From assembly GCF_000243275.1 (NCBI RefSeq), contig NZ_CM001437.1:1140175-1204174 (forward strand): DNA of 64,000 bases, given 5' to 3'. The position numbers and the translations under genes are program-made. The stretch's first letter is position 1. Each line of letters begins with the position of its first letter. A model generated the notes under the pieces. That model worked only from the letters and a program-made list of their open reading frames with translations, was not told where the DNA came from and did not search any database. The stretch is from Myroides odoratus DSM 2801. GTDB taxonomy: Bacteria > Bacteroidota > Bacteroidia > Flavobacteriales > Flavobacteriaceae. Shown piece after piece: positions 1 to 64,000 of the stretch.

Positions 1-32
1 TCAGCTGCTCTAGCCAGCTGAGCTACACCGGC
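1..32 (-). tRNA. partial tRNA, probably a second tRNA-Thr
   Basis: These 32 bases are identical to the 5' half (acceptor, D arm, 5' side of the anticodon stem) of the complete tRNA-Thr at 72-145, and the five bases flanking the 5' end also match. The anticodon lies outside the window, so the identity is inferred from the match. The two genes are separated by about 40 bp and are probably cotranscribed from the promoter near 163-192. Confidence 0.75.
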
Positions 33-71
33 GACTCAAATTGTTTGCAATACTTAATCTTCAAAATTTTG

Positions 72-145
72 AGCCGATGGAGGGACTCGAACCCACGACC
101 TGCTGATTACAAATCAGCTGCTCTAGCCAGCTGAGCTACACCGGC
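72..145 (-). tRNA. tRNA-Thr (anticodon TGT)
   Basis: On the minus strand the gene starts GCCGGTGTAGCTC and ends CATCGGCT. The acceptor arms pair (GCCGGTG with CATCGGC, one G-T). The D arm carries GCTC/GAGC. The anticodon stem GCTGA/TCAGC encloses the loop TTTGTAA, giving anticodon TGT, which reads ACA (Thr). The T loop is TTCGAGT; the T stem has one apparent T-T mismatch. CCA is not encoded, as is usual in this group. Confidence 0.93.
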
Positions 146-162
146 GACTCATTTTTCGAGTG

Positions 163-192
163 CAAATATAACACGCTTTTTCAATCTTCCAA
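163..192 (-). promoter_or_regulatory. promoter of the tRNA-Thr cluster
   Basis: Read on the minus strand, TTG (192-190) is followed after 19 bp by TATATTTG (170-163), an exact match to the Bacteroidota TTG-N17-23-TAnnTTTG promoter. The expected start of transcription is about 10 bp before the tRNA 5' end. Confidence 0.7.
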
Positions 193-226
193 CTGATTCT
201 GCGTGTTTTTTTTCGCTTTATTTTAA

Positions 227-490
227 TTACAAGTTGTTTATTTTTTCAACTAATTGACCTGCAATATTTTCCAACTTTACAAAAACACCTTTAAAATGTG
301 CTTTTTTGTTTTCTACTCCTTTTGCATTGATGTCAACGATCAATTCGTCAAAACTTGTCAATGCTTCTTCAATCAAAGCAGATGTTTGCTCTGTAGCACC
401 ACCTGTTGTTAATTCGTGGATATAAATTGCTTCAATGATATCTCCCAATACTTGGTGAACATCTTTCTTAAGTCCTCTTACACTTGCCAT
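227..490 (-). CDS. small conserved-type hypothetical protein, 87 aa
   Basis: I do not recognise a named family. The 87-residue product is predicted soluble and largely helical, starting MASVRGLKKDVHQVLGDII, with no signal peptide, cysteine cluster or transmembrane segment. Compact uncharacterised helical proteins of this kind are common in Flavobacteriaceae. It has its own -7 box (TACTTTTG, 520-513) overlapping the 3' end region of manA, so it is probably transcribed separately. The intergenic stretch downstream carries the tRNA promoter. Function unknown; the ATG start at 490 is the only sensible one. Confidence 0.75.
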   Translation of the reverse strand: MASVRGLKKDVHQVLGDIIEAIYIHELTTGGATEQTSALIEEALTSFDELIVDINAKGVENKKAHFKGVFVKLENIAGQLVEKINNL

Positions 491-512
491 AATAATTTAT
501 TTAAATTTTAAA

Positions 513-520
513 CAAAAGTA
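513..520 (-). promoter_or_regulatory. -7 promoter box for the 227-490 gene
   Basis: TACTTTTG on the minus strand matches TAnnTTTG and lies 22 bp before the ATG at 490. No clear TTG -33 element is visible. Confidence 0.5.
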
Positions 521-546
521 CATATTATCTTTTCGATATCGGTGGT

Positions 547-1515
547 CTAATCGATATATATTTCTAACAACGTTGCATGACCAGTTGCAACTAAATTTTT
601 CACTGATGCAGGAATCAATACCGTTTGACCTTTCTTAATTCCACAGGTCAAAGTATTAATTTGAAGCTCACACGCCCCTTCTGTACAAACATAAAGGTAA
701 AAGCGATCTAATGGCTTCTCTATTTCATATCGTTCTGCTAAAGGGATTAAATTAACTGTAAAAAACGGACAAGAGACCACAAGGTTTGCTTGATTGATTT
801 CTTTCGTATACGAAAGTACAACCTGTTTTTTCTCGTAATTAATCGCTTCTAGCGCTAAATCTACGTGTAATTCTCGGGTTTGTCCTTCGCTATCGACCCT
901 ATCCCAATCATACACGCGATAAGTAATATCTGATGTTTGTTGGATTTCAGCAAGTAAAACTCCCCCTCCTATGGCATGAACAGTTCCCGTTTGTATAAAA
1001 AAAGCATCGCCTTTTTTTACGGGAATCTCATTTAAGATAGCAGGTAAAGTCTTGGTGTGTAAATGTTGTAAATAATCTTTTTGGGTCACCCCTTCTTTAA
1101 AATCAACCACCACTCTAGCACCAGGATCCGCTTGCATGACATACCACATTTCGGTTTTCCCCAAAGAGTTATGTCGTTCTCGCGCTAATTCATCATTGGG
1201 ATGCAACTGAATCGATAAATCCTCCTTTGCATCTAAAAACTTAAACAACAAAGGGAATTGATATCCAAAAGTCGATACAATATACGAACCTAAGATATCC
1301 TCTGGATAGTTTTTAATCAGTTCTTCTAAGCTTTGTCCTTTATAACCGCCATTGGAAACAAGGCTCACATTTTCTGGAACATTTGAAATTTCCCAGCTTT
1401 CTCCAATTGAATCAGAAATCTGCTGTTTATCTAAAACAGTATGTAATTTCTCCCCTCCCCAAATTCTATCTTTTAGGATGGGTTCAAACATCATTGGATA
1501 TGGTATAAAACTCAT
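547..1515 (-). CDS. manA: mannose-6-phosphate isomerase, class I
   Basis: This enzyme interconverts mannose-6-P and fructose-6-P in the cytosol, feeding GDP-mannose and surface sugar synthesis. It is a type I phosphomannose isomerase of the short (about 320 aa) bacterial form. The cupin metal ligands are visible in the motifs QLHPND, KTEMWY and TVHAIGGG, and the N-terminus reads FEPILKDRIWGG. The open frame extends to 1566, but I prefer the ATG at 1515 (product starting MSFIPYPMMFEP). It gives the usual family length, and a -7 box TACATTTG at 1585-1578 would put the upstream ATG almost at the transcription start. It follows the PTPS-like and idi genes on the same strand after a 95-bp gap that holds this promoter. 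Confidence 0.92.
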   Translation of the reverse strand: MSFIPYPMMFEPILKDRIWGGEKLHTVLDKQQISDSIGESWEISNVPENVSLVSNGGYKGQSLEELIKNYPEDILGSYIVSTFGYQFPLLFKFLDAKEDLSIQLHPNDELARERHNSLGKTEMWYVMQADPGARVVVDFKEGVTQKDYLQHLHTKTLPAILNEIPVKKGDAFFIQTGTVHAIGGGVLLAEIQQTSDITYRVYDWDRVDSEGQTRELHVDLALEAINYEKKQVVLSYTKEINQANLVVSCPFFTVNLIPLAERYEIEKPLDRFYLYVCTEGACELQINTLTCGIKKGQTVLIPASVKNLVATGHATLLEIYID

Positions 1516-1577
1516 AGGCTTAACTTCTTCCTCATTTTGCAGCAGTCCACAGAAGGAACACTGCATAAAACAAGACG

Positions 1578-1585
1578 CAAATGTA
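1578..1585 (-). promoter_or_regulatory. -7 promoter box for manA
   Basis: TACATTTG on the minus strand matches TAnnTTTG. It predicts transcription from about 1572 and so supports the manA start codon at 1515 over the one at 1566. No good -33 TTG is seen. Confidence 0.45.
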
Positions 1586-1610
1586 CAACTTTTAATGAAT
1601 ACTAAGTATG

Positions 1611-2027
1611 TTAAATCCCTTCCCCTTTAAAAGTTACAAAGTTTCTAGAAGTTTCATACAAAACCACCTCTAAATCTTTATCTTTATCAATAAAAGGTCT
1701 TAATTTTTGCCAAATCACTACCGCAATATACTCCGCAGTAGGGATTAGGTTTTTGAATTCTACAACATCCAAGTTAAGGTTCTTGTGATCGAAAGCTTCT
1801 TCAATCTCCGATTTTATCAAATCAGACAAGATTTTCAAATCCATCACAAATCCTGTTTCAGGATCAACTTCTCCCGTTACATGGACGATTAATTCGTAAT
1901 TGTGTCCGTGAAAATTAGGGTTATTACACTTGCCAAATACAGTCTGATTTTGCTCTTCCGACCAATCTGGACGATGTAAGCGATGTGCTGCATTAAAATG
2001 TGCTTTACGGCTAACTGTTAATCTCAT
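1611..2027 (-). CDS. 6-pyruvoyl-tetrahydropterin synthase / QueD-family enzyme
   Basis: The 138-residue product belongs to the PTPS/QueD family, which acts on dihydroneopterin triphosphate to make either 6-pyruvoyl- or 6-carboxy-tetrahydropterin (queuosine route). Zinc ligands are AAHRLH near residue 14 and FHGHNY near residue 41. The motif GKCNNPNFHGHNY has the C-x5-HGH spacing I associate with eukaryote-type PTPS, rather than the C-x3-HGH of E. coli QueD. Which product it makes cannot be decided here. The start at 2027 lies 6 bp after the idi stop, so the two are cotranscribed, although the pathways are not obviously related. Confidence 0.85.
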   Translation of the reverse strand: MRLTVSRKAHFNAAHRLHRPDWSEEQNQTVFGKCNNPNFHGHNYELIVHVTGEVDPETGFVMDLKILSDLIKSEIEEAFDHKNLNLDVVEFKNLIPTAEYIAVVIWQKLRPFIDKDKDLEVVLYETSRNFVTFKGEGI

Positions 2028-2033
2028 GATGTC

Positions 2034-2561
2034 TTAGATTTTATGTGCTTCGATATGCGGGTAAAACTTAGCAAAAATAATCTTAAACCAAGCAGTATAC
2101 AATTGAGGATTCACTTCCATGTCATTTTTTACCTCTTCAATTCCCATCCATTTCCACGCTTCTACTTCTTCAGGGTTTATTGTAGGTTCTCCATTATAAT
2201 ATCCCACCATCACATGATCAAATTCATGTTCCGTTAGTCCATTGTCAAAAGGCGCTTTATAGATGAAGTGAAAAACATCTTTCAATTCTACTTCAAACCC
2301 CATTTCTTCTCTCAATCGACGCGCTCCGGCTTCGATATTGGTCTCCCCAACTCTTTGATGACTACAACAAGTGTTTGCCCATAATAAAGGTGAGTGATAC
2401 TTCTCCGCTGCGCGTTGTTGTAACATGATTTCATTTTTGTCATTAAAAATGAATACAGAAAACGCTCTATGCAACAAAGCTTTTTCATGAGCCTCTTGTT
2501 TGCCCATGGTACCTACTTGTTCATCTTGCTCATTAACTAAAATCACTTGCTCTTCAATCAT
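2034..2561 (-). CDS. idi: isopentenyl-diphosphate delta-isomerase, type I
   Basis: Catalyses IPP to DMAPP isomerisation for isoprenoid and menaquinone synthesis. The Nudix-fold protein has the type I hallmarks: the Cys-containing motif WANTCCSHQR with the active-site Cys and His, GARRLREEMGFE (Nudix-like helix), and the EHEFDHVMVG metal and base residues. The open frame runs up to 2645, but the ATG at 2561 (MIEEQVILVNEQ) gives the normal length of about 175 aa, and a strong promoter at 2618-2588 lies inside the longer frame. It is first in a short operon with the PTPS-like gene. Confidence 0.93.
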   Translation of the reverse strand: MIEEQVILVNEQDEQVGTMGKQEAHEKALLHRAFSVFIFNDKNEIMLQQRAAEKYHSPLLWANTCCSHQRVGETNIEAGARRLREEMGFEVELKDVFHFIYKAPFDNGLTEHEFDHVMVGYYNGEPTINPEEVEAWKWMGIEEVKNDMEVNPQLYTAWFKIIFAKFYPHIEAHKI

Positions 2562-2587
2562 ACCTAGTTTCAAATTTATTTCACTTC

Positions 2588-2618
2588 CAAAAGTACAAAA
2601 AACAAAATAGGAAACCAA
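2588..2618 (-). promoter_or_regulatory. promoter of idi
   Basis: TTG (2618-2616), 20-bp spacer, TACTTTTG (2595-2588) on the minus strand: a full match to the flavobacterial consensus. The predicted start near 2581 gives a leader of about 20 nt to the ATG at 2561. Confidence 0.7.
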
Positions 2619-2702
2619 TGCTCTCAAGGAGTTTAAAAATTGCATTTTTACTTTGATGCTTTCTAAAGATTACTGAAATTCCGTACTTCCGCACATTTTA
2701 TT

Positions 2703-2710
2703 TACCTTTG
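2703..2710 (+). promoter_or_regulatory. -7 promoter box for the 2728-2967 gene
   Basis: TACCTTTG lies 17 bp before the ATG at 2728; no obvious -33 TTG. It makes the upstream GTG at 2719 an unlikely start. Confidence 0.5.
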
Positions 2711-2727
2711 TTTCTTTTGTGAGACCT

Positions 2728-2967
2728 ATGGAAAGATTAATCAAACTCATTTGGGATTTTCGCGGCCCTGATGCTGAAAAAATAGCAAATCATCACGTGA
2801 TTCATTTACGCGAATTTGTCGCTATGGAAAAACTACCATTAACCCTTATAGACAAGCAAGTACTAAGTGATGTACACAGCATTGCTTATCTCGTTGTTAA
2901 CGATGAACAGATGCGTACCTTGAGGGATGTATTAAAACCACATCGAGGAGAATTATACGAGCAATAA
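2728..2967 (+). CDS. small hypothetical protein, 79 aa
   Basis: Not assigned to a named family. The product starts MERLIKLIWDFRGPDAEKIA and is a compact soluble protein. Several His residues occur early (NHHVIHLREF), and the C-terminal half is charged and helical. There is no signal peptide. An in-frame GTG at 2719 would add three residues; the ATG at 2728 fits the -7 box at 2703-2710 better. It is a single-gene unit ended by a shared hairpin terminator with the convergent S41 peptidase gene. Confidence 0.7.
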   Translation: MERLIKLIWDFRGPDAEKIANHHVIHLREFVAMEKLPLTLIDKQVLSDVHSIAYLVVNDEQMRTLRDVLKPHRGELYEQ

Positions 2968-2968
2968 A

Positions 2969-2996
2969 AAAAACCTAGGTAATCACCTAGGTTTTT
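2969..2996. terminator. bidirectional terminator
   Basis: Perfect hairpin AAAAACCTAGGT - aatc - ACCTAGGTTTTT with A/T runs on both sides, between the ends of two convergent genes. Confidence 0.85.
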
Positions 2997-2999
2997 CTA

Positions 3000-5234
3000 T
3001 TACTTTTCTCCGTTATTAATCAATTCTATTGCTTTTTCTAACACTTCATCCTTACCTTCTTTAATCCCTTGTATCGTTGGTTGAACAACAACATCTGGGA
3101 CAATACCAACACGTTGGGTTTCTGTACCATCTGGATAATAAACGCCGATACCTGAAATCATAGTTGACAATCCTCCAGGCAGATAAAAACTAGACACATT
3201 CCCATCGGCACCAGCTGTTGTACTTCCTACAATCGTTGTATTTTTTCCTGCTCTAAAAGCCATAGCGGTGTATTCCGCTTGACTTTGGGAATATTCATTT
3301 ATCAATACGACTAATTTACCTTTATACTGTTCCTCATCCTTTGGAATTTCATACAATGGAGTAAAATTGAACGCTCCAGGGTTATTGATATCAACTTTGG
3401 TAAACTTGACAAATGGCGTTGCTTTATCTACAAACCACCCGCCTAAATCAAACACTGCAAAAGCAGAAGGATAATTTCGAATATCCACAATAATTCCTTT
3501 CGTGTCTTTGAAGGCGCGTTTTATTTCTGGCATATCTTCTACTTTAATATTAGCTAAAGTTACATAACCAATATTGTCATTCAGCAACTTGAAGCTCCTT
3601 TGTTGTTCATCTACTTTATACCAATGATATCGATTCAGTTTTCCTTTTGGATACAACACAACATCTATTTGCTTTGTTTGCCCCTCTGTTTGATAACTAA
3701 TCGACACGTAAGGATTTGATGAACGCAATACATTTTCTGCTATATCTCTCAAACGTGCTGCTTCATTGGAAGCAGGATAATAACTGCGCAAGCGATTGAT
3801 TAGAGAATCAATGGTTTCCCCATTAATATGTGTGATTACATCACCTATTTTCACCCGTGCTTCTTCTGCTAATTCAGGGTTATAATAATCAACAACTACC
3901 AATTGACCTTCAATAAACCTTACCTTGAAAGGTGCAAAATTACCTCCTTGCGCTTCATAAAACTTATCTCCTCCACCCCATAAATTAGCATGAGTATCTT
4001 GAATTTCACCAATGAGCTGAATTGCTGCAAGCTCATATTCTAACTCATTTTTTGCTTTCAGGAATTTAGGAATGTATTCTTTTAAGACTAATCCCCATGT
4101 TTTATCAGTCAAATGCTTATTAGGAAAAAAGTATTCAATCATATTCCAATACTTGTAAACAGCTAATAATCTATAACCATCATCTGGATAAGGCATATTG
4201 TCATAGGTCTTTTCATTGGTAAAACGCGGATTCTCCGCATTAGGTTCAAGCCCTACATAATAATGTTCTCCTTGATTTCTATTTTTATACAAATTCTGAA
4301 GAGCTTTTTGCAACTCTTGTGATGCATCAAACTGTTTAATCCAAGATAAATCTGGTCTTAAAAAAGCTTCCTTAGCGGTTGGTGTACAAGTTTTACACTG
4401 CTGTAATTTACCATATTTTGCCATCCACGAAACTAGTAACTCATCTCTTTCCTTGATGTTCTTCACTTTTAAGTAGTCTGGCAATAAACGAAATAATTCA
4501 TAATCCCAGTTGTAATTGCCTTTCGCAACTTCTGGATGATAGTATTTAATTGCTCCCCATAATTTTCCTAATAATTCCAAATTAGAAATTACTTGTTCCG
4601 ATAAATCCGAAATTTCAATTGTAGAGCCATCATTAAATTCCTTGTCTAGATCAGCGGGTAATTGTTCTCTTTCGAACACTTCTAAGGTTGGATCGTCTAG
4701 AGTTTTACCATCAATAGTCACCGTAAGATTGTCTAGCCACATTTTTCCATTTCCTACTAACAATCCTCCCAAGACAATTTGATCTGTTTGCTCAGGCGAT
4801 AAGGGCAGTATAATTTCATAAGCTGTCCAATCCGTAGTCCCTTTCACTCCCTTATCAAACATATTATCGAACCCCACCTCAGGATCGATACGCACCCATA
4901 ATCCTGCGTATCCTTCCGCAACATTTTCTGTTTTCATGTAACCTGCTAAGCGGATTTCTTTCCCCTTATAATTAGCAGGTAAAGAAATAGCTAAAGCTTT
5001 AAATCCTTCTTCTTTTGATGTACTTTCAAGCACAACAGCATAATGCCCGCTTTTCACATGAACTGAATCCATGTATATTTTATACTCTTCATTCCCCATC
5101 GTACTCCAATGTAAGGGAAATCCTTTTTCGACCTGTTCAAAATCAAGATTGAGTTCTTGTAGTGATGTTTTTTGCGCATAACTAATGCTACAAAACAACA
5201 AAACCGCAAACACACTTTGTTTTATTTTATTCAT
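3000..5234 (-). CDS. secreted S41-family peptidase with N-terminal beta-sandwich domain
   Basis: The 744-residue product begins with a Sec signal peptide (about residues 1-20, cleaved after SYA). A beta-rich region to about 180 resembles carbohydrate-binding-type sandwich domains. A helical linker, a PDZ-like segment (IGDVITHINGE) and a C-terminal S41 protease fold follow. The likely nucleophile is the second Ser of EYSQSQAE, near residue 651. The next motif is TTAGADGN rather than the FGKG bearing the catalytic Lys of Ctp proteases, so it looks closer to the tricorn-core/S41 group that uses a Ser-His/Glu arrangement. A CKTC pair occurs near residue 280. Substrate unknown; periplasmic or surface location inferred. 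It is monocistronic and shares its terminator with the convergent small gene. Confidence 0.85.
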   Translation of the reverse strand: MNKIKQSVFAVLLFCSISYAQKTSLQELNLDFEQVEKGFPLHWSTMGNEEYKIYMDSVHVKSGHYAVVLESTSKEEGFKALAISLPANYKGKEIRLAGYMKTENVAEGYAGLWVRIDPEVGFDNMFDKGVKGTTDWTAYEIILPLSPEQTDQIVLGGLLVGNGKMWLDNLTVTIDGKTLDDPTLEVFEREQLPADLDKEFNDGSTIEISDLSEQVISNLELLGKLWGAIKYYHPEVAKGNYNWDYELFRLLPDYLKVKNIKERDELLVSWMAKYGKLQQCKTCTPTAKEAFLRPDLSWIKQFDASQELQKALQNLYKNRNQGEHYYVGLEPNAENPRFTNEKTYDNMPYPDDGYRLLAVYKYWNMIEYFFPNKHLTDKTWGLVLKEYIPKFLKAKNELEYELAAIQLIGEIQDTHANLWGGGDKFYEAQGGNFAPFKVRFIEGQLVVVDYYNPELAEEARVKIGDVITHINGETIDSLINRLRSYYPASNEAARLRDIAENVLRSSNPYVSISYQTEGQTKQIDVVLYPKGKLNRYHWYKVDEQQRSFKLLNDNIGYVTLANIKVEDMPEIKRAFKDTKGIIVDIRNYPSAFAVFDLGGWFVDKATPFVKFTKVDINNPGAFNFTPLYEIPKDEEQYKGKLVVLINEYSQSQAEYTAMAFRAGKNTTIVGSTTAGADGNVSSFYLPGGLSTMISGIGVYYPDGTETQRVGIVPDVVVQPTIQGIKEGKDEVLEKAIELINNGEK

Positions 5235-5387
5235 TTATTTATTATTAATTATTATTTTATCCCCATACTATTAACCAAAAACACCACATGATCAATTAAG
5301 CTAAAATAAAAAACAAAAAAACAACGACTTCTCTTTTTGCGAATAATTAACATAATTTATTATTTGCCTCTTCAATTTTTTGGGCAC

Positions 5388-5421
5388 AAAAAAATCCAGA
5401 AAGAATATTCTCTCTGGATTT
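5388..5421 (-). terminator. recQ terminator
   Basis: On the minus strand AAATCCAGA - loop - TCTGGATTT is followed by a run of T, about 38 bp after the recQ stop. Confidence 0.75.
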
Positions 5422-5459
5422 CATATAACTAATCGAATAGATGTAAAAAAATCTTATTC

Positions 5460-7655
5460 TTAATTTGCTTCTTTTGTAATAAACTGAATGCGCATTAATC
5501 GCAATTCTTCCGTATCATATTCACCATCAAATTCGGCCATTGCGGTTTTAATATTATCAGATTCCGAATCCATGAAGTAATCGTAGATTTCTTCTTGTTG
5601 ATCTTCATCTAATACTTCATCCAACCAATAATCGATATTCAATTTAGTTCCGGAATATACGATTTGCTCCATTTCTTTCAATAGGGCATCCATATCCAAT
5701 CCTTTTGCTTTCGCAATATCGTCCAAAGACAATTTACGATCGACACTTTGAATAATATAAAGTTTCAAAGCAGAATTAGCTCCTGTAGATTTTACGACTA
5801 AATCATCTGGTCGGATAATATCGTTTTCTTCTACGTAATTTTTAATTGCATCAACAAAATCTTTCCCAAACTTTTTCGCCTTTCCATCACTCACTCCAAT
5901 GATGTTTGCCATTTCCTCTAATGTAATTGGATATTTCAAGCACATCTCTTCTAAAGAAGGGTCTTGAAAAACAACAAAAGGAGGAACACCAGCTTTTTTG
6001 GCTACTTTCTTACGTAAATCTTTTAAGAGATTAATTAGCACTTGATCAATAACAAGTTCTGTTCTTGGCGCATCATTTTCAACCGCAGTATCTCCATCAG
6101 CATATTCGTGATCTTCCGTCATCAAGAAAGAAACAGGAGCTGAGATGAAACGTTCCCCTAGTTCTGTCAATTTCAAAACACCGTAAGATTCAATATCTTT
6201 TTTGAGATACCCCGCTACGTTTGCTTGTCTAATTAAAGCCAACCAAAAACGCTCGTCTTGATTTTTTCCAGAACCAAAAAATGCTTGTGTATCTGTTTTG
6301 TTTACCTTCAACAAAGCGTTCAACTTTCCTAAGAGTACAAATACAATTTCTTTGGTTTTGTATACTTGTTTTGTTTCGCTAATAATCTTCAGTACATTTT
6401 GAAGTTCATCTTTGGCTTCACTTTTCTTTTTCGGATTGCGAACATTATCATCCATATCTGCTCCATCTCCATGTACTTCGTCAAATTCTTCTCCAAAATA
6501 ATGCAGTAAAAATTTGCGTCTTGACATCGATGTTTCAGCATAAGCGACTACTTCTTGCAGCAAGGCAATTCCGATTTCTTGTTCCGCAATTGGCTTCCCA
6601 GCCATGAACTTTTCTAATTTCTCAATATCTTTATACGAGTAATACGCCAAGCACCATCCTTCTCCACCATCTCGTCCAGCTCGTCCCGTTTCTTGGTAAT
6701 AGCTCTCTAATGACTTTGGAATATCGTGATGAATAACATAACGTACATCGGGTTTATCAATTCCCATACCGAAAGCAATCGTCGCCACAACCACATCGAC
6801 ATCTTCCATTAAGAACATATCTTGGTGTTTGGCTCTAGTTTTAGCATCTAACCCTGCATGATAGGGAACAGCGCTAATTCCATTTACTTGCAATACATTG
6901 GCAATTTCTTCTACTTTTTTTCTACTTAAGCAATAAATCACACCTGATTTTCCTTTTCGCTGCTTAATAAAGCGAATAATATCACTCTCAATGTTTTTCG
7001 TTTTGGGTTTAATCTCATAGTATAGATTGGGTCTATTAAATGAGGCTTTAAAAACATTAGCGTTGGGAATTTCGAGGTTTTTCAGAATATCCTCTTGTAC
7101 TTTGGGTGTAGCGGTAGCTGTTAGTCCAATAATGGGGATATCGCCTAATTGTCGGATGATATTCCTTAGATTTCTATACTCTGGTCTAAAGTCATGCCCC
7201 CATTCTGAGATACAGTGTGCTTCATCAATAGCGACGAAAGACAGTTTTACCTCTTGCAAGAAGTTGACATACTCTTCTTTGGTTAGTGATTCTGGGGCTA
7301 CATATAACAATTTTGTTATTCCTTGCTTAATATCTTCTTTTACCTGGTTTACTTCCGTTTTGGTCAAAGAGGAGTTTAAAACATGGGCAATTCCTTGCTC
7401 TGTAGACAAGCTGCGAATAGCATCAACTTGATTTTTCATCAGAGCGATCAACGGAGAAACAACAATAGCTGTCCCGTCTAAAACCAATGCAGGTAATTGA
7501 TAGCAAAGTGATTTACCACCACCTGTAGGCATAATCACAAATGTATTGTGCCCGGAGATAATACTTTTCACCACGTCTTCTTGAAGACCCTTAAATTGGG
7601 AAAAGCCAAAAAATCTCTTTAACTCTTTGTGCAAGTCAATTTCAATTGATTTCAT
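5460..7655 (-). CDS. recQ: ATP-dependent DNA helicase RecQ
   Basis: 3'-5' superfamily 2 helicase for recombination and replication-fork repair. Walker A is MPTGGGKS (residues 42-49), the Walker B/DEAH box is at 144-147, followed by the aromatic-rich loop CISEWGHDFRPEYR. Motif VI is QETGRAGRDG. An HRDC domain is evident at roughly 530-610 (RTELVIDQVLINLLKDLR onward). The region after RRKFLLHYFGEEF (about 378-400), where most RecQ proteins place the zinc-binding cysteines, has no cysteine at all and is acidic instead. Length (731 aa) is above E. coli RecQ because of the C-terminal extension. It is divergent from kdsD. Confidence 0.96.
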   Translation of the reverse strand: MKSIEIDLHKELKRFFGFSQFKGLQEDVVKSIISGHNTFVIMPTGGGKSLCYQLPALVLDGTAIVVSPLIALMKNQVDAIRSLSTEQGIAHVLNSSLTKTEVNQVKEDIKQGITKLLYVAPESLTKEEYVNFLQEVKLSFVAIDEAHCISEWGHDFRPEYRNLRNIIRQLGDIPIIGLTATATPKVQEDILKNLEIPNANVFKASFNRPNLYYEIKPKTKNIESDIIRFIKQRKGKSGVIYCLSRKKVEEIANVLQVNGISAVPYHAGLDAKTRAKHQDMFLMEDVDVVVATIAFGMGIDKPDVRYVIHHDIPKSLESYYQETGRAGRDGGEGWCLAYYSYKDIEKLEKFMAGKPIAEQEIGIALLQEVVAYAETSMSRRKFLLHYFGEEFDEVHGDGADMDDNVRNPKKKSEAKDELQNVLKIISETKQVYKTKEIVFVLLGKLNALLKVNKTDTQAFFGSGKNQDERFWLALIRQANVAGYLKKDIESYGVLKLTELGERFISAPVSFLMTEDHEYADGDTAVENDAPRTELVIDQVLINLLKDLRKKVAKKAGVPPFVVFQDPSLEEMCLKYPITLEEMANIIGVSDGKAKKFGKDFVDAIKNYVEENDIIRPDDLVVKSTGANSALKLYIIQSVDRKLSLDDIAKAKGLDMDALLKEMEQIVYSGTKLNIDYWLDEVLDEDQQEEIYDYFMDSESDNIKTAMAEFDGEYDTEELRLMRIQFITKEAN

Positions 7656-7678
7656 TTAATTTTGTATGGTATTTTACA

Positions 7679-7686
7679 TAAATTTG
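7679..7686 (+). promoter_or_regulatory. -7 promoter box for kdsD-tatC-lptB
   Basis: TAAATTTG matches TAnnTTTG. TTG at 7662-7664 is only 14 bp upstream, so the -33 element is doubtful. Transcription from about 7692 excludes the ATG at 7666 as the kdsD start. Confidence 0.5.
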
Positions 7687-7746
7687 CAGTACCTAAAGAT
7701 ACTAATTTTCTTTGGTGCAATCCTAATATTTAACATTCTAGTCATT

Positions 7747-8712
7747 TTGAATACACATACCACCATATTAGAGCGAGCAAAAAAAACTTTACTATCTGAA
7801 AGTGAAAGCATTAAAAAGCTCATCGACTACCTAACGGAAGACTTTCCAGATGCTGTACAAGCCATTTTAAACTGCAAGGGACGCGTAGTTGTAACAGGGA
7901 TTGGAAAAAGTGCGTTAATCGGAAGTAAGATTGTCGCAACATTCAACTCTACGGGGACTCCATCTCTCTTCATGCATGCAGCAGAAGCGGTTCACGGAGA
8001 TTTGGGGTTACTTCAGCCCAATGATTGTGTGATTTGCATTTCCAATAGTGGAAATAGTCCTGAAATAAAAGTATTGACTCCCCTACTTAAGCGCTTTGGC
8101 AATACCCTTATCGCCATAACCGCAAATGAAACTTCATTTTTAGGGAAAAATGCAGATTATGTTTTACTATCAAAAGTAGACAGAGAAGCAGACCCAAACA
8201 ACTTAGCTCCGATGGATAGCACAACAGCTCAATTAGCATTAGGCGATGCATTAGCGGCTTGTTTAATTGAATGTAGAAACTTCACAACCAATGATTTTGC
8301 CCTATATCACCCAGGAGGTGCCTTAGGAAAGAAACTGCTTTTATTGGTCAAAGATATCTTAAACAATCAAAACAAACCAATGGTTTCACCAACCTCTTCG
8401 ATTAAAGATGTAATCGTAGAAATCTCGCAAAAACGACTGGGTGTAACGGCTGTAATTGATAATAATACGTTAATTGGCATTATTACAGATGGTGATTTGC
8501 GCAGAATGTTACAAAATAATACTAGTTTTGAAACCATCCAAGCAAAAGATATCATGAGTGCGAATCCGAAAACCATTGAATCAGATCAATTGGTTTCTCA
8601 AGCCTTATCGATATTAGAAGACAATTCAATTACCCAATTAATTGTAACTCAAGCTGGAGAATATCAAGGTATTATCCATTTACACGACATTTTAAAAGAA
8701 GGAATAGTATAA
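7747..8712 (+). CDS. kdsD: arabinose-5-phosphate isomerase (KpsF/GutQ family)
   Basis: Converts ribulose-5-P to arabinose-5-P, the first step of KDO synthesis for lipopolysaccharide. An N-terminal SIS domain (VVTGIGKSALIGSKIVATF; MHAAEAVHGDLG) is followed by two CBS domains at the C-terminus. The ATG at 7666 would add a hydrophobic stretch foreign to the family and would precede the -7 box at 7679. The TTG at 7747, giving (M)NTHTTILERAKKTLLSES, fits the family N-terminus and is my choice, though another non-ATG start nearby is possible. It heads an operon with tatC (4-bp gap) and lptB, a sensible envelope-biogenesis set. Confidence 0.88.
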   Translation: MNTHTTILERAKKTLLSESESIKKLIDYLTEDFPDAVQAILNCKGRVVVTGIGKSALIGSKIVATFNSTGTPSLFMHAAEAVHGDLGLLQPNDCVICISNSGNSPEIKVLTPLLKRFGNTLIAITANETSFLGKNADYVLLSKVDREADPNNLAPMDSTTAQLALGDALAACLIECRNFTTNDFALYHPGGALGKKLLLLVKDILNNQNKPMVSPTSSIKDVIVEISQKRLGVTAVIDNNTLIGIITDGDLRRMLQNNTSFETIQAKDIMSANPKTIESDQLVSQALSILEDNSITQLIVTQAGEYQGIIHLHDILKEGIV

Positions 8713-8716
8713 CAAA

Positions 8717-9556
8717 ATGGCAAAACAAAAAAACTCAGAAAAGGCAATGTCCTTTTTAGACCATTTAGAAGAATTAAGATGGCTATTAATCCGCGCTTCC
8801 GTTTTTATTTTAGGAGGGGGAATCATCGCTTTCTTTTTCAGGGATTTTATATTCAATACAATCATTTTCGGACCAAAGAATAGCGATTTCGTTACCTATC
8901 AATTCTTCTGTAAAATTGCACAGTACTTTAATTTTGACGATAGTTTTTGTCAACAAGAACTTCCTTTTGAAATCCAAAACAGAACCATGGATGGGCAATT
9001 TTCTGTCATGATGTGGACGTGTATTACAGCAGGTTTCATCATTTCAGTTCCTTTTATCCTATGGGAAATCTGGAAATTTATTAGTCCAGCCTTATACACT
9101 AAAGAAAAGAAATACGCTAAATTCTTTATTGTCATTTCATCATTCTTATTCTTTTTGGGTGTTTTATTTGGCTATTATGTAATCACTCCACTATCTATCA
9201 ACTTCTTGGTAAATCTACAGGTAAGTGATGTGGTAAAAAATGACATCGACATCAACTCTTACATTGGGCTAGTAAAAACCACCTCTATCGCTTGTGGTTT
9301 AATTTTTGAACTTCCGATTATCATGTATTTCTTATCGGTTCTTGGTTTAGTTACCCCACAATTTTTAAGAGAATACAGAAAATATGCCATTGTATTAATT
9401 CTAATTTTAGCAGCAATCATCACTCCTCCGGATGTGATTAGCCAAATTATAGTTTCTATCCCTTTGTTGATACTATATGAAATTAGTATTTATATCTCTA
9501 AATTTGTTCAAAAGAAACCTAAAACGGAAGTTTTGGCACCAAACAATAATGACTAA
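8717..9556 (+). CDS. tatC: Sec-independent protein translocase subunit TatC
   Basis: Inner-membrane receptor for twin-arginine signal peptides. The N-terminal motif FLDHLEELRW, the conserved Glu in FELPI and six hydrophobic segments identify it. The 279-residue length is normal; the first periplasmic loop is longer than in E. coli and carries two Cys (FFCKIAQYF and SFCQQEL), possibly a disulfide. No tatA/B lies beside it here. It sits between kdsD and lptB with gaps of 4 and 2 bp, so one mRNA is expected. Confidence 0.96.
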   Translation: MAKQKNSEKAMSFLDHLEELRWLLIRASVFILGGGIIAFFFRDFIFNTIIFGPKNSDFVTYQFFCKIAQYFNFDDSFCQQELPFEIQNRTMDGQFSVMMWTCITAGFIISVPFILWEIWKFISPALYTKEKKYAKFFIVISSFLFFLGVLFGYYVITPLSINFLVNLQVSDVVKNDIDINSYIGLVKTTSIACGLIFELPIIMYFLSVLGLVTPQFLREYRKYAIVLILILAAIITPPDVISQIIVSIPLLILYEISIYISKFVQKKPKTEVLAPNNND

Positions 9557-9558
9557 GT

Positions 9559-10302
9559 ATGAAATTAAGAGCAGATAATATTGTCAAGATGTACAAAAAG
9601 AGAAAGGTTGTAAAAGGCGTTTCTGTTGAAGTTAATCAAGGAGAGATTGTAGGGTTATTGGGACCTAATGGGGCTGGGAAAACGACTTCGTTTTATATGA
9701 TTGTAGGATTGGTAAAGCCCAATTTCGGCCACATCTATCTAGACAATATGGACATTACCAGCTTCCCAATGTACAAAAGAGGGCAACATGGTATTGGTTA
9801 TTTAGCCCAAGAACCATCGGTGTTTCGAAAATTAAGTATCGAGGATAATATTTTAAGTGTACTCCAATTGACCAAGCTTTCTAAGCAAGAGCAAGTGGCT
9901 AAAATGGAGTCTTTAATTGCTGAATTTAACTTAGAACACATTCGCACAAACCGTGGGGATTTGTTATCTGGAGGAGAACGCAGAAGAACGGAAATTGCCC
10001 GTGCTCTGGCTACCGATCCAAAGTTTATCTTACTCGATGAACCTTTTGCAGGGGTTGACCCTGTTGCAGTAGAGGATATCCAACGTATTGTTGCCAAATT
10101 AAAAAACAAAAATATCGGAATCTTAATCACAGATCACAACGTACAAGAAACACTAGCGATTACAGATAAGACTTATTTAATGTTTGAAGGAGGTATTCTT
10201 AAAGCTGGAGTTCCTGAAGAACTAGCAGAGGATGAGATGGTTAGAAAAGTATATTTAGGTCAAAACTTTGAATTGCGTAAAAAGAAATTAGACTTCGACT
10301 AG
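9559..10302 (+). CDS. lptB: LPS export ABC transporter ATP-binding protein LptB
   Basis: ATPase powering extraction of LPS from the inner membrane by LptB2FGC. Walker A GPNGAGKTT (residues 35-43), signature LSGGERRRTEIARAL, Walker B FILLDEPFAGVDP and switch His in ITDHNV are all intact. The ERRRTEIARAL form of the signature is characteristic of LptB rather than of amino-acid importers. Third gene of kdsD-tatC-lptB: KDO synthesis and LPS export are thus coexpressed with Tat. No clear terminator was seen before the wza promoter. Confidence 0.95.
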   Translation: MKLRADNIVKMYKKRKVVKGVSVEVNQGEIVGLLGPNGAGKTTSFYMIVGLVKPNFGHIYLDNMDITSFPMYKRGQHGIGYLAQEPSVFRKLSIEDNILSVLQLTKLSKQEQVAKMESLIAEFNLEHIRTNRGDLLSGGERRRTEIARALATDPKFILLDEPFAGVDPVAVEDIQRIVAKLKNKNIGILITDHNVQETLAITDKTYLMFEGGILKAGVPEELAEDEMVRKVYLGQNFELRKKKLDFD

Positions 10303-10392
10303 GTCTACTAGTACGTGAATGAATTTTAGTGCTCTTTTACTGTAATTAGTAAAATATTGCTACTTTTACTTTTATTCAACTTAACAAAGTTC

Positions 10393-10400
10393 TACTTTTG
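10393..10400 (+). promoter_or_regulatory. -7 promoter box for the wza/wzc-like pair
   Basis: TACTTTTG, 14 bp before the ATG at 10415; predicted leader is very short. No perfect -33 TTG. Confidence 0.55.
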
Positions 10401-10414
10401 CAAAAAAATTAACA

Positions 10415-11197
10415 ATGAAATTAAGAAGCTCATTTGCTGTATTACTCCTCTTAACAGCTGTATTTCTGACGTCATGTGCGTCCAGAAAGTCAGTAGTTTA
10501 CTACCAAAACGTAGAAGATGTGTTAACGAACAATAATACAGTTACCAATTTTGAAACCCATCTGCAACCAGATGATTTACTAATGATTATTGTATCAGCT
10601 CAAGATCGAGAAGCTGCTGCTCCCTTCAACTTAGTAAATACCATGACTACGAACCCTAATAACCCTGCAGGTACAGGTCAAATGCAACAACAATTGTATT
10701 TGGTGGACAACAAAGGGAATATCGAATTTCCTGTTCTTGGAACCATTAAGATTAGCGGATTAACAAAAAAAGAAGCTATTGATTACCTAACAACTGAGAT
10801 TAGTAAATATATCATTCGTCCTATTGTTAACATGAGAATCATGAACTACAAAGTAACGGTGCAAGGTGAAGTAAATAGACCTGGAATCCACACTGTTGTT
10901 AGCGAGCGTCTGACGCTTTCTGATGCGATTGCACTTTCAGGAGACATGACGGTTTATGGAAAAAGAGACAATGTTCTTGTGATTCGCGAAGTAGAAGGAA
11001 AACGCATTCCTTACCGTGTAGATATGACTAAAGCTGATTTTATTACCTCCCCTTACTATTACTTAAACCAAAACGATATTGTATATGTCGAGCCTAACAA
11101 AACAAGAGTAAACTCTTCTGTTGTAGGTCCTAACCTTACTTTAGGTATTTCGGCACTATCTTTATTAGTAACTATAATTGCGCTGTCAACTAAATAA
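10415..11197 (+). CDS. polysaccharide export outer-membrane lipoprotein (Wza/OMA family)
   Basis: The 260-residue protein begins with a lipoprotein signal peptide (lipobox LTSC, Cys near residue 21). It continues with the poly-export domain (LQPDDLLMIIVSAQD) and a SLBB-like domain (VTVQGEVNRPGIHTV). A hydrophobic C-terminal segment (LTLGISALSLLVTIIAL) resembles the membrane-spanning end seen in Bacteroidota Wza homologues. It should form the outer-membrane part of a capsule or exopolysaccharide exporter together with the Wzc-like kinase 6 bp downstream. No glycosyltransferase genes follow, which is unusual for a complete capsule locus. Confidence 0.93.
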   Translation: MKLRSSFAVLLLLTAVFLTSCASRKSVVYYQNVEDVLTNNNTVTNFETHLQPDDLLMIIVSAQDREAAAPFNLVNTMTTNPNNPAGTGQMQQQLYLVDNKGNIEFPVLGTIKISGLTKKEAIDYLTTEISKYIIRPIVNMRIMNYKVTVQGEVNRPGIHTVVSERLTLSDAIALSGDMTVYGKRDNVLVIREVEGKRIPYRVDMTKADFITSPYYYLNQNDIVYVEPNKTRVNSSVVGPNLTLGISALSLLVTIIALSTK

Positions 11198-11202
11198 AAG
11201 AA

Positions 11203-13626
11203 ATGGAAGGAAAATTCGACAATAGTGAAAATGTAAACATTAATATTCGAGAAGAATTAGAGAAATATATTGTACACTGGAGATGGTTTGTAGTTAGTGT
11301 TTTTATTACATTGGTTCTGGCTTTTATCTACCTTCGTTATACAGAAAAGACCTATAAAGTTAATACAACTATTATAGTAAAAGACGAAAAAAGAGGAGGC
11401 GGTATTTCTACTGAGCTTTCTGCATTTGCAGACTTAGGAATGCTATCAGGAGGCAAGAGTAACCTTGAAAATGAAACTCAGATTTTATCTTCTCGTACTT
11501 TAGCAGAACGAACAGTGCGTCGTTTGCAATTGAATATTTCTTATATCAACGAAGGTCGTGTTGTCAATAGTGAGCTTTACAATAATAGTCCTATTGATTT
11601 CAATTTCATCGAACGTGTATTTGATTTCGATCAATTGAGTTATACCTTCTTTGTAAAAGATATCACCGATACATCATTTACACTTTTAGATAAAGAGAAA
11701 GTTAAGTTAGGTACTTTTGAATACAATACCCCTATTGAAACTATTTTAGGAAAGTTAATTGTTACAAAAAACCAACCTAAACCAATTTCTACCCTTAAAA
11801 AAGGAACAGAAGGAGAAACTGAAGAAAGCGAAGAAATGGAAGATGTCAGCAATATTACTGTTGAGATCAAACCTATTGAACAAGTAACTGATTACTTTGT
11901 TAAAAATGTTCAAATCGCTCCTACAGATAAGTTTTCAAGTATCCTTGACTTATCGTTATTAAGTCCAACTCCAGCAAAGGCAGTGGACTATTTAGATAAC
12001 TTAATCACCCTATACAACGATGCTGCTATTGCAGATAAGCGTTATATCTCAGAAAAGACTTCTGAATTCATTGATAGTCGCTTAAAACTCATCACTGATG
12101 AATTAAGTGATGTTGAAAAAACAGTAGAAGGTTATAAATCAAAAAACAGCATTACAGATATCCCTACTGAATTGGGGTTATACTTGCAAAATGCCAATGT
12201 TTATGACAAGCAAATCATTGAGAATGAAACAGAATTAAAAGTAGTTTCCTCTTTGATTGATTTCTTGAGAAGTAGCAAACAAAATGAGTTATTACCAGGT
12301 AATATTGTTTCTTCGGATCCGAGTTCTAACTCGTTAATTAATCAATACAATACCTTAGTCTTAGAGCGCAATAAGATTTCATCTAGTTCTACGGATTTAA
12401 ACCCTGCTGTTATTCGATTAGACGATCAAATTTCAGCGATGAAAGCTTCGGTATTAGCTAGCTTAAATCGTTTAGAAAGCTCTTTAAAAATCACAAAGAA
12501 AGAATTAGAAAGCAAAGAGTTTGAATTGCGTTCAAAACTTTCTCAAGTGCCTAGACAAGAAAGAGAATTTAGAATTATCGATAGACAACAAAAGGTAAAA
12601 GAGGCTATTTACTTATACCTTTTCCAAAAAAGAGAAGAAACGGCTATTACTTTAGCTGCTACTGATCTTAATGCAAAAGTGATTGACACGGCAAAGAGTT
12701 CTGATAAACCCGTTTCACCTAAAAAGGCAATTATTTTATTAGCGGCCTTAATCTTAGGAGGATTAATTCCTTTTGCAGTGATTTACTTGCGTTTACTATT
12801 GGATACGAAAGTAAAAAATCGCTTGGATATTGAGAATAATACAGATGTACCGTTCTTGGGAGATATTCCGCATTCGGATGATCACGAAAATATCATTGAT
12901 TTATCTAGTCGATCAAGTTCAGCTGAAGCCTTGCGTATTATACGTACGAACTTAGAGTTTATGTTGGGGAATGTGAAAGAAGGCATGGCTAAAACCATTT
13001 TCCTTACCTCTACATTTCCAAAAGAAGGTAAAACCTTTACCTCTGTAAACTTAGCTGCGACAATTGCACTTTCTGGTAAACGTACGCTTTTAATTGGAAT
13101 GGACTTGCGTAATCCTCGTTTAGATGATTACTTGAACCTACCATCGAAAGGGGTATCAGATTATCTTTTAAGAAAGAATATTGATATTGATCAATTCATC
13201 GTCAAAGTGGAAGGATACGAGAATTTCTTTGCCTTACCAGCGGGAACTATTCCACCAAATCCTGCCGAGTTATTGATGGGGAATGCAATTCAGGCGATGT
13301 TTACCAAACTAAAAGCAGAATACGACTATATCGTTGTGGATACAGCACCTGTTAGTTTAGTAACGGATACATTGTTGGTAAGTAAATTTGCTGATACGTT
13401 TATCTACGTAACACGCGCTAACTATCTAGACAAACGCATGTTAAAACTTCCTACGGATTTACACCGCGAAGGCAAGTTGAAAAACATGTCTATCATCTTA
13501 AATGACACAACGACCATGAAAGGATATGGTGGCTATGGTTACGGCTATGGTTATGGTTACGGTTACGGACACGATGTGTTAGAAGATAAACGTCCATGGT
13601 GGAAAAAGCTTTTGAATTTAAAATAA
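11203..13626 (+). CDS. Wzc-like polysaccharide co-polymerase / tyrosine autokinase
   Basis: The 807-residue inner-membrane protein combines an N-terminal Wzz domain (TM about 27-48), a long periplasmic coiled-coil, a GNVR-type segment ending in PVSPKKAIILLAALILGG (second TM about 505-525), and a cytosolic BY-kinase domain. Walker A-like residues are in TFPKEGKTFTS, Walker A' in LLIGMDLRNPR and Walker B in YDYIVVDTAP. The tail near 785-800 is a GY-rich run with at least seven tyrosines, the expected autophosphorylation cluster. It forms an operon with the Wza-like gene and controls polymer length and export by phosphorylation cycles. Confidence 0.94.
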   Translation: MEGKFDNSENVNINIREELEKYIVHWRWFVVSVFITLVLAFIYLRYTEKTYKVNTTIIVKDEKRGGGISTELSAFADLGMLSGGKSNLENETQILSSRTLAERTVRRLQLNISYINEGRVVNSELYNNSPIDFNFIERVFDFDQLSYTFFVKDITDTSFTLLDKEKVKLGTFEYNTPIETILGKLIVTKNQPKPISTLKKGTEGETEESEEMEDVSNITVEIKPIEQVTDYFVKNVQIAPTDKFSSILDLSLLSPTPAKAVDYLDNLITLYNDAAIADKRYISEKTSEFIDSRLKLITDELSDVEKTVEGYKSKNSITDIPTELGLYLQNANVYDKQIIENETELKVVSSLIDFLRSSKQNELLPGNIVSSDPSSNSLINQYNTLVLERNKISSSSTDLNPAVIRLDDQISAMKASVLASLNRLESSLKITKKELESKEFELRSKLSQVPRQEREFRIIDRQQKVKEAIYLYLFQKREETAITLAATDLNAKVIDTAKSSDKPVSPKKAIILLAALILGGLIPFAVIYLRLLLDTKVKNRLDIENNTDVPFLGDIPHSDDHENIIDLSSRSSSAEALRIIRTNLEFMLGNVKEGMAKTIFLTSTFPKEGKTFTSVNLAATIALSGKRTLLIGMDLRNPRLDDYLNLPSKGVSDYLLRKNIDIDQFIVKVEGYENFFALPAGTIPPNPAELLMGNAIQAMFTKLKAEYDYIVVDTAPVSLVTDTLLVSKFADTFIYVTRANYLDKRMLKLPTDLHREGKLKNMSIILNDTTTMKGYGGYGYGYGYGYGYGHDVLEDKRPWWKKLLNLK

Positions 13627-13641
13627 TGAAATAAAACACAG

Positions 13642-13672
13642 AAGGCTGGCATAGAAATATGCTAGCCTTTTT
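13642..13672 (+). terminator. terminator after the wzc-like gene
   Basis: AAGGCTGGCATA - gaaa - TATGCTAGCCTT followed by TTTT; one G-T wobble in a 12-bp stem. Confidence 0.8.
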
Positions 13673-13795
13673 AGCAATATCACTTTTTAAAACCTTCAAA
13701 AATAACAATAAAGCAATTTTACTAAGGCATATTATAAACTTAACAATTCTACTGTTATATCACTGAATTACCACGTTTTTTTCAATGCTTATGCT

Positions 13796-13803
13796 TATAT
13801 TTG
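13796..13803 (+). promoter_or_regulatory. -7 promoter box for icd
   Basis: TATATTTG matches TAnnTTTG. The predicted 5' leader is about 60 nt and contains a small AACAAT/ATTGTT hairpin of unknown importance. Confidence 0.5.
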
Positions 13804-13866
13804 CTTTATAATTTTACTATTTAGACTCAACATATACAACAATTATATTGTTATCATTTAAATTGA

Positions 13867-16092
<2,226 letters not shown>

Positions 16093-16109
16093 TCAATAAT
16101 CTTCTATAT

Positions 16110-16145
16110 AAAAAGGCTGTCTTATTCCAAGACAGCCTTTTTTTA
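16110..16145 (+). terminator. icd terminator
   Basis: AAAAGGCTGTCTT - attcc - AAGACAGCC followed by a run of T: a strong hairpin 18 bp after the icd stop. Confidence 0.88.
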
Positions 16146-16152
16146 TCAGCAT

Positions 16153-16188
16153 AAAAAAAGGACTGTTTTTACCACAGTCCTTTTTTAC
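16153..16188. terminator. purB terminator (bidirectional form)
   Basis: AAAAAAGGACTGT - loop - ACAGTCCTTTTTT just downstream of purB on the minus strand. Together with the icd hairpin it insulates two convergent genes. Confidence 0.85.
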
Positions 16189-16193
16189 TTTTA

Positions 16194-17540
16194 TTATTTA
16201 ACTCCTAAATAATTACTTGGAGTAATTTGTTTTAATTCTGTTTTTATTGCATCACTTACCGCAAGTGTTTCAATAAAATTGTGAATCGATTCTTTATTGA
16301 TTACCGTATTGGTACGCGTCAAATCTTTTAAAGCTTCGTATGGGTTTGGATATCCTTCTCGTCTTAAAATAGTTTGAATTGCTTCCGCTACTACAGCCCA
16401 ATTTCGATCTAAATCTTCAGCAAATTTATCTGCATTTAGCAAGAGCTTATTCAATCCCTTCAACGTAGATTCAAAAGCGATGATTGTATGCCCCATTGGT
16501 ACTCCAATATTTCTCAAGACCGTACTATCCGTTAAATCACGTTGCAATCTTGATAAAGGAAGTTTTGCAGCTAAATGCTCAAAGATAGCATTCGCAATTC
16601 CCAAGTTTCCTTCTGAGTTTTCAAAATCAATCGGATTTACTTTATGTGGCATGGCTGAAGATCCAATCTCACCCGCTTTAATTTTTTGTTTGAAATAATC
16701 CATGGAAACATAGGTCCAGATATCGCGATCTAAATCAATCAAAATGGTATTGATGCGTTTCAGTGCATCGAAGAAAGCAGCAAAGTGATCGTAATGTTCA
16801 ATTTGTGTAGTTGGGAATGAATATTTCAATCCTAAACTCAATTCAACGAAATCTTCTCCAAATTGCTTCCAATCATTTTTTGGATAAGCTACATGGTGCG
16901 CGTTGAAGTTTCCTGTTGCTCCGCCAAATTTCGCAGCAAAAGGCACGTTATTCAACAAGCGCAATTGCTCTTCCAAACGTTGTACAAATACTTGAATTTC
17001 CTTTCCTAAACGCGTTGGAGAAGCTGGTTGCCCATGTGTTCTTGCCAACATAGGAACATCACTCCACTCTTGGCTTAATTCTTTCAGTTTATTAACTACA
17101 GAAAGAAATAAAGGCATATACACTTCATGAAAAGCTTCTTTTGTTAATAACGGAATAGAAGTATTATTGATGTCTTGAGAAGTTAATCCAAAATGGATAA
17201 ATTCTTTGTACGACTCTAATCCTAAACGATCAAAAGCATCTTTGATAAAATACTCAACAGCTTTTACATCGTGGTTCGTTATTTTTTCTTTTTCCTTAAT
17301 CCAAAGGGCATCTTCTGCTGTAAAATCTTTGTATAATTTTCGTAACTCTGGAAATAGATTAGGGGAAATCCCACTTAATTGCGGAAGATTATATTCACAC
17401 AGCGCAATAAAATATTCTACCTCAACTAAAACTCTATACTTGATTAGAGCTTCTTCTGAGAAGTATTGTGCTAAGGATTGGGTTTTACTTCTATAACGTC
17501 CATCAATAGGCGATATAGCATTCAGTTCTGTCAGCATCAT
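16194..17540 (-). CDS. purB: adenylosuccinate lyase
   Basis: Catalyses two steps of purine synthesis: SAICAR to AICAR plus fumarate, and adenylosuccinate to AMP plus fumarate. The 448-residue protein starts ELNAISPIDGRYRSKTQ, which is the E. coli-type PurB N-terminus. It contains the fumarase/lyase superfamily signature SSAMPHKVNPIDFEN with its catalytic Ser loop, and TSQDINNTS. Two adjacent ATG codons (17540 and 17537) can serve as start. Monocistronic. Confidence 0.96.
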   Translation of the reverse strand: MMLTELNAISPIDGRYRSKTQSLAQYFSEEALIKYRVLVEVEYFIALCEYNLPQLSGISPNLFPELRKLYKDFTAEDALWIKEKEKITNHDVKAVEYFIKDAFDRLGLESYKEFIHFGLTSQDINNTSIPLLTKEAFHEVYMPLFLSVVNKLKELSQEWSDVPMLARTHGQPASPTRLGKEIQVFVQRLEEQLRLLNNVPFAAKFGGATGNFNAHHVAYPKNDWKQFGEDFVELSLGLKYSFPTTQIEHYDHFAAFFDALKRINTILIDLDRDIWTYVSMDYFKQKIKAGEIGSSAMPHKVNPIDFENSEGNLGIANAIFEHLAAKLPLSRLQRDLTDSTVLRNIGVPMGHTIIAFESTLKGLNKLLLNADKFAEDLDRNWAVVAEAIQTILRREGYPNPYEALKDLTRTNTVINKESIHNFIETLAVSDAIKTELKQITPSNYLGVK

Positions 17541-17677
17541 TTAGATTGTGTTGTTAAGAGACAAAGATAATATTTTTTACGCGGTTTGCTTTTTTGTTTT
17601 TTGTGATTTTAATGGGTTTCTTCCTATTAATTGAATAGACAAACTGGTATTCATTCCTATGAATTGATTAATATATA

Positions 17678-17701
17678 ATGGGCGAATTTCTATTCGCCCT
17701 T
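17678..17701 (-). terminator. weak hairpin after the DUF2911 gene
   Basis: GGGCGAAT - ttct - ATTCGCCC, a perfect 8-bp stem. On the minus strand it is followed only by an AT-rich stretch without a clean T-run. Confidence 0.45.
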
Positions 17702-17729
17702 ACATGGAAATAACACCATTAAATCAGCA

Positions 17730-18584
17730 TTAAATTGCTTTAGACCACTCTTTAATTGCGTCTTTATTCATTTTTACGTAGTCTAGATTATTTGCTTTTT
17801 CAGCTAAATCTAGCGCCACTTTTGCTGTCGCTACGGCTCCAATTTTATCCCCTGCTTTTGCTTGAATTTGAGATTTCAATCGAACAAAATAGTATGGTAC
17901 TTTCTCTCCTGATTTATCAATCGCATTATTAATCCACGACAAAGCTTTAGATAAATCCTTTCCTGTCAAATAAAAATACTCTGCAGCAGCATAGTAATCT
18001 ACGATTTTAGGACCTTCAAAAGTTTCAGTAATACTTTCCATGGCTAAGTTATCAGTTGGCACTTTGAAACGCACTGGAACTAAACTGCGCTCCCACATGA
18101 TTTCCAAATCAGCGTAATCAATATTTACGTTATTGATCGCCATGGTAAACGTTTCAAATTTGCGATCTAAGTTTTGCACCTTTACTTTCGTAGATAATGC
18201 AATTTTAGATTCATCCCATTTTTCTGGTAACCCCCAATTGTTGGTGTCTTTATAAAAAATCACTTCCCACTCCTCTACTTTTGGAATGGTATAAATTGCA
18301 TACGATCCTTTTTTCAATACTTTTCCGTCAATTTCCACATCATTAGCAAAAGAAACAACGGTATTCATATTGGCACCTGTGCGCCATAAACGTCCATAGG
18401 GAACTAAATCACCAAACACCAAACGTCCGCGCATATTAGGTCTAGAATAGTCAATTTTGACATCTGTTAGTCCCACTACCTGATGCACTTCCGATTTTGT
18501 ACTCGTTGGCGGTGTTTGCACTTGTGCTTGCGCAACGGATAAGGCAAATACGGCCAAACTGGTAATAACAAACTTTTTTATCAT
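17730..18584 (-). CDS. DUF2911 domain secreted protein
   Basis: The 284-residue product has a signal peptide (cleavage after AQA near residue 20) and then the DUF2911 core, including PNMRGRLVFGDLVPYGRLWR and GANMNTVVSFANDVEIDGK, to about residue 170. The remaining part is helical and TPR-like (YFYLTGKDLSKALSWINNAI). This domain is common in Bacteroidota; its biochemical role is unknown to me. The protein is expected in the periplasm. It stands alone between purB and dsbD, each unit with its own hairpin. Confidence 0.85.
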   Translation of the reverse strand: MIKKFVITSLAVFALSVAQAQVQTPPTSTKSEVHQVVGLTDVKIDYSRPNMRGRLVFGDLVPYGRLWRTGANMNTVVSFANDVEIDGKVLKKGSYAIYTIPKVEEWEVIFYKDTNNWGLPEKWDESKIALSTKVKVQNLDRKFETFTMAINNVNIDYADLEIMWERSLVPVRFKVPTDNLAMESITETFEGPKIVDYYAAAEYFYLTGKDLSKALSWINNAIDKSGEKVPYYFVRLKSQIQAKAGDKIGAVATAKVALDLAEKANNLDYVKMNKDAIKEWSKAI

Positions 18585-18673
18585 TTTACTTGTATTTAAT
18601 GGTCCAATTTATTTTTTGAATTTGAAGCATACAATTTATTAATTAATCCCCTGATTTAGTCTTAAAATAAACA

Positions 18674-18708
18674 AAAAAAAGCGACCGAAATTTTCGATCG
18701 CTTTTTTG
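18674..18708 (-). terminator. dsbD terminator
   Basis: Hairpin AAAAAAGCGA(T/C)CGAAA-type arms with one mismatch, flanked by A and T runs, immediately after the dsbD stop on the minus strand. Confidence 0.8.
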
Positions 18709-18712
18709 TTTC

Positions 18713-20701
18713 TTATTTTATTTTTTGAATACCGCCTTCTAACCACGCTTTGTATTCTTCCACATCTGGAGTATATCCAACGGGTTCAGACAAACGTTGT
18801 CCTTCTGCATCCAACACAATATAGTAAGGTTGTGCATTGGCATGGTAGTGCTTCATTTGGAAATCACTCCATTTATTTCCGATAGTTTTGATTTTCTTTC
18901 CTGTTGTTTCCGATATGTATTGCTCATTTTCTGGCAATTCTTTTTTATCATCTACATACAGTGAAATCAAGACCACTTCATTTTTCAATAAAGCTAAGAT
19001 TGCAGGATCTGACCAAACGTAATCCTCCATTTTACGACAATTCACACAAGCAAATCCTGTAAAATCAAGCAATACTGGTTTATTTACTGATTTGGCATAC
19101 GCCATTCCTTGTTCGTAATCGGTAAAAGCAACGATATCATGCGCACCGTACTTCGCTCCTTCTGGTAAAACTTCAGTCGTAGAAGCTCCTCCTGATCCAC
19201 CTTTACCCCCCACGCCATAAGGGCTTTCTGAGTATGTCATTGGAGGTGGAAAACCAGAGATAATCTTTAAGGGTGCTCCCCATAATCCAGGTACCAAATA
19301 GATGGTAAACGTTGTAACGAATAATCCCATGAATAAACGTCCTACGGAAATACTATCCATTGGGCTATCGTGTGGTAATCGAATCTTACCAAATAAATAT
19401 AAGGCCCAAGCTCCGAAAATGGTAATCCAAATCGCTAAGAACACTTCTCTTTCTAACCAGTGTGCTTGTAATACAAGATCTGCATTGGATAAAAATTTAA
19501 ACGCTAATGCTAATTCTAAGAATCCCAAAGAAACTTTTACTGTGTTTAACCATCCTCCAGAACGCGGCATAGAGTTTAACCATCCTGGGAACATCGCAAA
19601 CAACATAAATGGAAGCGCTAATGCTAAAGAAAAACCTAACATACCAACGATTGGAGCAATTCCACCTTTAGAAGCTGCTTCTACTAACAAAGTACCTACG
19701 ATAGGTCCAGTACAAGAGAATGAAACAATAGCTAAAGCTAAAGCCATAAACAAGATACCGATAATACCACCGCGATCGGCTTGTGAATCTACTTTATTCG
19801 CCCAAGAATTGGGTAACATAATTTCAAATGCCCCTAAGAAAGACGTTGCAAACACAACTAACAACAAGAAGAAAATGATATTAAAATACACGTTTGTTGA
19901 CAATGCATTCAATGAATCTGCTCCAAAGATTGCGGTTACAATCGTTCCTAATACTACATAAATTAAGATGATCGATAAACCATAGATAATCGCGTTTTTA
20001 ATTCCTTTCGCGCGTGTTTTACTTTGTTTTGTAAAGAAACTCACGGTCATTGGAATCATTGGAAACACACAAGGCGTCAATAAAGCTGCAAAACCTGAGA
20101 AGAAAGCTAAAATGAAGATGGTAAATAATCCTCTTTTCTCTTCTGATTTAGGAGCAGTTGCTTTTGTATCTGTTGCGGCTGCTTCGCTTTCTTTTGCTGT
20201 AGCTGTCTTATTTTCATAAGCCTCAAAATTCTCCACTTCCGTAACTTGAAGTGTTTTTAAATCATATACGAACAAATTACTCTGACTGATACAAACATCT
20301 AAACACACTTGATATCCCAATTCTACTTGAATATTCGGTGTATCAGCATTTGTTAATTTGATTTCTTGTACCAATTGAACAGGACCTACAAAATAAGTCT
20401 CATCCACTTCAAAGATATCGTTATAAACGGTTTTTGTTTCACTCTCTTTGGCGTCACCAACGAGTTCATAATTTCCATCTATATTGTTGTATATAAATTC
20501 GGTTGGCAAGGGTCCTCCATCAGCTGTATATTGAGAGTACATATGCCATCCATCTTGAATAATACCATTCCATGTGATGGTATATTCTGTATCGGATTTC
20601 TTTTCAATTTTCGTTGTCCATTTGGCAGGATTTTCCATCATCTGCGCCTGAACCGTGAAAATAGATATAAAGAAAAATAGCAAATAAGCTAATTTTTTCA
20701 T
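18713..20701 (-). CDS. dsbD: thiol:disulfide interchange protein DsbD-like
   Basis: Carries reductant from cytosolic thioredoxin across the inner membrane to periplasmic partners. Signal peptide at 1-19; the N-terminal DsbD-alpha immunoglobulin-like domain has a Cys pair (YQVCLDVCIS, about 135-140). A CcdA-like membrane core begins near 190 with LLTPCVFPMIP and continues with SCTGPIVGT, the two membrane cysteines. The C-terminal thioredoxin domain has CVNC at 552-555. It overlaps tilS by four bases (ATGA), indicating translational coupling. Confidence 0.92.
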   Translation of the reverse strand: MKKLAYLLFFFISIFTVQAQMMENPAKWTTKIEKKSDTEYTITWNGIIQDGWHMYSQYTADGGPLPTEFIYNNIDGNYELVGDAKESETKTVYNDIFEVDETYFVGPVQLVQEIKLTNADTPNIQVELGYQVCLDVCISQSNLFVYDLKTLQVTEVENFEAYENKTATAKESEAAATDTKATAPKSEEKRGLFTIFILAFFSGFAALLTPCVFPMIPMTVSFFTKQSKTRAKGIKNAIIYGLSIILIYVVLGTIVTAIFGADSLNALSTNVYFNIIFFLLLVVFATSFLGAFEIMLPNSWANKVDSQADRGGIIGILFMALALAIVSFSCTGPIVGTLLVEAASKGGIAPIVGMLGFSLALALPFMLFAMFPGWLNSMPRSGGWLNTVKVSLGFLELALAFKFLSNADLVLQAHWLEREVFLAIWITIFGAWALYLFGKIRLPHDSPMDSISVGRLFMGLFVTTFTIYLVPGLWGAPLKIISGFPPPMTYSESPYGVGGKGGSGGASTTEVLPEGAKYGAHDIVAFTDYEQGMAYAKSVNKPVLLDFTGFACVNCRKMEDYVWSDPAILALLKNEVVLISLYVDDKKELPENEQYISETTGKKIKTIGNKWSDFQMKHYHANAQPYYIVLDAEGQRLSEPVGYTPDVEEYKAWLEGGIQKIK

Positions 20702-22020
20702 ACGGTTAATTTAATTTTTAAAACATTAGTAGTTGTATTTCTTACTTTAAATCGTTCATCCATTCGACTTCCAATAATCCATACAATAGTATCACCTGAG
20801 CACAATAACCAAATATTTTCTTTTTCTATTTGGGTCATTTTCTCATCTTTTACATATTTTGAAATTCGCTTTGTTCCTTTCATTCCAAAAGGCACGAAAT
20901 AATCACCTTTCTTGGGTTTGCGAATCAGCAACGGAAACTGCAATTTATCTCGGTCAAGATAAGCGCATAAGGGATCCGTCGTCAGTTCAATTTCATTTCT
21001 TTCATAATTAGTTGATGTTAAGTATATTGGTTTTGTAATAGTTTGGTTCTCTTGTATATAGAAAGAATCTTCTGACTCTTCCACCATTTTGCTTTTTAAT
21101 CGCAGTAAGAGGTATCCTCTATCTTTAATTAAGCAATAGTTTTCCGCCAGGATTTTCTTTCCTGTTTCTGCCTTTACTAAATCCGCAATATCGTTCCACG
21201 CTTTAAAACCGTAAGGTTCTAACCATTTATACAAATAGGCTTTAGGTAATGACAATTCACTTAATTCTTTTAAGGGAAACAAGAGGTCCTCCCCTTGCTT
21301 CAGCACTACTTTTTCAAACATCATTTGACTTGCATCCTCACTCATTTGATGTGCTTCTTTCAAAAATCCAATGGTCTGTTGGAAAGTTTGATCCATGTGC
21401 TGATTGATTTCCTTAAAAACAGGCAAGATATTTTTTCTTATCTTATTTCGCAAATATTTTGTCTGCGCATTTGTATAATCTTCTCGCCAAGTGAGTTGAT
21501 TCTTATTTGCATACGCCTCAATTTCTGCCCTAGTAAATACTAACAGTGGCCGCCGAATATAGTCTGTTTTCTCTGGTATCCCTAGCAATCCTTCGATGCC
21601 CGTTCCCCTCGAAAAATTGATAAAAAAAGTTTCCATCGAATCATCCAAGTGATGCGCAGTCAATAAATATTGGTATTTTTCTTGTTTTAAAACTTCTTCA
21701 AACCAAACATAGCGTTGTTCTCTTGCAGCAACTTGAATGGATACTTTATTTTCTACTGCATAGTGATTGGTATCAAATTCTTTTACAAAGAAAGGCACTT
21801 TTAGTTGCGCACTAAGGCCTTCAACAAACTGTTGATCTAGATTACTATCTTCCTCTCTTAAGTGGAAGTTACAATGTGCTACTGCAACATTTAGTCCTAC
21901 TTGATGACATAAATGTAATAAAACAACACTATCTACTCCACCGCTAACAGCAAGTAAAATAGGGTATTGTATCAATTCAGCAAAATTTGATTCAAGATGC
22001 TTTCTAAACTTATTTTCCAT
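20698..22020 (-). CDS. tilS: tRNA(Ile)-lysidine synthase
   Basis: Essential enzyme that converts C34 of the CAT-anticodon tRNA-Ile to lysidine. The PP-loop ATP motif SGGVDS lies at residues 26-31. YLLTAHHLDDSMETFF, GIPEKTDYIRRPLL and the C-terminal TilS domain (KKGDYFVPFGMKGTKRISKY) complete the family pattern. Length of 440 aa is normal. The stop codon overlaps the dsbD start (ATGA). A candidate -7 box (TATTTTTG, 22100-22093) lies upstream. Confidence 0.95.
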   Translation of the reverse strand: MENKFRKHLESNFAELIQYPILLAVSGGVDSVVLLHLCHQVGLNVAVAHCNFHLREEDSNLDQQFVEGLSAQLKVPFFVKEFDTNHYAVENKVSIQVAAREQRYVWFEEVLKQEKYQYLLTAHHLDDSMETFFINFSRGTGIEGLLGIPEKTDYIRRPLLVFTRAEIEAYANKNQLTWREDYTNAQTKYLRNKIRKNILPVFKEINQHMDQTFQQTIGFLKEAHQMSEDASQMMFEKVVLKQGEDLLFPLKELSELSLPKAYLYKWLEPYGFKAWNDIADLVKAETGKKILAENYCLIKDRGYLLLRLKSKMVEESEDSFYIQENQTITKPIYLTSTNYERNEIELTTDPLCAYLDRDKLQFPLLIRKPKKGDYFVPFGMKGTKRISKYVKDEKMTQIEKENIWLLCSGDTIVWIIGSRMDERFKVRNTTTNVLKIKLTV

Positions 22021-22092
22021 GGATTACCTCAACCTATCTAGAACAAGATGTGCATAAATGTTAATCTTTATTCACAATTGTCTAGCAAACTC

Positions 22093-22100
22093 CAAAAATA
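22093..22100 (-). promoter_or_regulatory. -7 promoter box for tilS-dsbD
   Basis: TATTTTTG on the minus strand matches TAnnTTTG; it predicts a leader of about 65 nt. No -33 TTG in the right window. Confidence 0.4.
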
Positions 22101-22147
22101 CCCTTTTTTTCGCGAAAAACCCTTATTCTAGGTTCATTTCTGTGCAT

Positions 22148-22181
22148 AAAAAAACCACAAAATTTAATTTGTGGTTTTATT
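22148..22181 (-). terminator. terminator after the RluA-type gene
   Basis: AAAACCACAAA - loop - TTTGTGGTTTT with T-run on the minus strand, directly after the stop codon. Confidence 0.8.
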
Positions 22182-23225
22182 TTATTCTAACTCAAGTGTG
22201 GAATTTTGTGAATAGGTTCTCCATTTTTCAATACAAGCCACCATATCCTGAGGCACTTCTGAATCAAAACGAACATACTCTTTGGTTATAGGATGTTCAA
22301 AGCCTAAGGTTTTAGCATGAAGGGCTTGTCTTGGTAAGAGTTGAAAACAATTTTCGATAAACTGTTTATATTTTGTAAAAGTGGTTCCTTTTAGAATCAA
22401 ATTTCCACCATAGCGTTCATCATTAAATAGCGTATGGCCAATATACTTCATGTGTACTCTAATTTGGTGCGTACGTCCTGTTTCTAAACGACAAGACACT
22501 AAGGTCACATAACCAAAGCGCTCCAATACTTTATAATGCGTAACGGCCCATTTTCCTTTGCTCTCATCCTCAAAGGCAGCCATTTGCATACGGTCTTTCA
22601 CGTGTCGTCCAATATAGCTTTCTATGGTACCTTGATCTTCCACTACATTCCCCCATACCAAAGCTACATATTCTCTTTCCGTAGTTTTCTCAGCAAATTG
22701 ACGTTGCAATTCGGTCATTGCCCACTCCGTCTTCGCTACGACTAATAATCCACTCGTATCTTTATCAATACGGTGTACGAGTCCTGGGCGTTCACTGCTA
22801 TTTAGCGGTAAATTTTCAAAATGGTACGCTAACGCATTGACCAAGGTCCCAGTATAGTTTCCATGTCCAGGATGTACAACCAATCCAGGTTCTTTGTTAA
22901 CCACTAATAAAGCATCGTCTTCATACACGATATTTAATGGGATATTTTCTGGAATAATAATATTTTCAAAAGGAGGTTGTTTCATGAGTACACGAACAAC
23001 ATCTAAGGCTTTCACCTTATGATTCGACTTCACAGCCACATCATTCACAAAAATATTCCCGTTTGATGCTGCTTGTTGAATTTTATTGCGTGTTGCATTT
23101 TCAACTAAGTTCATCAAAAATTTATCTACACGTAACGGCGCTTGCCCTTTACCTGCTTCAAATCGAAAATGTTCAAATAATTCATCTTCTAAATCATCGA
23201 ACACTTCATTTACATTTTCTTGCAT
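22182..23225 (-). CDS. RluA-family 23S rRNA pseudouridine synthase (RluD-like)
   Basis: An N-terminal S4 RNA-binding domain (LRVDKFLMNLVENATRNKIQ, about 30-90) precedes the RluA catalytic domain, with the active-site Asp in HRIDKDTSGLLVVAKT and the conserved GRTHQIRVHM motif. RluD-type enzymes modify 23S rRNA helix 69; the exact target site is inferred from similarity. The 347-residue length fits. It starts 12 bp after the PASTA gene on the same strand, so both are probably cotranscribed. Confidence 0.93.
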   Translation of the reverse strand: MQENVNEVFDDLEDELFEHFRFEAGKGQAPLRVDKFLMNLVENATRNKIQQAASNGNIFVNDVAVKSNHKVKALDVVRVLMKQPPFENIIIPENIPLNIVYEDDALLVVNKEPGLVVHPGHGNYTGTLVNALAYHFENLPLNSSERPGLVHRIDKDTSGLLVVAKTEWAMTELQRQFAEKTTEREYVALVWGNVVEDQGTIESYIGRHVKDRMQMAAFEDESKGKWAVTHYKVLERFGYVTLVSCRLETGRTHQIRVHMKYIGHTLFNDERYGGNLILKGTTFTKYKQFIENCFQLLPRQALHAKTLGFEHPITKEYVRFDSEVPQDMVACIEKWRTYSQNSTLELE

Positions 23226-23237
23226 AAGTTATTTTTC

Positions 23238-23831
23238 TTAATCAATATCGGGTGCTACATCCAATTGTTCTGCAGAAAGCCCCGCTTTTCCATCTCCTAA
23301 AACGAAGTCGATTTTTGAGTTTTTCACTACTAAATCTCCTTTTTTCAATTTCTTACCATTTTGATGTACTTCTAAAACAACATCTTTACCAATAAACGTG
23401 GCATAGGATTTTGTTCCTTCTTTTAAGCCCATAGACGCAATTGTAGCGCTTGCTTGTCGGTACGTTAACTGTTCTAATTCTGGTAAAATCACTTTACCAT
23501 AACCAGCTGCATTAATTTTAACGTAGATTTTTCTATTTTCCTTCACGCTAGAACCTGGCATAGGATCTTGTTCTAAAACAGTTAGAGGAGGGAAATTTTT
23601 ATTGTAATCCAGCGTATCCAAGACAATCATACGCAATTCTTTTTGATCCAACGTTTGCTCAGCTTGATACGTATCTAGCTTTAATAAATTGGGTACTTCA
23701 ATTCGCTGTCCGTGATTTGTCGTTACTTTCAACCATTTCAATAGGCCTAGTACCCCCACAATAGAGATGATGATAGCTGCTGCCAAAGAAATTAAAAAGC
23801 TCTTACTTTTAAAAAATTGAACTAATTTCAT
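23238..23831 (-). CDS. membrane-anchored PASTA-domain protein
   Basis: The 197-residue protein has one N-terminal transmembrane segment (about 10-32), followed by two PASTA repeats (IEVPNLLKLDTYQAEQTL and VILPELEQLTYRQASATI) and a short third-like segment. There is no kinase domain. PASTA domains bind muropeptides in Gram-positive kinases and penicillin-binding proteins. Here a free periplasmic PASTA protein stands divergent to ddl and in an operon with a pseudouridine synthase, which hints at a cell-wall role but does not prove it. Confidence 0.88.
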   Translation of the reverse strand: MKLVQFFKSKSFLISLAAAIIISIVGVLGLLKWLKVTTNHGQRIEVPNLLKLDTYQAEQTLDQKELRMIVLDTLDYNKNFPPLTVLEQDPMPGSSVKENRKIYVKINAAGYGKVILPELEQLTYRQASATIASMGLKEGTKSYATFIGKDVVLEVHQNGKKLKKGDLVVKNSKIDFVLGDGKAGLSAEQLDVAPDID

Positions 23832-23847
23832 AGGGTTAGATTTTTGA

Positions 23848-23855
23848 CAAAGATA
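23848..23855 (-). promoter_or_regulatory. -7 promoter box for the PASTA-rluA-type operon
   Basis: TATCTTTG on the minus strand matches TAnnTTTG, 16 bp before the ATG at 23831. No good -33 TTG. Confidence 0.5.
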
Positions 23856-23892
23856 TAAAATCGAAAAGATTTTTTGTTTCTGTGTTTTATTA

Positions 23893-23900
23893 TAAATTTG
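23893..23900 (+). promoter_or_regulatory. -7 promoter box for ddl-coaD
   Basis: TAAATTTG with a TTG at 23874-23876 (16-bp spacer) forms a near-consensus promoter divergent from that of the PASTA gene. Confidence 0.55.
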
Positions 23901-23945
23901 TTTGAAACAATTCTTTTATAAATCTAACCTCAACATCCTGGGTAT

Positions 23946-24920
23946 ATGAAGCACGTAGCAATAATTATGGGAGGCTATTCGAGCGAATTTGAAATTTCGC
24001 TTAAAAGTGGTCAAGTTGTATTTGACACATTGGATCGCACAACATACACACCGTATAAAATCCATATTTTTCGCGATAAATGGGTCTATGTAGACGAGCA
24101 CAACGAGGAATTCCCAGTAGATAAAAATGATTTTTCGGTATCATACAAAGGGCAAAAATTAACCTTTGACGTTGTTTTTAATGCTATCCACGGTACACCT
24201 GGTGAGGATGGTTTATTGCAGGCGTACTTTGACTTAATCCATATGCCGCATACTTCATGTAATGCGTATCAAGCCGCATTAACCATGAACAAGAGAGATA
24301 TGCTTTCTGTTTTAAAGCCTTATGGTATTAAAACAGCCATATCCTATTATCTGAATGAGGGTGATGATATTAACCCTGAAGCTATTATTCAGCGTGTTGG
24401 CTTACCTTGTTTTGTTAAACCTAACCGTTCAGGATCAAGCTTTGGTATTTCTAAGGTTCATACCACTGAAGAATTAGTTCATGCGATTGAGGTTGCTTAT
24501 AAAGAAGACAATGAAATTTTAATTGAGAGCTTCCTTAAAGGAACAGAAGTTTCTGTAGGTGTAATCAATTATAAGGGGGATATTATTGTCTTACCTATTA
24601 CTGAAATTGTCAGTGAAAATGACTTTTTCGACTACGAAGCAAAATATTTAGGTAAATCTCAAGAGATTACCCCCGCTCGCATTGATGATGTAATTAAGGC
24701 AAAGATAGAAGATATTGCGATTAAGATTTATCGCATTTTAAAAATGGACGGATTTTCGAGAAGTGAATTTATCATTGTTGGAGATACCCCATTTTTATTG
24801 GAGATGAATACAGTTCCTGGTTTAACTAGAGAAAGTATTTTACCTCAACAGGCGGCAGAAGCTAAAATTTCATTGCCCGATTTGTTTGACAATGCAATAG
24901 TTTTAGCTTTGCAGAAATAA
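23946..24920 (+). CDS. ddl: D-alanine--D-alanine ligase
   Basis: ATP-grasp ligase that makes D-Ala-D-Ala for peptidoglycan. The sequence runs MKHVAIIMGGYSSEFEISLK. It has HGTPGEDGLLQAYFD (substrate loop), CFVKPNRSGSSFGISKV (ATP-binding), and the C-terminal NTVPGLTRESILPQQA, where D-Ala and magnesium bind. Length of 324 aa is typical. It is followed after 13 bp by coaD, so the two form an operon. Confidence 0.96.
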   Translation: MKHVAIIMGGYSSEFEISLKSGQVVFDTLDRTTYTPYKIHIFRDKWVYVDEHNEEFPVDKNDFSVSYKGQKLTFDVVFNAIHGTPGEDGLLQAYFDLIHMPHTSCNAYQAALTMNKRDMLSVLKPYGIKTAISYYLNEGDDINPEAIIQRVGLPCFVKPNRSGSSFGISKVHTTEELVHAIEVAYKEDNEILIESFLKGTEVSVGVINYKGDIIVLPITEIVSENDFFDYEAKYLGKSQEITPARIDDVIKAKIEDIAIKIYRILKMDGFSRSEFIIVGDTPFLLEMNTVPGLTRESILPQQAAEAKISLPDLFDNAIVLALQK

Positions 24921-24933
24921 AGACTCCCAAAAT

Positions 24934-25386
24934 ATGAGAAGAGCTGTTTTTCCTGGGTCATTTGATCCCATCACGAATGGACATTACGACATTATCAAAC
25001 GAGCGTTGCCTCTTTTTGATGAAATTATCATTGCGATTGGTGTCAACGCGGATAAAAAATACATGTTCAGTTTAGAAGAACGCAAGGTTTTTATTGAAAA
25101 GACCTTTGCAGATGAACCTAAAATAAAAGTAGAGACGTATCAAGGGTTAACTACCGATTTTTGTCATGAAAAAAAGGCTCAATTTATTTTAAGGGGCTTG
25201 CGAAATCCAGCGGATTTTGAATTTGAAAAAGCAATTGCACATACCAATCGCTTCCTCTCAAAAATTGAAACGGTATTTTTACTTACTGCTGCAAGTACCT
25301 CTTTCATCAGCTCAAGTATAGTACGCGATGTGATTCGCAATCACGGCGATTACATTAAATTAGTACCCGAACCTGTACGAATATAA
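24934..25386 (+). CDS. coaD: phosphopantetheine adenylyltransferase
   Basis: Fourth step of coenzyme A synthesis: transfers AMP to 4'-phosphopantetheine. The 150-residue product has the nucleotidyltransferase motif GSFDPITNGH (residues 8-17) and the C-terminal SSSIVRDV signature. Second gene of the ddl-coaD operon, ended by a strong hairpin. Confidence 0.97.
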   Translation: MRRAVFPGSFDPITNGHYDIIKRALPLFDEIIIAIGVNADKKYMFSLEERKVFIEKTFADEPKIKVETYQGLTTDFCHEKKAQFILRGLRNPADFEFEKAIAHTNRFLSKIETVFLLTAASTSFISSSIVRDVIRNHGDYIKLVPEPVRI

Positions 25387-25392
25387 CAGATA

Positions 25393-25420
25393 AAAAAAGT
25401 CGCTCAAGAGCGACTTTTTT
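25393..25420. terminator. bidirectional terminator
   Basis: AAAAAAGTCGCTC - aa - GAGCGACTTTTTT between convergent coaD and Nudix genes. Confidence 0.88.
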
Positions 25421-25423
25421 ATT

Positions 25424-26029
25424 TTATTCACTAAGCAAACCTGCTTCTTCTACTAAAAGTTTAATATTTTCATAGGAATTAGACATTGCTTCTTTGATTT
25501 GTTCCTTATCAAACCAAACTACTTCTTCAATTCCCTCCTCTGCTTGCCCTATTAATGGTCCATCATAGGATGTGCTCATCTCAAACCAACTGGTAATCTT
25601 CAATCGATATTTTCCATTTCGTTTAAAGATATGGTAGGTTTTGGGAAGTTTCCTGATTACTTTCAATTCTCGAGCCCCTGTTTCTTCCTCTACTTCTCTT
25701 ACTGCCGTATCTGCTATTTCTTCGTATTTTTCAATTCCTCCCTTAGGTAAATCCCATTTACCATTTCTCTTGATAAAAAGTACTTTCCCTTCTGCATTAT
25801 ACACGACACCACCACCCGCTTTTTGAACAGGAATTTTTTCTTTTAGCCTTTTCATCATGGCTTTTTCGTCTGGATGATATAAAAATGCCTTATCAATTTT
25901 ATTTTGAAAATATTTAATGATAATTTTGTCAATATCAACACTGTCTAACAAGAACAACTGAAAATCGGTTTCTTTCTCAATTTTATCAGTTAGAAACAAC
26001 GGTTTATCGTTTACAAAAACTTTATACAT
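25424..26029 (-). CDS. Nudix hydrolase
   Basis: The 201-residue protein has a complete Nudix box (GGIEKYEEIADTAVREVEEE followed by TGA) at about residues 95-117, so it hydrolyses a nucleoside diphosphate linked to some moiety. Its N-terminal 60 residues form an extra domain found in some Bacteroidota Nudix proteins. Substrate cannot be told. The start codon is only 7 bp from the divergent pyrE start. Confidence 0.88.
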   Translation of the reverse strand: MYKVFVNDKPLFLTDKIEKETDFQLFLLDSVDIDKIIIKYFQNKIDKAFLYHPDEKAMMKRLKEKIPVQKAGGGVVYNAEGKVLFIKRNGKWDLPKGGIEKYEEIADTAVREVEEETGARELKVIRKLPKTYHIFKRNGKYRLKITSWFEMSTSYDGPLIGQAEEGIEEVVWFDKEQIKEAMSNSYENIKLLVEEAGLLSE

Positions 26030-26032
26030 TTG
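26025..26032 (+). promoter_or_regulatory. -7 promoter box for pyrE
   Basis: TACATTTG matches TAnnTTTG but overlaps the start codon of the divergent Nudix gene and lies only 4 bp before the pyrE ATG, implying a leaderless or nearly leaderless transcript if used. Confidence 0.4.
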
Positions 26033-26036
26033 TATT

Positions 26037-26678
26037 ATGATTTTTACTAAAGAAACAGCTCAACAAACTGCCGAATTACTTCTGCAAATTAACGCAATTA
26101 AATTAAATCCAAAAAATCCTTTTACATGGGCTTCTGGATGGAAATCTCCTATTTACTGTGATAACCGTATTACACTGTCTTATCCAGAGATTAGAAAATA
26201 CTTAAAAGAGGAGTTTGCAAAGCATATTGTTGCAAAATATGGTAAGCCTGATGTAATTGCTGGTGTAGCAACAGGAGCTATTGGAATTGGCTTATTAGTA
26301 GCTGAAGCCTTAGAATTGCCTTTCGTTTATGTTCGTCCTGAGCCTAAAAAGCATGGAAGACAAAATCAAATTGAAGGACAATTAGAACCAGGAAAAAAAG
26401 TAGTTGTAATTGAAGATTTGATCAGTACAGGAAAAAGTAGCTTACAAGCTGTTGAAGCTTTAAAAGAAAATGGAGCTGATATTGTAGGTATGGCTGCTAT
26501 CTTTACCTATGAATTTCAAGTTTCTAAAGATAACTTTGCTCAAGCGGGTGTTGAATTGACTACCTTGAGTAACTATACTTCTCTATTAGAAAATGCAGTA
26601 AAACAAAATTACATCTCTGCTTCTGACTTAGAGACATTACAAGAATGGAGAGTTAATCCATCAGAATGGAATCAATAA
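26037..26678 (+). CDS. pyrE: orotate phosphoribosyltransferase
   Basis: Makes orotidine-5'-phosphate from orotate and PRPP in pyrimidine synthesis. The PRPP-binding loop VVVIEDLISTGKSS and the flexible loop RPEPKKHGRQNQIEG are both intact, and FTWASGWKSPIYCDNR is the family N-terminal substrate segment. Length of 213 aa is normal. It is followed after 16 bp by an SRPBCC gene. Confidence 0.96.
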   Translation: MIFTKETAQQTAELLLQINAIKLNPKNPFTWASGWKSPIYCDNRITLSYPEIRKYLKEEFAKHIVAKYGKPDVIAGVATGAIGIGLLVAEALELPFVYVRPEPKKHGRQNQIEGQLEPGKKVVVIEDLISTGKSSLQAVEALKENGADIVGMAAIFTYEFQVSKDNFAQAGVELTTLSNYTSLLENAVKQNYISASDLETLQEWRVNPSEWNQ

Positions 26679-26694
26679 TTAAAGAAATAAAAGT

Positions 26695-27087
26695 ATGCAA
26701 TTAGAAAGTCCAAAAGTAAAAGTAGCGCAATCCGCTGAATATATATTTAATGCATTATCTGACGTAAAGAACTTCGAGAAGTTAATGCCTGAATCGATTG
26801 CTAAATTTGAAGTAACTGGAGAGGATTCTTTCATCTTTGCTTTGAAAGGAATGCCAGAAATCAAATTAAAGAAAAAAGAGGCTACTCCGAATTCTCAAAT
26901 TGTTTTAGGAGCTGCAAGTGATAAATTACCATTTACTTTAACTGGAAATATCACAGAAGTTGACGCGAGCAATACTGAAATTCAACTTCTATTTGAAGGA
27001 AGTTTCAATCCTATGATGGCGATGATGGTGAAAGGACCTATTGGAAAATTCATCGAAGCTCTAGCTGGAAACATGAATAAATTATAA
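26695..27087 (+). CDS. SRPBCC (START-like) domain protein
   Basis: The 130-residue protein fits the SRPBCC/polyketide-cyclase-like fold: an N-terminal strand, then AEYIFNALSDVKNFEKLMPE, alternating strands, and a C-terminal helix (MVKGPIGKFIEALAGNMNKL). Such proteins bind hydrophobic ligands; no ligand is implied here. It is likely cotranscribed with pyrE, with the operon ended at 27143-27180. Confidence 0.85.
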   Translation: MQLESPKVKVAQSAEYIFNALSDVKNFEKLMPESIAKFEVTGEDSFIFALKGMPEIKLKKKEATPNSQIVLGAASDKLPFTLTGNITEVDASNTEIQLLFEGSFNPMMAMMVKGPIGKFIEALAGNMNKL

Positions 27088-27142
27088 AAAATCTTTAATT
27101 CTGACTGAATATTATATTCACTTTATAAAAGATAAAATAGTA

Positions 27143-27180
27143 TAAAACAGCAGTACATCTCCATGTACTGCTGTTTTTTT
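27143..27180 (+). terminator. terminator of the pyrE operon
   Basis: AAAACAGCAGTACAT - ctcc - ATGTACTGCTGTTTT followed by a run of T: a perfect 15-bp stem. Confidence 0.9.
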
Positions 27181-27564
27181 ATTGCTTCTACACTACGATT
27201 TCTTTCGTTTTTCCTTATATCACCTGCCTCAATCCTCTTCTTTTCTATTTCTCTTCCTTTTCTGATAAACAAAGTTTTCAAACGTTGTAAATCTATTCCT
27301 ATACTTCCTTGTTTATCCAAACAAGGAAGTAAAATTCCATCTTTTTAAAAAGGTGCTCTTTTGTTTAAAAAATCACTATCTGATACTTGTTTTAACACAA
27401 TATCTCTAATTAATTCTTTTATTTAAACTAGATTTACCAAACTCACCCTCAGTTATTTACATTTAAAAAAACTCCTCTTTATAAAACGAAATATATGTAT
27501 ATCAAACTGAATGAAGCATAGCTCCTATCACAATATAAACGTTCTGAAATTTAAAAACTAACTC
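27181..27564. other. intergenic region without a convincing gene
   Basis: This AT-rich stretch of about 380 bp precedes the orphan gene at 27565. Two overlapping short frames (61 and 65 codons, on opposite strands) have no promoter, family resemblance or plausible codon use. It holds one perfect inverted repeat (27304-27329) and no exact TAnnTTTG box that I could place for the downstream gene. Confidence 0.5.
27304..27329. repeat. perfect 11-bp inverted repeat
   Basis: CTTCCTTGTTT - atcc - AAACAAGGAAG. Neither strand has the T-run expected for a terminator, so it is either an operator-like palindrome, an mRNA hairpin or a remnant. Confidence 0.6.
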
Positions 27565-28899
27565 ATGAAAAAATACAAACTTACAGAGGAATCTATGATT
27601 CACAAAGGCTATACACTTTGGCGTATAGAACATATAGCAACTGGAGCAAAAGGAGGCTGGGTTGAAAGCGAAAAAAATCTAAGTCAGTTGGGAGATTGTA
27701 TGATTTTAGACAATGCCAAAGTTTATGGCGATGCAACAATTAGTGATCATGCCATAATTTGTAACGAGGCGGAGATATATGAACAAGCTTCTGTATATGG
27801 TCATGCTAGGGTTTCTGAGCAGGCCTCCGTCTATGGGAATGCTCAAGTATATGAAAAAGCCAGCATCAAAAGTAATGCTCAAGTACATGGTACTGCTCAT
27901 GTTAAACAAGAAACAACCGTAACCACTGATGAACACCTATCTGACGATCCATCTACTTGGAATAAAATCAATTCACTCGTTTCATTGAAGCTTATTACCC
28001 AACACGTTCAAGCACATGAATCCCAAACTCTTTATGCTAATGGACGCCATCAGATCCAAGTTCAAGTTCTATTAGAAGCGCTAGATATTCAAGGGAATTA
28101 TATTTCAATTCCTTCCCATGAAATTTTCAAAAACATACAATGGGAAGATGAGAATCATACACCACTGAACGACATATTCTTATTTAGTGATATACCTGGA
28201 AAATATGTTCCCTCTTTAGCTGTTGAAAATGAAATAACAGAACCTGAAATTTCTAGTTGTTTATTTTTCCTGTCTACCACTCAGGCTTTAGGTAAAATAA
28301 AACTTCACGCACGTTGTTTAATGCATCACAAAACAGTCTCTTTAGATAAAAGAAAAGAAGATACAACGGCAGCTTCGACTAATCCTCAACATATCGTATC
28401 AAATTCCCTGCCTATACATCTTGTAGAGGCTCGTACGTTTCAACAAAAAGACATTACTGTAGAGACTATTGAAAAAAGAAAACCCGACTCTTACAATTCA
28501 ATTCTAAAGAGCTATTATGTAAACTTTTCCTCTAGCACTGATTCTATCAGCGAAAGTACAGATATACAAGATGAATATTGGTTTAACTATAAACAAAAAG
28601 GAAATTACAAAGCCTGTTCCACCACCACAGACAACTCTGTTAGAATTAATTATTGGGCTCAGTTTACGACAACCTTTCATATTACAGACAATTGGGAAAT
28701 CACGATAACAGAGAAAAATCATGAGAGATCAGGTGCATGCTTCTGGGTCTATCGCGTATGGCATGGAGCCTTATGGGCTAATCATATATGGCTAAAACCT
28801 ATGGTTTTTAATCTGTATGATCAATACGGGAATCATGTAACAATAAAGGTTAATGTTTTGAAAGATGCTGTATTAGAATTTATAGTTGTCTCTCCATAG
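27565..28899 (+). CDS. orphan protein with hexapeptide-repeat (beta-helix) N-terminus
   Basis: I cannot name the 444-residue product. Residues 1-110 resemble the short left-handed beta-helix heads of phage- and Rhs-associated proteins: KGGWVESEKNLSQLGDC, then irregular repeats of the type xAxVYGxAxV (DNAKVYGDATI, EQASVYGHARV, EQASVYGNAQV). Residues about 140-275 look like an all-beta domain beginning LYANGRHQIQVQVLLEALD. The C-terminal part is aromatic-rich beta (WFNYKQKGNYKACS; FWVYRVWHGALWANHIWLKP). No signal peptide or membrane segment is seen. The gene stands alone after a non-coding stretch and looks accessory. A secreted effector or an appendage-like protein is possible, but this is inference only. 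Confidence 0.8.
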   Translation: MKKYKLTEESMIHKGYTLWRIEHIATGAKGGWVESEKNLSQLGDCMILDNAKVYGDATISDHAIICNEAEIYEQASVYGHARVSEQASVYGNAQVYEKASIKSNAQVHGTAHVKQETTVTTDEHLSDDPSTWNKINSLVSLKLITQHVQAHESQTLYANGRHQIQVQVLLEALDIQGNYISIPSHEIFKNIQWEDENHTPLNDIFLFSDIPGKYVPSLAVENEITEPEISSCLFFLSTTQALGKIKLHARCLMHHKTVSLDKRKEDTTAASTNPQHIVSNSLPIHLVEARTFQQKDITVETIEKRKPDSYNSILKSYYVNFSSSTDSISESTDIQDEYWFNYKQKGNYKACSTTTDNSVRINYWAQFTTTFHITDNWEITITEKNHERSGACFWVYRVWHGALWANHIWLKPMVFNLYDQYGNHVTIKVNVLKDAVLEFIVVSP

Positions 28900-28917
28900 A
28901 CAGTAGCTTACTAAATA

Positions 28918-28951
28918 ACAACAAAAGGAAGCCTGGGCTTCCTTTTGTTGT
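28918..28951. terminator. bidirectional terminator
   Basis: A hairpin of about 16 bp, ACAACAAAAGGAAGCC - tg - GGCTTCCTTTTGTTGT, between convergent genes. Confidence 0.88.
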
Positions 28952-28971
28952 TTTTCTTTATAAAAAAGATG

Positions 28972-29718
28972 TTATTTCAATTCTACAGTATATTCTAATA
29001 CTTTTGGATTGTTTATTACATCTGACATTTTAAATTCTTTGACAAATGATTTACCATCTTGTGCAATTAAAGCATCTGGATAAGATACTGATTTGATTGG
29101 TTGTTCAAAATTTACTTTAATACGATAGGTAAACATCCCTGCCATTTGCCCGATTTCACCTAAACCTTTTTGTAACTCTTCCGGTTTCACTGATAAAGTA
29201 CGTTGCAGTGATTTTTTCTTCCACTCAAATTTAGATTTTTTCACAAACTCAGGTGCATCTAATTTCTTGGCATTTCCTTCACCTAATGCACTTAATTCAG
29301 ACAGGTTAACCAAAGAAGTATTCAAATCTGATGCATTTTTTGCACTAATTTTCAAACCAACATTCCCAATAGAATCATTCATCATCACTCGTACACGAAG
29401 GTTTTCTGTTTTCTTTAATAAATTAGGATTTGCTTTTAGGATACTATCTTTCTTTTGTTCTGGTTTTTTACTTTCTAACAAACTAATATCTAACAATTGT
29501 TCTACCGTCAGTTCCTCTCCATTAATTAGATCTAATGCCTTTTTTACGTCTTTAGACATTCCATTTGCACTGCTCGGCATTGTTTGTAGTAACTCAGAGA
29601 AATCCATATCCATTGCATAGGTGATTGCTCCTTCTTTTTTTACGGTTACCTCTTCTGTTGTTACACAAGATTGAAATAGAAAGCCAAAGGCTACCATTAA
29701 TCCAATTACTTTTTTCAT
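28972..29718 (-). CDS. hypothetical lipoprotein, 248 aa
   Basis: Lipoprotein signal peptide with lipobox FQSC (Cys at residue 18), so it is expected anchored in the inner or outer membrane. The mature part begins with two beta strands and a helix-rich Lys/Glu segment (about 60-110), and ends with beta strands (FTYRIKVNFEQPIKSVSYPD). No named domain was recognised. Monocistronic. Confidence 0.75.
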   Translation of the reverse strand: MKKVIGLMVAFGFLFQSCVTTEEVTVKKEGAITYAMDMDFSELLQTMPSSANGMSKDVKKALDLINGEELTVEQLLDISLLESKKPEQKKDSILKANPNLLKKTENLRVRVMMNDSIGNVGLKISAKNASDLNTSLVNLSELSALGEGNAKKLDAPEFVKKSKFEWKKKSLQRTLSVKPEELQKGLGEIGQMAGMFTYRIKVNFEQPIKSVSYPDALIAQDGKSFVKEFKMSDVINNPKVLEYTVELK

Positions 29719-29850
29719 ACTCTATGTTTTTATTTACAAAAATAGACAAATCTTAGTAACAGTGCTCTTTTACTACATCAATTCTCAAACAAGCACTTAT
29801 TGCTTTTTTCTCATTATTATTCCTTTAGAAAAATAAAAAATCATTTTTTG

Positions 29851-29882
29851 TTGTTTATATCAAAAAGTTTTTGCAAAATTTG
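29851..29882 (+). promoter_or_regulatory. candidate promoter of the 26-codon ORF upstream of rtcB
   Basis: TTG (29851-29853), 21-bp spacer, AAAATTTG (29875-29882): one mismatch from TAnnTTTG. Predicted transcription from about 29889. Confidence 0.45.
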
Positions 29883-29920
29883 CATTCAAATAAGTTTAAC
29901 ACATAAAAAACGAAGAAAAA

Positions 29921-30001
29921 ATGTTTGTACTAAATTCTACATCGGCATTGTTCACATCCGCACCAGGTGCAGGAGTGTATCTTCGTGGTACTTCTTTTTA
30001 G
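29921..30001 (+). CDS. 26-residue short ORF / candidate leader peptide upstream of rtcB
   Basis: The ATG at 29921 is preceded by a purine-rich stretch (CGAAGAAAAA). The frame encodes MFVLNSTSALFTSAP, then GAGVYLRGTSF and TAG. It lies about 32 nt after the predicted transcription start and is followed 26 bp later by a strong terminator hairpin, so it sits in a well-formed short transcription unit. Its base composition is richer in GC than the flanks. Nothing in the peptide repeats one codon, so an amino-acid attenuator is unlikely. It may be a small protein, a translation-sensing leader for rtcB-prfH, or part of a small RNA. I do not recognise it. Confidence 0.5.
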   Translation: MFVLNSTSALFTSAPGAGVYLRGTSF

Positions 30002-30027
30002 TAAAATCAATTACTTTTATATATGAA

Positions 30028-30059
30028 AAGCCCGAAGATGTAAATTCGGGCTTTTTTTT
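30028..30059 (+). terminator. terminator between the short ORF and rtcB
   Basis: AAGCCCGAA - loop - TTCGGGCTT then eight T. The 3' arm AATTCGGG (30043-30050) can also pair perfectly with CCCGAATT at 30086-30093. Confidence 0.82.
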
Positions 30060-30098
30060 GTTTATTCCGGGCCCTTTACAGAAAACCCGAATTGACGT

Positions 30099-30146
30099 GT
30101 TGGTCGAACGCCAACGATTTTTTATGTCATGTATATTCTACATGAC
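30099..30146 (+). promoter_or_regulatory. two further hairpins in the rtcB leader
   Basis: GTTGG - loop - CCAAC (30099-30115) followed by GATTTTTT resembles a weaker second terminator. GTCATGTA - tattc - TACATGAC (30126-30146) is a perfect 8-bp hairpin ending 26 bp before the rtcB ATG. No TAnnTTTG box was found between the first terminator and rtcB. Confidence 0.45.
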
Positions 30147-30172
30147 CTTTATTGTCAATTAAACAACATATC

Positions 30173-31564
30173 ATGGGAAGGAAACTTTCAGGGAAAGACT
30201 TAATTCAATTGGGTTTTCCTCAAAATAATACAATCAATATTGCTTTAGGTACCATTAGTCGTTATAAGAAAAAAGAAAGCAAAGACGCGGTACTTAGGGA
30301 AGCAAAACAAGTGTTACAAAACCCCGACGCCTATTTAGGTGATGGTATCTGGGGAAAAGTAGCAGAAAGCATGGTCAAGCAAGTCGAAGTAAAACGACAT
30401 GAATTGACTCATACAAGAGCACCTTTCTCCATTTTTGGAGCAGATGCTATAGATGAACAAACCAAATATCAATTATATACTGCTTTAAAACTACCCGTTG
30501 CAGCCGCTGGTGCTTTGATGCCCGATGCTCATTATGGGTATGGATTGCCAATTGGTGGGGTTTTAGCCACACACAATGCTGTTATTCCTTATGGAGTTGG
30601 GGTTGATATCGGATGCCGAATGAGTTTATCTGTCTTCAATTTACCAGCCAACTTCCTCAAAGGAAAAGACCATCAGTTATTGAATATTTTATCCGATCAC
30701 ACCAAGTTTGGTATGTATGAAACGCATCAAAACAAAGTAGATCACGAAGTATTCTATCGTGATGAATTTAAGAATATTCCCTTTGTGAAAGGATTATTAG
30801 ATAAAGCCTACAAACAATTGGGAACATCAGGGAGTGGAAATCACTTCGTAGAAATTGGCATTGTTCATTTAGCAGAAACCAAACCAGAATGGAAATTAAT
30901 TCCAGGTGATTATTTAGCGGTTTTATCCCACAGTGGATCGAGAGGCTTGGGCGCCAATATTGCAAAACACTATACTTATTTGGCAACCAAGCAATGTCCT
31001 TTACCGAGTAATGCACAGCATTTGGCTTGGTTGGATCTCGATACTCACGATGGTCAAGAATACTGGATGGCAATGAATTTAGCGGGTGACTATGCCAAAG
31101 CTTGCCATGATGATATTCATCGTCGCATTGCCAAAGCACTGGGAAAACAAATTGCTTTTACCATAGAAAATCACCACAATTTTGCGTGGAAAGAAGTCAT
31201 CAATGGAGAAGAACTGATTGTTCACCGCAAAGGAGCAACACCTGCTGCAGTTGGACAATTGGGTATTATCCCAGGGTCCATGACGACAAATGGATTTATC
31301 GTGGAAGGTTTGGGAAATGAAGCTAGCTTGCATTCTGCTTCACATGGAGCAGGTCGGTTACATTCAAGAAATGTTTGTAAGAGCAAATTCACCAAGAGCG
31401 ATATCAAAACCGAGTTAAAAACAGCGGGTGTACAACTAATTGGCGGTAGTGTAGATGAAGCACCAATGGCCTATAAAGACATTAATGCTGTCATGCAAGC
31501 ACAAGAAGATTTAGTAAAAGTACTAGGAACCTTTACTCCTAAGTTTGTACGAATGGATAAATAA
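30173..31564 (+). CDS. rtcB: RtcB-family RNA ligase
   Basis: GTP- and Mn-dependent ligase that joins 2',3'-cyclic-phosphate (or 3'-phosphate) and 5'-hydroxyl RNA ends. Metal ligands appear in [11 protein letters not shown] (Cys), [12 protein letters not shown] and [11 protein letters not shown]. The guanylated His is in [12 protein letters not shown]. An upstream in-frame TTG (30152) is open, but the ATG at 30173 ([19 protein letters not shown]) is the natural start, giving 463 aa. It is 1 bp from prfH, so this is the rtcB-prfH pair rather than a tRNA-splicing or RtcA-linked ligase. That pairing is known for repair of ribosomes cleaved in the decoding centre. Confidence 0.95.
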
Positions 31565-31565
31565 T

Positions 31566-32198
31566 ATGGAGCGGATTATACAAATTACATCAGGAAGAGG
31601 ACCAGCAGAATGTGCTCTTGCTGTTACTAAAATCGCAGCTATTTTAGTCAAAGAAGCGAATCAACAGCAGCTTGTTGCAACTTATTTACCTTCCACAACA
31701 GCAGCATCTGATTCAATTTTTATTGAAATAAAGGGAACAGACAAGCAAGGCATTCAAGCATTTATTGAATCATGGTTAGGAAGTATACAGTGGGTTTGCA
31801 GCAGTCCTTTGAGACCCAAGCACAAACGCAAGAATTGGTTCATTGGTATTTTTGAGACAGAGCCGAGAGAACAAGCAGTACTTTGGGAGGAAAAAGATTT
31901 CGCTTATCAAGCCATTCGCAGTTCAGGTGCAGGAGGGCAACACGTCAATAAAGTAAGCTCTGCAGTACGCATCACCCATTTACCAACGGGTTTACAGGTC
32001 ATTGCTATGGATAGTCGATCACAGCATCAGAACAAGAAATTAGCCAAAGAGCGCTTGCTTCTTAAATTGGAACAATCCAAAGAGAACCACGCAGAACTTG
32101 TGGAAAAACAAACGTGGATGAATCAATTACAGATAGCAAGAGGAAATCCTACTCGCCTATTTATAGGACCACAATTTAAACAAAAAGGGAGCCATTAG
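31566..32198 (+). CDS. prfH: peptide chain release factor homologue PrfH (RF-H)
   Basis: The 210-residue product keeps the peptidyl-tRNA hydrolysis motif GGQ (residues 123-125 in [11 protein letters not shown]) but lacks the stop-codon-recognition domain of RF1 and RF2. This is the defining form of PrfH. Published work on the RtcB2-PrfH pair, as I recall it, shows PrfH releasing peptides from ribosomes damaged in 16S rRNA so that RtcB can reseal the break. The ATG at 31566 follows the rtcB stop by 1 bp; the upstream TTG frame extension is rejected. The stop codon is inside the terminator loop. Confidence 0.94.
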
Positions 32199-32208
32199 CT
32201 CCCTTTTT
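32182..32208. terminator. bidirectional terminator overlapping the prfH stop codon
   Basis: AAAAAGGGAGC - catta - GCTCCCTTTTT, with the TAG stop at the loop; it also serves clpS on the other strand. Confidence 0.85.
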
Positions 32209-32482
32209 ATTGTATTTCAGCACTTAACCCTGCATCTAATAATTGCAAGCATTGTGGTTTTAATTTTTTAAACTCACCCGTCTTAACCGTACATTTTCCA
32301 GTATAATGCACTAATATCGCACATTGCTCTGCCTGTTCTGCTGTATGGTCACATACTTTGATTAAGGTTTCAATTACATGATCAAACGTATTGACATCAT
32401 CATTATACAAGATAATTTCACTCTGACCATTCAACAATTCCGATACATCAATCTTTTCTTCTACGATTTCTTTTGTACTCAT
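32207..32482 (-). CDS. clpS: ATP-dependent Clp protease adaptor ClpS
   Basis: Delivers N-degron substrates to ClpAP. The 91-residue protein shows the ClpS core: LYNDDVNTFDHVIETLIKVC (binding-pocket Asn-Asp-Asp and hydrophobic residues), then QAEQCAILVHYTGKCTVKTG. It lies 27 bp downstream of prmA on the same strand, so the two are probably cotranscribed. Confidence 0.95.
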   Translation of the reverse strand: MSTKEIVEEKIDVSELLNGQSEIILYNDDVNTFDHVIETLIKVCDHTAEQAEQCAILVHYTGKCTVKTGEFKKLKPQCLQLLDAGLSAEIQ

Positions 32483-32509
32483 AATATCAAAATTTTAATA
32501 CAATGACTA

Positions 32510-33340
32510 TCACTTTTTAAACTTCAAAGATACCCAATTATTTTTTTCTAATTGATTTTCAAAGGTTAAACCTTTTTCTTCTGCTGCTTTTTTAATACTT
32601 GAAACGTCTTCTGTATAGAATCCACTGAAGTAAATCTCAGCATTTTCTTTCATGGTACGGATATAGTGATCCATATCATTCAATAAAATATTGCGGTTAA
32701 TATTGGCTAAAACCACATCATATTTAGGTTCTTGAACTAAAATAGATGCATCCCCTTCAAATACGTCGATATTGCTACAAGCGTTACGGGCAGCATTTTC
32801 AATTGAATTCAAATAACACCAATTATCAATATCAATAGCATCGACATTTTTCGCTCCACGCATGGCAGCCAAAATAGCTAAAATTGCCGTTCCACATCCC
32901 ATATCCAAAACAACTTTGTCTTGCATATCGTTGTTTAAAATTTGGCGAACCATCATATACGTTGTCTCATGATGCCCTGTTCCAAAACTCATTTTAGGCT
33001 CAATTACAATATCGTATTGCGCTTGTGTTTTTTCGTGAAATGGCGCTCGAATATAGCATACTCCATCTACATCAATGGGATCGAAATTCTTTTCCCACTC
33101 CTCATTCCAATTCACTTGTTCGATTTCTTCTTTTCGATACGTAATGGTAAATTGATCGGATTGTAGAATAAAAATATCCTCTAAAATATCTTCTGTCCAC
33201 AAGTCTTGTTGTACATAAGCACTAACGCCTATAGCTGTTTCTTCAAAACTTTCAAATGCTTTTTCACCTAATTCTGCGATAAGAATTTCTACACCAGGCA
33301 CTAAAGGCTCTACTGTAAAATGATATCCAATATATGACAT
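32510..33340 (-). CDS. prmA: ribosomal protein L11 methyltransferase
   Basis: Class I SAM-dependent methyltransferase that modifies ribosomal protein L11. SAM motif I is VLDMGCGTAILAILAA (about residue 143), the PrmA marker SFGTGHHETT precedes it, and the catalytic-site motif is VLANINRNILL. Length of 276 aa is normal. Upstream of clpS on the same strand. Confidence 0.95.
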   Translation of the reverse strand: MSYIGYHFTVEPLVPGVEILIAELGEKAFESFEETAIGVSAYVQQDLWTEDILEDIFILQSDQFTITYRKEEIEQVNWNEEWEKNFDPIDVDGVCYIRAPFHEKTQAQYDIVIEPKMSFGTGHHETTYMMVRQILNNDMQDKVVLDMGCGTAILAILAAMRGAKNVDAIDIDNWCYLNSIENAARNACSNIDVFEGDASILVQEPKYDVVLANINRNILLNDMDHYIRTMKENAEIYFSGFYTEDVSSIKKAAEEKGLTFENQLEKNNWVSLKFKK

Positions 33341-33434
33341 GCTGTTTTTTCTTTACTATCTTTAGTTAACCATTTAATAACATTGCCCTTACATTTCAAT
33401 AACAACGATATAAATGTGGAAACAAAACTAATCT

Positions 33435-33442
33435 TATTTTTG
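33435..33442 (+). promoter_or_regulatory. -7 promoter box for the porin gene
   Basis: TATTTTTG matches TAnnTTTG, 20 bp before the ATG at 33463. Confidence 0.5.
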
Positions 33443-33462
33443 CAATCTCAACACACGAACAC

Positions 33463-34686
33463 ATGAAAAAAATCTATTTATTAATATTGTCGTTACTATC
33501 ACTTAACGCAATAGCACAAAAGATTGAAACAGCTAATAACGATATTAAATTAGCTCAACTTCCTTATTACAACTTCGGTAAAGGAGTTGGAATTACATCT
33601 TCGGATAGTATATTTCAATTGAACTTGCGTTTTCGCATGCAAAACCGCTTGACTTTTATGGAGAATGAAGGAGAAAAAACAAAATATGAAGGAGAGATTC
33701 GTCGTTTGCGTTTGCGTTTCGATGGTTATGTAGGGAATCCCAAATTCTTATACGTAATTCAATTGTCATTTGCGCCAAAAGATATGGGGAAAACAGTCGA
33801 GGGAGAATCGGTGAATATCATCCGTGATGCGGCAATGACTTATCGTCCAAATGAGAATTGGAGTTTCATCTTTGGACAAACAAAACTTCCAGGAAACAGA
33901 CAGCGTATTAACTCTTCAGGAGCACTTCAGTTAACGGATCGTTCAATTAACAACTCTAAATTTAATATAGACCGTGATTTTGGTTTACAAGCCTACTATC
34001 ACCAAGAGCGCAAAGACAAATTTGGTTATGTTATCAAAACAGCGGTTTCAACAGGACGCGGAAGAAATTTCCAAGGTTCTGAAAGTGACAGTTATGCTTT
34101 AACAGGACGCGTGGAGTTATTCCCTATGGGAAGTTTTAAAAATAATGGAGCTTACTTTGAAGGAGATATCGCGAGAGAGACTAAGCCAAAGTTAATGCTT
34201 GCTGGTACGTTTTCACACAACAATAATGCAGAAAACTCACAAGGACAAACAGGAACAAAATTATACGAAACGAGAAATCTAAACTCTTTCATGGCCGATG
34301 CAATCCTAAAATATGATGGATGGGCTGGAATGGTTTCTTTTATGAATCGAAATGTTGATGATGCTATTACCTCTGGTATAGATCCAGATGGAACTAAACG
34401 CAACAGCTATGTATACGCAGGGCATGGAATGGATTACCAATTGAGTTACTTATTTCTTAATAACTACGAGTTAATTGGCCGTGTTTCAACACAAAAAATG
34501 AAAACACAATTATACGAGCAATTAAACTTACCAAATACAACTGAGTTTACAGTAGGGGTAACCAAATATTTATGGGAACATGCCTTCAAACTTCAGGCTG
34601 AATTAACGTATGACAAGTTAGATTTCTACCAAGGATCAAGTAAAAACAATTGGTATTTTAGAATGCAATTCGAAATTGGTATTTAA
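33463..34686 (+). CDS. porin, phosphate-selective porin O/P type
   Basis: The 407-residue outer-membrane beta-barrel has a signal peptide (cut after AIA near residue 18). It carries the OprO/P pattern of Bacteroidota: SIFQLNLRFRMQNRLTF, RRLRLRFDGYVGNPKFLY and a C-terminal strand ending FRMQFEIGI with aromatic residues. Phosphate selectivity is an annotation habit for the family and is not shown here. Monocistronic, with no PstSCAB or PhoBR nearby. Confidence 0.88.
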   Translation: MKKIYLLILSLLSLNAIAQKIETANNDIKLAQLPYYNFGKGVGITSSDSIFQLNLRFRMQNRLTFMENEGEKTKYEGEIRRLRLRFDGYVGNPKFLYVIQLSFAPKDMGKTVEGESVNIIRDAAMTYRPNENWSFIFGQTKLPGNRQRINSSGALQLTDRSINNSKFNIDRDFGLQAYYHQERKDKFGYVIKTAVSTGRGRNFQGSESDSYALTGRVELFPMGSFKNNGAYFEGDIARETKPKLMLAGTFSHNNNAENSQGQTGTKLYETRNLNSFMADAILKYDGWAGMVSFMNRNVDDAITSGIDPDGTKRNSYVYAGHGMDYQLSYLFLNNYELIGRVSTQKMKTQLYEQLNLPNTTEFTVGVTKYLWEHAFKLQAELTYDKLDFYQGSSKNNWYFRMQFEIGI

Positions 34687-34810
34687 TTCGCTCTTTTAGC
34701 ATAGGTTTATAACTAAAAGTTTAGTAATCTCAATAGAAAGCTAAAAAATAATTACAATATTCTGTTTTTTTTCTATATATTTATAAGAGTACAATCTTAA
34801 TTAATTAGCG

Positions 34811-35299
34811 ATGAACAGATTATTTTATTATTTCAGCATGATACTTGTTGGATTAAGTGTGATGGGCTGTAAAGACAAAACGCCATCCCCCACTTCTTCT
34901 GAGGTAGAGACAAGTACTCCAGTAGATCAAGTGAAAATTGATACTGCTATTGACGAATACGAATTGATTTCGCAAGAAACAATAGATAAACTGAACGAAG
35001 CTATTAAACGTGAGAAACTAACTTCAGTAGAAGGAATCATGCGATTCTACGCTCCTGAGGATAAAGAAGCAGAAGGAAAATACAGCTATGACATCACCGT
35101 TTTACAAATGTCAAATTCATCGCTCACTTTGATCACGTTAACCGAAGAAGGAATAAATGATGATTCGATGCAAGCGAAAAAAGTGGTCATGACTATTAAG
35201 GCAAAAGATGGTCACAACCAAGTAACGCAAATCAAACAAAGCTATAAATGCTGGGAAGGACGAGGCCACACCAATTGGAATGCTTCTCATTGCAGTTAA
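34811..35299 (+). CDS. hypothetical lipoprotein, 162 aa
   Basis: Signal peptide with lipobox VMGC (Cys at residue 20) followed by a Ser/Thr/Pro linker and a small alpha/beta domain. Two Cys occur near the C-terminus (SYKCWEGRGHTNW and ASHCS) and may form a disulfide. No family recognised. It is transcribed alone and ends in a perfect hairpin. Confidence 0.75.
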   Translation: MNRLFYYFSMILVGLSVMGCKDKTPSPTSSEVETSTPVDQVKIDTAIDEYELISQETIDKLNEAIKREKLTSVEGIMRFYAPEDKEAEGKYSYDITVLQMSNSSLTLITLTEEGINDDSMQAKKVVMTIKAKDGHNQVTQIKQSYKCWEGRGHTNWNASHCS

Positions 35300-35305
35300 C
35301 ATAAA

Positions 35306-35340
35306 AAAAAGTCGTGATTTAAATCACGACTTTTTTTTTA
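35306..35340. terminator. bidirectional terminator
   Basis: AAAAAAAGTCGTGATTT/AAATCACGACTTTTTTT: a perfect inverted repeat without a loop, between convergent genes. Confidence 0.9.
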
Positions 35341-35343
35341 TCC

Positions 35344-35577
35344 TTATTCTGCTTGAGGTTGTTGTTCATCATCCCTTTTCGCAATATTCATATTTGGAAA
35401 TTTCTTTTGAATAGATTGTAAAGCAAATTCATTAATTTCATTCATTGCTTCAGGTGAAGGCAATTTTAATGTTTCTGCATTGTGTTTTAATACTTCTTCT
35501 AATAAGATTTGTGTTCTTAATAATTGAAAGTTCAAATCGATTAATTCTCCTGCTACGTCGATATCTCCTAATTTCAT
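35344..35577 (-). CDS. small hypothetical protein, 77 aa
   Basis: Helical soluble protein (MKLGDIDVAGELIDLNFQLL) with a Gln/Asp/Glu-rich tail, no cysteine and no signal peptide. No family recognised. It lies 80 bp downstream of lysA on the same strand and might be on the same transcript. Confidence 0.65.
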   Translation of the reverse strand: MKLGDIDVAGELIDLNFQLLRTQILLEEVLKHNAETLKLPSPEAMNEINEFALQSIQKKFPNMNIAKRDDEQQPQAE

Positions 35578-35657
35578 CTTACTGGTGTTAAATTAAAGTT
35601 TTGTTTTTATCTCAATCAAATTTAACAAAGTATTTCTAATATCTACTACAAAAGCAT

Positions 35658-36821
35658 TTATTCTTCAAAATAAAATTGCAGCGGTTGGCGCAAGTTATAA
35701 CGAGAAGACATTACCTCTCCATACGCCCCTGCAGAACGAATAGCAATCAAATCTCCGCGAACTAATACAGGGAGCTCTACATTCTTACCAAAGCAATCGC
35801 TACTTTCGCAAATAGGCCCCACTACTTCATACTTTTCTGTTGCCTCAATCTCAGATTCTCCTTGCTCCAAATGCTGTATTTGATGATAGGCTTGATACAG
35901 TGCTGGTCGCAATAGCTCAGTCATACCTGCATCGAGAATGGCAAAATTTTTATTCACGCCTTTTTTGATATACAATACACGGCTGATTAAGCTCCCACAA
36001 TTGGCTACTAATGATCGTCCTAATTCAAAATGCACTTGTTGCCCTGGCTTGGGTTCCAAAAAACGATGGAACAACGCAAAAAAGTCGACAAAATCTACGA
36101 TTGCTTCGCCATCTGGATCTTTGTAATTAATACCAACCCCTCCTCCTACATTCAAGATTGGCACTACAATTCCCCTTTCAATAAACCACGTATTCCATTC
36201 ATTAACTTTTAAACACAAACGTTTAAAAACCGTCCAATCCGTAATTTGAGACCCCACGTGAAAATGCAATCCTACCAAAGCTAACGCACTTTCATTAGAA
36301 TGAATCAGGGTCAAGCAATCCTCCAATTCATGCATCATGATACCAAATTTATTCTCATCTAACCCTGTAGTGATATAATGATGGGTATTCGCATCAATAT
36401 TAGGATTTATGCGCAAAGCAACTGAAGCATGTGTTTCCATTTCTCTAGCAATGGCATCAATGACTTGCAATTCTTCTAGTGATTCTACATTAAAAGCCAA
36501 TATGCCTTGGCTCAGTGCCACTCGGATTTCCTTTTCTGTTTTTCCTACACCTGCAAAAACAATTGATTTCGCTTGAAATCCATGGGCAATTGCCGTTTCT
36601 ATTTCTAGACCACTGACACAATCGGCTCCCAAGCCTAAGGTGCTAATTTCTTGCAGTATTCTGGGGTTATTATTCGCCTTTACTGCATAATGAATGTGAA
36701 ATCCCCATTGATCTGCAGCAGTTTTTGCTGCAGATATCGTTGCTCTGAGCAAAGGCAAATCGTAGTAATACAAGGGTGTTTCTTCCTTTTTTAGTTGTTC
36801 TAATATCGCAGTTGAAATCAT
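35658..36821 (-). CDS. lysA: diaminopimelate decarboxylase
   Basis: Last step of lysine synthesis: PLP-dependent decarboxylation of meso-diaminopimelate. The PLP Lys is in IHYAVKANNNPRIL (near residue 46). HVGSQITDW, ELGRSLVANCG and the active-site CESSDCFGK complete the fold IV pattern. The frame runs up to 36920 inside lysC, but the ATG at 36821 (MISTAILEQLKKEETPLYYYDL) lies 10 bp after the lysC stop and gives the normal length (387 aa). Second gene of the lysC-lysA operon controlled by the leader described upstream. Confidence 0.95.
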   Translation of the reverse strand: MISTAILEQLKKEETPLYYYDLPLLRATISAAKTAADQWGFHIHYAVKANNNPRILQEISTLGLGADCVSGLEIETAIAHGFQAKSIVFAGVGKTEKEIRVALSQGILAFNVESLEELQVIDAIAREMETHASVALRINPNIDANTHHYITTGLDENKFGIMMHELEDCLTLIHSNESALALVGLHFHVGSQITDWTVFKRLCLKVNEWNTWFIERGIVVPILNVGGGVGINYKDPDGEAIVDFVDFFALFHRFLEPKPGQQVHFELGRSLVANCGSLISRVLYIKKGVNKNFAILDAGMTELLRPALYQAYHQIQHLEQGESEIEATEKYEVVGPICESSDCFGKNVELPVLVRGDLIAIRSAGAYGEVMSSRYNLRQPLQFYFEE

Positions 36822-36831
36822 AGTTCTCTCT

Positions 36832-38160
36832 TTAAAATAATCGGTGATGTAAAGCGCGTAAGGCTTCAATTTTGTATTTAGACGGAAGCAAAAGTGAAAT
36901 ATTATGCTCACTTCCTCCATAGGAAATCATGCGAATCGGAATGTGTTTTACCGCTTCCGATACAAGAGTTGCATATCCATTCTTATTTCGCTTAAAATCT
37001 CCTACAATACAAACAATAGTCTGATCCTCATCCACTTCCACCTTTCCAAAATGGTTCAATTCTGCTATAATTGCCTGTAAATGTGTACGGTCATCCAACG
37101 TCAATGAAACCGCAACCTCAGAAGTGGTAATCATATCTATGGGTGTTTTATAACGTTCAAATACTTCAAAAACACGTCTTAGAAAACCATATGCTAGTAA
37201 CATACGCGAAGAGTGAATGCGAATAGCTGTGATATTATCCTTCGCAGCAACAGCCACTATTTCATCGGGATGATCAAACGTCGAGGAGATTAAAGTGCCT
37301 GGCGCCTGAATATCCAATGTATCGAGTAGTCGAACAGGAATATTGGCTTTTTGCGCTGGAAAAACACTTTGAGGATGTAATATCTTCGCACCAAAATAGG
37401 CTAATTCAGCAGCTTCATCAAAACTCAAATGAGCAATGGGTTTCGTATTGGATACACAACGGGGATCATTGTTGTGAAAACCATCAATATCCGTCCAAAT
37501 TTGAATCTCTTCTACCTTTAATGCTGCTCCAATTAAAGAAGCAGTATAATCAGATCCCCCTCGTCTTAGGTTGTCTATTTCGCCAAAAGCATTTCTACAA
37601 ATGTAACCCTGTGTAATAAACAAGGTAGCTGTCGGAAATTGAGTGAGCTTATCATTTAATTGTTGTTGAATATAAGGCAAATCAGGTTCCTGATCTTCAC
37701 TGATTCGCATAAAGTCTAATGCAGGAAGCAAAACGGATGCAATCCCTTTTTCTGTGAGATACTGATGAAAGAGCGCCGTTGACAACAATTCGCCTTGTGC
37801 TAAAACCCAACGTTCTTCTACCGAAGTAAACAAATCATTTCCTAACTCATCCAGCAGCGTAAAATGACTTTGGATTAGCGTATGTCCCTTTTCTTTTCCG
37901 TCCGCAGTAACAAAAAGCGTATCCACAAATACTTGATAAGATTGAAATAGCTGTTGAATCATTTGCCGCGCCTGAGCTACTTCTCCTTGTGCATAGTGTG
38001 CTGCAATCGCCACTAATGCATTTGTAGTTCCTGCCACTGCAGATAAAACGACCAACTGTCGATCGCTCTTTTGCGATTGGATAATAGGCCATAACTTTTC
38101 GAATCGCTCCGGACTTCCCACAGAAGTTCCTCCAAATTTTAATACTTTCATATCTTTCAT
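36832..38160 (-). CDS. lysC: aspartate kinase (lysine-pathway)
   Basis: Phosphorylates aspartate at the entry to Lys/Thr/Met synthesis. KFGGTSVG near residue 8 is the kinase signature. NLRRGGSDYTASLIGAALKV binds ATP and Asp, and two ACT-type regions after about 300 bring allosteric control. It is a monofunctional 442-residue enzyme. Start ATG at 38160 or at 38151 (MKVLKFGG); the latter is closer to family practice. The first start codon directly follows the T-run of a terminator hairpin, and a Lys-rich leader peptide lies upstream, so lysine-responsive attenuation is expected. Cotranscribed with lysA. Confidence 0.95.
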   Translation of the reverse strand: MKDMKVLKFGGTSVGSPERFEKLWPIIQSQKSDRQLVVLSAVAGTTNALVAIAAHYAQGEVAQARQMIQQLFQSYQVFVDTLFVTADGKEKGHTLIQSHFTLLDELGNDLFTSVEERWVLAQGELLSTALFHQYLTEKGIASVLLPALDFMRISEDQEPDLPYIQQQLNDKLTQFPTATLFITQGYICRNAFGEIDNLRRGGSDYTASLIGAALKVEEIQIWTDIDGFHNNDPRCVSNTKPIAHLSFDEAAELAYFGAKILHPQSVFPAQKANIPVRLLDTLDIQAPGTLISSTFDHPDEIVAVAAKDNITAIRIHSSRMLLAYGFLRRVFEVFERYKTPIDMITTSEVAVSLTLDDRTHLQAIIAELNHFGKVEVDEDQTIVCIVGDFKRNKNGYATLVSEAVKHIPIRMISYGGSEHNISLLLPSKYKIEALRALHHRLF

Positions 38161-38168
38161 TTACACAC

Positions 38169-38205
38169 AAAAAAAAGGGTTTGTCGCGATGACAAACCCT
38201 TTGTT
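38169..38205 (-). terminator. attenuator terminator in front of lysC
   Basis: On the minus strand AAAGGGTTTGTC - atcgc - GACAAACCCTTT is followed by further T and then GTGTGTAA and the lysC ATG. It lies inside the lysC leader, not after a gene on that strand, so its role must be regulatory. Confidence 0.85.
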
Positions 38206-38238
38206 ATTTTATTTCATTATAAAAAATAAGGAGATTGC

Positions 38239-38295
38239 TCACGATGCTTGACGTAAGTTTATCTTCTTTCCCTTTTTTATAACGATAAATTGCAT
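38239..38295 (-). CDS. lysine leader peptide of the lysC-lysA operon, 18 aa
   Basis: The minus-strand ATG at 38295 opens an 18-codon frame, MQFIVIKKGKKINLRQAS, ended by TGA. Four of codons 7-11 are Lys (AAA AAG GGA AAG AAG). It lies about 15 nt after the transcription start predicted from TATATTTG at 38325-38318, has a purine-rich ribosome-binding stretch (AAAAGAAGAAAA), and ends 34 nt before the terminator. The arrangement is that of classical amino-acid attenuators such as those of his or thr operons. A possible antiterminator pairs GATAAAC (38263-38257) with GTTTGTC in the 5' arm of the terminator (one G-T). No lysine riboswitch consensus was recognised. Confidence 0.78.
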   Translation of the reverse strand: MQFIVIKKGKKINLRQAS

Positions 38296-38317
38296 TTTTC
38301 TTCTTTTTAGTATGCAA

Positions 38318-38325
38318 CAAATATA
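38318..38325 (-). promoter_or_regulatory. -7 promoter box for the lysine leader and lysC-lysA
   Basis: TATATTTG on the minus strand, 22 bp before the leader ATG. No exact -33 TTG is present. Confidence 0.55.
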
Positions 38326-38497
38326 TTCACTTTCTTCTTACCTTTTATTTCATTAAAATACTTTTAACTTTTCATTAGTTTATTTTTAAGCATTGCGTTT
38401 TAGTGTTTCACTCAGTTCTATTTTCTTTCATTGGGTTAATTCCCTTATCCTTTCATGAAATGAAAGAACAGTATTACAAGAAAAAAGAATAATAGTT

Positions 38498-38505
38498 TAT
38501 ATTTG
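38498..38505 (+). promoter_or_regulatory. -7 promoter box for the ABC exporter
   Basis: TATATTTG matches TAnnTTTG; predicted start about 38511, giving a leader of about 75 nt to the ATG at 38585. Confidence 0.5.
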
Positions 38506-38584
38506 CATCTTACTTTTTAAAGTTGTGAAAAGATGGTTTTATCTCCATCATTTTCCTTACTTTGCAAGACTAGACAAACAAACT

Positions 38585-40336
38585 ATGCGAGCTTTACAAT
38601 CCTTAAATAAATATTTCTACAAGTATAAATATCACTTCCTTACGGGTGTTATTATTACGATCGTTGCTCAGATTTTCACTCTTTATACGCCAAAATTAGT
38701 TGGGGATTCGATTCGAATTTTGGAGCAACTAAACACCTTTGACAAGGAAAAAGTTACCGCGCTTTTATTGTCCAATATCTTTTGGATTTTGGTTACGACT
38801 TTAATTGCCGGGTTTTTGACTTTTTTAATGCGTCAAACGTTGATTGTAATGTCTCGCCATATTGAATTTGACCTAAAGAATGATATTTTCAAACATTACG
38901 AAATTCTCACTCAAAGCTTTTACAAACAAAATCGCACAGGAGATTTAATGAATCGCATCAGTGAAGATGTTGGAAAAGTAAGACAATACGTAGGTCCAGC
39001 GGTCATGTATTCGATCAATACATTAATTCGCTTTGCTGTGGTACTCACGCAGATGTATATCATCTCGCCTCAATTGACTTTTTATTCGCTTCTACCCTTA
39101 CCGTTATTGGGGTATTTTATTTTTAAGCTCAGCAAACAAATCAATGAACGCAGTTTAATTTTTCAGCAGAACTTATCCATCTTATCTACTTTTACGCAAG
39201 AGATATTTTCGGGGATGCGCGTGATCAAAGCTTACGCTATTGAACCTAAAAAAGTAGCTGAATTTGAAGAGTTAACCCAGAGCAGCAAAGAGAAATCGCT
39301 GAAACTAGCTAAAACGGGAGCCTTGATTGGTCCTTTGATGATTTTGTTGATTGGACTGAGTAATTTACTGGTGATTACCATTGGTTCTATCATGTATTTC
39401 AATGGCAATATTCCCGATATTGGAGTCATTGCCCAGTTCATTCTTTACATCAATATGTTAACCTGGCCTGTTGCATCTTTGGGATGGATTTCTTCGATGA
39501 TTCAAGAGGCAGAAGCTTCACAAAAGCGCATCAATGAGTTTTTAGATGTACAACCTGAAATTTACAATACCAATCCTAATCCTACAGTAATCAAAGGAGA
39601 TATCACATTCGAACATGTTTCTTTTACTTATACTGATACGGGGATTCAAGCTTTGAAAGATGTCAGTTTTAGCTTAAAACAAGGCGAAACTTTGGCTATT
39701 CTAGGAAAAACGGGATCTGGAAAAAGTACGTTATTATCCTTAATCAGTCGTATGTATACTATTGATTCAGGGCGTATTCTATTTGACGGAACTCCGATTG
39801 AGGATTGTAATTTAACTGATTTGAGAAAAAATGTTGCGGTTGTTCCACAAGATTCCTTTTTATTTTCGGATACGATCAGCAATAATATACGATTTGGAAA
39901 AGAAGATGCGACGATTGAGGAAATAATTGATGCTGCTAAAAAGGCTGTCGTTCACCACAATATCGAGCAATTTGAAAAAGGGTATGACACTGTTTTAGGA
40001 GAACGAGGATTGACCTTGTCTGGTGGGCAAAAACAACGTGTTTCTATTGCGAGAGCTTTAATCAAAGATGCTCCTATTCTCTTGTTGGATGATGCTTTAT
40101 CCGCAGTAGATACAGAAACAGAAGAGCGCATCTTAAAACATTTAGAAGAACACAGCAAACATATTACTACGCTCATTGTTACGCATCGCGTATCCTCAGC
40201 AAAAAATGCAGATCAGATTATTGTCTTAGATCAAGGTGTGATTATTCAGGCGGGAACACACGAAACTTTGATTAATCAACAAGGATATTATGCGGAGTTA
40301 CATGAAAAACAATTGAAAGAAAAAGAAATAGTGTAA
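38585..40336 (+). CDS. ABC exporter, fused permease and ATPase (MsbA-like)
   Basis: Half-transporter with six transmembrane helices (about 1-310) followed by a nucleotide-binding domain. Walker A is AILGKTGSGKST, signature LSGGQKQRVSIARAL, Walker B PILLLDDALSAVD, switch His IVTHR. The open frame goes up to a GTG at 38525, but the ATG at 38585 (MRALQSLNKYFYKYKYHF) matches the family N-terminus. MsbA-like exporters flip lipid A or export lipids, peptides or drugs; the substrate is not known here. It is followed closely by the PUR-like gene, possibly in one transcript. Confidence 0.92.
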   Translation: MRALQSLNKYFYKYKYHFLTGVIITIVAQIFTLYTPKLVGDSIRILEQLNTFDKEKVTALLLSNIFWILVTTLIAGFLTFLMRQTLIVMSRHIEFDLKNDIFKHYEILTQSFYKQNRTGDLMNRISEDVGKVRQYVGPAVMYSINTLIRFAVVLTQMYIISPQLTFYSLLPLPLLGYFIFKLSKQINERSLIFQQNLSILSTFTQEIFSGMRVIKAYAIEPKKVAEFEELTQSSKEKSLKLAKTGALIGPLMILLIGLSNLLVITIGSIMYFNGNIPDIGVIAQFILYINMLTWPVASLGWISSMIQEAEASQKRINEFLDVQPEIYNTNPNPTVIKGDITFEHVSFTYTDTGIQALKDVSFSLKQGETLAILGKTGSGKSTLLSLISRMYTIDSGRILFDGTPIEDCNLTDLRKNVAVVPQDSFLFSDTISNNIRFGKEDATIEEIIDAAKKAVVHHNIEQFEKGYDTVLGERGLTLSGGQKQRVSIARALIKDAPILLLDDALSAVDTETEERILKHLEEHSKHITTLIVTHRVSSAKNADQIIVLDQGVIIQAGTHETLINQQGYYAELHEKQLKEKEIV

Positions 40337-40410
40337 AAAGTTGGTTTATTAGGATTTTTTTTAGACTTTTGAAAGCTATATATACAAATCAATTAATTGA
40401 TAGAAGGATT

Positions 40411-40776
40411 ATGAGAGATAACGAAATGTTAGAAAAAGAAGAGATTTTCTCGAAAGTATTGAGAGCGGGTAGAAGAACTTATTTCTTTGATGTAAGAGCT
40501 ACAAAAGCTGATGATTACTACATAACCGTAACTGAAAGTAAAAAATTCACAGAAGACGATGGATCATTCCACTTTAAAAAACACAAAATCTATTTATACA
40601 AAGAAGATTTTGCTGCATTTAAAGACATCTTAGATGAAATGACAGAATACGTAGTAAATCATAAAGGTGAAGAAGTTATTTCTGAAAGACACCAAAAAGA
40701 TTTCAAAAAAGAATATCAAAAAGAAGATGATGATTCAGTAAACAGTTTTACAGACGTAGAATTTGATGATATTTAA
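40411..40776 (+). CDS. PUR-alpha-like DNA/RNA-binding protein (DUF3276)
   Basis: The 122-residue protein has a single PUR-like repeat: EEIFSKVLRAGRRTYFFDVR, then DYYITVTESKK and HKIYLYKEDFAAFKDILDEM. An acidic tail (EDDDSVNSFTDVEFDDI) follows. Bacteroidota and spirochaetes carry such short nucleic-acid-binding PUR proteins, which dimerise. The TTG at 40369 could extend the frame, but the ATG at 40411 has AAGGA just upstream. It is followed by a strong terminator. Confidence 0.9.
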   Translation: MRDNEMLEKEEIFSKVLRAGRRTYFFDVRATKADDYYITVTESKKFTEDDGSFHFKKHKIYLYKEDFAAFKDILDEMTEYVVNHKGEEVISERHQKDFKKEYQKEDDDSVNSFTDVEFDDI

Positions 40777-40800
40777 TCTTTTATATAAAAATAAATACGA

Positions 40801-40830
40801 AAGTTCAACCCGATGGGTTGAACTTTTTTT
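40801..40830 (+). terminator. terminator after the PUR-like gene
   Basis: AAGTTCAACCC - gat - GGGTTGAACTT then a run of T. Its end abuts the promoter of the fluoride-riboswitch unit. Confidence 0.88.
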
Positions 40831-40831
40831 T

Positions 40832-40839
40832 TATCTTTG
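40832..40839 (+). promoter_or_regulatory. -7 promoter box for the riboswitch-CLC unit
   Basis: TATCTTTG matches TAnnTTTG; predicted start about 40846, a few bases before the riboswitch. Confidence 0.55.
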
Positions 40840-40850
40840 TATCATCATAA

Positions 40851-40900
40851 TAGGCAATGATGTCTGCCTCGAACCGCCTTGTAGCTGATGACGTCTAGTA
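40851..40900 (+). promoter_or_regulatory. fluoride riboswitch (crcB motif)
   Basis: The conserved parts appear in order: GGCAATGA - TGTC - TGCC (the GGCGATGG...CGCC arm), then AACCGCC, then AGCTGATGACGTCTAG (consensus GGCTGATGACRCCTAC). Placement between a promoter and a CLC-F-type gene is the usual context. No T-run follows, so translational control of the ATG at 40934 is more likely than termination. Confidence 0.88.
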
Positions 40901-40933
40901 TACTATAGTTTATATAATCTATACAAAGCCGTT

Positions 40934-42151
40934 ATGAATACAAGTAAAAAAATTAAAGACTTTCTTTTCCATTCCCCGAACAAACCTTTCGTTTGGGTCG
41001 TTTTAAGTTTACTTATTGGTAGTTTAATTGGTAGTGCCTCTGCCCTATTTCTATTTGTTCTCGAATACGTTACAACAGTACGTCAAGCAAATCCACTTTT
41101 CTTATTTGGACTTCCTGTTGGAGGATTTTTTATTGGCTGTTTGTACTACTATTTTGGGGGGAATGCAAACAAAGGCAATAACTTATTAATTCAAGAATAC
41201 CATCACCCGGTAGCAAAAATACCATTTAAAATGGCTCCTTTTGTTTTAGTAGGTACTTGGGTTACCCACTTATTTGGGGGCTCTGCTGGTAGAGAGGGAA
41301 CTGCGGTACAAATGGGAGGTGCAATCGCTGATCAATTCACAAAACTGTTCAAACTAGGGGCTACAGATCGACAAGCGATGCTCTTGATGGGGATTGCAGG
41401 CGGATTTGCTTCTGTTTTTGGAACTCCATTAGCCGGAACGGTATTCGCTTTAGAGCTCATGGTTGTTGGTCGTAATAAGTACACCTATATCTTACCTTTG
41501 CTTCTTACTTCCATTGTTTCGCATTATGTATGTTTAGCTTGGGGTATCACGCATACAGTTTATACAGTAGATTGGGTTCCTACTTTGGAACTCTATACAC
41601 TACTGAAGGTGAGTACAGCAGGTGTGTTATTTGGGTTAACAGCCATTCTATTTGTGAAATCAACAGATACTATTTCTCATTTTGCATCCAAGTATATTAG
41701 CTATCCTCCTTTGCGTCCATTTTTGGGTGGGATTCTCTTTCTGCTTCTCTTTTATTTGGTTCAAGATACGCGATTCTTAGGATTGGGGGTAGAAACTATT
41801 GTTGATTCCTTTCATACCTCGCAAACCTACCATGTATTTTTACTTAAAATAGTATTTACAGCTCTTACATTAGGTGCAGGCTTCAAAGGTGGAGAAGTCA
41901 CCCCTTTATTCTTCATTGGTGCTACCTTGGGTAGCTTTTTAGCCCTATACCTTCAATTGCCTATCGGATTTGTGGCTAGTTTAGGATTTGTTGCTGTGTT
42001 TGCAGGTGCTACAAAAACACCACTGGCGTGTATCTTTATGGCTACTGAATTATTTGGAAGTGAAACACTTATCTACACGGCTCTTTGTTGTCTAATCGCC
42101 TATTTCATCAGTGGTAAACACAGCATCTATAAATTTCAATTATACCTATAA
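40934..42151 (+). CDS. fluoride/proton antiporter, CLC-F family
   Basis: The 405-residue CLC protein has GGSAGREGTAVQMGG (residues 115-129), GGEVTPLFFIGA and GATKTPLACIFMATELFG. In place of the GSGIP selectivity motif of chloride channels it has GGNANKGNNLLI (residues 76-86), which I associate with the CLC-F branch. With the fluoride riboswitch directly upstream, its role as fluoride exporter protecting enolase and pyrophosphatase is well supported. About ten membrane helices; no cytosolic CBS domains. Confidence 0.92.
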   Translation: MNTSKKIKDFLFHSPNKPFVWVVLSLLIGSLIGSASALFLFVLEYVTTVRQANPLFLFGLPVGGFFIGCLYYYFGGNANKGNNLLIQEYHHPVAKIPFKMAPFVLVGTWVTHLFGGSAGREGTAVQMGGAIADQFTKLFKLGATDRQAMLLMGIAGGFASVFGTPLAGTVFALELMVVGRNKYTYILPLLLTSIVSHYVCLAWGITHTVYTVDWVPTLELYTLLKVSTAGVLFGLTAILFVKSTDTISHFASKYISYPPLRPFLGGILFLLLFYLVQDTRFLGLGVETIVDSFHTSQTYHVFLLKIVFTALTLGAGFKGGEVTPLFFIGATLGSFLALYLQLPIGFVASLGFVAVFAGATKTPLACIFMATELFGSETLIYTALCCLIAYFISGKHSIYKFQLYL

Positions 42152-42476
42152 AACCAAGCTTCCATACGCTTAAACACTAAAAAAAAAGAACAAAGATTAC
42201 ATTTTAATCATACAAATATAAAAATATATAAAAAATCATCATTCATTGCTAATAAAATTATCATATTAGCATTTTTACAGCGTAATCTTGCCAAAATAAT
42301 AATTATAAAAATCTTTTAAATTCAAAATCTTTACTACCTTTGCCTCCGATAGAAGTGATTTTATTTTCTGTTTTTTTTGAAATAGAAAAGGGAAAAAATC
42401 GGCCCTATTCACCCTATTTTTAAACTATTAACATTACAAACTAGACAACAAAAAGATTGCACTAAATTTTAGATTT
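42152..42476. other. intergenic region with promoter and long leader
   Basis: An AT-rich region of 325 bp. TACCTTTG at 42335-42342 is a good -7 box and predicts a leader of about 130 nt before the glutamate-synthase-like gene. The leader contains weak complementary U-rich and A-rich stretches (GATTTT ... AAAATC) but no motif I recognise. No gene is seen. Confidence 0.5.
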
Positions 42477-44030
42477 ATGTTTCACAAAAAGTTTTTTAAT
42501 CGATTCACATTTGGACAATTGACCATTGCATTGGTTGTGATTTACGTATTGTACTCTATTACCACTTTTGTTCTTTACCGATCAACAGCTAGCATTGTTA
42601 ATCTTGTAATCTCCGGAATTCTAACATATTTAACAATCTATGATTTAATTCAAAACAAACATACGATTCGTAAAAACTATCCTTTATTTGCGCGTTTCAG
42701 ATATATGTTTGAATCTATTCGTCCAGAGATGCGTCAGTATTTTTGGGAAGGAGAATTAGACGGAAAACCATTTAACCGTCGCGAGCGCTCGATTGTTTAT
42801 CAAAGAGCTAAAAACGAAAAACAAACCGTTTCATTTGGTATGCAAGATGACGCTAATCGTATTGGTTACGAATGGGCTGCACACTCTGTATATCCGAAAC
42901 ACGTTTCAGATACTAATTTCAGAACCTTAATTGGAGGTGAAGATTGTAAGCAACCATATAGCGCAAGTATTTATAATATTAGTGCAATGAGTTATGGTGC
43001 TTTGAGTAAAAAAGCGATTACTGCTTTAAACGAAGGAGCTAAGATTGGTGGTTTTGCCCACAACACAGGTGAGGGAGGAATTAGCCAATACCACCGTTCA
43101 GGAGGAGATTTAATTTGGCAAATTGGTACAGGATACTTTGGTTGTCGTGATGAAAAAGGATTCTTCAGTGATCAATTATTTGAAGAGCGTTCAAATTACC
43201 CTGAGGTAAAAATGATCGAGTTAAAACTTTCTCAAGGAGCTAAACCTGGACACGGAGGATTATTACCAGCTGAAAAGAATACGGTTGAAATTGCTGCAAT
43301 TAGAAGTATTACACCGCATACAACGGTACACTCACCATCTGGACATACGGCATTCAGTAATCCAGTTGAATTAGTGCAATTTTTAGCGAAGCTTAGAACA
43401 TTATCAAACGGAAAACCAGTTGGATTCAAAATTTGTATTGGTCGTAGAGATGAGTTCATCGCTATTATTGATGCAATGAAACAAACTGGTATCACACCAG
43501 ACTTTATCACGATTGACGGTGCTGAAGGTGGTACAGGAGCTGCTCCATTAGAGTTTATCGACTATATGGGAATGGCTTTGAATGATGCTTTAGTATTTGC
43601 TAATAAGACATTAATCGAAAATGGATTAAGAGGAAAAATCAGACTTTTAGCTTCAGGAAGAATTATCTCTGCCTTTGATATTGCTAAGACAATGGCACTT
43701 GGTGCTGATGCATGTTATAGTGCAAGAGGGATGATGTTTGCTTTAGGTTGTATCCAAGCTTTACAGTGTGACAGTGGTCACTGTCCTGTAGGTATTGCTA
43801 CACAAGATGAAACCTTATACAAAGCATTAGATGTTACAGACAAGAGAATGCGTGTAGCTAACTTCCACAAAAATACAATGAAAGCTTTAGGAGAATTCAT
43901 CAGTGCAGTTGGATATGAAAAACCAAGTGAAATTGACCCTAGAACGTTCCATAAACGCGTGGATCACGGTGTAACTAAGAGTTTCCAAGAAATGTATTTC
44001 GGAGAATTAGATACGCGTAAAAAAGCATAA
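42477..44030 (+). CDS. FMN-binding glutamate-synthase-family membrane protein
   Basis: The 517-residue protein has two N-terminal transmembrane segments (about 13-33 and 38-58) joined to a glutamate-synthase large-subunit FMN domain. FMN and Fe-S related motifs include AMSYGALSKKAI, KPGHGGLLPAEKN, TIDGAEGGTGAAP and DSGHCPVGIATQ. It lacks the amidotransferase domain, so it is not complete GltB. Such membrane-tethered homologues are widespread; the reaction is unproven. Monocistronic, with a terminator at 44047. Confidence 0.9.
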   Translation: MFHKKFFNRFTFGQLTIALVVIYVLYSITTFVLYRSTASIVNLVISGILTYLTIYDLIQNKHTIRKNYPLFARFRYMFESIRPEMRQYFWEGELDGKPFNRRERSIVYQRAKNEKQTVSFGMQDDANRIGYEWAAHSVYPKHVSDTNFRTLIGGEDCKQPYSASIYNISAMSYGALSKKAITALNEGAKIGGFAHNTGEGGISQYHRSGGDLIWQIGTGYFGCRDEKGFFSDQLFEERSNYPEVKMIELKLSQGAKPGHGGLLPAEKNTVEIAAIRSITPHTTVHSPSGHTAFSNPVELVQFLAKLRTLSNGKPVGFKICIGRRDEFIAIIDAMKQTGITPDFITIDGAEGGTGAAPLEFIDYMGMALNDALVFANKTLIENGLRGKIRLLASGRIISAFDIAKTMALGADACYSARGMMFALGCIQALQCDSGHCPVGIATQDETLYKALDVTDKRMRVANFHKNTMKALGEFISAVGYEKPSEIDPRTFHKRVDHGVTKSFQEMYFGELDTRKKA

Positions 44031-44046
44031 CTTATTCAATTGATAT

Positions 44047-44082
44047 AAAAAAGGCTGTCTTCAAAAGAGACAGCCTTTTTTT
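44047..44082 (+). terminator. terminator after the glutamate-synthase-like gene
   Basis: AAAAGGCTGTCT - tcaaaag - AGACAGCCTTTT plus T-run. Confidence 0.88.
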
Positions 44083-44180
44083 ATATCCCACCTTATTAAA
44101 AATCTTGATCAACATCATTCGTTTACTGTTATAAATAAGAAGAGGGCAGCCTTGTTAGACCACCCTCTCTCTTTCCCTAA

Positions 44181-44210
44181 AAAAGCACTCACTCTTACGA
44201 GTGAGTGCTA
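44181..44210 (-). terminator. terminator after the first beta-barrel gene
   Basis: AGCACTCACTC - gtaa - GAGTGAGTGCT followed by six T on the minus strand, just past the stop at 44234. Confidence 0.85.
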
Positions 44211-44233
44211 AAACAATTAAAACAAAAAATCAA

Positions 44234-45100
44234 TTATAGACCAAAACCATATTTTATTTTAATACCTATAGCGTAGGTTTTTAATTTATACGCTGCATTG
44301 TCGTACACTGCATTACGTTGTACTAAAGCTTCTCCTTTTACAGCATCCGGTTTATAACCAATTAAAGCGGATCTGTCAGCTTTACTATCAGATTTCTTGA
44401 TATCATTTAAGCCAATATCAAAATACAATCCAAAGTATAGATTTTGTCTTTCGGCTAATTCATACTTGTATCCTACTTCTCCTACCCAAGCGATTCGCGT
44501 ATCAACATCAATATCTTTCTTTTCTTTAGGTAAATCAAAAGAGCCCAATCCTCCAAATTCAGGATAAGGTAAAACCAATTCATATTGTGGAAAATACCCT
44601 TCGGTTTGCAGCTGATTGAAAGTCGTTTCTACCTCGCTCGTCATACTCAATCCCAGTTGAACTCCCGTTCTGAAATACAAATTATTTTCCAATGTATAAC
44701 CGACCGTAATGGGTATGTTCAGCTGATTTAGTGTTATTTTCTCACTAACTGAACTAGCTTTGTATCGAAAGATAAAGTTATCTCCTTCCCAATCGGTTAC
44801 AGGTAAACTTCCTTCTAAGCGGCTCATGTCGCTCTTGATGGTATTCATGGTATAAATTCCTCCAATACCTACACTCCATTTGCGAGACAAATGGTAATCG
44901 TAGTGAAGCCCTGCTCCATAAGACATTCCTCCATCCGACTTTGCATTATAAGGCAAGCTATTTTGAACGCCTAAATATCCACCCTGCACGCTAACGCCTA
45001 CTTCGTGTTTGTTGTAATAGTAACGGCTAAATTGAGCTGTCGTTGTTTGACTAATCAAACACAGTCCCAATAGGCTTAATGCATATATAACTTTTTTCAT
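44234..45100 (-). CDS. outer-membrane beta-barrel protein (PorT-like), copy 1
   Basis: The 288-residue product has a signal peptide (cut after TTA near residue 22) and alternating amphipathic strands ending YAIGIKIKYGFGL, as in the OmpA-like/PorT beta-barrel families. It is 278/288 identical by my count to the product at 59870-60736 on the other strand. It lies 79 bp downstream of the giant adhesin stop and may be a partner in its secretion or anchoring, or simply cotranscribed; this is inference. PorT-type barrels take part in T9SS, but this short family is not proven to be PorT. Confidence 0.88.
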   Translation of the reverse strand: MKKVIYALSLLGLCLISQTTTAQFSRYYYNKHEVGVSVQGGYLGVQNSLPYNAKSDGGMSYGAGLHYDYHLSRKWSVGIGGIYTMNTIKSDMSRLEGSLPVTDWEGDNFIFRYKASSVSEKITLNQLNIPITVGYTLENNLYFRTGVQLGLSMTSEVETTFNQLQTEGYFPQYELVLPYPEFGGLGSFDLPKEKKDIDVDTRIAWVGEVGYKYELAERQNLYFGLYFDIGLNDIKKSDSKADRSALIGYKPDAVKGEALVQRNAVYDNAAYKLKTYAIGIKIKYGFGL

Positions 45101-45111
45101 AAAATTCGTTT

Positions 45112-45144
45112 TAAAAATCAGGCGGAAGCGGTGCTACCGCCTGA
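45112..45144 (-). terminator. terminator between the giant adhesin and the beta-barrel gene
   Basis: TCAGGCGG - tagcaccgctt - CCGCCTGA followed by TTTTT on the minus strand. A degraded relative sits at 59823-59850 in front of the second beta-barrel copy. Confidence 0.75.
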
Positions 45145-45179
45145 CAACTATTTAAAATTAATAAACCTACTCTTTCCTA

Positions 45180-48100
45180 CTATTCTCTTACAATAAACTG
45201 AACAGATTGGTGTTTCCCTTCTGATTTCAATACTAAGAAATAAGATCCTGTAGTAATTGTAGTTGGTAAATTCAACTCTTTTCTATTGCCGTTGAATGAC
45301 CCTTTACTTACTACTTGTCCTAATACGTTATAAATAACATATGAGTTTTCGTAATCTGTTTTAGAATCTAATACAACATTCAACGACTCTGTTTTACGAA
45401 CTGGATTCGGGTAAACTTGTAATTCCTCTGCCTGTTCAAATCCTAATTCAATTGGACAAGTTGTAAGCTTAGTTCCGTTTTTCAAAGTAAGAACAGCGTG
45501 GTATGTAGCAGTAGGATCTAACTTCATTCCATATTCACCTCCTGCAGAATACGCTTGTTGTGTACCAATCAATTCGTCATTTTTAAACCATTCGAACTTC
45601 ACAAAATTATAACCTCCGTTTGTTTCTTTATTATTATTAACTAATAATACATTTTCGTATTTCTGATAAATAACATTTGTAGTTGCTAAACGTTTCTCTA
45701 TGATTACATAGTACTTTTTACTCTTCGTACCATCTTCTGAAAATACTTCGATTTCTTGTCTGTGTACTCCATATGTTTTCACGTCTACTACAATTTGAGT
45801 ATCTGGTTTTACTGTTGTGCCTTTTGGTACAATAACATCTAAGATTACTGTATTTTGGTTTGTAGCACAATCTAACAACACATAAGTTTCATCTTGTATT
45901 TTACCATAAGAAACACCGTCTACTAAAAGTTCAGATATCTCCGTTCCATTACTCTTAATGATTAATTGTCTCGACACTGGTTTAGCTGGTAAATAATTTT
46001 CATTACCGTCTTGATAAGCTGTAATAGTTGCTGTACCTACTTGTAATGGTGTAACTAATCCAGCTGGTGTCATGGTCAAGATTGGTTGATCCTCAAAAGT
46101 CACTTCGTAACGAATTGGCAATCTAGAACTTGCTCTGGCGTCTAATTGGAATGAAGGTGTTTCATCTAATATTACAACACTCAATTCATTAAACGTAATC
46201 ACTTGTTCTGCTTTGACAATTGTCAACTCTGCGTTTAGCTCTTTTGTTTCAAAATTCGGGCCGTAATCAATAATTGCTTTTACATCATAACGTCCAACTT
46301 CTGTTTGATTGTTATTGACATAAGTTACCACTGCATTTGGTGCTAAATCACCTGTTACAACTAAACTTTTCACTGTACCATCATACGTAAATGTTTTTGA
46401 TGGTAGTGTAACATTACCTACTTCATTTCTAACAATTTCAAATGTTGAAGGTACAAATGTGTCAATAAAGTAATTTGCTCTCGCTACAAGTGTTCCTTGA
46501 TTGATTGCATAAACGCCTACTGCTTCTCCTGCTACTCTTCCCAAATTACCTGAAATTGCATTTACGTTTCTATCATTAAACTGCAATCCTTGAAGGGTAT
46601 AGGTTAAGATTGGATCAGCACTTCCGAATATTTTTCGTTGATTTTCATGAACAACAATAACAAGAGGAGCTCGTTTTATTTCAAACATATTTGCCCCATC
46701 AATTACAAATGTATAGTTGTTATGAAGCGATGCTAAACTACCTAGTATATATTGGTAAACACGTACGTTTTCTCCCTCAACTCTTCCTAATAAACCACTG
46801 ATTACAGCTGTTGTATCCGTGAATTTAAATCCAGTTGCTGCATAATTGAATACTGGATCATCTTGTCCATATATTTTATTCTGTCCTACTATAGGAGTAA
46901 TCATTAAAGTAGCTGGAGTAATGGTTAAATTACCTAACTCAAACTGTAAACGATAATTTGTTGTAGTCGCTATCGTTCCATTCTGGTAAGCATATACTCC
47001 GATATTTTCACCTTGTTGACGTGTTAATGTTCCTGTAATAACTGCATTCGTATCGCCATTCGTTAATCCTATTACTTGGTAGTTCAAAGCAGGATCATTA
47101 TCCCCATACACTTTCGTTTGATTAACCATTTTAATGGTCAATTCGGCAGGAGTAATTATAAAGTTTGCCCCTGTAAACGTAATCGTATAGTTTGTCGATG
47201 TTAACGTACCTTGTGTAATCGCATACGTACCGATGTTTTCACCTGGTTCTCTTACTAGAGCACCCGTTAATGCTGTATTATCATCATTAAATTTATATCC
47301 TTGTCCCGTAAATCCTAAGGTAGGTTCTACTTGTCCATATACTTTAGTCATTTGAGTTGCTTGTACTCTTAATGCTGCTGGTGTAATTTTAAAAGTCGCT
47401 GCTGTAAAATCAAATGTATAATTAGTTGCACTTAAGCTACCTATACCAATTGCATAATCTCCTACATCTTCTCCAGCTAATCTAGCTAATCTTCCTGTTA
47501 CTACACTTGCATTATCTGTCAATTTAAATCCTTCAACTGTATAAGTTAACGTTGGATCTGCTGCCCCATATACTTTAGTAAGGTCATTCGCAACAACAGT
47601 TAATACAGCTGGTGCTACATGCACTTTAACTTCCGTACGTGCACTTTCACATCCATTGATGATACGTTGACTTACCCAATACGTTGTTATTCCAACTGCA
47701 TTTGCCGAAGGTGTTGGTGCAGTTGTACTTCCCGTTGTTGCATCACCTATATACCATACTAATTCATCTCCGCTGGTAAGGTTAGCTTCGAGTACAACTG
47801 GTGTATCACCATATACATAGTATATATCTGTTGTTGCAACTGTTGGAGCTGCCAATATAGCTTCAATAAATACCTTCACGGCTGTTCTAACTTCACTTTC
47901 ACAATTGTTTAATTTTTGTGAAGCATAGTATATTGCTTCGTCTTGTAAAGGTGTTGTAGCCGTAAGCAAAGTTCCTCCTACAGGAGCATCATACCATTTA
48001 ATAGCTGTTCCATCTGCTGTTAAATTAGCAACTGTTGGATTATTAATTAAACAGAATCTTTGTATCGCTTGTGCTTCTGGAGCTGGAGTACGTGATAAAT

Positions 48101-51100
48101 GAACAGTTATTGCTATTCTCTCAGACTCACATCCAATTTGAGGGAAATGACTTGATACATAATAAGTCGTTCCGTTACTCAATACAGTTGTATCAGGTAA
48201 AGCTTCCGTTGCTGTTTCAGATGCATACCATTTACTTTCAAATCGATTAGCCAGTGTAACCACTAAATCTGCCAATGTCGTATCTTCACATAATGATTGA
48301 TCCGCATCCGCAATTGGAAGAACAGGTTGAAGAATTTCTATTTGTACAGGTTGACGTGGTGAACTACAAGTCCCATTGGTCAACTCCACATAGTACGTGC
48401 CTGTTTGCGTAATTGTTGTTAACACTGTTGTAGCTGTCATTGAAGCAAACCATTTTGCAGTTGTATCACCAGTAATGGTCATTGGAATATCAGTAACATT
48501 TACTGTTTCACAAAAAATAGATTGATCAATTACGAAACTTCCAAGATCTACCATTTCTACTGAAACCTCTTTCGTCACCACACATAAAGATTCTTCGTGT
48601 TTTGCTGTAATTGTATACACTTGTGGTTCTGCTGTTTTCACATATACTACATTACGTGCATCACCAGTATAAGGAATCGTTCCTTCTGAATTTGTATATA
48701 ATCCAGTTAATGGAGCCCAACGGTATTCATGCGGATTATTAACACCAAATTTAACATTAGGTCTATTTTTTGAAACTCCGCTACTACTAAAAGAAGTTCG
48801 AGTATCCATTCCACCTATTCCTCCAGTAACACTATCAGATGCTCCATAAACAACACTATCGAATGAAGTAGCTGTATAGCGATGTGTTGTTCCTGAACCA
48901 TTACCACTGTTTCCAGCATTGTGTACCGTTTCAATAATTAAATTACTTGTACCATCCCAAGTGAATGGGGTATTTAATGTAAATGCTACAAAACCTGAAG
49001 CTGATGGAGTAAAAGATAGGCTATTATACACGGTTGTCAACGTTGATGACGTAGCTAAATCTGCCATTGCCGTAGCAGTTCTAGTTGTATGTCCCATTCG
49101 AATGGTAAAATCTTTGCACTGCCCAGCAGTAAAAGCATTCAATTCAAAAGCAAGTGTTTGGATCATACTTCCTGCACTTAATCCTTTTGCTAACAATTCG
49201 TCTTTAGTATAAAGCATTTGTGTTTTCAGACCTCCATAGTAAGTAGACAGTGGATTTGGATAACTTATTGTTCCTGTAGCTAATGTTCCTGTTCCAAAAA
49301 TAGCCTCCACAACTCCGCTTTCGCCTGCTTTCATTTCTGCAATAGCTCCAGGACACAGTACTACATTCTCTAGTGCTTCATTTATTGAAGCGATAGGTTT
49401 TACTATCACTTTTACTGTCTTTCTAAATTTACAGTTCCCATTCGATTGAGAGCCTGTTAAAACATATTCTGTAGTCTCTGTTGGTGAGAAAGTCCATCCT
49501 GTTGTAGCATTTCCTGTTACTCCTGTAGCTGGTAACCATTCGTATGTATCATAATTTGAAGCACCTGCTGTAAGAGTAACAGCATTACTTGTTAGCGTTT
49601 TACAAACTTCTAACTCCGCTGTTGATAATGTAAAGGCTGGTGCTTCAGTTACAGTAGCGACTACTTCCTTACGCTCACTTGTACAACCAATTTCATATCC
49701 AATATTATAGAAATAATAATAACTAGCACTTGATCCATTAATATACCCTGCCGTTACACTAATTGCTCCATCATCACTTACAAATGGAAAAGAAATTCCT
49801 GACTCTCTAATTAAAGTTACTCCTGAATATGATTTAAGTAACATACGGTAACCTGTACCTTCTTGTATTTCATAATTCATCGGTATCTTAGTAGGTGTGG
49901 TTAAACCATTTCCTTGAATGTTTATATTACCTGTAGAATACAATTCGACTCCGGCGCTATCTGTAATTTTAACACTTATAGTTCCGCTATTTACTGCATA
50001 AATATCAGCACTTTTTATTGTAATTGGTTCTGCAATAGAAAATATAACTCCTGTATTTGTACCTTCATAAGTAGAATTAGTAGTTGGTGCAACTCTTCCT
50101 ACATTTTTCTCTGTAGCTCCTGTTCCTAATGCACTAACCCAATACGAAGTTGTTGCAGTCAATTCTGGTGTTGTAAAGCTACTTCCCGTTCCTAATACCG
50201 TTGTACTTGTCGCTGTTTCGTACCATCTTAAGGTACCTTCATTTACAGTTGCTTGTAAGGTTGCTGTACCAAACCCACAAACGGTAGCTCCTGTTATAGT
50301 CGTTATGACTGGAGGTAAACATAAGGTTTTAAATGATTTTCCCTCTGTCCAAATACTTCTATCCGCCCCGACACATTTAGATCGAATGTAAATTTTATAG
50401 TCTGTCAATGGTGTTAATCCATTTACTGTAGCTGTTAGTACGCCTGCGGCCACTGATCCAGTAGTCACGCGTCCTGTAGCTTCACCTGGATTACCTGAAG
50501 TGCGAATTTCATACTCATACCCACTCACTGGTACCTGTTCTGGTACTACCCAAGTAAAAATAACACTATCATAAGTCAAAGTGGCTCTATCAACAGTTAT
50601 CTCACCAGGTACAAAACACGTTGGCGTTTTATCCAATTCAACGTCACCTACATAAAGAGTAGATTTATTTGCATCTGAATACGCCTGGAAACCAATATAA
50701 AACACTCCACTTGTAGTTGGTATAAAATCAATTACTTTCTCAACTGTAGCACTACTTGAAGCAGTAGTTACCGAGAATAATTCAGTCGTCATTCCTGTAT
50801 CCATCGCTGAAGTACCATAGCTTACGCGTAATTTTTCTGCGAAATTACCATGTGAATATTTAAATTTCAATCGATAACTTTGGCCTGCTACTAGATTAAT
50901 TGCATGAGTAAAGAACCAATCATCTGCAGCATTTGCAAGATGGTAAGGATATCCCATCACCTTTGTTCCTACAAACGATGATGATGATGGCTTCGCATAA
51001 GATTGCCATGTTTTACCATCTACGTTTACGTCTTGTACACTAAGACAAAAAGGAATACTAGGTGTAGTTACATAGTTAATATCCATCACATAAGGAACAT

Positions 51101-52805
51101 TCTCTGCCACACAGGCAGTTCTAAAGTTCAATACCTCTGTCCATACACTTGACGCAGTTCCAGAACATACAGCTCTCACATAAAACTTATAAGCTGTATT
51201 AGGCAGTAGTCCATTTACTGTTGCTGTAACTACCCCCGCTGCTGTAGTTCCAGATGCTACACGTCCAGTAGCATCACCTGGGTTACCTTCTGTACGAACT
51301 TCATACGCATATCCATTTGCTGGCAAACCAGTAGAAGCAGTCCATCCAAAAACGGCTGTATTGGACGTTACACTAGTTAATCTAGCATCCGTTGGTTCAA
51401 TACAAGCTGGCGATACATCTACTTTAACATCTCCAATAAACCAAGAGGACTTATTTGCTTCAGAATATGACTGAAAACCAATATAATACACACCACTTGT
51501 TGCAGGCACGAAATCAATAAATTTAGTTACTGTCGCACTAGTATTTCCCGTTTCAGTTGTAAACAATTCGTTGGTCATAGCTGTATTGACAGCTGATGAA
51601 CCATAGCTTACTCTCAATTTCTCAATTTGACCTGCATCTCTATATTTAAAAGAAACGCGATAACTTTGCCCTGCTACTAAATTTAAACCTTGTGTATAAA
51701 ACCAATCATTAGCAGCATTAGTAGTATGCACATTGTATTTCATTACATTTGAATCTACAAAACCTGAAGAAGAAGGTTTACTAGAAGCCGTCCACGTTTT
51801 ACCATCATTATTAACATCTTGTACTGTAACGCAACTTGGCACAACAGAAGATGAAGAAAGAGTCATTGTATAAGGAATATTTACAGACGCACAAAGGGTT
51901 TTGAAGCTAATCATCGCCCATGAGGTGGTTAAATCATCTTCACAATTCGTTTTAATGTAAAAATAATATTGTGTATCTGGTGCTAATGCCGTTAAATTTA
52001 CTTGCTCTTCAGCATTTGATACTGTACCAGTACTAACTCTTCCTGTTGCTGTTCCAACATTCGTGTTGGTACGTAATTCGTATTCTTGGTCCAAAATATT
52101 TATCGAATTATTCACCCAATTCATTGTAGCTGTGGTTGAAGTCAATTCAGATACCGAAAGATTATCTGGTTTACGACATGGACTTAAAGCTCCTGTTAAC
52201 TGCAATTGAGCAACTGTACTACTTGTATATTTAAGAGCCGTACCAGCTGGATTTGCAGCATCTATTGGCGTAGTATCACGATAACTATATAAACCACGAT
52301 TTGTCGCAGTATAATTCCTAAATGTTGGAGCAGTTGAAGAGGAACTTGTGTGTCCCGACTTTTTCTCTACTACCGTTACAACAAAATTATCCGTGCCATT
52401 ATAAGTAAATGGTGTAGTTAATACAACTTCCATCCATTGTCCATTCACAGGCGTAATTGAACCACTATATACTAAAGTAGCTGTACTTACAGCAATCCAA
52501 TCTGTATTAGATGTAAATCTATCTTTCGTAGTATGCCCGATATAAATATCCCATAAATCCCAACTAGAGCTAGTAGTGGCATTAGAAGTAACAAACCAAC
52601 TTATCTTGGTGATATCTCCTGCCATTCCTTGCTCATCCATATATTCTGATTTAAGCACAATTTGTTGGCTCATGTTATAATCATAATAACCATACATTGG
52701 TATGTTATAACTGGATGATGTACCAGAGCCAATTTGGATCTGGGAGAACATCGATAACGAAAAGCTGAGTAAGAACAGCCACGTTAAAAGTAATTTCTGC
52801 TTCAT
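45180..52805 (-). CDS. giant T9SS-secreted surface adhesin, 2541 aa
   Basis: Signal peptide (1-22, MKQKLLLTWLFLLSFSLSMF). A beta-sandwich of about 180 residues recurs near 1150-1360. Fibronectin type III domains lie near 208-305, 463-562 and 731-832, alternating with two cleaved-adhesin-like (choice-of-anchor) domains at about 305-465 and 563-730. Ig-like modules with SYWVSALG / TYYVSSHFP motifs follow to about 1730. Five MBG repeats (each opening KVYG or KIYG-x-DP) lie at about 1735-2125, then a YDG-like module. The C-terminal T9SS type A sorting domain runs from VYPNPVRK to QSVQFIVRE. The mature protein is exported and surface-linked, probably for adhesion. It is divergent from a TPR/HTH regulator. 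Confidence 0.93.
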   Translation of the reverse strand: MKQKLLLTWLFLLSFSLSMFSQIQIGSGTSSSYNIPMYGYYDYNMSQQIVLKSEYMDEQGMAGDITKISWFVTSNATTSSSWDLWDIYIGHTTKDRFTSNTDWIAVSTATLVYSGSITPVNGQWMEVVLTTPFTYNGTDNFVVTVVEKKSGHTSSSSTAPTFRNYTATNRGLYSYRDTTPIDAANPAGTALKYTSSTVAQLQLTGALSPCRKPDNLSVSELTSTTATMNWVNNSINILDQEYELRTNTNVGTATGRVSTGTVSNAEEQVNLTALAPDTQYYFYIKTNCEDDLTTSWAMISFKTLCASVNIPYTMTLSSSSVVPSCVTVQDVNNDGKTWTASSKPSSSGFVDSNVMKYNVHTTNAANDWFYTQGLNLVAGQSYRVSFKYRDAGQIEKLRVSYGSSAVNTAMTNELFTTETGNTSATVTKFIDFVPATSGVYYIGFQSYSEANKSSWFIGDVKVDVSPACIEPTDARLTSVTSNTAVFGWTASTGLPANGYAYEVRTEGNPGDATGRVASGTTAAGVVTATVNGLLPNTAYKFYVRAVCSGTASSVWTEVLNFRTACVAENVPYVMDINYVTTPSIPFCLSVQDVNVDGKTWQSYAKPSSSSFVGTKVMGYPYHLANAADDWFFTHAINLVAGQSYRLKFKYSHGNFAEKLRVSYGTSAMDTGMTTELFSVTTASSSATVEKVIDFIPTTSGVFYIGFQAYSDANKSTLYVGDVELDKTPTCFVPGEITVDRATLTYDSVIFTWVVPEQVPVSGYEYEIRTSGNPGEATGRVTTGSVAAGVLTATVNGLTPLTDYKIYIRSKCVGADRSIWTEGKSFKTLCLPPVITTITGATVCGFGTATLQATVNEGTLRWYETATSTTVLGTGSSFTTPELTATTSYWVSALGTGATEKNVGRVAPTTNSTYEGTNTGVIFSIAEPITIKSADIYAVNSGTISVKITDSAGVELYSTGNINIQGNGLTTPTKIPMNYEIQEGTGYRMLLKSYSGVTLIRESGISFPFVSDDGAISVTAGYINGSSASYYYFYNIGYEIGCTSERKEVVATVTEAPAFTLSTAELEVCKTLTSNAVTLTAGASNYDTYEWLPATGVTGNATTGWTFSPTETTEYVLTGSQSNGNCKFRKTVKVIVKPIASINEALENVVLCPGAIAEMKAGESGVVEAIFGTGTLATGTISYPNPLSTYYGGLKTQMLYTKDELLAKGLSAGSMIQTLAFELNAFTAGQCKDFTIRMGHTTRTATAMADLATSSTLTTVYNSLSFTPSASGFVAFTLNTPFTWDGTSNLIIETVHNAGNSGNGSGTTHRYTATSFDSVVYGASDSVTGGIGGMDTRTSFSSSGVSKNRPNVKFGVNNPHEYRWAPLTGLYTNSEGTIPYTGDARNVVYVKTAEPQVYTITAKHEESLCVVTKEVSVEMVDLGSFVIDQSIFCETVNVTDIPMTITGDTTAKWFASMTATTVLTTITQTGTYYVELTNGTCSSPRQPVQIEILQPVLPIADADQSLCEDTTLADLVVTLANRFESKWYASETATEALPDTTVLSNGTTYYVSSHFPQIGCESERIAITVHLSRTPAPEAQAIQRFCLINNPTVANLTADGTAIKWYDAPVGGTLLTATTPLQDEAIYYASQKLNNCESEVRTAVKVFIEAILAAPTVATTDIYYVYGDTPVVLEANLTSGDELVWYIGDATTGSTTAPTPSANAVGITTYWVSQRIINGCESARTEVKVHVAPAVLTVVANDLTKVYGAADPTLTYTVEGFKLTDNASVVTGRLARLAGEDVGDYAIGIGSLSATNYTFDFTAATFKITPAALRVQATQMTKVYGQVEPTLGFTGQGYKFNDDNTALTGALVREPGENIGTYAITQGTLTSTNYTITFTGANFIITPAELTIKMVNQTKVYGDNDPALNYQVIGLTNGDTNAVITGTLTRQQGENIGVYAYQNGTIATTTNYRLQFELGNLTITPATLMITPIVGQNKIYGQDDPVFNYAATGFKFTDTTAVISGLLGRVEGENVRVYQYILGSLASLHNNYTFVIDGANMFEIKRAPLVIVVHENQRKIFGSADPILTYTLQGLQFNDRNVNAISGNLGRVAGEAVGVYAINQGTLVARANYFIDTFVPSTFEIVRNEVGNVTLPSKTFTYDGTVKSLVVTGDLAPNAVVTYVNNNQTEVGRYDVKAIIDYGPNFETKELNAELTIVKAEQVITFNELSVVILDETPSFQLDARASSRLPIRYEVTFEDQPILTMTPAGLVTPLQVGTATITAYQDGNENYLPAKPVSRQLIIKSNGTEISELLVDGVSYGKIQDETYVLLDCATNQNTVILDVIVPKGTTVKPDTQIVVDVKTYGVHRQEIEVFSEDGTKSKKYYVIIEKRLATTNVIYQKYENVLLVNNNKETNGGYNFVKFEWFKNDELIGTQQAYSAGGEYGMKLDPTATYHAVLTLKNGTKLTTCPIELGFEQAEELQVYPNPVRKTESLNVVLDSKTDYENSYVIYNVLGQVVSKGSFNGNRKELNLPTTITTGSYFLVLKSEGKHQSVQFIVRE
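46420..47610 (-). repeat. five tandem MBG repeats inside the adhesin
   Basis: Each unit of about 78 residues starts with LTV-type strands followed by K(V/I)(Y/F)G-x-x-(D/E)P, contains (G/S)xLxR-x-x-GE-x-(V/I)-x-x-Y and ends with (F)xITPA or FEI-type strands. Units are clearly diverged (well under half identical by eye), so they are old structural repeats rather than recent slippage. Confidence 0.85.
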
Positions 52806-52920
52806 AAATTAAATAGAGTAAATAATGATTAATAATTGATTTAATTGTTTGTTGTTTTTGAAGCCATAAGGTGTCTTTACAAAAACTTAAGCAAAATATA
52901 ACATTCTGTTAAAAAAATAA

Positions 52921-52928
52921 TATATTTG
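52921..52928 (+). promoter_or_regulatory. upstream -7 box (P1) of the TPR/HTH regulator
   Basis: TATATTTG lies just before the first of three GGGTGGACA repeats; predicted transcription would begin inside the repeat array. Confidence 0.45.
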
Positions 52929-52964
52929 GGGTGGACATTAGGGTGGACAAAAGGGTGGACATCC
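52929..52964 (+). promoter_or_regulatory. three tandem 12-bp direct repeats, operator-like
   Basis: GGGTGGACA starts at 52929, 52941 and 52953, with an exact 12-bp period and variable last three bases (TTA, AAA, TCC). The third copy lies where the -33 element of the second promoter (-7 at 52976-52983) should be. The array sits between the adhesin gene and its divergent regulator gene. Confidence 0.8.
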
Positions 52965-52975
52965 AAAAATTTAAC

Positions 52976-52983
52976 TATATTTG
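52976..52983 (+). promoter_or_regulatory. downstream -7 box (P2) of the TPR/HTH regulator
   Basis: A second TATATTTG, 28 bp before the ATG at 53012; predicted start about 52990. It is immediately downstream of the GGGTGGACA array. Confidence 0.6.
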
Positions 52984-53011
52984 CTCATCCATTCGATATA
53001 AAAAGGTATTT

Positions 53012-54709
53012 ATGAAAAAAATAGTATACTTTATTATTTTATTATGTTTCTACTCTTGCAGCAATACAAGAGAGAATACCTCTTTACATATCAACCAATT
53101 CCTAACAGAGCTACATAAAGTAGATGATGTTACTAAATTAGACGAACTAGTTCAGGCTCAATCCTCCAGTCCTCATCCCTTGCAAAAAGACCAATTACAT
53201 ATCATTCAGAAGGTGAAAAGAGCCCAAATTAAAGCGGAGGAGCTAGGCGCATTTAATGAGCAGACGACCTTGTTAATGAAAGAAGCGGAAGCACAAATAA
53301 AAGCTTTGAATTTCCCTAATTTAACCCATTGGTTTAATACCCAAATTGGGTTTTACTACTATACCTATAATCATTATATCGAAGCTGCTAATTACTATAG
53401 CGAAGTTGCTTACGTTTTAGATCACCATCCAGAAGAAATTACCATACAGCCTACTGATATCTACCGAAAAATTGGTTATTTCTATGGCACTATAGGCAAA
53501 TACAAACAGGGAATTACGTATTTAACCAAAGCGTTACAATACACTTCCAAAGACAATATCAATTACACTAGCTTATTGAATGCAATTGGTAATTTTGCGA
53601 TTAAGGACAAACAAGAAGCATTAGCTTACCCTTATTTAATACAAGCCAAAAATTTAGCGGAAAGTCAAGGAGATCTTTTGCGTTATGCTAAGGTTTTAGG
53701 TGATTTAGCAAGTATCGAAAACAATAAACAAAATTGGGAAAAAGCCATTGCTTATTTAGAAGAAGATATTACACTTTCTAAGAAAGTGGATGACAAAAAG
53801 AATACTATGTTTGCCTTGCTCTCACTTGCACAAGTATATTGGGATAAAGGTGATGTAGCAAATACAAAGAAAACAGCACTAGAGGCTTTTTCGTATACAC
53901 AGACTCTAAATTATGTCAAGGGGTTTGAATATGATATCATGAAATTACTATTGGAAGTTTCTATTGCGGAAAAAGATGAAAAACGCGAATTGCTCTATAG
54001 AAGAAAGTTAACCACCCTCAATGAATATATTAGTGAAACTGAAGGTCAAAAGGCCATCGATCAAATTAATTGGGATGCCGAAATTGAACTGATTAACTTA
54101 CAATTGGAATCACAGCGTTATCACTATGAAAAAATCAATTATCAGCGCCTACTTTTTTTGTCGCTTTCTTTTTCACTGGGTTGTGTTCTTGTTTTTCTTT
54201 ACAAGGTATATCGAAAACAATTATCCAAACAAGCATCCATGTATGAATCTAATATTCAAAAAATTGAACAAGAGATGGCCGAATCTGAGAAAAGATGGCA
54301 AGACACGAATCACTCTTTGGACTCCTATAAAGAATACTTAGCAGAAAAAACAAAACAGATCAATATCTTAGAAGTAGAATTAAATAAAATAAAGGATTCT
54401 ACCAGTGTGAAATCTCAAGCGGAACGCATGAAGCTAGAACAAACCATTTCTTCTCACTTAATGACAGATGAGAGTTGGTTGGTATTCAAAAAGACCTTTC
54501 AAACAGAGCAGTCAGAATATTATGAAAACCTCATCGCTTCCTTTCCAGATTTAACAGATTCTAATTTACGTGTTATTTTATTACAGCGATTGAATCTTAC
54601 CAATCAAGAGACGGCTAATATTTTAGGCATTACAATTGATGCTGTAAAAAAGACGAAACAGCGTTTACGAAAAAAGTATAGTGAGACCTATCAACAATTG
54701 TTCGATTAA
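53012..54709 (+). CDS. TPR-containing membrane regulator with C-terminal LuxR-like HTH
   Basis: The 565-residue protein has a signal-like N-terminus with a possible lipobox (CFYSCSN). Tetratricopeptide-type helices run from about 60 to 350, one transmembrane segment sits at about 380-402, and a coiled-coil continues to about 480. The C-terminal helix-turn-helix is at about 530-555 (NLTNQETANILGITIDAVKK). This layout, with TPRs outside and DNA-binding domain inside, is common in Bacteroidota one-component regulators. The GTG at 52931 would extend the frame through the operator repeats and is rejected. Divergence from the giant adhesin makes that gene and itself the likely targets. Confidence 0.87.
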   Translation: MKKIVYFIILLCFYSCSNTRENTSLHINQFLTELHKVDDVTKLDELVQAQSSSPHPLQKDQLHIIQKVKRAQIKAEELGAFNEQTTLLMKEAEAQIKALNFPNLTHWFNTQIGFYYYTYNHYIEAANYYSEVAYVLDHHPEEITIQPTDIYRKIGYFYGTIGKYKQGITYLTKALQYTSKDNINYTSLLNAIGNFAIKDKQEALAYPYLIQAKNLAESQGDLLRYAKVLGDLASIENNKQNWEKAIAYLEEDITLSKKVDDKKNTMFALLSLAQVYWDKGDVANTKKTALEAFSYTQTLNYVKGFEYDIMKLLLEVSIAEKDEKRELLYRRKLTTLNEYISETEGQKAIDQINWDAEIELINLQLESQRYHYEKINYQRLLFLSLSFSLGCVLVFLYKVYRKQLSKQASMYESNIQKIEQEMAESEKRWQDTNHSLDSYKEYLAEKTKQINILEVELNKIKDSTSVKSQAERMKLEQTISSHLMTDESWLVFKKTFQTEQSEYYENLIASFPDLTDSNLRVILLQRLNLTNQETANILGITIDAVKKTKQRLRKKYSETYQQLFD

Positions 54710-54716
54710 AAGCATA

Positions 54717-54750
54717 AAAAAAGGTTTAGTAAAAAACTAAACCTTTTAAA
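54717..54750. terminator. bidirectional terminator
   Basis: AAAAGGTTTAGT - aaaaa - ACTAAACCTTTT between convergent genes. Confidence 0.85.
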
Positions 54751-55681
54751 AGGGTAAATTATCTAAATCTACATTTCCACCAGATAAAATAATTCCTACT
54801 TTTTTGCCTTCAAATAGTGGGCGTTCTTTAATCAATACGGCTAAAGCTACAGCACTACTTGGCTCAACAACAATTTTCATGCGTTGCCAAATGAGGCGCA
54901 TGGCACTAATAATTTCATTTTCTCGAACGCGAATAATCGCTTTTACGCCTTCTTTAATAATTGGGAAATTGACATCTCCCAACTGTGTACGCAAACCATC
55001 TGCAATAGTATCCACAGAAAGATTGCATTCAATCTTTCCACTTGTTAAGGAACGAAAAGCATCATCTACTTCATAAGGTTCTCCTGCATATACTTCAATC
55101 CCCTCTTTTCCAAAGGCTTGAGCTGCTAAAATGGTTCCAGCTAATAATCCACCACCACCAACAGGCACAATCAAGGCGTCTAAATCTGGTTCAGTTTCCA
55201 ATAACTCTTTCGTCGCTGTACTGTTCCCTATAATGACATTGATTTCATTTGAAGGGTGAATAAATGTTGCACCTGTTTCATCAATCACTTGATTACACAC
55301 CCGCTCTCTCGACTCCATCGTAGGAGCACATTCCACAATTTCCCCTCCATACATTACTACCGCATCCTTTTTTACATTAGGTGCATTAAATGGCATTACA
55401 ATATAACATTTCACGCCAAAAGTACGAGCAGCCAAAGCAAGTGCTTGTGCAAAGTTCCCAGAAGAGTGCGTCACAACTCCTTTTTCTTTTTGCTCTGTAG
55501 TTAAATGCAAAATAGCATTAGTTGCACCTCTCATTTTAAAGGCTCCTGCACGCTGAAAGTTTTCACATTTAAAATACAAATCACTACCTAGAAAGTTTTC
55601 AATATGACCAGACTCCATAATAGGCGTATGATGCACATAGGGTTTTATTTTCTCGTAACACGTATTGATTTTCTCTTTCAT
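54746..55681 (-). CDS. PLP-dependent threonine/serine dehydratase-like enzyme
   Basis: The fold II PLP enzyme of 311 residues has the PLP Lys in GAFKMRGATNA, SSGNFAQALALAA for phosphate/substrate contact and the glycine loop VPVGGGGLLAG. It has no C-terminal ACT domain, so it is the short catabolic threonine dehydratase or serine racemase type and not biosynthetic IlvA. The pocket cannot be resolved by eye. Monocistronic. Confidence 0.9.
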   Translation of the reverse strand: MKEKINTCYEKIKPYVHHTPIMESGHIENFLGSDLYFKCENFQRAGAFKMRGATNAILHLTTEQKEKGVVTHSSGNFAQALALAARTFGVKCYIVMPFNAPNVKKDAVVMYGGEIVECAPTMESRERVCNQVIDETGATFIHPSNEINVIIGNSTATKELLETEPDLDALIVPVGGGGLLAGTILAAQAFGKEGIEVYAGEPYEVDDAFRSLTSGKIECNLSVDTIADGLRTQLGDVNFPIIKEGVKAIIRVRENEIISAMRLIWQRMKIVVEPSSAVALAVLIKERPLFEGKKVGIILSGGNVDLDNLPF

Positions 55682-55702
55682 AAAAAAATAGCATTGGATA
55701 AA

Positions 55703-55733
55703 AAACTCCCAATCTTAAAAAAGATTGGGAGCT
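55703..55733 (-). terminator. terminator after the PPIase gene
   Basis: CTCCCAATCTT - tttt - AAGATTGGGAG then T-run on the minus strand. Confidence 0.87.
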
Positions 55734-55742
55734 TATGTTATA

Positions 55743-56675
55743 TTACTTTACATCCATTAATTCAACATCGAATACTAGGATTGCATTTGGAGGAATAACT
55801 CCACCTGCACCTCTTTCTCCGTATCCTAAATAAGGAGGAATAACGAAACGAGCTTTATCTCCTACACGTAATAAAGAAATTCCTTCGTCCCATCCTTCAA
55901 TTACATGTCCCATTCCCAAAGGAAACTCGATTGGTTTTTTGCGTTTGTATGAATTGTCAAACTCCATTCCATTATCTAAAGCTCCTTTATAGTGAACCGC
56001 AACTGTTTTACCTTTTTCCGCTTGTTTCCCTGATCCATTTACGATCATTTGGTAACGCAATCCACTTTCAGTACGTTCAAAACCAGCTGCTACTTTTTCT
56101 AAAGCTTCTTCTCCTGCTTTTTTCTGTTCTGCAATTCTTTTTTCTCTTGCTCCTTCAAATGTACGGAAAGCCTCAACTGCATTCCATTTTTGTGCATCTT
56201 CACCAACACGTACAATTTCGATTGATTCGATTACATCATCTTGTGTAATTGCATCCACGATATCTTGTCCACTGATTACACGTCCAAAAACAGTATGTTT
56301 ACCATCTAACCATGGGGTAGCAACGTGTGTAATAAAGAATTGTGATCCATTTGTTCCAGGACCTGCATTTGCCATAGACAATACTCCAGGACCATTATGT
56401 GTTAATGTCCCATCAAATTCATCATCAAATGTATAACCTGGTCCACCTGATCCAATTCCTTGTGGACATCCTCCTTGAATCATAAAATCTGGTATAACTC
56501 TATGAAACTTTAATCCATCATAGTATGGTTTTCCTTGTGGACGTGCTGAATTTTCTAATTTTCCTTCTGCTAATGCAACAAAGTTACCTACTGTTCCAGG
56601 TGTTTTATCTTCAGTTAGTTTAACTAAAATCTCGCCTTTTGACGTATTAAATTTTGCGTAAATACCGTTTTCCAT
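55743..56675 (-). CDS. cyclophilin-FKBP fusion peptidyl-prolyl isomerase
   Basis: Residues 1-160 are a cyclophilin (KFHRVIPDFMIQGG with the catalytic Arg; GTNGSQFFITHV), then a charged helical linker at about 165-200. Residues about 205-310 are an FKBP domain (GKTVAVHYKGALDNGMEFDN; GYGERGAGGVIPPNAILVFDVEL). Both active sites look intact. Dual immunophilins are rare outside some Bacteroidota, spirochaetes and protists; as I recall, one was described in Flavobacterium. No signal peptide, so it should act in the cytosol. The MFS gene ends 13 bp upstream and may be cotranscribed. Confidence 0.95.
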   Translation of the reverse strand: MENGIYAKFNTSKGEILVKLTEDKTPGTVGNFVALAEGKLENSARPQGKPYYDGLKFHRVIPDFMIQGGCPQGIGSGGPGYTFDDEFDGTLTHNGPGVLSMANAGPGTNGSQFFITHVATPWLDGKHTVFGRVISGQDIVDAITQDDVIESIEIVRVGEDAQKWNAVEAFRTFEGAREKRIAEQKKAGEEALEKVAAGFERTESGLRYQMIVNGSGKQAEKGKTVAVHYKGALDNGMEFDNSYKRKKPIEFPLGMGHVIEGWDEGISLLRVGDKARFVIPPYLGYGERGAGGVIPPNAILVFDVELMDVK

Positions 56676-56688
56676 TCTTCTTATGTTA

Positions 56689-57855
56689 TTAATTTTTACT
56701 ATTTTTTTTCTTTGTGCGTAGATAGATCAGAAATGACAAAAAGGCCAAAGCCATGCCACCTAAACAAACACCTACCCATCCAAAATATTTCCACAAATAT
56801 AAACCAAAAGCCGAGCCAAAAGCTGTTCCGAGGAAACTAAATGACATATAGACAGTATTCAATCGGTTACGTGCTTCAGGCAATAAGGAGTAAATACGCG
56901 TTTGATTAGAGACGTGAATCGTTTGTAATCCTAAATCTATCAGCACTATTCCGATAATGATACCCACGATAGATGTGGCAGATAACGCAAAAACAACAAA
57001 ACTCAAAAATGTCATGCTTATGCCATATAAGATTAATTTTTGAGCGCCTCCTGCTCCACCAATCTTCCCAACTAAAGGCGCTGCGAAAGCACCACAAGCC
57101 CCAATTAATCCAAAAGAACCAATCAAAGCACTATCATACCCAAAAGGCTCATTGTGCAACAGCAATACCATCGTCGTCCAAAAAGCACCAAATTGAGCGA
57201 AAGCTAAACTTGTAATCCAAGTAGCTTCTCGAAGTACGGGTTGTTCTTTAATTAAAATAAAAAGCGAACGATATAGACTCGAAATGGATCCTTGATACGT
57301 TGGTTTATTAATAGGAAGTCGAAATTGAATCAGAATAACAAGTAAAACTCCAATTGCCGTTGCAATCCAAAACATACCTCTCCAGCCTAGCCATATTCCT
57401 ACAAAGCCGCTTAAAGTACGCGAAAATAAAATCCCAATCAACAAACCACTGACTACAGTACCAATTACTTTTCCTCGTTGTTCTTCCGAAGCTAAACTAG
57501 CTGCCATTGGCAGAACAAGTTGAGGAACGATAGAAGTCGCACCCAGTAAAAAACTAATTACTTGTAGCCAAAAGAAATTTGTGACACTTGCCGTTAATCC
57601 CAAAGCAATAATCGCACAAAGGGTTGTGTAGGTAATTTGTTTTTTTCGCTCTAATCGATCTCCTAATGGAATCATCAGAAACATTCCTATCGCATAACCC
57701 GCTTGGGTTAAATACGTCAATGTCCCTGCTGAAGCTTCTGAAACGCCAAACTCATCCGCAATTAATGGTATTAAGGGTTGACAATAATATAAATTAGCAA
57801 CAATTAACCCCGTAACTGCTGCCATAAACAATACGTTTGCTTTAGATAAACTCAT
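56689..57855 (-). CDS. MFS transporter
   Basis: Twelve hydrophobic segments and the loop motif GDRLERKKQIT between helices 2 and 3 identify a major facilitator. The N-terminus GLIVANLYYCQPLIPLIADEF is that of the YbcL/sugar-efflux-like DHA group; substrate unknown. The frame begins at 57873, but a -7 box (TACCTTTG, 57868-57861) lies after that codon, so the ATG at 57855 (MSLSKANVLFMAA) is preferred. The stop is 13 bp from the PPIase gene. Confidence 0.88.
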   Translation of the reverse strand: MSLSKANVLFMAAVTGLIVANLYYCQPLIPLIADEFGVSEASAGTLTYLTQAGYAIGMFLMIPLGDRLERKKQITYTTLCAIIALGLTASVTNFFWLQVISFLLGATSIVPQLVLPMAASLASEEQRGKVIGTVVSGLLIGILFSRTLSGFVGIWLGWRGMFWIATAIGVLLVILIQFRLPINKPTYQGSISSLYRSLFILIKEQPVLREATWITSLAFAQFGAFWTTMVLLLHNEPFGYDSALIGSFGLIGACGAFAAPLVGKIGGAGGAQKLILYGISMTFLSFVVFALSATSIVGIIIGIVLIDLGLQTIHVSNQTRIYSLLPEARNRLNTVYMSFSFLGTAFGSAFGLYLWKYFGWVGVCLGGMALAFLSFLIYLRTKKKNSKN

Positions 57856-57860
57856 ACCTA

Positions 57861-57868
57861 CAAAGGTA
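57861..57868 (-). promoter_or_regulatory. -7 promoter box for the MFS gene
   Basis: TACCTTTG on the minus strand, only 5 bp before the preferred ATG; if used, the message has almost no leader. Confidence 0.4.
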
Positions 57869-57985
57869 AACATCTCCTATATTTCTGACCAAATAAAGGG
57901 ATGATTTCTACAACAAATAAATAATACACAACATTGAATTAAATTAAAAATTCGTAGGAAACTGAACTTGATGCGTATATAACCA

Positions 57986-58016
57986 TTGGATTGTACAAAA
58001 GAGGATTGTACCTTTG
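57986..58016 (+). promoter_or_regulatory. trmD promoter
   Basis: TTG (57986-57988), 20-bp spacer, TACCTTTG (58009-58016): full match to the consensus. Leader of about 10 nt to the ATG at 58033. Confidence 0.7.
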
Positions 58017-58032
58017 CTCAAATTTAAAACCC

Positions 58033-58719
58033 ATGCGCATAGATATCATCTCGGTTGTTCCTGAATTAATTGAAAGCCCTTTTCAAGCTTCTATTTTAAA
58101 ACGAGCGATTGCGAAAGGACTTGTTGAAGTACACTTCCATAATTTACGTGATTATAGCACTAACAAGCACAAAAATGTTGATGACTATCAATTCGGTGGT
58201 GGTGCAGGGATGGTCATGAGTATTGAACCAATTGATCGTTGTATTAGCAAATTAAAAGAAGAACGTGAATACGATGAGATTATTTACATGTCTCCTGATG
58301 GAGAAACATTGAATCAATCTATGGCTAATAGCATGTCACTACTAAAGAATATCATTATTCTATGTGGGCATTATAAAGGAGTAGATCAACGCGTACGCGA
58401 TCATTTTATCACGAAGGAAATTTCAATAGGTGATTATGTACTATCTGGTGGAGAATTAGGAGCTGTTATTTTATGTGATGCTTTAATTCGTCTAATTCCA
58501 GGTGTGCTAAATGATGAAACCTCAGCCTTAACAGATAGCTTCCAAGATAATTTGCTTGCTCCTCCTATTTATACAAGACCTTCGGAATACAAAGGATGGA
58601 AGGTTCCCGATGTATTACTAAGCGGTAATTTTGCTGCTATTGATAAATGGAGAGAAGACATGGCTTATGAACATACTAAAACAAGAAGACCTGATCTTTT
58701 AGAAGACAAACAAAAGTAA
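58033..58719 (+). CDS. trmD: tRNA (guanine-N1)-methyltransferase
   Basis: Methylates G37 of tRNAs, preventing +1 frameshifts. The SPOUT knot is visible in [30 protein letters not shown] and [17 protein letters not shown]. The frame is open to 57991, but the ATG at 58033 ([17 protein letters not shown]) gives the normal length of 228 aa and fits the promoter. rplS follows 215 bp downstream, as in many bacteria where trmD and rplS are linked, but here rplS has its own promoter. Confidence 0.97.
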
Positions 58720-58854
58720 AGCTAAGTTTCTCGTTTTGAATTAGTTTTCCTATTCTTTTTTAAAACAGAACGGGTGATTCACCTTACAAAATAAGTAAAG
58801 AACAATATCTCAATTATTTAGCCTAAAAATTAGGATTATTTTATTGGATTTTCA

Positions 58855-58934
58855 TATATTTGCACTCGCTTTAAACTAACCTCTGGCGAGGTCCGTGCAT
58901 GTTGGTTTAAATTAATTAATTATTTTTTTCAGAA
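58855..58934 (+). promoter_or_regulatory. rplS promoter and structured leader
   Basis: TATATTTG (58855-58862) is the -7 box. The leader holds ACCTC - tggc - GAGGT inside the outer pairing TGCAC ... GTGCA, followed by GGTTTAAA complementary to upstream TTTAAAC. This is the kind of structure used for feedback by ribosomal protein L19. I recall an L19 leader motif being described for Flavobacteria but cannot check the match. Confidence 0.6.
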
Positions 58935-59285
58935 ATGGCAGATTTAATGAAATTCGTTCAAGACGAATTAGTTGCAAAAAAAGACTTCCCAGCATTTAAA
59001 GCTGGAGACACAATTACTGTGTACTACGAAATTAAAGAGGGTGACAAAAAAAGAACTCAGTTCTTTAAAGGAGTAGTTATCCAAAGAAGAGGTTCAGGTG
59101 CTACTGAGACTTTTACTATCCGTAAAATGTCTGGTAACGTTGGTGTAGAGCGTATCTTCCCAATCAACATGCCTGCTTTAGAAAAAATCGAATTAAATCA
59201 AAGAGGTAAAGTTCGTAGAGCTCGTATTTTCTACTTCAGAGAACTTACTGGTAAAAAAGCAAAAATCAAAGAAAGAAGAGGATAA
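58935..59285 (+). CDS. rplS: 50S ribosomal protein L19
   Basis: The 116-residue product has the L19 core (FKAGDTITVYYEIKEGDKKR; FTIRKMSGNVGVERIFPIN; RRARIFYFRELTGKKAKIKE). It lies at the 30S-50S interface. Codon use is strongly biased, as in other ribosomal genes. Downstream of a structured leader; ends in a strong terminator. Confidence 0.98.
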   Translation: MADLMKFVQDELVAKKDFPAFKAGDTITVYYEIKEGDKKRTQFFKGVVIQRRGSGATETFTIRKMSGNVGVERIFPINMPALEKIELNQRGKVRRARIFYFRELTGKKAKIKERRG

Positions 59286-59304
59286 TCTTATTTCTGAGAC
59301 GAAT

Positions 59305-59338
59305 AAAAAAGGGAAAGCATATATGCTTTCCCTTTTTT
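59305..59338 (+). terminator. rplS terminator
   Basis: AAAAAAGGGAAAGCATA/TATGCTTTCCCTTTTTT: perfect inverted repeat with T-run. Confidence 0.9.
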
Positions 59339-59749
59339 ATTTATATCCTTTTCCCCTATCCTATCTACATTATTTAGTCTAAGCTATAGAGATTAGCCCA
59401 AGTTTACTTTTTATTCTTTTCAAATAAAATTACCTATAATTAACTAAATAAAGAAATATCATCTATTAAAATTTTTATTATTGATTTTTTTTGAATATTT
59501 TCATAACTAAATTATGTTATATTTTTCTTAACAATAAAAAACAAGATACATGGATATAAAACTACTTTTAGGAGAAATGTTGCTCTTCTATTGTTCACTT
59601 TTAGCGCTTTCTTTCAATAAAATGTCATCATTTATACTAAATAAAAACAAGAAGTCTACACTGTAGATGATTAATACTGAAAAAACTTGATGATATAGCT
59701 ACCTATCCTTTGATTTTAACCTTGGAAAACGAAACCCACGAGTTGTCCG
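59339..59749. other. AT-rich intergenic region, probably gene debris
   Basis: No convincing gene. A 38-codon frame at 59551-59667 (MDIKLLLGEMLLFYCSLLAL...) looks faintly like a signal peptide and could be debris of the lost adhesin copy, but the resemblance to the adhesin N-terminus is too weak to claim. The region directly precedes a recognisable adhesin-tail relic. Confidence 0.4.
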
Positions 59750-59800
59750 ATTGAAATCAGAAGAAAACACCAATCAGTACAATTCATTGTAAAAGAATAA
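59750..59800 (+). pseudogene. relic of the 3' end of a second giant-adhesin gene
   Basis: The DNA from ATTGAAATCAGAAG to the TAA at 59798-59800 matches the last codons of the 2541-residue adhesin. After a one-base deletion it again encodes KHQSVQFIVKE, against KHQSVQFIVRE in the intact gene. The distance from stop to the beta-barrel ATG (69 bp) nearly equals that at the intact locus (79 bp), and a decayed copy of the intervening hairpin lies at 59823-59850. The rest of the adhesin copy is gone. Confidence 0.78.
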
Positions 59801-59822
59801 CAACATACAAAACTTACTAATT

Positions 59823-59850
59823 ATCAGGTAGCAGTTAGTCCTACTGCTTG
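59823..59850 (+). terminator. decayed copy of the adhesin terminator
   Basis: ATCAGGTAGCAGT - tagtcct - ACTGCTTGAT retains AGCAGT/ACTGCT and ATCA/TGAT pairing. It occupies the same position relative to the beta-barrel gene as the hairpin at 45118-45144. Confidence 0.55.
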
Positions 59851-59869
59851 ATTTAAAAAAATCAAATTT

Positions 59870-60736
59870 ATGAGAAAAATTATATACGCACTAAGCCTAT
59901 TGGGTCTGTGCTTGATTACGCAAACAGCAACAGCTCAATTTAATCGTTATTATTACAACAAACACGAAGTAGGCGTTAGCGTGCAGGGTGGATATTTAGG
60001 CGTTCAAAATAGTTTACCTTACAATGCGAAGTCGGATGGAGGAATGTCTTATGGAGCAGGGCTTCACTACGATTATCATTTGTCCCACAAATGGAGTATC
60101 GGCATTGGAGGGATTTATACCATGAATTCAATCAAGAGTGACATGAGTCGCTTAGAAGGCAGCTTACCTGTGACTGATTGGGAAGGAGATAACTTTATCT
60201 TTCGATACAAAGCTAGTTCAGTTAGCGAGAAAATAACCCTAAACCAGCTGAACATTCCCATTACTGTCGGTTATACATTGGAGAATAATTTGTATTTCAG
60301 AACGGGGGTTCAACTAGGTTTGAGTATGACAAGCGAGGTAGAAACGACTTTTAATCAGCTGCAAACCGAAGGATATTTTCCACAATATGATTTGGTTTTA
60401 CCTTATCCTGAATTTGGAGGATTGGGCTCTTTTGATTTACCCAAAGAAAAGAAAGATATTGATGTTGATACGCGAATCGCTTGGGTAGGAGAAGTAGGAT
60501 ACAAATACGAATTAGCCGAAAGACAAAATCTATACTTTGGATTGTATTTTGATATTGGTTTAAATGATATCAAGAAATCAGATAGTAAAGCTGACAGATC
60601 CGCTTTAATTGGTTATAAACCGGATGCTGTAAAAGGAGAAGCTTTAGTACAACGTAATGCAGTGTACGACAATGCAGCCTATAAATTAAAAACATACGCT
60701 GTAGGCATTAAAATAAAATATGGTTTTGGCTTATAA
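59870..60736 (+). CDS. outer-membrane beta-barrel protein, copy 2
   Basis: The 288-residue product differs from that of 44234-45100 at about ten positions, five of them within the first 25 residues (signal peptide region). The mature barrel is nearly invariant, and the DNA is also very similar through the middle and 3' end. This suggests recent duplication or gene conversion. The orientation is opposite to copy 1. The gene follows a relic of the adhesin tail, so it has lost the large partner still present beside copy 1; its own promoter was not identified. Confidence 0.88.
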   Translation: MRKIIYALSLLGLCLITQTATAQFNRYYYNKHEVGVSVQGGYLGVQNSLPYNAKSDGGMSYGAGLHYDYHLSHKWSIGIGGIYTMNSIKSDMSRLEGSLPVTDWEGDNFIFRYKASSVSEKITLNQLNIPITVGYTLENNLYFRTGVQLGLSMTSEVETTFNQLQTEGYFPQYDLVLPYPEFGGLGSFDLPKEKKDIDVDTRIAWVGEVGYKYELAERQNLYFGLYFDIGLNDIKKSDSKADRSALIGYKPDAVKGEALVQRNAVYDNAAYKLKTYAVGIKIKYGFGL

Positions 60737-60775
60737 TACTACAAACACTCTTTAACTTACTAACATTTACAAATG

Positions 60776-60806
60776 AAAAAAGGGACCTTACGAGGTCCCT
60801 CTTTTA
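60776..60806. terminator. bidirectional terminator
   Basis: AGGGACCT - tacg - AGGTCCCT flanked by A and T runs, between convergent genes. Confidence 0.85.
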
Positions 60807-60808
60807 CT

Positions 60809-63800
60809 TTATATTGCTTTTCTATTGTCATATGAACGAGTATCAATCAACTTATAATAAGGATCAATCCCCACTTCAGTTGGTTTTTCATCTACAATAA
60901 TCGTAAACTCATTTTCAATGGCGGTTACTTTTACTTTTTGTAGGTATAGCACTTTCTCTTTACTCTTCGCTTCTTTTGCTTTGGTAAAAATACCAACCTC
61001 AACATAATCAGCTAAAGGCAAAGATTCTATTTTCAAATTCTTATCTCCAGTAAAGACAAGCGGAGTTGCTCCTTGATCTGCATATATCTTTTCTCCTTTA
61101 TCTCCGGCTCTATATTTACTCACATAAGCTTTGATTTTTACTTCATATTTACCTCCATCTAATGGCTTAATTTCAACTTTATCCACATAGTTATCATATA
61201 ACGTAATGGTTTCAAACATATCTTTGACCATGTACTGCAGTGAATCGGGTGTAGCTCCTTTAATATCTTGTACCAATTCAGCTGAAATAGTATAAGGAGC
61301 TTCTTGGAAGGCTACTTTTTTAACGTATTCTTTCAGTACGCCATTCAATACGGTATCCCCTAAATAATCACTCATCGTATAAAATACTAAAGATCCTTTA
61401 TTATAGTGGATATACTGTTGATCTTCATTATACATCAACGGTTTTTCTTTCTTTCGCTCTCTTGAACGTCCACTCAAATAACCATCTAATGCACCTTTTA
61501 AGAAGCGTTGCATTTGCCCTTTTCCGTATTCTTTTTCCAATACTTTTAGCGAACTGTATTCAGACAAACTTTCCGAAAGCATCGTTGCGCCTTGTACATT
61601 CGCTCCGATCACTTGATGCGCCCACCATTGATGTGCTACTTCGTGTGCTGTTACAGAAAACGGATAATCTACCGCATTTTCATCTGTTTCATCCACATCA
61701 GCAACAAACCCAATGGTTTCTGAAAATGGAATTGTATTGGCAAAAGATTGAGCAAAACTTCCCATTGTCAGTGGAAACTCAATGATACGCACTTGTTTAT
61801 GTTGGTAAGGACTAAAAGCATTGGAGTAATACTCCAACGATTTTTTTACACTTGATACCATACGGTCAATGTTGTACTCATGTCCTTTGTGGTAATAGAT
61901 TTCGATATTAATTCCCTGCCATGTATCTCGTTTTACCTCATAACGCGCAGAATTAAACGCATAGAAGTTCAACATTTTTTGATCCATTTTATAGTGGAAA
62001 TAACGGCGATTTCCCTCCGTCCATTCTTTTTGTAAATACCCCGGTGCAATGGCAATTTGATCTGCAGAAGTACTCACTGTAGTTTCAAAGTGAATCCAAT
62101 CTGCATCATTGCTGATGTAGGTATTTTGCAAAGCACGTTGATCTGTTTGTGCAGCCATACGCTCTTTCGGAGGCAGGTTATATTTTTTGCGAATTTCATC
62201 ATCGCTAATTTCCGCGCGATCTGCATATCCTAACCCTGGGAAGTAACTATTATTTAAAAATGTTCCATTGTTCAACACAGGTGAATCCGAGCGAATCCAT
62301 GTATTGGGTCTGTTTTCTACCACAAACTCCAAGGTTCTCGTTTCTCCTGCTTGCATCGGTGTATCAAAACGGTAAAAGCTAATCCCTTGGGCGGAATCGG
62401 TTGACAAAAACGTTCCCCCTTCTAGGACGATTGTATTCTTCAAACTTGGATAATATGACACATATAAACTATCTAAAGCTTGATCTGTTTTATTTTCAAG
62501 TATATAGGTTCCCCTTGCTTGGAAATTGTTTTGTTCTGGATATAAATCGACATCTACCTTTACATCAACGATACGAGGTAGTGCCATTTTTTCATATTTT
62601 TTGTATGTTTTTTCATACGCTACTTGAAGGAGTTCCGTGTCTTTAGATGAATGAAACACATTCAATACCGTATTTTCATAATACAAATAAGCTCCTAAAC
62701 TTATAAAACCAGCAAAACAAAGAATTGTTGGTACTACTACAATTGCTTTGGAACGTTTTTTCGCATAATAAAAGCGCTCTTTCAATCCGCTAAATACACC
62801 TCTTCTCCAAAATAATAAAGTCAAACCACTGATACCTCCTACAAACAACAACCAATACAGTGAAAAGATGATGAATTTACCGAATTGGGCATTTGACCCG
62901 AAACCATCCATATCAGAATACGATGGAGTAGGAATCGAATTGAAGAAGAAAATAGGTTGTTCAATACCAATAGAACCGATAGCTGGCCATCCCATTTGAA
63001 GGACAAGCAACGCAAAGAATCCAACGATATAGTTTTTAAAGAACGTTTGTACAGCCAATGCCATCAATGCCCAAATAACAAACTCTATCCAGTCATACCC
63101 CAATAAACTTTGAAAGTACAGGCCGATTTCAAAATGAAAATACCCATGGTAGATTTGAATTGCAATACTCGTCAGGATAATCACGAAGAACAACATCAAT
63201 TGCATGGCCAATAAGGCGAAAAACTTAGAAGTAAACAACACCCAGTTAGGCACTGCCGTAGAATCAACCAATAAATTCATGCGCGTATTTTCTCCTCTGT
63301 GTACGAGTAATCCAGCACCTAAAAACGTCATCATCAAGATAAAGAACGTAAATGTACCTCCAGGAATCATTAACATTTGACGGGTCAATGGATAGGTTGG
63401 TGTTCCATACATCATCATGGAGAAACTAGCCACCAAAATCATAAACATAATCCCCACACCGATCAAAATCCAAAACACGCGATTGCGTGCCAAAAACTTG
63501 AAGTCTAATTTCGCAAAAGCAAAGACATTACTCCAGTTTATTTTTGTTGAGAAATTGTAGTTTACTTTTGGCAGTTCAATTTTAAAGATTCCCCCAAAAT
63601 TATTTTTAACCAGACGCTCACCTTTGTCTTTTCGCTTCCATGAAAAAGTTGCCGGTTGTTGGGCGAATTTAAATACACTTCCCAAAACAATAAGCGATAC
63701 TAACGAAACACCCAACCACAATAAACGATTGATGATATAGTATTTTTCTAGCGGTAAATTATTGACATTTAATTCCTCAACACTCCAATATTGTATGTAA

Positions 63801-64000
63801 TAATAGATCGCTTGTCCTCCATTGGGATCGAATAAAGCACCAAATTCTCTGTAATCTACATCCGCAGCAATACTATTTACGATTCCTTGTAGAATCATAA
63901 TGATGATAATCGTTACGAATCCTGCGTAAATACTACGAGTCAGTGTTACTACAGTAAAAATAATAGCCCCCATAAATAACATATTGGGAATTAAATTAAA
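60809..64000 (-). CDS. ABC-2 type permease fused to M1 family metallopeptidase (5' end outside window)
   Basis: At least 1063 residues are seen; the frame remains open to the window edge, so the start lies beyond 64000 and the ATG at 63982 is internal. The N-terminal half has many transmembrane helices in the ABC-2 permease style (LTRQMLMIPGGTFTFFILMM; FFKNYIVGFFALLVLQMGWP). The C-terminal half is an M1 aminopeptidase domain with the zinc motif HEVAHQWW and the third ligand Glu in LSESLSEYSS, 18 residues on. The partner ATPase gene is presumably upstream, outside the window. Its cargo is unknown; the peptidase is expected on the periplasmic side. Confidence 0.92.
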   Translation of the reverse strand, partial: FNLIPNMLFMGAIIFTVVTLTRSIYAGFVTIIIIMILQGIVNSIAADVDYREFGALFDPNGGQAIYYYIQYWSVEELNVNNLPLEKYYIINRLLWLGVSLVSLIVLGSVFKFAQQPATFSWKRKDKGERLVKNNFGGIFKIELPKVNYNFSTKINWSNVFAFAKLDFKFLARNRVFWILIGVGIMFMILVASFSMMMYGTPTYPLTRQMLMIPGGTFTFFILMMTFLGAGLLVHRGENTRMNLLVDSTAVPNWVLFTSKFFALLAMQLMLFFVIILTSIAIQIYHGYFHFEIGLYFQSLLGYDWIEFVIWALMALAVQTFFKNYIVGFFALLVLQMGWPAIGSIGIEQPIFFFNSIPTPSYSDMDGFGSNAQFGKFIIFSLYWLLFVGGISGLTLLFWRRGVFSGLKERFYYAKKRSKAIVVVPTILCFAGFISLGAYLYYENTVLNVFHSSKDTELLQVAYEKTYKKYEKMALPRIVDVKVDVDLYPEQNNFQARGTYILENKTDQALDSLYVSYYPSLKNTIVLEGGTFLSTDSAQGISFYRFDTPMQAGETRTLEFVVENRPNTWIRSDSPVLNNGTFLNNSYFPGLGYADRAEISDDEIRKKYNLPPKERMAAQTDQRALQNTYISNDADWIHFETTVSTSADQIAIAPGYLQKEWTEGNRRYFHYKMDQKMLNFYAFNSARYEVKRDTWQGINIEIYYHKGHEYNIDRMVSSVKKSLEYYSNAFSPYQHKQVRIIEFPLTMGSFAQSFANTIPFSETIGFVADVDETDENAVDYPFSVTAHEVAHQWWAHQVIGANVQGATMLSESLSEYSSLKVLEKEYGKGQMQRFLKGALDGYLSGRSRERKKEKPLMYNEDQQYIHYNKGSLVFYTMSDYLGDTVLNGVLKEYVKKVAFQEAPYTISAELVQDIKGATPDSLQYMVKDMFETITLYDNYVDKVEIKPLDGGKYEVKIKAYVSKYRAGDKGEKIYADQGATPLVFTGDKNLKIESLPLADYVEVGIFTKAKEAKSKEKVLYLQKVKVTAIENEFTIIVDEKPTEVGIDPYYKLIDTRSYDNRKAI

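Follow-up and report, generated by a model that had tools for sequence, protein, structure and literature searches.

A very probable lysine attenuator ahead of lysC in Myroides odoratus, with the architecture of the Bacteroid-trp leader

Amino acid attenuators are known from Proteobacteria (the trp, his, thr, leu and phe leaders), in which a ribosome translating a leader peptide rich in the operon's product selects between alternative hairpins and thereby decides whether a terminator forms before the first gene. We know of no lysine member among them. To our knowledge, lysine is a riboswitch ligand rather than a leader-peptide signal, and the lysine riboswitch is a direct lysine aptamer that works without a leader peptide. 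Vitreschak and colleagues, writing on attenuators in 2004, are said to have named Bacteroidetes as well.

Closer to the organism studied here, the excerpted text of PMC9723704 gives clues for leader-peptide attenuation of amino acid operons in Flavobacterium psychrophilum; lysine and lysC are absent as words from the main text of that paper. The closest described system is Bacteroid-trp, which is tabulated in the accessible part of PMC2864571, and the lysC gene of Shewanella is tabulated with a lysine riboswitch in the corresponding part of PMC2659441. No lysine leader appears in the parts consulted of PMC8632094 and PMC4833913. More generally, a lysine leader peptide or attenuator was not found in the full-text literature, a scope that excludes subscription papers and supplements and so leaves its absence unproven.

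Here we describe a leader ahead of lysC in Myroides odoratus DSM 2801 that we read, with a probability of roughly 0.87, as a ribosome-mediated transcription attenuator sensing charged lysine tRNA, on a chassis homologous to that of Bacteroid-trp. It has a short frame with clustered product codons and an intrinsic terminator before the first gene, and it shares with the proteobacterial attenuators the product-rich peptide, the alternative hairpins and the position of the terminator. Compared with them by mechanism and not by sequence, it stands apart in its antiterminator strand, whose partner is the loop and 3′ arm of the terminator. With the proposed F. psychrophilum systems (PMC9723704, in part) it has the phylum and the proposed class of mechanism in common. 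With the lysine riboswitch RF00168 it shares the link to lysC, the riboswitch being found in other phyla (Shewanella in the part of PMC2659441 seen), but it lacks the aptamer fold. What is new is the amino acid, lysine, and a descent evidently shared with a known leader for tryptophan; the mechanism is of a known kind.

The leader and its locus

The window, that is, the whole stretch of 64,000 nt analyzed here, covers positions 1,140,175 to 1,204,174 of NZ_CM001437.1 (assembly GCF_000243275.1), and all coordinates below are those of the window. On its minus strand, the leader region opens with the box TATATTTG (38318 to 38325), which we take to be the −7 box of the flavobacterial TAnnTTTG type; no clear −33 box was seen. 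There follows a leader peptide gene of 18 codons plus TGA (38239 to 38295), encoding MQFIVIKKGKKINLRQAS, with its ATG at 38295 and its stop at 38241 to 38239. Codons 7 to 11 (38263 to 38277) read Lys-Lys-Gly-Lys-Lys. A 12-bp intrinsic terminator hairpin, AAAGGGTTTGTC-ATCGC-GACAAACCCTTT, with the loop ATCGC, lies at 38174 to 38202, and its run of eight T at 38169 to 38176. A sequence-only reading of this DNA had placed the box, the frame with Lys codons at positions 7, 8, 10 and 11, and the 12-bp terminator with its T-run ahead of lysC, and all of them were found where it had put them. There are 684 ATG-started frames of 10 to 30 codons in the window, nested starts included; four of these contain a stretch of 5 residues with at least 4 Lys, and the lysC leader is the only one of the 684 in which such a Lys cluster occurs and a perfect hairpin with a T-run follows the frame within 110 nt.

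The downstream gene, lysC (36832 to 38160, minus strand), encodes an aspartate kinase of 442 amino acids that matches TIGR00657 above its cut-off. Its start is the ATG at 38160 or possibly 38151, the equivalent of the latter being used by most relatives. The best model for the protein is the lysine-sensitive aspartokinase NF006570 (391 bits, under its cut-off of 455). The next frame on the same strand, lysA (35658 to 36920), encodes a diaminopimelate decarboxylase that matches TIGR01048 above cut-off. As listed, it overlaps the end of lysC by 89 bases (36832 to 36920); the LysA model match starts at residue 30, and the true start is therefore probably just past the lysC stop.

Two other RNA elements were seen in the window, both on the plus strand. 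A fluoride riboswitch (RF01734, 43.6 bits) at 40844 to 40904 stands directly ahead of a frame at 40934 to 42151 that weakly matches ClC-type chloride channel models, under their cut-offs. An L19-Flavobacteria ribosomal protein leader (RF03130, 36.8 bits) lies at 58877 to 58904.

Relatives of the leader were sought through LysC. Searching the genomes of named species gave 557 stretches encoding a relative, of which the best 80 loci were taken; the closest named relative among these is Myroides sp. 1354, with a LysC 88% identical. The leader is present in all 21 Flavobacteriales lysC loci among these best 80 of 557 (Myroides, Paenimyroides, Chryseobacterium and relatives) and absent from the other 59, mostly Sphingobacteriaceae (for L106, only 15 nt of upstream DNA was at hand). 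Further lysC leaders were found in genomes G018, G448 and G507. R1, a covariance model built from lysine leaders only (the 21 Flavobacteriales loci plus two), scores 111 to 142 bits directly ahead of lysC in exactly those 21 of the best 80 loci and at most 22.8 bits in the remaining 59, R1 having been trained on the leader-bearing ones. Of the other lysC loci among the best 80 of 557, 58 could be read upstream of the gene, and in 7 of these a loose criterion for Lys clusters fired there; these seven frames were rejected as leaders, as they have no features in common with the lysC leader. In all 21 Flavobacteriales loci of that set, a TAnnTTTG box ends 17 to 25 nt ahead of the leader start.

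The sequence-only reading had asked for an alignment of lysC upstream regions, and in that alignment the clustered Lys codons are kept, codons 2 to 6 vary and the terminator stem covaries. Among 26 distinct homologous frames, Lys stands at codons 8, 10 and 11 in every one and at codon 7 in 23. The differences at codons 8, 10 and 11 are synonymous only, with AAG/AAA counts of 16/10, 25/1 and 9/17, respectively. Codons 2 to 6, 16 and 17 are the variable ones; codons 14, 15 and 18 and the stop encode RNA segments 1 and 2, and their residues are kept. At the aligned place, 18 codons ahead of the stop, 25 of the 26 frames have a start codon (24 ATG and, in L169, one GTG). The remaining one, L168, has no start codon there, its nearest TTG lying two codons upstream. 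In loci L033, L034 and L042, another ATG lies in frame as much as three codons farther upstream, still after the −7 box.

One could imagine that the basic run KKGKK stalls ribosomes irrespective of lysine shortage, so that lysC would be gated by general translation stress. Runs of basic residues can slow ribosomes, and the Lys codons here are indeed clustered, with Gly, Ala, Ser, Val or Asp standing between the pairs; runs of Lys codons could slow ribosomes at any level of lysine. We think this improbable. AAA and AAG interchange freely at codons 8 and 11, and the homologous trpE leaders discussed below carry Trp codons in the same register ahead of the same chassis; the shared logic would therefore be that the codons whose supply is sensed correspond to what the operon makes.

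Alternative helices and a predicted switch

Three alternative helices can be recognized in the leader RNA. Segment 1 (CTTACG in the DNA, 38252 to 38257, minus strand as for all segments here) is identified from the alignment and from a C-G to U-A exchange relative to the trp leaders; its RNA, CUUACG, pairs with CGUGAG of segment 2 (TCGTGAG, 38238 to 38244), which holds the stop codon. In the conserved antiterminator, UCGUGA of segment 2, lying over the stop codon, pairs instead with UCRCGA of the terminator (TCGCGA in the window, 38184 to 38189, part of the loop and 3′ arm), an assignment drawn from the alignment and the folding model. A second antiterminator helix, UCCU:AGGA, joins segment 2b (TCCTT, 38228 to 38232) to AAGGG at 38201 to 38197. 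The terminator partner is UCACGA in general; the window has UCGCGA and L049 has UCAUGA, and both preserve the pairing through G-U pairs. In L031, the loop appears by eye to be rearranged, with UCGCGA three bases off, so that this row fails in the fixed register and pairs only when shifted.

For the terminator, 100% of cells are paired, five stem pairs are changed on both sides, and none of 500 shuffles matched the covariation score; the number of further pair types is ordinary (444 of 500 shuffles). For the antiterminator, 94.7% of cells are paired, versus 28 to 72% for slid versions, and there are 11 doubly changed cells, a count reached by 0 of 500 shuffles. These 11 cells come from two pairs of the UCCU:AGGA helix, with U-A replaced by C-G at columns 65/101 and C-G by U-A at 67/99, and throughout these exchanges the pairing within the terminator, to its 3′ arm, is preserved. 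Of the five shuffle measures taken for the antiterminator, two are ordinary: 362 of 500 shuffles reach its number of doubly changed pairs, and 489 of 500 its number of further pair types. The outermost antiterminator pair is broken in 8 of the 22 rows. The hairpin of segments 1 and 2 is nearly invariant among lysine leaders, with one G-U change, and is little tested because it hardly varies. Taken with the folding described below, comparison supports a predicted antiterminator that would exclude the terminator. A different antiterminator had been proposed in the sequence-only reading, GATAAAC pairing with GTTTGTC; this was dropped, as in alignment A2 it is paired in 42.9% of cells, inside the 24.7 to 58.4% range of slid versions.

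The same comparisons bear on two further readings. A lysC terminator that always acts, with a short frame that arose by chance in A-rich DNA, would fit an A+T-rich genome in which Lys codons are common (window GC 0.357) and the strength of the hairpin; this reading is very unlikely, given the invariance of Lys 8, 10 and 11 with synonymous differences only, the aligned start codon in 25 of 26 frames, and the compensatory changes in the antiterminator. Equally unlikely is that the region binds lysine or a protein directly, in the manner of a riboswitch, with the peptide incidental: a lysine riboswitch is listed at the Shewanella lysC (PMC2659441, in part), but the leader has no Rfam match at gathering score, none of 40 genomes has a lysine riboswitch above cut-off, and the structure that can be supported is confined to the three alternative helices. 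At a loose threshold (E up to 5), Rfam gave 23 weak and mixed matches on the leader, all under their cut-offs, RF01692 not among them. In the RF00168 search of the 40 genomes, the organism's own genome had 0 matches and G007 one below cut-off (23.7 bits); 4 of 14 control genomes were positive.

The reading of the leader as a ribosome-mediated attenuator was examined with a folding model. Transcripts were folded up to the terminator loop, with the bases from 15 nt upstream to 12 nt downstream of the A-site, the footprint of a ribosome, made unpairable; the count was restricted to segment 2 pairing, and L174 was left out. With the A-site at codons 7, 8, 9, 10 and 11, the antiterminator has a probability of at least 0.5 in 28, 25, 28, 28 and 28 of 28 lysine leaders, respectively. 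It is favored in 28 of 28 at codons 12 to 14 and in none at codons 15 to 19. Controls with segment 2 and the spacer shuffled favor it in 2 to 5 of 56 at codons 7 to 11. A ribosome stalled at codons 7 or 8 leaves segment 1 free as a competitor. Without a ribosome, 9 of 28 lysine leaders still favor the antiterminator; in the other 19, where it is disfavored without translation, the terminator would thus be the default.

In the model the trp leaders switch at this point too, with the antiterminator favored in 38 of 38 at codons 9 to 14, in 1 of 38 at codon 15 and in 0 of 38 at codons 16 to 19. Without a ribosome, 25 of 38 favor it, so that their untranslated state differs from that of the lysine leaders. 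Another measure, in which pairing to the Trp codons was counted as well, was discarded: at codons 17 and 19 it keeps 26 and 30 of 39 trp leaders over 0.5, and it therefore fails to show a switch. When the complete terminator is present, it wins at equilibrium at every ribosome position tried in four leaders (three lys and one trp). The switch must therefore be kinetic and depend on timing, as classical attenuation likewise does.

We imagine the following course of events. Transcription would begin just past the −7 box, and a ribosome would start on the 18-codon leader. When lysine is plentiful, the ribosome would reach the stop codon inside segment 2; with segment 2 covered, the terminator would form and transcription would end ahead of lysC. 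When lysine is scarce, the ribosome would wait at Lys codons 7 to 11, far enough upstream for segment 2 to stay free. The free UCGUGA could then pair with UCRCGA in the loop and 3′ arm of the terminator, aided by UCCU:AGGA, and this antiterminator would form while the terminator is still being made, allowing RNA polymerase to continue into lysC. The sequence-only reading had also taken the Lys-codon leader and terminator for a ribosome-mediated attenuator of lysC, and the synonymous-only changes at the Lys codons, the compensatory changes in terminator and antiterminator, and the footprint folding all argue for it. From these comparisons and the model, the lysC leader is real and conserved, and it is very probably a lysine attenuator.

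A chassis shared with the tryptophan leader

The lysine leader resembles the Bacteroid-trp leader closely. Searching 395 genomes of the order with R1 gave a match at E up to 0.01 in 102. The best 30 R1 loci comprise 10 lysC leaders and 20 trpE leaders with three Trp codons at positions 9 to 11 (for example, MKITMNNTWWWKNLRQTS); these trpE leaders score 71.5 to 78.7 bits with a model made from lysine leaders only. The chassis with Trp-Trp-Trp stands before trpE in 20 of 20 same-genus loci examined. The genes trpE and trpB were named from sequence, and for L131 and L251 also by model search; the 400 residues tested for TrpE in that naming score under the full-length cut-off. Among 40 hand-picked R1 hits of lower score, 28 are trp leaders, and the 12 others bear no relation, most being terminators that belong to other genes. 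A chassis pattern at the DNA level matched 24 of 299 genomes of the family, at 21 trp and 3 lysC leaders, and the reversed pattern, used as a control, had one match. Alignment A3 includes loci found with this pattern, in which TTACG, CGTGA and GTCNTCNYGAC are fixed, and its lack of variation in these columns is therefore partly built in.

Both the Flavobacteriaceae forms of Bacteroid-trp and the lysine leader have a peptide ending in LRxxS-stop with the stop codon inside segment 2, the segment 1 motif YUUACG, in most cases the terminator loop GUCAUCACGAC, and a −7 box before the leader. Lys and trp leaders alike mostly have their last regulatory codon at position 11 and their stop at position 19. 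The trp leader L161 and the lys leader L040 are identical over 20 of 20 nt, CTTACGTCAAACGTCGTGAG. They differ in their codons and genes: Trp codons 9 to 11 before trpE or trpB in Bacteroid-trp, and Lys codons 7, 8, 10 and 11 before lysC in the lysine leader. More distant trp leaders of Bacteroidia keep the logic with other letters, by eye UUCAC:GUGAA in L232 and UCACGUU:AACGUGA in L241. The letter-for-letter likeness of the lys and Flavobacteriaceae trp leaders would therefore reflect common descent and not shared constraint, and points to an ancestry of the chassis common to the lysine leader and Bacteroid-trp.

In Rfam, the trp leader is RF01692, Bacteroid-trp. The lysine leaders fall outside this family both by score, being under its gathering cut-off of 49 bits, and by content, having Lys codons and lysC where the family has Trp codons and trp genes downstream. 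At E up to 1, RF01692 had no match in six lysine-leader sources, two of which are the same locus. Across 14 leader-bearing genomes at E up to 10, its matches included the lysine leader in 7, with scores from 24.0 up to 38.9 bits against the cut-off of 49; the other 7, the window's genome among them, were without such a match. Four of the listed scores are 38.9 (G448), 36.4 (G018), 34.2 (G507) and 31.4 bits (G020), and three are at chance level, 27.5 (G411), 24.0 (G067) and 24.0 bits (G242). In G448, G018 and G507 the lysine leader is the top RF01692 match of the genome (34 to 39 bits). It also ranks first in G411 and G242, at noise-level scores, and in G020 it comes second to that genome's own trpB leader.

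Leaders with Trp-Trp-Trp also stand before trpB in two Myroides-type genomes, L150/L251 in the window's genome (C1:2951186-2951343) and L285 in G020. A shift of the chassis relative to the Trp codons carries their frames, of 31 and 28 codons, past the segment 2 stop. Eleven trp leaders from Flavobacteriaceae and other Bacteroidia (L183, L192, L193, L202, L205, L220, L232, L236, L239, L241 and L247) seem by eye to retain the three-way pairing although their letters are quite different, such as GUGAGA:UCUCAC, UUCAC:GUGAA and AACGUGA:UCACGUU. For RF01692, L202 and L247 are barely above the cut-off, L236 is barely under it and L232 is unlisted, so the family could be rebuilt more broadly.

Spread with lysC and what it may mean

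LysC of this type is found at E up to 1e-90 in 36 of 395 genomes of the order. The leader is present in all 10 of those 36 in which LysC identity is at least 66%; of the other 26, the 22 whose DNA upstream of lysC was examined show none (in G052, about 100 upstream bases are masked). In a midpoint-rooted LysC tree, reduced to 65 of 109 rows by dropping three in four non-Flavobacteriales rows (from the best 80 of 557), the 30 leader-bearing rows form one clade, with support of 100/97 and in all 200 bootstrap trees. This clade adjoins leaderless LysC of Sphingobacteriaceae; the tree carries a long-branch warning that includes L168. Within it, the Chryseobacterium proteins are nested inside Flavobacteriaceae rows, next to Paenimyroides, which suggests that leader and lysC were transferred jointly. 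The leader-bearing Chryseobacterium loci are L038 to L041, L044, L048 to L050, L052, L065 and L066; G369 and G408, of the same family as Chryseobacterium, have a distant LysC without a leader.

The leader had initially been assigned to a lysC-lysA unit. The lysC part of that assignment stands, as the leader goes with lysC; the lysA part holds in Myroides-type loci, where lysA follows lysC, but for the Chryseobacterium and Paenimyroides loci among the best 80 of 557 a search of the 3 kb beyond lysC gave no lysA. The leader tracks lysC rather than lysC-lysA.

The lysine leader probably arose once, on this LysC clade, from a leader of the Bacteroid-trp type by codon replacement. The direction, from trp to lys, is suggested by the wider spread of the trp form. 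We also think it fairly likely that attenuators can be re-keyed in evolution in this way: a Bacteroid-trp-type leader would have been copied before lysC, where Lys codons would have taken the place of its Trp codons, with their distance to the switch fixed and the switch itself unaltered, giving the first lysine-sensing leader peptide, which would later have moved with lysC into Chryseobacterium. No third amino acid was seen on this chassis, there being Lys and Trp versions only among the loci examined (the pattern in 299 genomes of the family, R1 in 395 of the order and R2, a model of the chassis, in 395 of the class, with R1 and R2 matches examined in part).

If this reading is true, lysine joins the amino acids sensed by ribosome-mediated attenuation. 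The lys and trp leaders, as a pair on one chassis, are a natural experiment, in which the codon register, the stop position, segment 2 and the terminator loop would make up a generic switch and the codons would supply its specificity. One prediction is that a few codon swaps would give a working attenuator a new amino acid. For the Flavobacteriaceae and Chryseobacterium genomes that bear this lysC, the leader is a likely point of control by lysine.
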